Virus record (IMG/VR): IMGVR_UViG_3300031696_001128
Coordinates: 1 to 29,322 of that record
DNA: 29,322 nucleotides
Reading direction: 5' to 3' (one strand)
From: a virus
A program made the position numbers and the translations under genes. Below, piece after piece: positions 1 to 29,322 of this stretch (the stretch's first letter is position 1; each line of letters begins with the position of its first letter). The notes beneath the pieces are model-generated. The model made no database searches. It saw nothing but the letters and a program-made list of their open reading frames with translations, and was not told the origin of the DNA.

Positions 1-1514
1 CGCTTACTTGATTGTTTGTAATCTGATTTTGCTGCTCTAACCGCGGCTGCTGCTGATTTCTTAGCAACATTTCGCGCTGCTGTTTTAATCATATGTAGTC
101 GGGCGTTCTTATCAAATGGTTTTACATCTTCTTGAACATCATCTTCCTCAACTACTTCCGCCAACTGCGGTGCTGCTTCAGATTCTTCCTCGGGGGATAG
201 AGCAGAATCTGATTCTTCCAATGCGTGATCAACGAAACTAATACCGCGTAATGTTTCCTCGTTCTTTGCTTCATGATCGGAATCAAGATTAGCAAAAAAT
301 TCTTTCTTCTCTTCGTCTGACATATCAACTAAAGTCTTACCAGACTTTTTGAGCATTGCCTCGAACTTATCTTTATATGATTCTTTCATAGCTATTTTTG
401 CACCTGGATCAGTATCAATTTGTTCTCTGGATTTCTTTCTAGCCAAACGTTTGGCCTGTCTTTGAGCTTTGTCACGCATTTCTTCGCCTGAAGCAGGTGG
501 AGCCACTCCGAAGCCCTCATTAGTCTTCTTTGGCCCGCTTTTCTTTGGGGTCTTAGAAGAGTATGTATTCAATTCATATGGAGAATTTCCACCCTTATTG
601 TATACTTGAGTGTGGATGGTATGTGAGTCACCAGAAGTATGTGTCGCTGGAACATTGAGAGTAGTAGTCTTACCCGAGCCAGGCTTCTTTGAGCCCATAG
701 CAATGTGAGTATCGCGGTCGCTATCAGAGACTTTTAATCCACTTTTAGCGTGGTGCGCATGTGCGGTGTTGATCGCATCAGTATAGCTTTTGTGATACAG
801 CTTATATGCTGCTTCTGTGATAGGTCCATCTTCATTAACTACCGAGTTAGTGTAACCTGCTTTCTTCAGTCTCTCGTGATCTTCAGGCTTTTCAGCTTTT
901 TCTTTCTTGCCATCTTTGTACATGTAGTGAGGTTCGAAATCTTCACCACCTTCATACATCGTGCCTTTAGGTGACATCATCTTACCTTGAGTCGCACTAG
1001 TATTATGAGGAGTGGTTCGCTTAGACTTCTGAAAGGCGTTGTATTCTTTGCGTCTGGCATCATTTGCTGCTTTTTCAGCAGAAGTCATCTGAGAGACTAG
1101 CTTCTCCTGTACTTGGTGCACCAGAGAGACTTCAGCCAAGTCTTCGTCATAAACGAAATCGTCTTCACCAAATAATTGCTCTACGTCATCGTCGGTGAGA
1201 AATTCATCTTCCTCATCAACAGCTTCCGTCATTTTATGATTCTTCTGTGTGTGCATCTTAGCACGAGTGAATACTGTATCATCACCAAGAACAATGAACA
1301 TGAATGAATTCATTAACGAGTTTACTGCATCTCGCTCGTTCGGTGCCAAGGCTTTTCCGCCATTTAATTTGGCAAGACCACGCTTTAAAATGGGCAATTT
1401 TGATGCTGGCATTAATCCCTGCCGAACAAGCATGTCAAGGCGCTTGTCCATATCTGCTTCCATAATATCTTGAGTGCCTGACATGATATCTTTTATCTGT
1501 CTTTCAATCGACAT
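1..1514 (-). CDS. Large charged protein of unknown function, cut by the left window edge
   Basis: Reading the minus strand from 1514, an uninterrupted frame of about 504 codons runs off the left edge, so the C-terminus is missing. The ATG at 1512-1514 has a good ribosome site (GGAG, 7 bases upstream) and a late promoter 34 bases upstream. The first 90 residues look folded and alpha-helical, with a hydrophobic segment around NSLMNSFMFIVLGDD (about residues 65-80). Acidic and lysine-rich stretches follow, and a basic KRLARKKSR segment sits near residue 365. I do not recognise the family. The late promoter suggests a virion or assembly role. Residues 17-19 (IME, followed by Ala) fit the T4 prohead protease consensus, but this alone is weak evidence. 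Confidence 0.75.
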   Translation of the reverse strand, partial: MSIERQIKDIMSGTQDIMEADMDKRLDMLVRQGLMPASKLPILKRGLAKLNGGKALAPNERDAVNSLMNSFMFIVLGDDTVFTRAKMHTQKNHKMTEAVDEEDEFLTDDDVEQLFGEDDFVYDEDLAEVSLVHQVQEKLVSQMTSAEKAANDARRKEYNAFQKSKRTTPHNTSATQGKMMSPKGTMYEGGEDFEPHYMYKDGKKEKAEKPEDHERLKKAGYTNSVVNEDGPITEAAYKLYHKSYTDAINTAHAHHAKSGLKVSDSDRDTHIAMGSKKPGSGKTTTLNVPATHTSGDSHTIHTQVYNKGGNSPYELNTYSSKTPKKSGPKKTNEGFGVAPPASGEEMRDKAQRQAKRLARKKSREQIDTDPGAKIAMKESYKDKFEAMLKKSGKTLVDMSDEEKKEFFANLDSDHEAKNEETLRGISFVDHALEESDSALSPEEESEAAPQLAEVVEEDDVQEDVKPFDKNARLHMIKTAARNVAKKSAAAAVRAAKSDYKQSSK

Positions 1515-1548
1515 TGCTGCTCTCCAATGATGTGTTGTTTACTGTTAT

Positions 1549-1556
1549 TATTTATA
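1549..1556 (-). promoter_or_regulatory. T4-type late promoter (TATAAATA)
   Basis: A perfect TATAAATA octamer on the minus strand. With T4 spacing, transcription would start near 1543, giving a leader of about 29 bases before the ATG at 1514. Confidence 0.7.
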
Positions 1557-1570
1557 ATAATAAAATCCCC

Positions 1571-1587
1571 GGGATAACTGACATCCC
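1571..1587 (-). terminator. Weak hairpin, possible terminator of the 1637-4047 genes
   Basis: On the minus strand, GGGAT and ATCCC pair around a 7-base loop, followed by CGGGGATTTTATT. The stem is short and the T-run is broken, so this is only a candidate. Confidence 0.25.
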
Positions 1588-1636
1588 TTGAATCTATTTG
1601 GTATTAGGTGTATGCAGAGAAGAACATCTGCCGTGA

Positions 1637-1942
1637 TCAATAAATTTTCTTGAGTGAGTATCCGACTGGTGTGGTCACTTGTATGACGTGCCGAATATTG
1701 GCAGTATCAATGAAAACAATATTCTTGGGAGACAGTTTCTTGATTTTTTTAGCATAATACGTCTTGGGAGTGAAGGTTTCGATCCTAGTACCATCAAGCT
1801 GTACGTGGACTTCACCCTGGAAGAATATGGTTAACTCATATTTCTCAAGGAAAAACTCTTTGATATACTGAACCAGACTCCAACGAGGTGCCTCGATGAT
1901 GGTCGGCGGATCTACATCCAATGACTCTTCTTTCTGGGTCAT
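1637..1942 (-). CDS. Small protein of unknown function, coupled to the P-loop kinase gene
   Basis: A 101-residue protein whose ATG overlaps the stop of the upstream kinase gene by 4 bases (ATGA), which indicates translational coupling. I do not recognise the family. After a polar N-terminus, the sequence alternates hydrophobic and polar residues (LTIFFQGEVHVQLDG, then KNIVFIDTANIRHVIQVTT), which suggests a small beta-rich domain with a tryptophan-bearing helix before it. There is no signal peptide or membrane segment. It probably acts with, or is made in proportion to, the kinase. A possible prohead protease site (IIE followed by Ala) occurs at residues 15-17. Confidence 0.7.
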   Translation of the reverse strand: MTQKEESLDVDPPTIIEAPRWSLVQYIKEFFLEKYELTIFFQGEVHVQLDGTRIETFTPKTYYAKKIKKLSPKNIVFIDTANIRHVIQVTTPVGYSLKKIY

Positions 1943-4047
1943 TTCTTTTTCTTCGGAGCTTTCGACTTCACAATCTTGAATTTCTTAGCCTTGTACTTAT
2001 TCAAATTGCCGCCCTTCTTTATTTTGAACTTCTTGGAAGCTTGGCTCTTCATGCTTCCGCCCTTCTTAATTCGATTTAGCTCGTTCTTACGCACAAGTGG
2101 TACCATGCGAACAGCCAGTCTACTAACCAGACCAGAGAACTTATGTGAAACCATTTTCTCAAGTCTCGCTTTCTCTGCTGGCGGCAATGATTTAATATCA
2201 CGACCTCTAGCAAACCGCTTCTTAATGACTGACAACGCGCCACGTTGTGCGCGTTTCTTAATTCGTGCAGGATCAGCCGCCCTTCTTGAGGCTCGCATTC
2301 TAGCAACTTTCAGCTTCTGCCTGTTGCGCCTTGCATGAAATCTACGTTTCATTCTGCCCTGAACAGAAAGTTCCTCATCGAGGGACACTTCCGCTATACT
2401 GACATTATCTTCTTCATCAGCCTCGACATCGGCTTCAATGTCCTCGATCTGATCAAACACATCAAGTTCAGAATCATCATACATACCAAGATTTATCATG
2501 TCCTCGAAAGACATGATATCGATTTCCGATTCCATCTCCAGTATCTCTACTTCAGAAAACTCGAAATTGGATGGTAAGTCTAATGCAGCGTCGGCATTGT
2601 CAGCCGCATACTTAGCCTTTGTTTTCGCGCCTACTGGTTCGTCATCTTCGTGAGGCTGGTCATAATCTTCACGGATCTTCGACTTCAATACATTCAGTTT
2701 AATCAACTCGTCACGAGTCAATGCACGAGCTTCGGGTGCATGGATGTCTCCCTGCCCAGGTGTCATATCTTTATATAACTTAGTTCCCTCGGGTGTACCC
2801 CATTCGTGCTTCTGTGCGCTGTATGGTTCCGGTTCTTCCGACACAGTTTTAATCGGCTCCAACGTCTTCAACGTGAGCTTTTCTTTACGCTTGGCAGCCT
2901 TCTTTTGCATTGATGACTTGCCTAGGCGATCTTTCATCAACAGAGCATTTCTACCAATATCACCACCCTCTTCCTTGATTTCGGTGTTTGATACTTTTCT
3001 TGCTTCAAACAAAGCCATATATGATCTTCTGTCTTTGTTCATGAAGTCTCGCATCTGTCTGTTAAACGTTCTAAGCATCAGCAGATTCATTTGATGTTCT
3101 TTCTCAAATGAAACATCTAATGCTTTATCGGCAGCTTTCCACTTGGGGTTAGACTTCACCTCGGCAGGTAACCTTGCGAGTGCCACCGAAGTAAGACCAC
3201 CAGCCGCGACGGGATGACCTAAAGACTTCGTAACATCTGCAAGTTTAACACCAAGTTCCTTGGTCAACTTACGTTGCTTGGCCAGTTGCTTGGCAGAGGC
3301 AACGAATGTTGGACCATACTCTTTCACGGGATCAATTGATTCTCGCAATCTACTCTTAGTCTCATTGGAGCGGGTAAGTTTCTGTGCCTTAATCCATCGA
3401 GCAGCTTTATAATTCCTAGGAGGTGTTTTAGTCCATGCACCGATTTTTCGATATACGTCAAGAACGGCGCCCTTGTAATTAGAGTCTGTATTGTTGTCTA
3501 CAACATGAAAGGTGCCTGCGCCGAAGAGATTTTGAAATTTGCCAATGTTGTTCTGGACTCTCTGCCACATCTTAGAAACTTGGGCCTGTGGCATAGTCCG
3601 TTCGCGATCCAGATTTCGGTCTTGTGCAGTTGTTTCACTTGTGTTAACAAAGATCATTGCACAATCATAGCCAAGCTCTTCTAGTCCTTTCTTCTGCCCT
3701 GCAATCTTGTTGTAGTCTTTGCCTGTGCCGTCAATGATCAGACCGATTCTTCCATCGATATATCCTGTCTGTCTCATTTTGGTTAACTTCTTGGCTCTAT
3801 CTCTAAGTGACTGACCCTTAGTTGTGAAAATGTTCTCCGGGGATGCTTCTAATCCAGCTTTCTTCAGTGCTATTTCAAATGCGATGTCCGAATTTACAAG
3901 TTTCAATCCAAAGACAGTTAGGGCAGCCTTGCCGGCGATAAATGACTTACCACTACCAGGTCCGCCTGCAAGAAACACGGCTTTAAAGATGCCAGGGTCA
4001 TTGATACCCTCATCTAATTCTACGAAATCTGCGAATGTTTTATTCAT
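1939..4047 (-). CDS. P-loop kinase (polynucleotide kinase/zeta-like) with a long basic tail
   Basis: A 702-residue two-part protein. Residues 20-190 form a kinase domain of the polynucleotide kinase/zeta-toxin type (AAA_33). It has a Walker A (GGPGSGKS, about 28-35), a buried strand ending in IIDGTGKD, and an arginine-bearing lid (RNLDRERTMP) that would contact phosphates. The likely reaction is ATP-dependent phosphorylation of a nucleic-acid end or small molecule; the substrate is unknown. After an acidic middle (about 455-570), the last 130 residues are extremely basic, with paired KFKIKKGG-like repeats and a RGRD..LPPAEKARLE segment, and probably bind nucleic acid. The N-terminus MNKTFADFVELDE resembles a T4 capsid-targeting sequence with an LDE cleavage site. 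No Shine-Dalgarno precedes the ATG, and the late promoter lies so close that the mRNA may be leaderless. Confidence 0.85.
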   Translation of the reverse strand: MNKTFADFVELDEGINDPGIFKAVFLAGGPGSGKSFIAGKAALTVFGLKLVNSDIAFEIALKKAGLEASPENIFTTKGQSLRDRAKKLTKMRQTGYIDGRIGLIIDGTGKDYNKIAGQKKGLEELGYDCAMIFVNTSETTAQDRNLDRERTMPQAQVSKMWQRVQNNIGKFQNLFGAGTFHVVDNNTDSNYKGAVLDVYRKIGAWTKTPPRNYKAARWIKAQKLTRSNETKSRLRESIDPVKEYGPTFVASAKQLAKQRKLTKELGVKLADVTKSLGHPVAAGGLTSVALARLPAEVKSNPKWKAADKALDVSFEKEHQMNLLMLRTFNRQMRDFMNKDRRSYMALFEARKVSNTEIKEEGGDIGRNALLMKDRLGKSSMQKKAAKRKEKLTLKTLEPIKTVSEEPEPYSAQKHEWGTPEGTKLYKDMTPGQGDIHAPEARALTRDELIKLNVLKSKIREDYDQPHEDDEPVGAKTKAKYAADNADAALDLPSNFEFSEVEILEMESEIDIMSFEDMINLGMYDDSELDVFDQIEDIEADVEADEEDNVSIAEVSLDEELSVQGRMKRRFHARRNRQKLKVARMRASRRAADPARIKKRAQRGALSVIKKRFARGRDIKSLPPAEKARLEKMVSHKFSGLVSRLAVRMVPLVRKNELNRIKKGGSMKSQASKKFKIKKGGNLNKYKAKKFKIVKSKAPKKKK

Positions 4048-4052
4048 ACTAG

Positions 4053-4060
4053 TATTTATA
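4053..4060 (-). promoter_or_regulatory. T4-type late promoter abutting the kinase start codon
   Basis: A perfect TATAAATA octamer in the 14-base gap between the stop of the 4062-4283 gene and the kinase ATG at 4045-4047. With T4 geometry (octamer at -13 to -6), position +1 falls on the A of the ATG. Confidence 0.65.
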
Positions 4061-4061
4061 C

Positions 4062-4283
4062 TTAAATGACAGTTAAGAGTTTGGAAAGATGTGTTATAAT
4101 CATTTCCGCATGTATCTTCATCTTCTCATCACCGATGTTATCACGAATTGCGTCTACGTCGGCGAAGTCTTTTATTAATTCATCGTACTCAGAGCGAGTA
4201 ATTTCTTCACTCACTAGGTAGTTTTGTAGTTCCATTACTTTCTTTTCATAGTGTAGTAATAATGCTTCTTCTGATTCAATCAT
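4062..4283 (-). CDS. Small conserved phage protein, helical, function unknown
   Basis: A 73-residue, almost entirely helical and acidic protein. Three in-frame ATGs lie close together (4292, 4289, 4283). AAGGA sits directly against the first ATG but 9 bases before the third, so I place the start at 4283. The motif EITRSEYDELIKD followed by a DVDAI..NIGDEKMKIHAE helix is one I recall in small proteins of many marine T4-like phages. It has no known function and there is no signal or membrane segment. Its neighbours are a lipoprotein and the endolysin upstream and the kinase downstream. The late promoter for the kinase follows immediately after its stop. Confidence 0.65.
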   Translation of the reverse strand: MIESEEALLLHYEKKVMELQNYLVSEEITRSEYDELIKDFADVDAIRDNIGDEKMKIHAEMIITHLSKLLTVI

Positions 4284-4295
4284 ATTCATCATTCC

Positions 4296-4667
4296 TTATT
4301 TTTTAATTCTTTTACCGGATAAAGCGATTGCAGCATCCGTTGCTTCGATAATATTGTTCCATTTAAGTTTACAATACATCACGGATGGAGCTTCTCGCCT
4401 GTACAATTCTTCTACTAGGGAGTGTATCTCGCCGTAGATTTCGTTGTTGGTTTTATTCATTGTGCCCTCGGAGTACTTCTTGAGGAACAATGCATTCTTG
4501 TATGTGTCAACTGCTATTTCACATCCTTGTCGGGACATGTTTGCATCCACATTTAACGAGACAAGATGTGCGAATTCGACATTATCAAATCGATCTGGTA
4601 TCAAATTCAGTATACTACCACATGCAGTAAGTAGAATTGCTACGATAATTAATCCAATTGGCTTCAT
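4296..4667 (-). CDS. Small lipoprotein next to the endolysin
   Basis: A 123-residue protein with a textbook lipoprotein signal: MK start, hydrophobic stretch IGLIIVAILL, and lipobox LLTAC with the acylated cysteine at residue 16. AGGAA lies 6 bases before the ATG. The mature part is a mixed helical domain with two further cysteines. It follows the endolysin gene by 8 bases, so a lysis-linked role at the outer membrane is possible. The better spanin pair is encoded at 9340-10087, so this may instead act in envelope modification or exclusion. The family is not recognised. Confidence 0.75.
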   Translation of the reverse strand: MKPIGLIIVAILLTACGSILNLIPDRFDNVEFAHLVSLNVDANMSRQGCEIAVDTYKNALFLKKYSEGTMNKTNNEIYGEIHSLVEELYRREAPSVMYCKLKWNNIIEATDAAIALSGKRIKK

Positions 4668-4675
4668 AATAATTC

Positions 4676-5299
4676 CTATTTGCGAGTTACATAACTATAA
4701 TATTTTTTTGTCTTTTCAGTTCTATCTGCTAAACCGTGGGTGCCGCCGTTGATGCGCTTTGTCAACTTCTCTATTATAGCATCATTCACACCCTCATTGC
4801 AAATTTCCCAGAGATTATTTTGCTTGAAAAAGAACATAGCAGATTCAAATGCAAACTCTTCTCCCACGCACTCTGGATTTTCTATGATATCGTCATTGCC
4901 AAGAGAGCTGGCGAAGGCTTCGTAGTTGTTCCTGCCTGTAAGCTGAAGCGCACCTCGACCACGATACTTCCAGCCGTCACCAGATGCTTCGTTGCCATTA
5001 CCCATTCTGCCTGAATAGACTACGTTGGCAATTTTCTCTGGCTGTCGTGCAAATTCTTCTGAGTCTCGACCTGCTCTTACAAAATATTTTCCGAATATAG
5101 AGTCTAATGCTTTAGCGGAGTAATTTAGATTTTCACTGAATGCTTTAAAGTTGCCGCTCTCGTGACCGACTTGGCCGAAGAAATGAGCCGCTTCTAGGTC
5201 TGTTAGCTCGTAGTATTTCGCAGCAGCGTTTATTGTGCCGGGACCGAAAAGACCATCGGCGGATACACCGCATTTTTTTTGTAGTATTGATAGAGACAT
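4676..5299 (-). CDS. Endolysin, GH19 chitinase-like muramidase
   Basis: A 207-residue peptidoglycan hydrolase. Residues 3-27 (ILQKKCGVSADGLFGPGTI) are a short peptidoglycan-binding-like segment. The rest is a GH19 chitinase-type catalytic domain, with the acid in FGQVGHESGNF (Glu near residue 47) and the hallmark YRGRGALQLTGRNNY (about 111-125). It would cleave the glycan backbone of the cell wall at lysis. It has no signal peptide or membrane anchor, so it needs a holin to reach the periplasm. The ATG overlaps the stop of the upstream nucleotidyltransferase gene by one base (TAATG). Size and domain order match other phage GH19 endolysins. Confidence 0.9.
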   Translation of the reverse strand: MSLSILQKKCGVSADGLFGPGTINAAAKYYELTDLEAAHFFGQVGHESGNFKAFSENLNYSAKALDSIFGKYFVRAGRDSEEFARQPEKIANVVYSGRMGNGNEASGDGWKYRGRGALQLTGRNNYEAFASSLGNDDIIENPECVGEEFAFESAMFFFKQNNLWEICNEGVNDAIIEKLTKRINGGTHGLADRTEKTKKYYSYVTRK

Positions 5300-5928
5300 T
5301 ATTGTTCCTGAATAAAACTGAAGAAGGAGTGGCGCACATCGCCTTCATGGAGTTGCATTCCTTTACGAACTGCCTTGAATAAGTTCTTCGCAACAACGGC
5401 GCTTGCTCGTGTATGTAGCCCGAGTTTGAATGATTTAAAATCGTTATTGGACGCATGGGCGCGCATCTTAGTGCCACTGATGCCAGTAACACCCTCCGCG
5501 TCAGGATCTCGCTCACCCGCAGACACAACTTTCAGTTGTTTGAACTCATAGTCTTTGCCATTATACTTATCAGCAAGTCGTTGGAATTCTTGTACTCGGT
5601 CAGAGCCAGCTACCATGGTGACATGTGTGTGCCCTTCTTTGTGCATCTTTTTCAGATGTGCAATGAAGTGGGGATATGTTCTGGAAGATGCTTCGAATTT
5701 GACGGTAGGATGAATCTGTGACAGATACTTGATCTTATCTTGGGCAGTCAGGGGATTCTTGTGTTTGTCCTGCGAATGACTCACAATGATTCGATTGCCT
5801 GCATTACGCTTCCGCGCCTCGGACTGCACTTTATCAATGAGTTTACTGTGGCCAGCAGTGGGAGGATTGAATCTGCCGAATGCAAACACAATATGTTTTT
5901 CTTTCGCTTCGTTTATATTACGGAACAT
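5299..5928 (-). CDS. Cytidylyltransferase-like nucleotidyltransferase (HxGH family)
   Basis: A 209-residue protein of the HxGH nucleotidyltransferase superfamily. The nucleotide-binding motif GRFNPPTAGH is at about residues 18-27 and the second motif ISGTKMR at about 149-155; both contact the triphosphate in this family. Members transfer AMP or CMP to substrates such as nicotinamide mononucleotide or phosphopantetheine. The substrate here cannot be read from sequence, although NMN adenylyltransferase activity is known in some T4-like phages. The first residues MFRNINEA resemble a short capsid-targeting peptide with an INE cleavage site. The C-terminal 20 residues are an extra tail. It has its own late promoter, and the endolysin gene is translationally coupled downstream. 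Confidence 0.85.
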   Translation of the reverse strand: MFRNINEAKEKHIVFAFGRFNPPTAGHSKLIDKVQSEARKRNAGNRIIVSHSQDKHKNPLTAQDKIKYLSQIHPTVKFEASSRTYPHFIAHLKKMHKEGHTHVTMVAGSDRVQEFQRLADKYNGKDYEFKQLKVVSAGERDPDAEGVTGISGTKMRAHASNNDFKSFKLGLHTRASAVVAKNLFKAVRKGMQLHEGDVRHSFFSFIQEQ

Positions 5929-5965
5929 GGTTTAAAATCTCTTCGGTTAGAGTATCATCAGTAAC

Positions 5966-5973
5966 TATTTATA
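5966..5973 (-). promoter_or_regulatory. T4-type late promoter
   Basis: A perfect TATAAATA octamer on the minus strand, with an expected start near 5960 and a 32-base leader before the ATG at 5928. It would drive the nucleotidyltransferase, the endolysin and the genes after them. Confidence 0.7.
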
Positions 5974-5990
5974 CTAATTATTAAACCTAT

Positions 5991-7244
5991 TTATCTATCC
6001 CAAGCCTTGATGGCGGTAAAATTGTTGTATGAAAATTCCATACGGTCAACAAGTTTCACTGCATTTCCATTAACTCGATCAATTGCGACATATCCTTCTG
6101 GATTAACTACCTTCATGCCAGTTGATGTACGAACAAAAGTGTTGGTTATTTGTTTTACTTTATCAAGCTTGGAAACTATCATCATCTTCGCAGCAACAAG
6201 TAAATTCTGGAAGATGATGACGTTTTCAAGTAAGATGACTAACTTACTAATTTCTCGGAGGGTCTCGGTCTTTTTGTCCTCGATTGCGATCTGGCTTTTC
6301 TCGGTCTTTAACTTGGCTTTTTCTGTGTCGAATTTAGCTTCAACCCATGCTAAGTAACCTTGAGCGTGTGCCTTTGGATTCGTTATCTCTGCGCCAATTC
6401 TGACTTTGGAATTGTTGTAAGTCTTCAGACTAGCACCAACAAACTTACCTGTTAGTGATGCTTGTAGCCGTAAGAATTTAGCCAATTCATTAGAGTCAAT
6501 TTTTTGAAATTGTCTGCCTGTCTCTGCAAGTTTAGCAGTAACAACAGCAGTCTCTGAAGCAGTAAATGTGGCGGTGCCGCTGGTATCCTTGTATGTAGCA
6601 TCATCCATCCATATATTTTTGTTCCATTTGAGATTTTTGATATTGGCACCAAACGATGCAGTCATTTTCTCAAGTGATGGTCCAGTATATGTGGTATGCC
6701 AAACGACACCAATCTTTGCAGATTTGATTTTCTTATCCAATGCTGAGTCACGTTGAACAGCATATACAATTGCGTTCGGTTGAAATGTAGTGTACTTTTG
6801 ACCGTCGATAGTTTCATTCTCGAGGTCTTCTTTTGTAAACATCAAATCGCCCTGTAGGACATTTTTGATTCCTAATTTACCAAACTCTATTAATGCGAGT
6901 TTGAATTTAGGCTTCAGTGCTGCGGGTAGCCGAGCGTCGGTTTCGATCTCTCTTATCGATTTATATAACAACGGAGTCTTATTGAATACTGACTTCTTTG
7001 CTACAAAAAATTTACCGTCACTTGGGTCTATACCTGCAAAGATGGCTGGTGCGCCGTCCCACTTAACTGTCATGTTGAGTGAAGAACGGGAATGGCCAGC
7101 CATCATATCTCTTAATGATCGTAGAAAATTAATGGCACCTCTGCCACCGTTTATGCCAAAATTTATTATCTCATCCTCAAGATGCTCTAGGTGCAAATTC
7201 TTGCCGTTTGCATCTTCAATGAGATAACTAGAAAATTTAATCAT
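5991..7244 (-). CDS. Covalent nucleotidyltransferase of the DNA/RNA ligase superfamily (DUF6267-like)
   Basis: A 417-residue protein. Residues 59-66 (TVKWDGAP) match ligase motif I, with Lys61 as the candidate nucleotide-accepting lysine. FFVAKKS at about 79-85, LQGDLMF at 130-136, KIGVVWHTTYTG at 177-188, NPEGYVAI at 381-388 and VKLVDR at 396-401 fit the later motifs in order. Between about 190 and 380 there is a long insertion with a lysine- and glutamate-rich helical part. Related proteins are common in marine T4-like phages and uncharacterised; my recollection that they are called DUF6267 needs a search. The predicted chemistry is formation of a lysyl-NMP and joining or capping of an end. 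The first ten residues, MIKFSSYLIE, align well with the T4 capsid-targeting sequence. Confidence 0.75.
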   Translation of the reverse strand: MIKFSSYLIEDANGKNLHLEHLEDEIINFGINGGRGAINFLRSLRDMMAGHSRSSLNMTVKWDGAPAIFAGIDPSDGKFFVAKKSVFNKTPLLYKSIREIETDARLPAALKPKFKLALIEFGKLGIKNVLQGDLMFTKEDLENETIDGQKYTTFQPNAIVYAVQRDSALDKKIKSAKIGVVWHTTYTGPSLEKMTASFGANIKNLKWNKNIWMDDATYKDTSGTATFTASETAVVTAKLAETGRQFQKIDSNELAKFLRLQASLTGKFVGASLKTYNNSKVRIGAEITNPKAHAQGYLAWVEAKFDTEKAKLKTEKSQIAIEDKKTETLREISKLVILLENVIIFQNLLVAAKMMIVSKLDKVKQITNTFVRTSTGMKVVNPEGYVAIDRVNGNAVKLVDRMEFSYNNFTAIKAWDR

Positions 7245-7301
7245 CTTTCTCTACGTCCAGTATTTTCTTCTTGTGTGTTAACTTGGATTTATCTTAGATT
7301 T

Positions 7302-7418
7302 TTATCTCACTGGAATAGACAAACTTGCCTTTTTTGTTCCCGTAGTTTTTTCTAAGTTCTTAACTTCTAATTCAATGCCGCGATCTACTTCGTATTTATG
7401 TCTTTCGCGAATTTCAAT
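7302..7418 (-). other. Coding-like short open frame without a standard start codon
   Basis: Two bases after the stop of the 7421 gene, a 38-codon frame encodes a plausible charged peptide (from IEIRERHKYEVDRGIELE to SLSIPVR, then TAA). No ATG, GTG or TTG opens it. An ATT at 7416-7418 lies 6 bases after TGGA. It could be a tiny gene with a rare start, an extension reached by -1 frameshifting, a remnant, or chance. It fills most of the 176-base gap between two genes, in which I see no other clear feature. Confidence 0.25.
7391..7398 (-). promoter_or_regulatory. Imperfect late promoter (CATAAATA)
   Basis: One mismatch to the late octamer, 147 bases before the ligase-like gene at 7244 and the only late-promoter-like sequence in that gap. 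It overlaps the coding-like short frame at 7302-7418. Confidence 0.3.
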
Positions 7419-7420
7419 CG

Positions 7421-7732
7421 TTATTCCAGTGTGTTGCCAACTTTCTTCTTGACGTTGGCTACAGTGTTTCGTAGTTTGACCGACGTGGGGTCTTTCTTTC
7501 CATATGTGTCCGCCAGTGGCGAGTATGGATTAGCTGCTGCAATTCCTTGCATTACTTCGGTGAATCCACCGTTTGGTTTTACTGCATCACCTGTGCCGCC
7601 AATTATTGACATCGCAATGGGCATCTTGTGGCAGTCGGGGTTCTCTTCGAGCCAAACTTCACTTGCACTTATGCCCATGAATTGTTCCCAAACTTCACCA
7701 GTAATATCGTTCTTAAATTTATAGGTAGGCAT
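7421..7732 (-). CDS. FmdB-like small phage protein lacking the zinc-ribbon cysteines
   Basis: A 103-residue protein starting MPTYKFKNDITGEVWEQF, the layout of FmdB-type zinc-ribbon proteins. The usual CxxC pairs are absent and only one cysteine remains. The rest (GGTGDAVKPNGGFTEVM, AAANPYSPLADTYG, TVANVKKKVG) matches a small protein I recall from many T4-like marine phages, whose function is unknown. The frame is open up to 7825, but I place the start at 7732: the MPTY start is where the family begins, GGA lies 8 bases upstream, and a perfect late promoter at 7762-7769 would start transcription near 7756, below the longer start. Confidence 0.75.
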   Translation of the reverse strand: MPTYKFKNDITGEVWEQFMGISASEVWLEENPDCHKMPIAMSIIGGTGDAVKPNGGFTEVMQGIAAANPYSPLADTYGKKDPTSVKLRNTVANVKKKVGNTLE

Positions 7733-7761
7733 AATATATCCAATCAATGTGTTACTCTTTT

Positions 7762-7769
7762 TATTTATA
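7762..7769 (-). promoter_or_regulatory. T4-type late promoter
   Basis: A perfect TATAAATA octamer. With T4 spacing the transcript starts near 7756, leaving a 24-base leader before the ATG at 7732. This supports the shorter gene start. Confidence 0.7.
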
Positions 7770-7923
7770 AGAGCAATGAGAGCCTGAGTGTGGGTAACAC
7801 CTTCAACGACTGAATAAGTCTCCATTACTACCCACTAACGCATCCCAGAATACGAGCTACTTGCCATCGTGCAATAGTTTTATCCCTGCCACAGGACTTC
7901 TACTTCATATGCATTGCAATTTG

Positions 7924-7946
7924 CATATTATCCGGAAGCGACTCCG
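7924..7946. other. Short inverted repeat in a 149-base non-coding gap
   Basis: Within the gap 7826-7974, CCGGA and TCCGG can pair around a 6-base loop (AGCGAC). No T-run follows on either strand, so this is not a convincing terminator. I see no tRNA, gene or clear promoter in the rest of the gap. Confidence 0.25.
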
Positions 7947-7974
7947 GTTGGTTCGGTTGGTCATACTCAGCTAC

Positions 7975-8277
7975 TTATAATGGAATTTCAATGAATTGTT
8001 TGATAACTCCAGAGGCTAGCATCACCGAGGCTGCTGCATTCAGTACTATTAATGCTCTATCTTGCCATATGATCGATACTACTAACCACAGCAGACAGCC
8101 AATAAATGATAGGATTATGTCATACTCGGGAAAGCCACCCGTCGATCTAAATGCCATGGCACTTAATACAAATATCGATGCAATCCATTTAATATACCAA
8201 TCAGCAGTATACTTCGGCGTGGCCGATTTGAAAATTCTCTTGGAATTCTCGACTTCTTGTGGATTGAATTTTACCAT
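7975..8277 (-). CDS. Small membrane protein of unknown function
   Basis: A 100-residue protein with three hydrophobic segments, at about residues 30-45 (WIASIFVLSAMAF), 54-70 (IILSFIGCLLWLVVSII) and 75-93 (LIVLNAAASVMLASGVI). They are preceded by a polar N-terminus of about 25 residues. The arrangement DWYIKW, then a helix, then SFIG.L.WL, then W.DRALI..N recurs in small membrane proteins of marine T4-like phages that I recall as uncharacterised. A class I-like holin is possible but is only an inference. The ATG overlaps the stop of the 8271 gene by 7 bases. It is the last gene of a three-gene early block driven from 8937. Confidence 0.7.
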   Translation of the reverse strand: MVKFNPQEVENSKRIFKSATPKYTADWYIKWIASIFVLSAMAFRSTGGFPEYDIILSFIGCLLWLVVSIIWQDRALIVLNAAASVMLASGVIKQFIEIPL

Positions 8278-8501
8278 TCTTTAAAACTGCCTTCTAATTC
8301 GTTGTCCGTGTAGCCCTGAGAATATTGAATACTCTCTTCTTGGGTCATGTCATGCTCTTCTACTAACTCCGATGCATAGCTTTCAGCCACGAAGTAATGT
8401 GGAGCGCGTGGTCTACCATAGTAGCTATCTGCCGCGCCGCGATCATAACAACCACCGTTGCGAATATGATCCTCGTTGGGTTTCTCTTGTAGACTATTCA
8501 T
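8271..8501 (-). CDS. Small conserved phage protein (RGxxDSYYGRP motif)
   Basis: A 76-residue soluble protein containing GGCYDRGAADSYYGRPRAPH and, later, DMTQEESIQYSQGYTDNE. I recall this pair of motifs in short proteins of many marine phages and of some plasmids, with no assigned function. It is rich in tyrosine and acidic residues. The start codon overlaps the upstream stop by one base (TAATG), and its own end overlaps the membrane protein gene by 7 bases, so the three genes form a tight operon. Confidence 0.7.
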   Translation of the reverse strand: MNSLQEKPNEDHIRNGGCYDRGAADSYYGRPRAPHYFVAESYASELVEEHDMTQEESIQYSQGYTDNELEGSFKEW

Positions 8502-8878
8502 TACGCTGTTGCCTCATCTGATCCTATACTACTGGACATCAATTGAGTCCATCCACTTTTGTCACACATATGGGCATCTCCGTACTCACCGACAAGAACA
8601 TCGCCGACCGACATAGTATGCTGTCTGGCATGACGGATGATTTTATCTTCTTCCTGGAAATTGTGGAGACGGAACGCCTCTTCTAGATTATCAGCAGTAA
8701 GGTCGGCCACGTGGGTGAACAGTGAATCATATGATGTTACCCATGATTCTGATCCACCCATGCAGAGTGCTTGCTGTGCTTCAACTAGGGGATAATGCTT
8801 GAACGCTTCAGCCCAACCTAGTCGATTGACTTCGAGCATCTGCTCTCTGGGTACCGAAATCTGAAATAACTTGTACAT
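8501..8878 (-). CDS. Conserved phage protein of unknown function, first gene of an early operon
   Basis: A 125-residue soluble protein. The layout is MYKLFQI at the start, NRLGWAEA near residue 19, a central acidic helix, and then HTMSVGDVLVGEYGDAHMCDKSGW (roughly residues 87-110). The ending resembles small proteins of marine phages and conjugative plasmids that describe a quantity stored with a HSMSVGDI motif; their role is not known. The gene lies 32 bases downstream of a strong sigma70 promoter and has GGAG 9 bases before the ATG, so it is likely expressed early. Two small genes follow with overlapping ends. Confidence 0.75.
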   Translation of the reverse strand: MYKLFQISVPREQMLEVNRLGWAEAFKHYPLVEAQQALCMGGSESWVTSYDSLFTHVADLTADNLEEAFRLHNFQEEDKIIRHARQHTMSVGDVLVGEYGDAHMCDKSGWTQLMSSSIGSDEATA

Positions 8879-8909
8879 AATGTATTCTCCATCCTCAATT
8901 TATATATCT

Positions 8910-8937
8910 ATTATAACACAATGGTGCCAAAAGTCAA
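8910..8937 (-). promoter_or_regulatory. Strong sigma70-type early promoter
   Basis: On the minus strand, TTGACT (8937-8932), a 16-base spacer and TATAAT (8915-8910). It stands in front of the 8878-7975 operon. The same GGGTTGAC and ATAATAG context occurs at other promoters of this window. Between it and the 9036 gene I see no other feature. Confidence 0.75.
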
Positions 8938-9035
8938 CCCCTATTTCTGGTTTTTATCAGTTATTTTCATGTATTTTTAAATCAGAGAGGAACATCGTGC
9001 CAATGAGGAGGGTGGGTGATGTCTAGGATTTATTC

Positions 9036-9368
9036 TTATCCGCCGCGGCTTCGACCGACTGATTGTGCGGCAAAGAATGCTGCGACAATACCAGCTACGG
9101 AGACAAAATATGTTGCTGCCATATCACCGAGTATCTTGGATGCTCCTTCTAATCCTGTTGCAACCGCAATGACAACTGCGAATGGATAGAGGAGCATTCC
9201 AGCGAGAGCGAACCATGCCATATTCCGCATCGCATCTTCGCGCTTGTCTTCATTCTCCATTCGCAACATTCGCTCGTGTTTTTCCAACTCGGCGTCGGTG
9301 ACTACTCCGTCACCATCCATGTCTGCGCTATTTAATACACTATTCTTGTCTAGCTGTTTGTTGGCCAT
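9036..9368 (-). CDS. Holin candidate with an EF-hand calcium-binding loop
   Basis: A 110-residue protein. Residues 16-27 (DMDGDGVVTDAE) form a complete EF-hand loop, with acids at loop positions 1, 3, 5 and 12 and glycine at 6. A charged helix follows, then two hydrophobic segments at about 50-71 and 85-102, and a short basic tail (GRSRGG). Two membrane spans, small size and position after the spanin genes fit a holin, which would let the endolysin cross the inner membrane. The alternative is a small membrane protein of unknown role. Its ATG lies inside the end of the o-spanin gene (29-base overlap), with AGGA about 10 bases upstream. Confidence 0.65.
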   Translation of the reverse strand: MANKQLDKNSVLNSADMDGDGVVTDAELEKHERMLRMENEDKREDAMRNMAWFALAGMLLYPFAVVIAVATGLEGASKILGDMAATYFVSVAGIVAAFFAAQSVGRSRGG

Positions 9369-9774
9369 TTGGTAATTTCCTATCTGAGTTTTCTATTTCA
9401 TCATCTAGGGTTACCGCGCGGTAATATACAATCACTTCTTTTATTTCTTTAATAAATCGCTTAATTTCTTGCAGATTATATGCCATTAACTCATAATCTC
9501 CGGGAGACATTGCGAAAAATACACCCCCGGTTTCTTTTCCAATGCGCGACATGAAATCATCGATGTTCGCATTAGATACAACATACCACTTGGGTTCCTT
9601 CATGACAATTGCGCGAGGCAATACAGGCTGTTGTATTTGTGTTCGAAGCTGAACGGTCTTAATTTCTACTTCACGTGGTGCCTTCTTTAAAAGAGAACAT
9701 CCATTAATGAGCACCAGCACTGAAATCGAAAGTGCTATCTTTTTCGAGGCTTTCAAAAACTTTTTTAGTTGCAT
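9340..9774 (-). CDS. Rz1-like outer-membrane spanin lipoprotein
   Basis: A 144-residue lipoprotein. A basic start (MQLKKFLKASKK) leads into the hydrophobic segment IALSISVLVL and the lipobox LINGC, with the acylated cysteine at residue 26. The mature part has a proline-containing stretch (QIQQPVLPRAIVMKEPKWYVV), a motif VFFAMSPGDYELMAYNLQE and a helix ending in VIVYYRA. I recall this layout in proteins annotated as Rz1-like in pelagic phages. Together with the inner-membrane partner encoded just upstream, it would fuse the two membranes at the end of lysis. Its gene begins inside that partner (71-base overlap), as spanin pairs often do. Confidence 0.75.
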   Translation of the reverse strand: MQLKKFLKASKKIALSISVLVLINGCSLLKKAPREVEIKTVQLRTQIQQPVLPRAIVMKEPKWYVVSNANIDDFMSRIGKETGGVFFAMSPGDYELMAYNLQEIKRFIKEIKEVIVYYRAVTLDDEIENSDRKLPNGQQTARQE

Positions 9775-10087
9775 TATTAACTCTAGGTTCTAGCATCCCC
9801 GGCTTCGCATTTGCCAGTTTTGCTAAGTCATGTCTACGGAATACATCTAGATACCGGTCGCGCTCGGCAATAATATCTCGATTGTTCTCCGCCATTTCAA
9901 CAAGCGCATCTGTCTGTATTGCGTGTTGTTCTTGTAATGTATTTATAGTATCTTCTTGTACAGCAAACTTCATCTCGTAAGCCAGGACTTGTGTCCGTAA
10001 CTCGGTTAATTCGGTTTGCGTTTGATTGTAGTAGAAGTATCCAGTTATACCAAATGCAAGAATAATACCAATAAGTAATTGATTCAT
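9704..10087 (-). CDS. Rz-like inner-membrane spanin
   Basis: A 127-residue protein with one N-terminal membrane span (LLIGIILAFGITGYFYY, residues 4-20). A long coiled-coil-prone periplasmic domain follows, rich in Glu, Gln and Leu (LTELRTQVLAYEMKF, TINTLQEQHAIQTDALVEM). This is the standard i-spanin architecture. It would span the periplasm and bind the Rz1-like lipoprotein encoded by the overlapping downstream gene. The ATG has GGAGAG 5 bases upstream. A perfect late promoter 19 bases before it makes this the first gene of the late lysis cassette (i-spanin, o-spanin, holin candidate). Confidence 0.8.
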   Translation of the reverse strand: MNQLLIGIILAFGITGYFYYNQTQTELTELRTQVLAYEMKFAVQEDTINTLQEQHAIQTDALVEMAENNRDIIAERDRYLDVFRRHDLAKLANAKPGMLEPRVNNATKKVFESLEKDSTFDFSAGAH

Positions 10088-10105
10088 ATATCTCTCCAGT
10101 AACTG

Positions 10106-10113
10106 TATTTATA
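10106..10113 (-). promoter_or_regulatory. T4-type late promoter of the lysis cassette
   Basis: A perfect TATAAATA octamer in the gap after gp41-C. The expected start is near 10100, giving a 13-base leader that just contains the GGAGAG ribosome site of the i-spanin gene. Confidence 0.75.
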
Positions 10114-10127
10114 CTAACCAAAAAGTA

Positions 10128-10724
10128 TCAATATTTTATCTTATCTAATCCCGCCGCTGATGCGGTTCTATCAAACATTGGAACAGAATCATCATATGTT
10201 TGCTCGTTCTTGTCGGCAGTTCTGCCAGCGTCTGTGATGTTCTGTTGGAATGATTCCTCTAAGTCATACAATCGCATCTTGGATCTGTCAACCCCTATCA
10301 TAAATCGTTTGTTCTCGTTGGCATTATTGTAACGGTTCTTTAATTGCTTGACCATGATATGACCCTGCGCTTCTAACTCCTCAGTGGAGATCAAGGCGAA
10401 CATCAGATCGGCCGTTGCAGGTAAACCAAAACTGTTTTTAGTTAATATTCCGTTGCAATAGAATAAGTTGTCGCCTGATACGGAGATGTCTATTGTCTCT
10501 AGGGCGCCAACTTCTTCGATGGACACAATTTCATCGTTATAAATTAGATTGGAATCCGACTTCTCGTTCTTCTCTGCTTTCTCTGCCTCCAATTTCCAAA
10601 GGGTCTCTGCCAATTCAGTTTGACTAATGTTACCAATTGAGTATCCTCGCTCGATGAGACTTCCTGCCATGGCAAAACATTTGTAAAATTGATCGTCTCT
10701 TGGAACTGTATTCATATCATTCAT
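10128..10724 (-). CDS. 41: Replicative helicase gp41, C-terminal half carrying the C-part of a split intein
   Basis: A 198-residue protein from the ATG at 10722-10724, which has GAAAGG 7 bases upstream; the frame is open to 10772, but that longer start has no ribosome site. Residues 1-59 are an extra domain not found in gp41 or in known C-inteins. Residues 60-97 are the C-part of an intein, ending DISVSGDNLFYCNGILTKN. Residues 98-198 (SFGLPATADLMFALIST onward) are the last 101 residues of the DnaB-like helicase, including VKQLKNRYNNANENKRFMIGVD, which is close to T4 gp41. Joined to the N-half, the exteins give 469 residues, against 475 in T4. Its gene overlaps the endonuclease stop by 8 bases. 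Confidence 0.9.
   Translation of the reverse strand: MNDMNTVPRDDQFYKCFAMAGSLIERGYSIGNISQTELAETLWKLEAEKAEKNEKSDSNLIYNDEIVSIEEVGALETIDISVSGDNLFYCNGILTKNSFGLPATADLMFALISTEELEAQGHIMVKQLKNRYNNANENKRFMIGVDRSKMRLYDLEESFQQNITDAGRTADKNEQTYDDSVPMFDRTASAAGLDKIKY
10434..10547 (-). mobile_element. Split intein, C-part (IC)
   Basis: Encodes residues 60-97 of the gp41 C-half. The ETIDISVSGDNLFYCNGILTKN stretch aligns with block F and block G of gp41-type split inteins, whose usual end is LTHN. The terminal Asn (10434-10436) is followed by Ser, the first C-extein residue (10431-10433). The penultimate residue is Lys instead of His. Confidence 0.85.
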
Positions 10725-11766
10725 GTGTGTACCTTTCATTAATATCTTTCCTGATTTCGTTTTGTTTTGCATTCAAATCATCATCTGACCACACGATATG
10801 ACAATCAAACATTCTTGATTCTATCAGATCATATCTCAAGTTATCTGCTGCTAATGCGGTGTCATAATCAACAAATGGACTATTCCAATCTTCCCTTTTT
10901 CTGGGATGCCAGAACGTACCATTGTATTCCACCACAATTTTTAGACTAGGTATACAAAAATCTAAAAATTTGCCTTCGTTTTTCTTCTGCGGCTTTCTTA
11001 GAAAGAATTCGCGTGAACCATTAATACCAAAATATATATCTTCTCTGGATATTCCAAGCTGGCGGCAATATTTGTATAGTGGTATAAAGAATTTTATTGA
11101 TTCTTTTGAAACAGTGCCGCCCGTTCTTCTATTGGATAAGTTATTTCTCATACTTTCTTTATATGTTTCAATTTTTGAAAAATACTTAGCAGTCCCTTCC
11201 TGTTCACCGTGTCTGGCAATGAACCCCTCCAAACTAGTACTACATTCTAATAGATAGGGTGATCTTAATAATTCGGCCTCTTCAACAGTATACCCACGTG
11301 ATGTCCAATAATCTAATGAAATCTTTATCTTAGCAGAGTGATTGGCATATGATGCAGGGCTTCTTCTTTTTGCGTAACTTGATTGTATCTTGGATATAGC
11401 AGAAATTGCCTCATCTAGGGTATATCCCTTATTGATCCAATACGACTTCGTAAGATTAGAAACAACTTCAGCCCTTGGGCGTTTTGATAATGCAGATTTA
11501 TATTGTACCACCCGTTCTTCGCCATATCGAATTCGCAATTTTTCATATTGCCCCGAGGAGAAATATTCATCATATTTCTCCTGTATCGCGCTTTTCTCAT
11601 ATCGATATGATATATCAGATAATACTTGTAGCCTTCTTTTCATTTTTGACCAAGAGTATCCGGCTTCTATAAACACATCTAATTGCAAAGACAATAAGTC
11701 CGGATAATTTGACCCGTTTATTATCCGTACAAATTCTACTTTTTCTGTTGTTTTACATTTTCTCAT
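10717..11766 (-). CDS. Free-standing homing endonuclease, Vsr-like (EDxHD-type), between the gp41 halves
   Basis: A 349-residue protein. The C-terminal part (about 250-330) has the fold signature of Vsr-like nucleases: Asp269 (FLDF), Glu280 and His287 (VVEYNGTFWHP), and Asp308 in a following helix. This matches the endonuclease family first described between split-intein gene halves in marine metagenomes. The N-terminal 200 residues hold at least two copies of a helical module (YWINKGYTLDEA at 109-120, YWTSRGYTVEEA at 153-164) and a third looser one near 32-45, probably DNA-binding. It would cut intein-less gp41 genes to spread the arrangement. Codon use is more AT-rich than its neighbours. 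The start codon lies inside a hairpin with a late promoter. Confidence 0.85.
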   Translation of the reverse strand: MRKCKTTEKVEFVRIINGSNYPDLLSLQLDVFIEAGYSWSKMKRRLQVLSDISYRYEKSAIQEKYDEYFSSGQYEKLRIRYGEERVVQYKSALSKRPRAEVVSNLTKSYWINKGYTLDEAISAISKIQSSYAKRRSPASYANHSAKIKISLDYWTSRGYTVEEAELLRSPYLLECSTSLEGFIARHGEQEGTAKYFSKIETYKESMRNNLSNRRTGGTVSKESIKFFIPLYKYCRQLGISREDIYFGINGSREFFLRKPQKKNEGKFLDFCIPSLKIVVEYNGTFWHPRKREDWNSPFVDYDTALAADNLRYDLIESRMFDCHIVWSDDDLNAKQNEIRKDINERYTHE

Positions 11767-11797
11767 ATCATTAAATCTGTTGTTCGTTTAATGATAT
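11765..11797 (-). promoter_or_regulatory. Perfect hairpin covering the endonuclease start codon
   Basis: On the minus strand ATATCATTAAA (11797-11787) pairs perfectly with TTTAATGATAT (11775-11765) around an 11-base loop. The 3' arm includes the first two bases of the ATG at 11766. In transcripts from upstream, the start would be hidden. A transcript begun at the overlapping late promoter (near 11789) keeps only 3 of the 11 bases of the 5' arm and cannot form the stem. Confidence 0.75.
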
Positions 11798-11802
11798 TTA
11801 TA
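11795..11802 (-). promoter_or_regulatory. T4-type late promoter of the homing endonuclease
   Basis: A perfect TATAAATA octamer that overlaps the 5' arm of the hairpin by 3 bases. The expected start is near 11789, giving a 23-base leader. Confidence 0.75.
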
Positions 11803-11826
11803 CAAATTGTGATTTTAACGACAGAT

Positions 11827-13203
11827 TTAATCATGCGAAGTGTTCATTTTAGAACCAATTTGAAGACCAGTATTAACAGATTTACGACCCGAGGAGGTGG
11901 GAAAAACATGGTCTTTCGATACGATGATAGTCTTACCTGATTTTAGAAGTATTTTAACACAGTCTTTTGTTTTTGGATGATGCACTTTCATAACAGTTTT
12001 GTAATCATCGTTTGTTTTGATCTGGTCCCCGAATACCACATCTCCCATACGTTTTGTTTCGCCGTTTCGCATTGTAACCTTCTCGTCAACGAATATACAT
12101 TCTGAGGTATCCGTCAGTTCAACATCACTATTATTGTAGCCGCCGCGGGTGGTCTGTGTCGCTGTTACAATTGGCACATTCATCTCAACTGCAAGACCAC
12201 GCAATTCTTCGGCGATACTCTTAATGATGGTATATGAATTGGCATTCGAACTACCACCAAATCGGCTGCTCAAACAAATATTCAGATAGTCAATGAAGAT
12301 AATATCAGGAGCAAAAGTTCGTTTGAGTCTCAACTCATCCAATAATGCCTTGAAGTGACCAGCATGTGCAGAAGCGGTGGGATACTCTTTGATGATTAGT
12401 CGACCATCAACTTTATCTTGAATTTTCTTGACTCTATCATCAAACATTTTCTTGGATAAAGATTTCAGATCACCTATAGCTACGTTCATCATGTTAGCAT
12501 CGATTCGTTCGGCAATACGTTCTTCTGCCATCTCACATGTGATGTATAAAACATTCTTGCCCTGTGCAATACACGAGGCTGCCATGTGACACATGAACAG
12601 AGATTTTCCAACACCTGTGCCGGCAAGTGCGACATTCAATGTCTTGTTTCTAAGACCACCATCCGTGATGCGATTGAAATAATCGAGATCGAATGGAATC
12701 ATCTCTTCTACTCTATGGTAGAATTCATACCGCGCATCGGCATTCTCTAAATAATCGTGGCCGACATTATTATCAAAGCCAACACCAAGTGCTTCGGATA
12801 GGATACTAGGCAATGCGCCTTTGTCCATCGACTTATCACCACCATCGATAATCTGAATCGATTGCATAATGGCGTTGTACAATGCCTTGTCTTTACAGAA
12901 TTTCTCTGTCTCATCTAGGAGCCATGCTTGCTCTACACCCACATCGGGCTGCATCGCATTGATTAAGGTCTCACATGTACCATAAAGTTCTTCAGTGACT
13001 TGGCGATTTTCTTGCAGTGCAATCAACAGGGCAGACTTAGATGGCACCGAGTTGTATTTGTCCACAAAATTATTAACAGCATTGAATACTTGGCGAGTTG
13101 CTGGCTCGCCGAAGTACTCTTCTTTCATAAAGGGTATTACTTTTCGTATATACTCTTCATCATTACAAAGGTGTGCAATTATAATTTGCTCAATATTATC
13201 CAT
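11827..13203 (-). CDS. 41: Replicative helicase gp41, N-terminal half carrying the N-part of a split intein
   Basis: A 458-residue protein. Residues 1-368 are the N-terminal and most of the RecA-like domain of a DnaB-family helicase close to T4 gp41. They include a Walker A (GTGVGKS, 195-201), a Walker B strand (DIIFIDYLN, 300-308) and the sensor region VTATQTTRGG. The extein ends DVELTDTSE. Residues 369-458 are the N-part of an intein, beginning with Cys369. The helicase would unwind DNA at the fork, with a primase, only after splicing with the product of 10128-10724. The ATG overlaps the stop of the small Cys-rich gene upstream by 8 bases. Confidence 0.92.
   Translation of the reverse strand: MDNIEQIIIAHLCNDEEYIRKVIPFMKEEYFGEPATRQVFNAVNNFVDKYNSVPSKSALLIALQENRQVTEELYGTCETLINAMQPDVGVEQAWLLDETEKFCKDKALYNAIMQSIQIIDGGDKSMDKGALPSILSEALGVGFDNNVGHDYLENADARYEFYHRVEEMIPFDLDYFNRITDGGLRNKTLNVALAGTGVGKSLFMCHMAASCIAQGKNVLYITCEMAEERIAERIDANMMNVAIGDLKSLSKKMFDDRVKKIQDKVDGRLIIKEYPTASAHAGHFKALLDELRLKRTFAPDIIFIDYLNICLSSRFGGSSNANSYTIIKSIAEELRGLAVEMNVPIVTATQTTRGGYNNSDVELTDTSECIFVDEKVTMRNGETKRMGDVVFGDQIKTNDDYKTVMKVHHPKTKDCVKILLKSGKTIIVSKDHVFPTSSGRKSVNTGLQIGSKMNTSHD
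11830..12099 (-). mobile_element. Split intein, N-part (IN)
   Basis: Encodes 90 residues starting with the nucleophile Cys (codon 12097-12099). Block A-like CIFVDEKVTM leads on to MGDVVFGDQI and the block B-like IIVSKDHVFPT, whose His is the conserved one. The length and the ending NTGLQIGS match the N-parts of gp41-1 and gp41-8 type split inteins. Confidence 0.88.
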
Positions 13204-13372
13204 TCTTTAACTCTTCCTCTATGAATTCTTTTCGTATTTGCTCTATGCAAGGTTCACATAGATACAAGTCTTTGTCTATACTATTAAAACATAAAGCGGC
13301 TTCCATGTCAACAATTGTACCCAAACATTTATCACATTCGTGTGTGTTGTTGGTGACTCCGCCATTACTCAT
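13196..13372 (-). CDS. Small CxxC-CxxC protein, probably zinc-binding
   Basis: A 58-residue protein from the ATG at 13370-13372; the frame extends to 13414, but the longer start lies deep inside uvsX. Two cysteine pairs (ECDKCLG near residue 13, LCEPCIEQ near 40), 26 residues apart, form a likely zinc knuckle, followed by an acidic helix (RKEFIEEELKNG). The family is not recognised. It overlaps uvsX by 8 bases and gp41-N by 8 bases. A gene coupled to both sides in this way suggests a small replication or recombination accessory protein, made together with them. Confidence 0.65.
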   Translation of the reverse strand: MSNGGVTNNTHECDKCLGTIVDMEAALCFNSIDKDLYLCEPCIEQIRKEFIEEELKNG

Positions 13373-14426
13373 CCGAGTATGCTGCTGAAACATCTTCCGA
13401 AGTGACTTCTTCATTCATGATACGTTCACTTGAGATAATATATCGGCGTTCGATCCACTCATTGAATGACTTGTCAGATAGAATTGGAATCCAAAACTCT
13501 TTGGTATCAGTTTCTTTACGGCGAAACTTCTTGCTGTCAGTACCATCACTAGCGATTTGATACCATCCATTAGAGGGTTTGACTACATGACCAGCCTCGA
13601 TAGCCATGTCTAACAGCCCTGACCACTTGCTGATGCCGCCTTCAAACGTAACTTCAAGTGGAATCTTAGACTTCTCTCGGACGAATCTTGATTTCTCCAC
13701 GTTGATAATGAAATTGTAACCAACGACATCACTACCCGTTTTCTCTTGCTGTCGACCAATAATAAATATCTCGTTTGCGGAATAATAAATTCCAGTTCCG
13801 CCTGAAACAACCGCTTTAGGAAACATCCCAATTTCCATATAGGTATGATTGACTACGATTGCAGGAATATCTTTGATTGTTAAGTGTGGTGTGATCATTC
13901 TAAACAGCGACTTCATTTGTTTGGCGCGGGTCATATCAGCAACAGACTTACCATCAAGCGCATCATCAACTTCTTTCTTTGATGCTAGGTTGCCAACAGA
14001 GTCAATGATAATCATTACATGATCGCCTCGTTGGAAGCCATTCATCTGTGACATAACATCATGCTTTAACTGCTCGATGTCGGTGATGGGTGTATGGATC
14101 ACTCTATCAGTGTTGATGCCAAAGCTGGTGAAGTATCCCTGTGGTGCCCCAAATTCTGAATCGTAAAATAAAATGACACCATCATCGTACTTGTCCAGAT
14201 AAGACTTAGCCAACAGCATTGCAAACGCTGTCTTAAAATGCTTTGATGGACCAGCGAATACGGTCAGCCCGGGTGTTAGACCACCATCTAGTTTGCCACT
14301 CAGAGCCACGTTCAATGCTGGCACCGAAGTTTGAATCAGGTCTTTCGATCCGAAAAACTTGGAGTCTGTCAGCACAGAACTCTCTTTGATGGTTGAATTA
14401 CTTTTTATCTTGTCAATTAGGCTCAT
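13365..14426 (-). CDS. uvsX: UvsX recombinase (RecA-like)
   Basis: A 353-residue protein of the T4 UvsX branch of the RecA family (391 residues in T4). The Walker A has the UvsX-specific form GPSKHFKT (59-66), followed by DSEFGAPQGYF, a Walker B strand VMIIIDSVGNLAS and the loop region TRAKQMKSLFRMITPHLT. It forms ATP-dependent filaments on single-stranded DNA and carries out strand exchange in recombination-dependent replication and repair. It lies between the polymerase gene and the helicase gene, as expected for a shared replication operon. The C-terminus is acidic (EEVTSEDVSAAYSDE), a known feature that tunes DNA binding in RecA proteins. Confidence 0.95.
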   Translation of the reverse strand: MSLIDKIKSNSTIKESSVLTDSKFFGSKDLIQTSVPALNVALSGKLDGGLTPGLTVFAGPSKHFKTAFAMLLAKSYLDKYDDGVILFYDSEFGAPQGYFTSFGINTDRVIHTPITDIEQLKHDVMSQMNGFQRGDHVMIIIDSVGNLASKKEVDDALDGKSVADMTRAKQMKSLFRMITPHLTIKDIPAIVVNHTYMEIGMFPKAVVSGGTGIYYSANEIFIIGRQQEKTGSDVVGYNFIINVEKSRFVREKSKIPLEVTFEGGISKWSGLLDMAIEAGHVVKPSNGWYQIASDGTDSKKFRRKETDTKEFWIPILSDKSFNEWIERRYIISSERIMNEEVTSEDVSAAYSDE

Positions 14427-14452
14427 ATATTATACTCTCAGTTGTGTTTGGT

Positions 14453-16960
14453 TCACGAAAATAATCCAGCGAGTGATGCAACTGGTCTGGGATTCCAGTT
14501 GAGGCCTTGCGTGATTGTGTTCATTGGTTCAATAAATGCTTTAGTAAACATCATATCATAATCCACGTAGCGATGCAAGTCAAATTCAGGAGGTAATTTA
14601 CCATTGAATCCTATCACATTTTCAAAGATGATGTTTGGCTCTTTGAGATAGATAAATTTAATCTTATCCCCTTCCCTAATCTCCTGATACTTGTGTGTTA
14701 ATTTAGCCCCACGTAATTGGTGATTGTACATCAATGCACCACGAACATGCATTGGAGTACCCTTGGAATATATGTGGGATGATGATGAATACTTTTTTAG
14801 ATTGTTGCAGCCACGAGGGAAGGCAATCTGCTCTGGTGTCATATCTTTGAATGCTTGCCATGTCGCATCAACAAACTCTTGTAGGTCTGTCTCCTCCGCA
14901 GTCAGGCACAGACGCACCGCTTCTTTAAGCGACTTACGAACTGGTGCTGGCGTAGATGAGCGAACAATTTCTAAGCCCATGACTTTCAGTTTAGGCTCGG
15001 TGTACCGCACTCCCTCATTGTCGTATACATTAAGTGCGTATCGTTTCTTGGCGATCCAGATACCCGTGTCGGCGATTGCTTCTCGCTTAAAGAATATCTT
15101 CTCATCAAATGCATTCATATATCCACATATGTCAGCCATGGCTGCGTTGATTGCAGGCTCTAACTTGTCTGTGGTTAGTTTGTCGATTGCATCAATGATT
15201 TGATCTTTGGTCATGCCCTGCATGTACTTCTCGACCAGTGGATCAAGGGTGATATAACATGAGTCAGTATCAGAATAGAAGGAGTAGTTGATGCCCTCGG
15301 TACCGACAAACTTATTTAGATATTCATCAAGTGCTTTGGCTGTCTCTCGGATGATGAACTGACCAGTCAGGGTAATGCCCTCCGCAATTCGCTCGTCAAA
15401 ATATCTGAAGTACTTATTGCCCATCGCGCCAAACAGGGAGTTTAACTGAATCTTTCTCGCCATCTGGAAGTTGTTGTATTTTGCGATATCATCCAATAGC
15501 TTGGGATCTTTGGTCTTCTCGTATTCACGCTCGGCATCTTTCATCAGCTTCTTGTATCGCTGGCGATCATCGAAAAACTTCTGCGTTATCTCTGGAAACA
15601 AGCCCTGTGTTTCGCGGGTGAAACAGTAGCCGTTAGCTGCCATTGAGAGATTCTGTTCTTTCAAATTTGAGGTATCGTGGCGCCGTTCTAATAGAGAATC
15701 GACTGTGCAATCTAGTGGGCTGACATCCGCGAACTTCTCTGGTGATAGATTGTGTTGCATAATGATTGATGGATACAGAGAGGTAGCATCAACAGACACA
15801 ACCCACTTGTACTTGCCTGGGACTGGCTCTTGAACATATCCACCTTTGATGCCCGTCTGTTCTGCAAATCGCTTCTTCTGAGGAATCATTATGTTCTTTT
15901 CAAGAAGGTGATTATACAACAGACAATCCCAAGTTCGTACTGAGGAATAGACATCTTCAAAGTTACACTTGGAGTCATATGCCATCGTGGCAATCAGTTC
16001 GATCAACTTCATCTTGTCTTCAAGTTCGTCAACAATCTTGGCATCGATGATGTTATAATCGATGAACTTATTCCAATCATTCTCATAGAACTCACGAAAA
16101 GTCTCGTACTGATTCTCCAGCTTGTTCTTACCAAGTTCTACTTCAGCAATGTAATCAAGTTTATATGACTCCTGGGCTGCGTAGGTGAACTTCTGATAGA
16201 GATCAAGATAATCTAAGTGAGTAACCCCTTTAATGTCGTATGTAGTCCTCTCTTGATTGTGAATTGTGATGGTGCGCTTGCGGGTCATGTTGAATGGGCT
16301 AAATGAATTCTTAGCGTCATTGCCAAAGATACGACCAATACGAGAAATCAGATATGGAATATCAAAGAACTTGGAATTCCAACCAGTGATGATATCTGGA
16401 TACTCCGAGACCCACCAAGACATAAACTTTTCGAGTAGCTCGTACTCATCAGCACATGCGATGTATTCTACATCTAGGTCGCGTACTTCATCAGATACAC
16501 ATTTCCACTCACCAGTTCCCCATGTGCGAATCTTCTTGGTTAGATTATCTACCATCGAGATCAACAGAACTTCTTCTAGGGGATTGTCTACGTCCGGAAA
16601 ACCATGCTCGGCAGTGGTTTCAATATCCATTGCCTGTATCGATAGTGCAGACAGATCGAATTCTATGGCACCCGGATAGTTTCTTGTGATGTACTGATAT
16701 GTCAGATCCGTCTGCCCATAGATGGGATAGTTGTCGATCTTACTGTACTTGTCCATGAACTCTCGGCAGTCATTGTTGTCTGCAAACTGTATGGACTTCA
16801 GCGGCTCCCCATAAAGGCCGCGATGCTCTGAGTTAGAGTCACCACGGACATAAAGAGTTGGCTGGAATGGCTGCCGTTCAACGAACTTCTTACCGTCTCG
16901 CACTCCGCGAGTCAGAATGTTGTTGCCGTACTGCCATGCAAATGAATAAAAACTTGACAT
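14453..16960 (-). CDS. 43: DNA polymerase gp43 (family B)
   Basis: An 835-residue replicative polymerase (898 in T4). The proofreading exonuclease motifs are present: MDIETTAE with Asp112 and Glu114, GWNSKFFDIPYL with Asp200, and DYNIIDAKIVDEL with Asp306. The polymerase motifs are DATSLYPSI (Asp391), ARKIQLNSLFGAMGN (about 501-515) and YSDTDSCY (Asp564, Asp566). The last residues ASLAGLFS resemble the T4 clamp-binding peptide, so it likely docks on the gp45 clamp encoded nearby. No intein or intron interrupts it. A near-consensus sigma70 promoter lies directly upstream, so it can be transcribed early and independently of the clamp operon. Confidence 0.97.
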   Translation of the reverse strand: MSSFYSFAWQYGNNILTRGVRDGKKFVERQPFQPTLYVRGDSNSEHRGLYGEPLKSIQFADNNDCREFMDKYSKIDNYPIYGQTDLTYQYITRNYPGAIEFDLSALSIQAMDIETTAEHGFPDVDNPLEEVLLISMVDNLTKKIRTWGTGEWKCVSDEVRDLDVEYIACADEYELLEKFMSWWVSEYPDIITGWNSKFFDIPYLISRIGRIFGNDAKNSFSPFNMTRKRTITIHNQERTTYDIKGVTHLDYLDLYQKFTYAAQESYKLDYIAEVELGKNKLENQYETFREFYENDWNKFIDYNIIDAKIVDELEDKMKLIELIATMAYDSKCNFEDVYSSVRTWDCLLYNHLLEKNIMIPQKKRFAEQTGIKGGYVQEPVPGKYKWVVSVDATSLYPSIIMQHNLSPEKFADVSPLDCTVDSLLERRHDTSNLKEQNLSMAANGYCFTRETQGLFPEITQKFFDDRQRYKKLMKDAEREYEKTKDPKLLDDIAKYNNFQMARKIQLNSLFGAMGNKYFRYFDERIAEGITLTGQFIIRETAKALDEYLNKFVGTEGINYSFYSDTDSCYITLDPLVEKYMQGMTKDQIIDAIDKLTTDKLEPAINAAMADICGYMNAFDEKIFFKREAIADTGIWIAKKRYALNVYDNEGVRYTEPKLKVMGLEIVRSSTPAPVRKSLKEAVRLCLTAEETDLQEFVDATWQAFKDMTPEQIAFPRGCNNLKKYSSSSHIYSKGTPMHVRGALMYNHQLRGAKLTHKYQEIREGDKIKFIYLKEPNIIFENVIGFNGKLPPEFDLHRYVDYDMMFTKAFIEPMNTITQGLNWNPRPVASLAGLFS

Positions 16961-16985
16961 TAAATACCCTCACTATTGAATACAT

Positions 16986-17015
16986 ATTATAACACGGTAA
17001 CAGTGGTAATGTCAA
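16986..17015 (-). promoter_or_regulatory. Strong sigma70-type early promoter of gp43
   Basis: On the minus strand, TTGACA (17015-17010), an 18-base spacer and TATAAT (16991-16986), in the 58-base gap before gp43. Both hexamers match the consensus exactly. Confidence 0.8.
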
Positions 17016-17018
17016 GCA

Positions 17019-17408
17019 TTATCCTTCAAATTTTGGAGGTAAATCATCTGATGGTTCAGCCGTAGGAACTGAGACACCGGGATGGCGGTATTTGTTGCGA
17101 TACTGTTCCACTATCTCGGTAGTTGGTGCATACATACCGACTAGCTTGTCAGTAACGATTGAGATTTGTCCGTCATGAGCCGCGGGACAAAATGGGCTGA
17201 AAACAATTTGGAATTTCTCTGGGTCTTTATCCATTTCCTTAAGAAATATCAGTGCTGGATTCTGCATCATATAGCGACTCTGTTCCTTTTCCAACTTGAG
17301 TATGCAGATTATATCTTCCCCAGATACCAACTTTACACCACAAATATGTGGCTTATCTCCCAATTGGTCAACTGCTTTGCTTGTCTTCTTACTTGTCTTC
17401 TTGCTCAT
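17019..17408 (-). CDS. Conserved small protein of unknown function
   Basis: A 129-residue protein. A lysine-rich start (MSKKTSKKTSK) is followed by HICGVKLVSGEDIICILKLEK, a pair of beta strands reminiscent of the start of an Sm-like barrel, and then MMQNPALIFLKE and a longer beta-rich part. Similar proteins between hsp20 and gene 43 occur in marine T4-like phages as I recall, without a function. The Sm-like suggestion is only an impression from the strand pattern. AGGAG lies 10 bases before the ATG. A 13-base sequence (TATTATATTATGA) upstream is shared with the gp44 gene. Confidence 0.7.
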   Translation of the reverse strand: MSKKTSKKTSKAVDQLGDKPHICGVKLVSGEDIICILKLEKEQSRYMMQNPALIFLKEMDKDPEKFQIVFSPFCPAAHDGQISIVTDKLVGMYAPTTEIVEQYRNKYRHPGVSVPTAEPSDDLPPKFEG

Positions 17409-17424
17409 AACGGACTACTCCTAA

Positions 17425-17437
17425 TCATAATATAATA
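17425..17437 (-). promoter_or_regulatory. 13-base element shared with the gp44 leader
   Basis: TATTATATTATGA on the minus strand, ending 17 bases before the ATG of the 17408 gene. The same 13 bases occur at 20299-20311, before gp44. It could be a middle-type promoter element or a RegA operator; AT-richness makes chance a real alternative. Confidence 0.3.
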
Positions 17438-17461
17438 GTTAACTAACTCAATTTCTTTTCA

Positions 17462-17950
17462 TCAACTTTCTTGCAACAGCTCCTTGCTTGATTCGGGCTT
17501 AATCGAAGTAACCTTAATTTCTATGGTTTTCTTCTCTTCTGGCACGATTCGAATAAGTAAGATGTTAAGCATACCATTCTCAAACGATGCACTTTGAACT
17601 TGAACACCTTCCGCTAATGAAAAATGTCGAGTAAAGTTTCTAGCGGCTATTCCTTTGTGATAATACTCTTTCTCCTCTGCATCTCCACTATCTCGTTCCT
17701 GTATGCCCTGAACGATTAGTTGATTGCCTTCTGGTACTACGTTGACGTTAAATTCGTCCTCGCGAAAACCAGCGGCAGCGATTTCGATAGAAAATTTATC
17801 GTCATCGAGTTTTACTATGTTGTATGGTGGATACGGCGCAGGAGAGGATCCTGCTGTCATGCTATCGAACATTCGGTCGAACCCAATTGCATGGGACTTC
17901 CAATCTTCAAAAATTTTACCAACGTCTATACTTGTATACTTTCGTACCAT
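17462..17950 (-). CDS. Small heat shock protein (Hsp20/IbpA family)
   Basis: A 162-residue chaperone. The alpha-crystallin domain runs from about residue 40 to 142: PPYNIVKLDDDKFSIEIAAAGF at its start, then HKGIAARNFTRHFSLAEG, and ENGMLNILLIR at its end. The usual C-terminal I-x-I anchor is represented by TIEIKV. It would hold unfolding proteins as an ATP-independent oligomer. Hsp20 genes are frequent in marine T4-like phages. Two in-frame ATGs are 6 bases apart; GGGAG is 1 base before the first and 7 before the second, so I choose 17950. A small inverted repeat (GAGAT..ATCTC) occurs in the leader near 17986. Confidence 0.92.
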   Translation of the reverse strand: MVRKYTSIDVGKIFEDWKSHAIGFDRMFDSMTAGSSPAPYPPYNIVKLDDDKFSIEIAAAGFREDEFNVNVVPEGNQLIVQGIQERDSGDAEEKEYYHKGIAARNFTRHFSLAEGVQVQSASFENGMLNILLIRIVPEEKKTIEIKVTSIKPESSKELLQES

Positions 17951-18046
17951 TTTCATTCTCCCTTTCAGCGAGATTAATTGTGAGATCCTTGCGGCATCTC
18001 GTTTGTGCTAGAACACTTTCATGTCTCTAGCGATTATTCGGTATTT

Positions 18047-18466
18047 CTACCGTTTCTTACCTATATTGTACTTTGCAACCAAAGACCATTCACCCTTCTC
18101 TTTGAATGCTAAAACTTTTATCTGACTGAGCGGCGCGGTGTCTTCAAAGAATGCATCAGAATTAATGACAACAACTAAGCCCCAATCGGACAGCAACTTA
18201 GCAATCGTGTTTCTACGTTGAATATCGTTCTCGGTAAAGTCTGCTGCTTTGCCATCCAATGCAAATAGCTCTTTAAAATGCGTGATGAAATATCTACCCT
18301 GCTTGTGCAGGATATGACATGATTGATACAGAACTTTATCTTTTTTAGAAGCGACCCCGATACGGGATAATGTTTCACGAACTTTTAAAAAATCATCTGC
18401 ATTCTTTAGATTTATCTCCAGTGGACTATATCCAGGGAAATCAATATCAAAGAAATCCTCACTCAT
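18047..18466 (-). CDS. regA: RegA translational repressor
   Basis: A 139-residue homologue of T4 RegA (122 residues). From residue 17 the sequence LEINLKNADDFLKVRETLSR, then KDKVLYQSCHILHKQGRYF and LLSDWGLVVVI, follows T4 RegA almost position by position. It binds the start regions of early mRNAs, including replication genes, and blocks their translation. The N-terminus is about 14 residues longer than in T4 (MSEDFFDIDFPGYSP). The ATG has AGGAA 8 bases upstream. A late promoter 51 bases before it would keep the repressor made late, while read-through from gp62 supplies it early. The order 45-44-62-regA-43 of T4 is kept. Confidence 0.95.
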   Translation of the reverse strand: MSEDFFDIDFPGYSPLEINLKNADDFLKVRETLSRIGVASKKDKVLYQSCHILHKQGRYFITHFKELFALDGKAADFTENDIQRRNTIAKLLSDWGLVVVINSDAFFEDTAPLSQIKVLAFKEKGEWSLVAKYNIGKKR

Positions 18467-18516
18467 TATTAATTCCTACGAAAACTTACGTCATGTTGTT
18501 GGTGGCTTTATATCTG

Positions 18517-18524
18517 TATTTATA
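18517..18524 (-). promoter_or_regulatory. T4-type late promoter before regA
   Basis: A perfect TATAAATA octamer in the gp62-regA gap. The expected start is near 18511, giving a 45-base leader. Confidence 0.65.
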
Positions 18525-18528
18525 CAAA

Positions 18529-18984
18529 TTATACTTTACCACCCCTCGACATTAGTTTTTCTATACTCACTAGATCCTCATCAGTAAGTATTCGCATGGC
18601 TTCTTGTGCCTTGGTATTGTTGTAACCAAAGTAATCTTTAATCAGTTGAAGATTCTCTTCTTTCTCTGGCTTCAACCATTTATTGTATCGTTTGGCTTTT
18701 CGTATCAGGCTCCGTAGAAAATCGTATTGCATCTTAGCATCAAGATGTGGGCGTGAATTCATCTCATTGGCTAGTTTGACAGTATCTCTACCATACGACA
18801 GTGCCTTGTTAACAATAAATGCACTGTACTGTTTCTCTGACCAATCATCGACAATCAGATTCTCTTTAGTATAGTTGATACTGTTGGCAAAATCAAACGG
18901 GCTGATGGACTTCTTCTTGACCTTATATGTCTCTGGATCAATGGCTTCATGTGCCTTCACTCCAAGAAGTTTCTCTAAACTCAA
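18529..18984 (-). CDS. 62: Clamp loader small subunit gp62
   Basis: A 151-residue homologue of T4 gp62 (187 residues), which with gp44 opens the gp45 clamp and loads it on primed DNA. Recognisable stretches are LIVDDWSEKQYSAFIVNKALS, matching the T4 VENALSQF region, and FLRSLIRKAKRYNKWLKPEK, matching the T4 PRGKRYGKWAKL region. It has no ATPase motif, as expected. The start is a TTG at 18982-18984 whose bases overlap the MazG-like stop (TTGA), with AAGAAGG 10 bases upstream; no ATG is available near the expected N-terminus. It is shorter than T4 gp62 at the C-terminus. Confidence 0.88.
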   Translation of the reverse strand: MSLEKLLGVKAHEAIDPETYKVKKKSISPFDFANSINYTKENLIVDDWSEKQYSAFIVNKALSYGRDTVKLANEMNSRPHLDAKMQYDFLRSLIRKAKRYNKWLKPEKEENLQLIKDYFGYNNTKAQEAMRILTDEDLVSIEKLMSRGGKV

Positions 18985-19352
18985 GAGAACATTACCTTCT
19001 TTAGATTTGGTCTGAAGTATCCGTCCGGCTTCATTACTTTACCTGCCTCGTCTTTGATCATTCTGCCATCAACAACTTTACTATTGTTTGATGCTCGAAC
19101 TTCATTCCAACATGCTTCAATTGGTATGCCAAGAGTCGATGCAAGGCCGCTGAGAACCCATATAATATCACACACAGCATCGGCTACTTCAACGATATCT
19201 TTATTCGCGAATGCTTCCAGTAGCTCTTCATACTCCTCGGTGATCAGATTCATATAAAGTTGTTCTTGCTCTGTCGCGGCAAAAGCAGGAACAGTCTTGG
19301 TTGGTTGGTCGGCACTTCGCATAAATTTTTCTACGTCACTTTGTATATCCAT
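18981..19352 (-). CDS. MazG-like nucleotide pyrophosphohydrolase
   Basis: A 123-residue all-alpha protein of the MazG/phosphoribosyl-ATP pyrophosphohydrolase-like superfamily. The metal-binding pattern EExxE (ITEEYEELLEAF, about 38-49) is followed by ExxD (EVADAVCDIIWV, about 56-67). The end NNSKVVDGRMIKDEAGKVMKP is typical of the small phage subgroup. It would hydrolyse a nucleoside triphosphate to the monophosphate and pyrophosphate; the nucleotide is unknown. The gene sits inside the clamp-loader operon. It starts at 19352 (TGATG overlap with the gp44 stop, GGAG 8 bases upstream) and ends overlapping the gp62 start by 4 bases. A GTG just before could be an alternative start. Confidence 0.85.
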   Translation of the reverse strand: MDIQSDVEKFMRSADQPTKTVPAFAATEQEQLYMNLITEEYEELLEAFANKDIVEVADAVCDIIWVLSGLASTLGIPIEACWNEVRASNNSKVVDGRMIKDEAGKVMKPDGYFRPNLKKVMFS

Positions 19353-20287
19353 CACTTCATCTCCACGCTAGCCATAATGTCAACCAGACATGCAGTAAGA
19401 TTGATTTCTGGATCTGCTACGAAGGCTGCTTTGTATTGATAGTCAGCAATCAATAGTACCAAGTGTGGCACCTGCTTTACTTTGTCGATCAATGCATCAT
19501 ACACTTTACGATAAATGCCCTGCGGATCACTGTCAACGTTGTTGGCAACCCACTGGCGCATCTTCTTAAAGTCTTTATCTTTGAGACTGTCGATCAATCC
19601 CTTAGTGTTGATTTCAGCAAGGTTGCTTAGTATACCTTCATCGATGGTACCACCAACAGAGTATCGCTGAAGTTCATTAAGAACCCTACGGTAGTCGGGA
19701 AAGTATTTCTTGAGCAGTTCAGCAAGAACCTTATCTGAATATTTTACACCCTCTTCATCGAGGATAAACTTCATTCGCTTGTGAAAACGAGCAGCCATTT
19801 CTGGTCGTGCTGATCGATCAAGTTTGAAATCAATTACAGTGGTCCGACTGTGCAGTGGCTCAATGATTCGATTCTTGAAGTTGCATGTGAAAATGAACCG
19901 ACAGTTCTTTGAGAACTCCTCAATGAAACCACGCAGAGCAGGCTGAGTTGAGTTGGGATTTAAGTAATCAGCCTCATCGAGAATGACCACTTTTGGCTTG
20001 TTCTCAAATGACATCGTGCTTGCAAAGTTCTTAATCTTGGTACGCAGGACATCGATACCAGACTCTTCGGAACCGTTAACAACAATGTAATCACATCCCA
20101 ATTCATGACACAGGGCACGGGCAACCGTAGTCTTGCCCGTGCCCGCGGTGCCGCACAACAACATGTTTGGAATCTCGCCTGCTTTTACAAACTGCTTGAA
20201 TACTTTTAGCTGCGAGTCGGGTAAGATACACTCGTCTAATGTTCGTGGGCGATATCGCTCAACGAATAAAAACTCTTTGTTTTCCAT
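19352..20287 (-). CDS. 44: Clamp loader large subunit gp44 (AAA+)
   Basis: A 311-residue AAA+ ATPase (319 in T4). The N-terminus FVERYRPRTLDECILP is the classic clamp-loader start. The Walker A is GTAGTGKT (46-53), the Walker B VVILDEADYL, and sensor/arginine-finger residues lie in EPLHSRTTVIDF (Arg in the SRx motif). It works as a tetramer with gp62. The frame is open to 20302, but GGAG lies 5 bases before the ATG at 20285-20287, so I use that start. It is followed by MazG-like and gp62 genes with overlapping ends, indicating coupled translation. Confidence 0.96.
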   Translation of the reverse strand: MENKEFLFVERYRPRTLDECILPDSQLKVFKQFVKAGEIPNMLLCGTAGTGKTTVARALCHELGCDYIVVNGSEESGIDVLRTKIKNFASTMSFENKPKVVILDEADYLNPNSTQPALRGFIEEFSKNCRFIFTCNFKNRIIEPLHSRTTVIDFKLDRSARPEMAARFHKRMKFILDEEGVKYSDKVLAELLKKYFPDYRRVLNELQRYSVGGTIDEGILSNLAEINTKGLIDSLKDKDFKKMRQWVANNVDSDPQGIYRKVYDALIDKVKQVPHLVLLIADYQYKAAFVADPEINLTACLVDIMASVEMK

Positions 20288-20298
20288 GATCACTCCAT

Positions 20299-20311
20299 TC
20301 ATAATATAATA
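20299..20311 (-). promoter_or_regulatory. 13-base element shared with the 17408 gene leader
   Basis: TATTATATTATGA on the minus strand, just before the gp44 ribosome site. gp44 is a classical RegA target in T4, so a RegA operator is possible; the identical copy is at 17425-17437. Confidence 0.3.
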
Positions 20312-20317
20312 TATAGT

Positions 20318-20935
20318 TTAACTCATTACTGCTTTGGAGTCAACAGATTCAAACAAATCTAATTGCAGATTCCTCCCTGCTGGTGCTGGTACTGGGCTCT
20401 CAAGTATAACGTACTGTAGTAACTTGTCAGGAGAGGTTTCTCCATATGGATCATCTTCTGCATTATCACATTTACCAGGCTCGATCCAATATTTCTCAAC
20501 AACACCATCATTGACTAACATGGCATATCTCCATGATCTCATACCAAATGACAGATTGTTCTTGTCAACCAACATTCCCATGTTGCGAGTAAATTCACCA
20601 GAACCGTCTGGAATAACTTTGATGTTCTTCACGCCAGCCCATTTGGACCACTGATTCATGACAAACGAATCATTCACTGACAGGCAGTAGATATCATCTA
20701 TACCCGCTTCAATAAATTGGGAGTGCATTATTTCAAACGATGGCAACTGAAGTGCTGAACACGTTGGAGTAAATGCTCCGGGAAGTGCAAATAGAATTAC
20801 TCGTCTGTCTTTAAATATTTGATCTGTAGTTAAGTCTTCCCATTTAAATGGATTATCATCCTTGATAGTCTCATCCCGAACTCGGGTTTTAAATGTCACG
20901 GTTGGTACTAGTGTACCCACGTCAAGCTCTTTCAT
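20318..20935 (-). CDS. Peroxiredoxin (Prx5-type) with a clamp-binding-like C-terminal tail
   Basis: A 205-residue thiol peroxidase of the Prx5/AhpC-TSA group. The active site LPGAFTPTCSALQLP contains peroxidatic Cys59 with Thr56, and Arg136 in SWRYAM completes the catalytic set. A second cysteine at 156 may resolve the disulphide. It would reduce hydrogen peroxide or alkyl peroxides with a thiol donor. The Prx domain ends near residue 178. A further 27-residue tail contains QLDLF at 191-195, the canonical pentapeptide by which proteins bind the bacterial beta clamp. The gene lies 7 bases downstream of the phage clamp gene and upstream of the clamp loader, which makes that tail notable. Confidence 0.9.
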   Translation of the reverse strand: MKELDVGTLVPTVTFKTRVRDETIKDDNPFKWEDLTTDQIFKDRRVILFALPGAFTPTCSALQLPSFEIMHSQFIEAGIDDIYCLSVNDSFVMNQWSKWAGVKNIKVIPDGSGEFTRNMGMLVDKNNLSFGMRSWRYAMLVNDGVVEKYWIEPGKCDNAEDDPYGETSPDKLLQYVILESPVPAPAGRNLQLDLFESVDSKAVMS

Positions 20936-20942
20936 ATCAGCC

Positions 20943-21596
20943 CTACCCTATCTGAGAGTTAGGATCAAGAGCTAACCAATACTTTGTTTTGTCATTCGAA
21001 AGATACATAAACTTCTTCTTGCTGAGGACAGTAACATAGTTAGCAGAGATAACCTTGAAGTTCTCAATTGGTATTCGGCAGTCAAACTCGCCATCGAATT
21101 CACCAATATCTTGGGTGTATGTATTGCTGCGGGGAGTAGATGGATCACCAACGCTCATCTTGACCAGGCCATTCTTAGCAACTACACTCAACATAGGAGC
21201 AGAGATTACAGCCGCGGCACGTTTCATTGTGTCGATCATCGTAGCAGTCAAATTGAATTCGTAGTGGTTGTCTACCTCGATTGTCTTATCGGGAGCTGCA
21301 ACTATGATTGACTTATCGGCATAGTAATATTTGAACTCACTTGTGTCCTTACTGATGGTAATGCAATCTTCACCGAAATCAACATCGGTATCTTCCATCA
21401 TAGTCAGTAGGGCAAGCAGACTATTCAAGTCATAGATAGCAAACTCGCGGTCGAAGGTTTCTGTAACCTCAGCCCGGGAGAATATATTTACCCCAGTTGA
21501 TATGGTCGATAGAACATTGCCCTTACGGACAAGAATATTGCTGTTGATTGAAGCAAAATTCTTCAGAACTTCCATCGTAGTTTTTGATATTTTCAC
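20943..21596 (-). CDS. 45: Sliding clamp gp45
   Basis: A 217-residue homologue of T4 gp45 (228). The start (KISKTTMEVLKNFASINSN) aligns with T4 KLSKDTTALLKNFATINSG, and DREFAIYDLNSLLALLTM and the closing strand KYWLALDPNS also fit. It forms a trimeric ring that tethers the polymerase and activates late transcription. The start codon is GTG (21594-21596), with GAGGA 6-7 bases upstream; the T4 alignment supports it over the ATG eight codons later. A perfect sigma70 promoter lies 33 bases upstream. It is the first gene of the clamp, peroxiredoxin and clamp-loader operon. Confidence 0.95.
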   Translation of the reverse strand: MKISKTTMEVLKNFASINSNILVRKGNVLSTISTGVNIFSRAEVTETFDREFAIYDLNSLLALLTMMEDTDVDFGEDCITISKDTSEFKYYYADKSIIVAAPDKTIEVDNHYEFNLTATMIDTMKRAAAVISAPMLSVVAKNGLVKMSVGDPSTPRSNTYTQDIGEFDGEFDCRIPIENFKVISANYVTVLSKKKFMYLSNDKTKYWLALDPNSQIG

Positions 21597-21628
21597 AGGT
21601 CTTCCTCACAGTTAGAATCAGTACAATT

Positions 21629-21657
21629 ATTATATAATAAAATAGGGGTGTTGTCAA
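21629..21657 (-). promoter_or_regulatory. Perfect-consensus sigma70 early promoter of the clamp operon
   Basis: On the minus strand, TTGACA (21657-21652), a 17-base spacer and TATAAT (21634-21629). Both hexamers and the spacing are the exact sigma70 consensus. Confidence 0.85.
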
Positions 21658-21686
21658 TAGTTAAACGGTAGTATATTTTTTATAAC

Positions 21687-21745
21687 AAAAAAACCTAAAC
21701 AGCGATGTGGAGTTACAATTGAGAGAGAGGTCACACACATCGCTG
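21687..21745 (-). terminator. Hairpin with T-tract, probable terminator of the cobT-cobS-DUF3310 block
   Basis: On the minus strand CAGCGATGTG (21745-21736) pairs perfectly with CACATCGCTG (21709-21700) around a 26-base loop, followed 6 bases later by seven T (21693-21687). It lies between the DUF3310 gene and the clamp promoter, the right place for a terminator. The long loop and the gap before the T-run are unusual. Confidence 0.5.
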
Positions 21746-21775
21746 CTAGGTATCCTTGCGGATTCGGTTATAATT

Positions 21776-22108
21776 TTAAATATGGTATGCTGATGTATTA
21801 TCAACTACTGGTATGCCCTCTGTCCGGTCAGCAGTGACACTCTCTCTTGTGTCGTGTACATGTAACTGGATAAGGGCATAGTGTAGCACTTTCATTAGGT
21901 CTTTGCGGTTGTAACCATCTTTGTTGCCATATCTCTGGGCATACTTCATGATGTTACCGATGCAAAATCCATCGCCATGACCGCTATCAATAATAAACTC
22001 GGTTGCCTGAAACTTATTTTTGGAATAGTGTTGACTATAAGTATCATCCACATAATCCAGTAAGTCTCGTATTGCATTGTCTTCGTTGTATCTATAGTCA
22101 ATACTCAT
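21776..22108 (-). CDS. DUF3310 family protein
   Basis: A 110-residue protein. The middle segment GFCIGNIMKYAQRYGNKDGY followed by NRKDLMKVLHYALIQL has the GNxxKYxxRxxxK..NxxDLxKxxxYA pattern of DUF3310, a family found in many phages and sometimes labelled nucleotide kinase without biochemical support. It has no Walker motif, so the kinase label is doubtful. The ATG overlaps the stop of the CobS-like gene by one base (TAATG). It is the last gene before a probable terminator. Confidence 0.8.
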   Translation of the reverse strand: MSIDYRYNEDNAIRDLLDYVDDTYSQHYSKNKFQATEFIIDSGHGDGFCIGNIMKYAQRYGNKDGYNRKDLMKVLHYALIQLHVHDTRESVTADRTEGIPVVDNTSAYHI

Positions 22109-23295
22109 TAGAAAGGCACCTCTTCATCGGTAGCGACTTCTTCAGTCGGATCATCAGCTAGTGATACTTCGTCATCTACTTTGGTGTAGAGGTCCAAGAA
22201 CGCTTGCTTTGTGTCAGTGTCGAATCGATTAACACACAACTCGATTGCTTTCATCTTGTCACCGAACACTGAGAACGCTTTAACGATGTGTTCTAGGCGG
22301 CGGGTAGAGATCAGTTCATCGATGGCACCCTCGTAGAAAGTCTTTCGGATCACTTCAGCCCATGTCACGAGATTGGTAGCAAAAGTCTCATCAACACAGT
22401 CAGCGACTCGCATCTTGCCAAGCACGATTCTCTTCTCTTGGGCAGCAGATGGATACTCTTGCTCAACTGTGATTGCGAATCTCTCTAAGAATGCTTCATC
22501 TAAAATCTGGGCACCCATAAACTTACCGTCATCAGATCCGCGACCTTTAGTATTCGCAGTTGCGATGATAGTAAACCCTGGAGCCGGGGAGATGATCTCA
22601 CCAGTCTTCTTGTTGAAGTATGGCTTGCCTTCCATAATAGCTTGAAGACACATTAGCTTGTTAGAGCCTCGGTCAATCTCGTCTAATACAAGCACTGCAC
22701 CGCGCTTCATTGCGGTAAGTACAGGACCCTCGCGGTAGACTACGTTGCCGTCGACAAGTGTATTGCCGCCAATCAGATCATCCTCATCCGTCTCGATGGA
22801 GATATTAACTCGCATTGCTTCGCGCTTCAATTTCGCGCAAACTTGCTCGACCATCATGGTCTTACCGTTGCCGGAGAGACCAGAGATGAAAGTGGGATAA
22901 AACATTTTCGACTTGATAATACGAATTAGGTCTTTGTGAAAACCGAATGGCACATAAGTACTGTCTGCAATTGGAATCAGATTATCAATAGTCACTGATA
23001 GTTTAGCCTGGGTTAAAACCCTCGCGGCCTCCGCCGGAAGGGCAGAAGTATTTTGTGATACGATTGTCACAATGGGTTTCTGCTTGGCAGTGGGTGGAGC
23101 ATATGGTGCGGGCGCGCCCGAAACATCATATTGACCACGCGCTACAGCATAGTTGCCGACAATATAGCCGACCGCTGAACCCTGTTTAGCTAAACCGAGA
23201 CCCTCGGCAACCACATTAATTTCTTTTCGTGTGAGTGTACTTCCAGCAGTATCAACTTCGCGCAGGGCACTCAACAATATATTCACATCACTCAT
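22108..23295 (-). CDS. cobS: CobS/MoxR-like AAA+ ATPase
   Basis: A 395-residue AAA+ protein of the MoxR/CobS branch. An N-terminal 110 residues of unclear role contain a proline-rich linker (APAPYAPPTAKQKP). The ATPase follows: Walker A GLSGNGKT (139-146), Walker B AVLVLDEIDR (200-209), sensor 1 FTIIATANTKGRG, and the arginine-bearing AFLERFAITVEQEYP. Homologues called CobS are widespread in marine T4-like phages. In bacteria, CobS works with CobT to insert cobalt into cobalamin, but related pairs remodel other proteins. The gene has its own sigma70 promoter and lies just after the CobT-like VWA gene, its probable partner. The acidic tail ends TEEVATDEEVPF. Confidence 0.92.
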   Translation of the reverse strand: MSDVNILLSALREVDTAGSTLTRKEINVVAEGLGLAKQGSAVGYIVGNYAVARGQYDVSGAPAPYAPPTAKQKPIVTIVSQNTSALPAEAARVLTQAKLSVTIDNLIPIADSTYVPFGFHKDLIRIIKSKMFYPTFISGLSGNGKTMMVEQVCAKLKREAMRVNISIETDEDDLIGGNTLVDGNVVYREGPVLTAMKRGAVLVLDEIDRGSNKLMCLQAIMEGKPYFNKKTGEIISPAPGFTIIATANTKGRGSDDGKFMGAQILDEAFLERFAITVEQEYPSAAQEKRIVLGKMRVADCVDETFATNLVTWAEVIRKTFYEGAIDELISTRRLEHIVKAFSVFGDKMKAIELCVNRFDTDTKQAFLDLYTKVDDEVSLADDPTEEVATDEEVPF

Positions 23296-23358
23296 AATCT
23301 GACCTCTCTCAAAAAGGATTGTTTAACTTATTTAACTTCTTACTCAATCTAGAATACT

Positions 23359-23387
23359 ATTATCGCATACAAACGGGTAAATGTCAA
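23359..23387 (-). promoter_or_regulatory. Sigma70-type early promoter of the cobS block
   Basis: On the minus strand, TTGACA (23387-23382), a 17-base spacer and GATAAT (23364-23359). The following AGTATTCT matches that of the promoter at 25738-25766. Confidence 0.75.
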
Positions 23388-23423
23388 CCCTTTTTTTACG
23401 ATAGTTTCATTTATTTTCATGTC

Positions 23424-25703
23424 TTAGGCAACCTTATCAATGAAGCGATTAAGAAACACTCGGCTGGCGCTGCGACCTTTAGCGAACTTCATAAATCCAC
23501 GCTTTAGATCACCCTTGGAGTTGGACTTGACTTCCAGATCTGAAGTGTCGACCTCAAGCCCCTTGCCACCCATTATCATAAACATTGCATCGTATGCTGT
23601 TGCGCCGATAACTTCCATGAATCCCTCAGCTTTGAATATCTTATGGGCTGCAGTGAATCCTTCGTAGTCATATCGGTTAGTCGCTGTAAAGTATGCGTCA
23701 CGGACATCAGAAGGTCTTCCAGAGACCAAATTGAAGCAGATCATGCGCGACCCAGTGGTATTTTTGTAGTGGGTCAGCAGAGCCAAGAAGTAATCTTGTG
23801 AAGAGATTCCGCAGCCCATTCTATATCCATGGCCGTATCTATCAGTGGTTACATACTTGGTAGAGACTGCGCCCTCCTTGATATATACTTCTGAAACTTT
23901 CTTGCCGTCGCGCTTGTATGTTATGTGATTGTAGTCGGTGCCCTCAAGAGGAGAAACATCTTCAACCATCAGGGCTTGATCAGTATTGTATCCGTCAGTC
24001 AGAATGATTGTGTTCAGAACTTCAATTCTGTTGCGCTCTTTGAATTTGTTCGCAACATCACGAGCAACTAAGATTGCAGAGGATAGAGGAGTAGCAGACA
24101 GGTGCATATAGCGGGGGATTGAACCTCGATCCTGCATGACAACCCCTGGCTCAGCTGGGTAGTTATATCCGCTTGCGTAACCCAACAGACTCTTAAATGA
24201 TTTGGCGTACATTGGAGCAGACAACTCGGATGAGATTAATTGAAGCAAACGAAAAGAATCATCATCAATGAAAAACTCTCCATTTTTGAGACTCTGCGCT
24301 TCTTGTAAGGCTTTCCGTGGTTGACATCTCTCGGAATCTTGTGCATTACTGAATCCATAAACATCAAATGGTATACCAACTTTCTTACAGAAGGATACCT
24401 GAATCAATAACTGTTCAAGGACATTGGACATCTCGCGATGCATACTGCCTGACATATCGACTAGCATAAACATGCCGTGATTCTGACCATCTGGTGTGGT
24501 AGTAGTTGACAAGAAGAGATCATCCGACACCTTATATGCCCATAATTTCTTATCATTCAGTAAGCCGGTTTTGTTCTCGCGAGATTTCTTCAGTGAAGTT
24601 GCTTTGCGGCGCATTTCAAACTGCTGTACTAGTAGATTGATTGCAGACTTATTCCGATTCTGGAAGTTCTTGAACAGAGTGGATTCGATTTCAGCATTGC
24701 TTCCACTGGCAGCTTGTCTTGCATAGTATCCCGATTTTCCTTCATAATACTCAGGAACATAATTCCAAACTTCGTCAGCTTGCATAACAAACGCGGAAGA
24801 ATCGATCTTAGGAAAGTTGCCGTTCAGAATTTCCAAATCGGACATTTCGACCAGATTTTCTTCATTATTTCGGAATGCAGTGTCAGTGAGTGACTCTGGT
24901 TCCGGGGTGCCTTCATCGATTTCATCAGATCCTGATTTGCTTTGATCTTGGCTGTCTGATTCAACATCATCCGCCTCGTCATCAGCATCTTCATCAGTCT
25001 CGCCGTCAGAACCCTGAGAATCTGCATTATCTTCTGCATCAGACTCTTCCGTTTCATCAGAATCTCCCATCGTGGAAGTCTCACCAGATTCGCTATCTTC
25101 ATCACTGTAATCGTGTGCAGTATTATCAGTCAATTGATCTTGCATGGCTTTTTCGTCTTTACTGTACTCATATAAGTCAGTGGCAACCGAAACAACATCT
25201 TCCCATGTCTCACATAACTCGGTTCGATTGACTATATACATCTCAGTTTCATCAAACTTGATTCCAAGCATGTTTCCACACTTGAATCTGAGATTGATTC
25301 TATCAATTAGGGGAAGAGAATCTAGGTCACGTCCTTTTAGACCGAAGAAATCCTTGTCCATTAACTCTTTGTAACCTTTAGAAAAAGACTTTACAAGGCC
25401 CGGATATCGTAGTTTAACTTTCTTTTCGATTCGAGCGTCTTCAATAACATTAAGAAAAGACTTAAAGCCCTGACCCTTTTCGCACAAAGCATCGTGCCAT
25501 CCCTCCAGAGGAGTTTCTAAACCGTGGCTGATTTCGTGTCCCACCAGCAAATCATAGAGATCCACCGACATTTCCTTCCACCTGGGAAGAATGACTTTTC
25601 GATTCTTAAGGTCAAACATCGCAGTAGAGACATTTTGATGTTCTACGCTAATGTCTTCAGTTGCCAACAACTTGGCTAGGATACTTTTTTGTGCTATTTG
25701 CAT
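23424..25703 (-). CDS. cobT: CobT-like VWA-domain protein with an HExxH motif
   Basis: A 759-residue protein. Residues 1-170 contain LYDLLVGHEISHGLE (HExxH at 56-60) and, 28 residues on, NVIEDARIEK, a spacing typical of gluzincin-type zinc peptidases and of the CobT N-terminus. Residues 199-270 are almost entirely Asp, Glu, Ser and Gly. The VWA domain begins near 410, with the metal-ion site FMLVDMSGSM (DxSGS at 416-420) and a later threonine/aspartate pair (IILTDGYN). This is the CobT layout: acidic linker plus VWA. It would form a complex with the CobS-like ATPase encoded next. Target and reaction in phage are unknown. It has its own strong promoter. Confidence 0.88.
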   Translation of the reverse strand: MQIAQKSILAKLLATEDISVEHQNVSTAMFDLKNRKVILPRWKEMSVDLYDLLVGHEISHGLETPLEGWHDALCEKGQGFKSFLNVIEDARIEKKVKLRYPGLVKSFSKGYKELMDKDFFGLKGRDLDSLPLIDRINLRFKCGNMLGIKFDETEMYIVNRTELCETWEDVVSVATDLYEYSKDEKAMQDQLTDNTAHDYSDEDSESGETSTMGDSDETEESDAEDNADSQGSDGETDEDADDEADDVESDSQDQSKSGSDEIDEGTPEPESLTDTAFRNNEENLVEMSDLEILNGNFPKIDSSAFVMQADEVWNYVPEYYEGKSGYYARQAASGSNAEIESTLFKNFQNRNKSAINLLVQQFEMRRKATSLKKSRENKTGLLNDKKLWAYKVSDDLFLSTTTTPDGQNHGMFMLVDMSGSMHREMSNVLEQLLIQVSFCKKVGIPFDVYGFSNAQDSERCQPRKALQEAQSLKNGEFFIDDDSFRLLQLISSELSAPMYAKSFKSLLGYASGYNYPAEPGVVMQDRGSIPRYMHLSATPLSSAILVARDVANKFKERNRIEVLNTIILTDGYNTDQALMVEDVSPLEGTDYNHITYKRDGKKVSEVYIKEGAVSTKYVTTDRYGHGYRMGCGISSQDYFLALLTHYKNTTGSRMICFNLVSGRPSDVRDAYFTATNRYDYEGFTAAHKIFKAEGFMEVIGATAYDAMFMIMGGKGLEVDTSDLEVKSNSKGDLKRGFMKFAKGRSASRVFLNRFIDKVA

Positions 25704-25737
25704 TGGGACAAACTCTCTTCTCTCATTTCAGAATACT

Positions 25738-25766
25738 ATTATAGCAAGTATCTAATCAAAAGTCAA
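25738..25766 (-). promoter_or_regulatory. Sigma70-type early promoter of cobT
   Basis: On the minus strand, TTGACT (25766-25761), a 17-base spacer and TATAAT (25743-25738), 35 bases before the cobT ATG. Confidence 0.8.
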
Positions 25767-25813
25767 GCGATTTTGGTCGGTTTATGCAATTATTTTCGGT
25801 CTGTAATCCTCGG

Positions 25814-26437
25814 TTATTTGGCGGCTTTCTTTTTTAATTGTTTTTTCTTTGGTGCCTCGGCAACTTTCTTTTCTTCTTTGCGCTCTTTTTCAAGTATTAT
25901 AGTCTTCTTTTTGAGTCTAGCGAAGACATCATCTGGTGCCAACCAGACATCTTTACCGTCTATCACCGCTTGGATCTCGGCTTTACTAAAGAAGTGTGCA
26001 TAGATGTCGTGCATTAAGTTGCTGATCCAATCACTGTCGTGCAGTACCTGGGAAGCCATTTCATTGCCCTTACCCCACGCGGCACCAGAATATGTGTGCA
26101 CCATAAACTGGCTGTGGCTTGATATCTCACACACATCTCCCTGTAGGAAGATCATGGTTGCAGCAGACATGCAGGCACCTTCAATCGAGGTGACAATAGT
26201 GGCAGATGTCTCCCTCATTGCGCGTATTAGTTGTATTGCGGTGTTGATTTGCCCACCATATGAATTGATGTGGATATAAATCACATCTTCTGCTGTTGCT
26301 GTTCGGAACAACTGATTCCATTCTATATAGTCATCTGGTCCTCTTATCTCATCATGTAGGTACAAGTCGTATGTCCGTGACATTGTACGCTCAAAAATCT
26401 TGGGATTAAGCAATGCATCTAATTTAAACTCGCTCAT
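25814..26437 (-). CDS. ClpP-like serine protease
   Basis: A 207-residue protein of the ClpP/crotonase fold. HINSYGGQINTAIQLI (about 56-71) is the oxyanion-hole strand. Ser91 in EGACMSAATMIF, His114 in FMVHTYSG and Asp163 in GKDVWLAPDD fit the catalytic triad. The C-terminal 30 residues are lysine-rich and extra. As no phage ClpA/X is seen here, it could work alone, with host unfoldases, or on phage proteins such as prohead components. The frame is open to 26479, but I take the ATG at 26435-26437, 14 residues in, where the family normally begins; it overlaps the upstream gene by 14 bases. The ribosome site is weak for both. Confidence 0.88.
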   Translation of the reverse strand: MSEFKLDALLNPKIFERTMSRTYDLYLHDEIRGPDDYIEWNQLFRTATAEDVIYIHINSYGGQINTAIQLIRAMRETSATIVTSIEGACMSAATMIFLQGDVCEISSHSQFMVHTYSGAAWGKGNEMASQVLHDSDWISNLMHDIYAHFFSKAEIQAVIDGKDVWLAPDDVFARLKKKTIILEKERKEEKKVAEAPKKKQLKKKAAK

Positions 26438-26789
26438 AGTATCGGGTAACCGCCTGTATTTTCTCGATTTGTTTATCAATGATAGCTGAACGATTCGGCC
26501 AGTGGATGTACTCTTTGTCGGGATTTTTCTTTAAGTTGGACAGGAGTGGAAGAATGAGGTCTTCTAAGTCCCTCAACTTACCTGATATATCTCCTTCCAA
26601 TAAAGTCCGATGCTCTGTTAAAACACCAGCACTATCCATGTCCAAGATCCTGTTCTCGATGTCGTAAAGTTTTTTCATTACGTCATCAAGTGCGCCATCT
26701 GGAAGTTCGGCGGCGATTGGTGCTTGTGTGGTCGGCTGTGTCGACGGTATCTCTTCTACTGCGGTGAATCCAAAATCGAAATCAGACAT
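26424..26789 (-). CDS. Conserved small protein of unknown function
   Basis: A 121-residue protein. A low-complexity Pro/Thr/Ala start (to about residue 30) is followed by a helical region, possibly coiled coil (about 35-90), and a conserved-looking end KNPDKEYIHWPNRSAIIDKQIEKI. I recall the NPxKEYIxWPNR segment in short proteins of many T4-like marine phages, without a function. AAGG lies 9 bases before the ATG. Its end overlaps the ClpP-like gene by 14 bases, so the two are probably translated together. Confidence 0.75.
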   Translation of the reverse strand: MSDFDFGFTAVEEIPSTQPTTQAPIAAELPDGALDDVMKKLYDIENRILDMDSAGVLTEHRTLLEGDISGKLRDLEDLILPLLSNLKKNPDKEYIHWPNRSAIIDKQIEKIQAVTRYYERV

Positions 26790-26857
26790 TGTTCTTTACC
26801 TTATAATTCTGCGCTACGGCTCTGTTTGAATATCTCATATAACTCCTCTCTGTTTAC

Positions 26858-27400
26858 CTAGTCTTTGGTTCTCCGATTGAATGCTTTTACTCTCTTATCC
26901 AACGACTTCATGGCTCTATCAAGTTTTAATCTAGATACGCGGTGCATGAAATTGTATCCCAACATATGATCGTATTCATGTAATGCGACTCGTGCGGCTA
27001 GACCAGTATACTTCTCGGTTTTTTCTTCTTGATTCTCATCGAAATATTTTAACGTACATTCAATGGGTCTCTTTATATTTAGACGTAGCCCAGGGACACT
27101 CAGACAGCCTTCTCGCATAACCTCGTGTTTATCACTAACTGAAATCAATTGAGGATTGAAACACACTCGGCTAAACTCTTCTCCGCTGGTTGGATTTCGT
27201 ACACCTATTGACATGATTGCCATATCTAGTCCGACTTGATTTGCAGCTAGCCCCACGCCACCAAGTTCTATCATTTTGTTTGTTAGTTTAGTCGCCCATT
27301 TTTTAGCGTCTTCTTCTTCAAAGTTAAATGGCTCTGGTACCTTCTTCAGTATTGGAGTACCGATTGGTACCAAATTCATTTCATCACTCAAATGTTTCAT
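26858..27400 (-). CDS. def: Peptide deformylase
   Basis: A 180-residue metalloenzyme with all three deformylase motifs: GVGLAANQ (about 48-55), EGCLSVP (about 97-103) and HEYDHMLG (about 140-147), supplying the Cys and two His metal ligands and the catalytic Glu. It removes the formyl group from the N-terminal Met of new proteins. Phage-encoded deformylases are common in marine T4-like phages. A basic C-terminal helix (RLKLDRAMKSLDKRVKAFNRR) extends beyond the core. The ATG at 27400 lacks a clear ribosome site; the Met eight codons in (MNLVPIG), closer to the usual start, is a fair alternative. Confidence 0.95.
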   Translation of the reverse strand: MKHLSDEMNLVPIGTPILKKVPEPFNFEEEDAKKWATKLTNKMIELGGVGLAANQVGLDMAIMSIGVRNPTSGEEFSRVCFNPQLISVSDKHEVMREGCLSVPGLRLNIKRPIECTLKYFDENQEEKTEKYTGLAARVALHEYDHMLGYNFMHRVSRLKLDRAMKSLDKRVKAFNRRTKD

Positions 27401-27434
27401 ATTATGTTTACCAAAAAGTTGTAGTGAATATCAG

Positions 27435-29105
27435 TTATGACATTACCGAATAGTTTTGTTTCTTTTCAAATTTAATGACACTCCGAAATTTATCAAACAG
27501 GATGTCTCCTTTATGGGAGATCACGAAAACATTCGCATCTTCTCCTATAGTGTTTAACAAAGACATGACATAATCTGTTCCGTTATTGTCCAATGAACTG
27601 TCGAACACCTCATCCAAAATGAGTAGATTTGTCGCGGCACTATTCTTCATCTTAGCGATAGTGCGCCAAGTGAATAGTAATGCCAAATCAATTCTCTGCT
27701 TCTCGCCTTCACTGAATGATGCATAACTAAACTTGTCTCTATGTCTAGATTTGATAGTCTCGTTGAACTTCTCATCCAAATCAAACTGAACAAAGAAGTC
27801 CATTGAGGCTAGGTACTTATTTACCAACGAGTTGATAGCAGGTAGATATTGGCGAATAATTCTAGTCTTGATGCCAGTGTCTTTCAGCAGTGATGCAGCC
27901 AGTTTTAAATAATGTCCCTCTTCATTCTTGACCGACTTATCATGTTCTTTTTCCACAACAACTTTCGCAAGTGCTTTCAGCTTATCTTTTTCTTCTGTGA
28001 TGTCTGCGAGGTTTACCTTTGCATGTGATATCTCAGCATTCAGTTTTGTCTGATATTTCTGGTTGGTAATAATCTCGTTGTTTATATCTACCAGCTTCTC
28101 TGACAAATCAATAAATTTTTCTAGTGTGTCATTTAATTGGGTGAACTCACTTTCAATTTTTTGATTCGCGTCTTGTAGTTCACCAATTTTTCGTTGTCGT
28201 TCTGTTTTAATCCCTGATTTAAAGTCATGTGATATACCTTGCTTACATGTCGGGCAGTCATCATGACTCTCATAAAAATCCAACTCTTTTTTTACTTTTG
28301 TGATTTGGGTATTAAATTGGTCTCTGTATCCTTGGAGCTTTTTGATTCTCTCTTTAGGATTTCCCAGTTGATCCTTCTCGCTGCTTGCTGTCGTTGCCTG
28401 TTGCTCAAATTTCTTAATCGCATCCTCGATTGCATCTATCTGTTCTTGCATGTCCGCTATTTTAATTTCTTTATCGTTCTCCAGAGTTTGCACATACTTG
28501 TTCTGGAGAATGGCTTTGGACTTGCTTACTTCAACGTCGGTTTCGATGTCTCTTATCGTATCTTTCAGTTTATTTATTTTTTCTTTGAGTACGACATTCA
28601 TCACGGTAAATATTTGGATGTCTAGAATGTCCTCGATGATCTCCCTTCGACTGCCAAGGGGCAACTGCATGAACGGCGTGAAAGAGGCACTGCCGAGTAT
28701 GACAATCTGAGTAAATGATTTATAGTTCAGCTTCAGAATGGCTTCTTCAAGATACTTTTGCATATCTCTCAGTGCGGCATCTTGGTCTATCATCTTGCCG
28801 TTACAATAAATCTCAAAAAAGTTTGGTTTGATACCGCGCTTAATCTCATACTCGTTGGTGCCAACCGAGAAGGTAATCTCTACCTCTAGGGATTTACCGT
28901 TGACCGCGTTTACTAGCTGAGGCTTATTGATACTTCTGAACGGCTTATTAAACAAAACAAAACACAGCGCATCAAGCATGGTAGATTTGCCACTGCCATT
29001 ATCGCCAACAATTAAGGTACTGGTACTACGGGTAAAATCAATCTCCGTGAACGCATTGCCCGTTGATAGTAGATTCTTCCATTTTAATGTTTTAAATGTA
29101 ATCAA
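27435..29105 (-). CDS. 46: Recombination nuclease subunit gp46 (Rad50/SbcC-like)
   Basis: A 556-residue SMC-like ATPase. Walker A GDNGSGKST (34-42), a Q-loop region, two long coiled coils (about 165-280 and 295-400) meeting at a zinc hook CPTC (284-287), the signature SFSEGEKQRIDLAL and Walker B LLILDEVFDSSLD (both in the last 100 residues). With gp47 it resects DNA ends for recombination and degrades host DNA. It is close to T4 gp46 in size (560). The start is TTG at 29103-29105, with GGAGG 9 bases upstream and four bases after the gp47 stop; no ATG is available nearby. Confidence 0.96.
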   Translation of the reverse strand: MITFKTLKWKNLLSTGNAFTEIDFTRSTSTLIVGDNGSGKSTMLDALCFVLFNKPFRSINKPQLVNAVNGKSLEVEITFSVGTNEYEIKRGIKPNFFEIYCNGKMIDQDAALRDMQKYLEEAILKLNYKSFTQIVILGSASFTPFMQLPLGSRREIIEDILDIQIFTVMNVVLKEKINKLKDTIRDIETDVEVSKSKAILQNKYVQTLENDKEIKIADMQEQIDAIEDAIKKFEQQATTASSEKDQLGNPKERIKKLQGYRDQFNTQITKVKKELDFYESHDDCPTCKQGISHDFKSGIKTERQRKIGELQDANQKIESEFTQLNDTLEKFIDLSEKLVDINNEIITNQKYQTKLNAEISHAKVNLADITEEKDKLKALAKVVVEKEHDKSVKNEEGHYLKLAASLLKDTGIKTRIIRQYLPAINSLVNKYLASMDFFVQFDLDEKFNETIKSRHRDKFSYASFSEGEKQRIDLALLFTWRTIAKMKNSAATNLLILDEVFDSSLDNNGTDYVMSLLNTIGEDANVFVISHKGDILFDKFRSVIKFEKKQNYSVMS

Positions 29106-29109
29106 ACTA

Positions 29110-29322
29110 TTATGCCTCCGATTGAGCTTCTACATATAGTGTCCGTAGCACCGACTTCAATTTGTCTCGATCTAGGTCCGTTGCAACATTGTCCACATAA
29201 TCATTGAGTAAGGTCATTGTGTCTTCTAGGTTCACCTCAACTTCACCAACTGCATCATCCTCAAACTCTGAGAAATCTTCGAGTATTTTAAGTTCAATCA
29301 AATTGCATTGGTACAAGTTGTC
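29110..29322 (-). CDS. 47: Recombination nuclease subunit gp47 (Mre11/SbcD-like), C-terminus only
   Basis: The frame is open to the right window edge and encodes the last 70 residues of a longer protein (from DNLYQCNLIELKIL to TLYVEAQSEA). It sits 4 bases upstream of gp46, the position of gene 47 in T4. The content, acidic residues, then VNLEDTMTLLNDYVDNVA and a final helix, resembles the C-terminal tail of T4 gp47. No catalytic motif is inside the window, so the name rests on position and this tail. Confidence 0.7.
   Translation of the reverse strand, partial: DNLYQCNLIELKILEDFSEFEDDAVGEVEVNLEDTMTLLNDYVDNVATDLDRDKLKSVLRTLYVEAQSEA

Follow-up and report, generated by a model that had tools for sequence, protein, structure and literature searches.

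The leader between the two halves of a broken gp41 replicative helicase gene in a marine T4-like phage is very probably a translational switch, whose state depends on where the transcript starts and which acts on the free-standing homing endonuclease gene that sits within the break. The DNA analysed (hereafter the window) is the whole 29,322-nucleotide IMG/VR virus record IMGVR_UViG_3300031696_001128. The argument rests on a T4-type late promoter nested in an RNA stem, on the persistence of this arrangement with compensatory changes in diverged relatives, and on predicted folds in which the endonuclease start is closed on read-through RNA and open on late RNA.

The split helicase locus

Residues 1-368 of the helicase N-terminal half match the DnaB-like helicase phrog_19 in a profile search (1.4e-105), and residues 112-187 of the C half match positions 522-596 of the same profile. 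The split intein is of the gp41-1 type, with IntN and IntC on separate ORFs that flank the endonuclease ORF; the IntN profile matches the gp41-1 intein 6qaz at 4e-17, and IntN and IntC joined match the gp41-1 split intein 6qaz (PDB) at 5e-17, the joined intein ending in ILTKN. On the minus strand, a 60-nt gap lies between the helicase N-half stop codon and the endonuclease ATG (Table 1), and the gene for IntC and the gp41 C half overlaps the 3' end of the endonuclease gene by 56 bp. The neighbours are T4-type replication genes (uvsX, gp43 polymerase, regA, clamp loader, and clamp). From its position beside them, and on the same strand between the gp41 halves, the endonuclease gene is predicted to lie inside an early/middle transcription unit. 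Given the overlap of the C half with the endonuclease gene, and its place directly after the N half in relatives that have no endonuclease, early RNA would have to run through the endonuclease gene.

Table 1. Features of the split-helicase locus in the window, and endonuclease genes of related records that have a late promoter in a stem
Feature	Position	Strand	Remarks
gp41 helicase N-terminal half with IntN	11827-13203	-	458 aa; IntN 12099-11830; stop codon 11829-11827
Outer stem, 5' arm ATTAAATCTGT	11821-11831	-	Runs across the helicase N-half stop codon
Late promoter, T4-type, TATAAATA	11795-11802	-	Exact match; sits in the loop of the outer stem
Inner stem, 5' arm ATATCATTAAA	11787-11797	-	Shares 3 bases with the promoter
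Predicted late transcript start (+1)	11789	-	Inferred from T4 geometry, box at about -13 to -6
Outer stem, 3' arm ACAGATTTAAT	11770-11780	-	Inverted-repeat partner of ATTAAATCTGT
Inner stem, 3' arm TTTAATGATAT	11765-11775	-	Includes A11766 and T11765 of the ATG
Free-standing homing endonuclease	10717-11766	-	349 aa; ATG 11766-11764
IntC (to about 10434) with gp41 C-terminal half	10128-10772	-	214 aa
Unrelated GIY-YIG and HNH/Vsr-type endonuclease genes, TATAAATA in a stem at the start:			
L104	8792-9514	-	
L107	2430-3227		
L109	1915-2157		

The endonuclease is probably Vsr-like (EDxHD-type). It matches the HNH/homing endonuclease families phrog_559/3339 weakly (4e-5 and 2e-4), its C-terminal part shows a weak resemblance to Pfam Vsr that is below the cut-off (E 0.066), Foldseek returns 1vsr/1cw0 with probabilities of 0.44-0.51 and E above 1, and a PDB sequence search gave no match. 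Its ATG is backed by homologues at the same locus position that share the start codon and are 30-42% identical. No clear Shine-Dalgarno sequence was seen upstream of this ATG, which leaves the start codon region as the one element that could be concealed in the window; in some relatives a Shine-Dalgarno sequence does lie in or beside the stem (TGGAGG in L007, AGGA in L012). We note that a perfect 11-bp stem with a 5-base loop (AGGAGAAATAT, plus strand) occurs within the endonuclease reading frame, at 11556-11582 of the window.

The putative late promoter

On the minus strand the leader reads ...TTTG-TATAAATA-TCATTAAACGAACAACAGATTTAATGAT-ATG. There are eight copies of TATAAATA in the window, all on the coding (minus) strand, against 1.7 expected, and none of 100 shuffles reaches eight. 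One copy stands 26 nt before a spanin gene and another precedes a cytidyltransferase gene. The motif is commoner than its reversed control in six of eight related records (the exceptions are G005 and G008); it precedes the gp23 major capsid gene in one related record, and CATAAATA and AATAAATA precede gp23 in two others. The late promoter of the marine T4-like cyanophages (cyanomyovirus), NATAAATA, resembles the TATAAATA of T4 and KVP40 (review, PMC2984593).

Two competing stems in the leader

The anatomy described in an earlier note on this DNA is confirmed by the sequence: the exact TATAAATA overlaps a perfect 11-bp stem that covers the first two bases of the ATG. This inner stem has 11 of 11 Watson-Crick pairs and an 11-base loop. 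The RNA from 11797 to 11740 folds at -8.5 kcal/mol (z -4.2; 0 of 200 shuffles as good), and a perfect 11-bp stem with a loop of at most 20 bases appears in none of 4000 simulated leaders and just four times across the whole 29 kb. The further claim that late RNA loses eight of the 11 bases of the 5' arm agrees with the +1 predicted by T4 geometry. The earlier note does not contain a second 11-bp helix, the outer stem, which encloses the promoter in its loop, with TATAAATA downstream of its 5' arm. TTTAAT is common to the 3' arms of the two stems. A perfect 12-bp G+C-rich stem is also present in the gp44 clamp-loader gene, at 20113-20144 of the window.

The outer stem is the minimum-energy fold of the 106-nt leader RNA. 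In predicted folds of the read-through RNA its probability is 0.89-0.90 vs 0.07-0.08 for the inner stem, which reaches 0.94-0.98 only if the RNA is truncated from its 5' side as far as the end of the stop codon or stop+12. Neither stem is predicted to form in late RNA. On RNA initiated upstream, the modelled structure would thus cover the start codon region, and the covariation described below supports it. An intrinsic terminator at the leader was considered and rejected, as there is no U-tract terminator there.

Conservation and covariation in related phages

Related loci with the same gene order were gathered by intein and endonuclease profile scans, and removal of identical leaders kept 24 distinct endonuclease starts. 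Two contigs have a leader 100% identical to that of the window and so provide no test of conservation, for which distant relatives were needed. About 20 further distinct leaders lie between gp41 halves, before endonucleases that are mostly 30-42% identical to that of the window where aligned. Nearly all of them have TATAAATA nested in the outer stem. In most leaders this stem starts near the IntN stop codon and reaches, or comes close to, the start codon or the Shine-Dalgarno sequence belonging to it. The distance from TATAAATA to the ATG is 35-43 nt in most leaders (36 in the window and several others, 27 in the L039/L042 group). The exceptions as regards the promoter are L010, with TATAGATA, and L026 and VmeM-32, with weaker matches; L026 has no TATAAATA, and its CTAAGTAA is not enriched within the L026 record. 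Examples of stem arms are ATATCCATTATTGTTGTTA / TAACAACAATAATGGATAT (L010), TATATCCTGTGTTTG / CAAACACAGGATATA (L012), and AAATCTAGTGTTTTTGGTA / TACCAAAAACACTAGATTT (L066); the stem of L011 is that of L010 shortened in both arms, a matched insertion separating the two.

Paired substitutions in aligned leaders, proposed as a check in the earlier note, were indeed found. In an alignment of a 15-bp helix that omits the window, 84% of cells are paired (74% shuffled), 27 cells have changed on both sides (11.3 shuffled), and the covariation score is 0.336 vs 0.168 shuffled (0 of 500 shuffles) and at most 0.144 when the helix is slid. With the window included, 80.8% of cells are paired and the score is 0.259 vs 0.138. 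Related sequences can inflate the shuffle test, so that more weight belongs to the slid control and to how varied the pair types are; alignment columns 21/82, for example, hold GC, AU, GU, and UA. MAFFT misregisters some rows, which makes the counts (A6) conservative. Duplexes between upstream and downstream arms average -18.9 kcal/mol for a leader's own pairs vs -11.8 for swapped ones, and the duplex of the window has p 0.011 vs shuffles. We conclude that it is the outer helix that the relatives share and that the inner stem is a mutually exclusive extra, conspicuous in the window phage.

At loci free of endonuclease, the IntC gene comes directly after IntN and there is no such leader. The leader is also missing from some endonucleases of the same family (L020/L021, L048, and L022 of phage ESh36), and the stem is weak or not significant in L039/L042, L062, and L088. 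In the Shigella phage ESh36 (Tequatrovirus; L022 4200-4230), gp41 has an intein of the same kind and an endonuclease-like ORF overlaps the end of IntN. In the Vibrio phage vB_VmeM-32 (L004; leader at 3711-3790), the intein that splits gp41 sits elsewhere (at the P-loop), a homologue of the endonuclease lies between the halves, and a stem of about 11-13 bp overlaps a late-promoter-like TCTAAATA; uvsX is also intein-split in this phage.

Predicted accessibility of the endonuclease start

Opening the region from -15 to +6 is predicted to cost on average 10.9 kcal/mol in read-through RNA vs 3.2 kcal/mol in late RNA, and the read-through value is the higher in every one of the 23 leaders. When the 5' side is shuffled, the opening cost falls by half, from 11.0 to 5.5 kcal/mol (p ≤ 0.05 in 16 of the 23). 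The early-off, late-on logic that the earlier note had proposed is therefore well supported by the comparison of about 20 relatives, both in their covariation and in the greater predicted closure of read-through RNA, but the stem to which it was ascribed differs from the conserved one. In the window, no significant effect follows from shuffling the outer 5' arm alone (p 0.13), because the inner stem already closes the site. Ribosomes would often disrupt the outer 5' arm, since it overlaps the stop codon of a translated gene. With the ribosome footprint removed, the window leader is still predicted to be closed (8.0 kcal/mol) and many relatives, which have no backup stem, to be open (mean 4.3 kcal/mol); a double lock would consequently be a trait of the window phage rather than of the whole family.

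Proposed switch and alternative explanations

We suggest that the C half of the split helicase must be produced early and that, since this half is encoded downstream of the endonuclease, early/middle RNA of the replication operon reads through the leader and includes the endonuclease ORF. On this RNA, the outer stem would pair the region beside and including the start codon. A ribosome ending the helicase N half would cover the outer 5' arm, upon which the inner stem would form and the start would still be covered. Late in infection, a gp55-type RNA polymerase would initiate at TATAAATA and the RNA would begin about 23 nt before the ATG; such RNA would contain no part of the outer 5' arm and little of the inner one, so that both stems would be abolished and the endonuclease would be translated. 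Gene order, promoter match, both stems, conservation, covariation, and predicted folds come from sequence or computation; to these, the scheme adds a presumed promoter activity and +1, early read-through, repression, and a ribosome-driven handover between the stems. Whether the two stems together amount to a ribosome-proof double lock is a more tentative matter. In such a lock, the outer stem would silence free RNA and the inner stem would take over at ribosome termination, so that upstream translation would never open the endonuclease and only the late start would do so; the modelled folds make this possible rather than probable.

The version put forward in the earlier note, that the inner 11-bp stem alone is the switch, draws on a perfect helix far above chance and on the distant VmeM-32, where, at another gp41 site, the 5' arm overlaps TCTAAATA and the same TTTAATGATATG. 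We consider it rather unlikely, because the full read-through RNA is predicted to hold the outer stem and seldom the inner one, and because the relatives share the former and not the latter. Chance complementarity together with a chance TATAAATA might be expected of an AT-rich leader, given that 1.7 copies of the motif are expected per window; that about 20 diverged leaders repeat the design, with covariation and a nearly fixed promoter position, makes such a coincidence extremely improbable.

The repeat is symmetric about the promoter and could be imagined as a DNA operator bound by the endonuclease itself or by another factor, all the more so as T4 intron endonucleases such as I-TevI autorepress via operators that overlap late promoters (PMC2988022). 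A fixed protein site would keep its sequence, whereas here the arms diverge strongly among homologues yet stay complementary, their length (about 6 to 20 bp) and spacing vary, G-U pairs are present, and the 3' arm adjoins the start codon or Shine-Dalgarno sequence in most leaders; an operator is, in our judgement, quite improbable. RNase E processing has been reported for Aeh1 mobE and T4 segB (PMC2988022), and the stem might likewise be a processing or stability element (for example, for RNase III or RNase E on the split-helicase message) with only incidental effects on translation. We give this very little weight, because it leaves unexplained the promoter nested in the loop, the end of the stem at the start codon, and the lack of a stem at endonuclease-free loci.

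Comparison with known systems

The translational switch that we favour resembles that of I-TevI, I-TevII, and I-TevIII, in which a hairpin forms on upstream transcripts and cannot form on RNA from the gene's own late or middle promoter (PMC2988022). As in those cases, the window endonuclease is embedded in a (predicted) early/middle unit and its hairpins are specific to upstream RNA. The three T4 enzymes are, however, intron-encoded, of GIY-YIG/HNH type, and have a consensus Shine-Dalgarno sequence in the hairpin (PMC2988022), whereas the window gene is free-standing between split-intein halves and has two mutually exclusive stems. We do not treat a Shine-Dalgarno sequence in the hairpin, which the window does not have, as strictly defining, since half of the free-standing endonucleases of T4 are without one (PMC2988022). 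The same logic is known for free-standing endonucleases, namely, T4 segB and mobE of the Aeromonas phage Aeh1, which is inserted in and splits nrdA (PMC2988022, PMC3014915). Both resemble the window gene in that the start region is sequestered in a hairpin, and mobE also splits an essential metabolic gene; they differ in being of HNH or GIY-YIG type, and nothing in those papers says that a split intein rejoins the nrdA halves (PMC2988022, PMC3014915). The T4 genes e, soc, and 49 are late genes silenced on early read-through transcripts (PMC3014915); they share the regulatory logic but are the phage's own late genes and not mobile endonucleases.

Since segB and Aeh1 mobE share the logic, the novelty and independence claimed in the earlier note were too strong; what stands is that a literature search, thin on subscription papers, found no report of such a switch for a split-intein gene. 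The split-intein setting with a probably Vsr-like endonuclease, together with the double stem, appear to be unreported in the literature searched, which included few subscription papers. Two points may be new: the double lock, and how widely the module occurs in uncultured phages. Fractured genes with gp41-1-type split inteins and Vsr-like homing endonucleases were reportedly described by Dassa et al. in 2009, and the window locus is like theirs in its gene order (gp41-IntN / endonuclease / IntC-gp41) and in its intein of the gp41-1 kind.

The sequences suggest that delayed expression of selfish endonucleases recurs beyond coliphage T4, in marine split-helicase phages and in another endonuclease lineage. 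Silence of the endonuclease seems essential here, because that RNA also has to supply the downstream helicase half early in infection. The covariation provides evolutionary evidence for a mechanism otherwise known from few T4-like cases. It also seems feasible to search uncultured phages for homing endonucleases by their signature, an ORF preceded by a hairpin with a late promoter nested in it.

Nested promoters before other genes

As a control, nested stems were scored at 66 TATAAATA sites that precede ORFs, taken from the window and from five related records. Outside the gp41 endonucleases, stems with p ≤ 0.01 were found at regA (in the window and its duplicate) and at three ORFs with homing/HNH matches, and GIY-YIG or HNH/Vsr-type endonucleases account for three of the four strongest (Table 1). 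Without the gp41 endonucleases, p ≤ 0.05 is reached by 3 of 7 endonuclease genes vs 4 of 50 other genes (Fisher p 0.033; 0.0045 at p ≤ 0.01), endonuclease status being taken from profile matches, one of them weak (L109). In L104, the arms CTCTGGATTGGC/GCCAATCCAGAG cover AGAGG. Four endonuclease genes have the promoter without a stem, so that the design is common, not universal. Three candidates with TATAAATA were not counted, their stems having p 0.79 (L039) and 0.87 (L050), both GIY-YIG-type ORFs in a split uvsX, and 0.12 (L059, an endonuclease after a queE-like gene). In L039 (about 1246-1330) and L050 (about 1351-1420), uvsX contains a further split intein, after which come TATAAATA and a GIY-YIG-like ORF; in L039, ATCATCAATT/AATTGATGAT stand around the promoter, in a stem that is not significant.

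We note finally that a G+C-rich stem, GGTGG/CCACC (duplex p 0.002), holds in its loop the TATAAATA before regA (window 18517-18524 and 18466). About 35 nt separate this stem from the ATG, so that the start is left uncovered; the RegA protein is a translational repressor in its own right.
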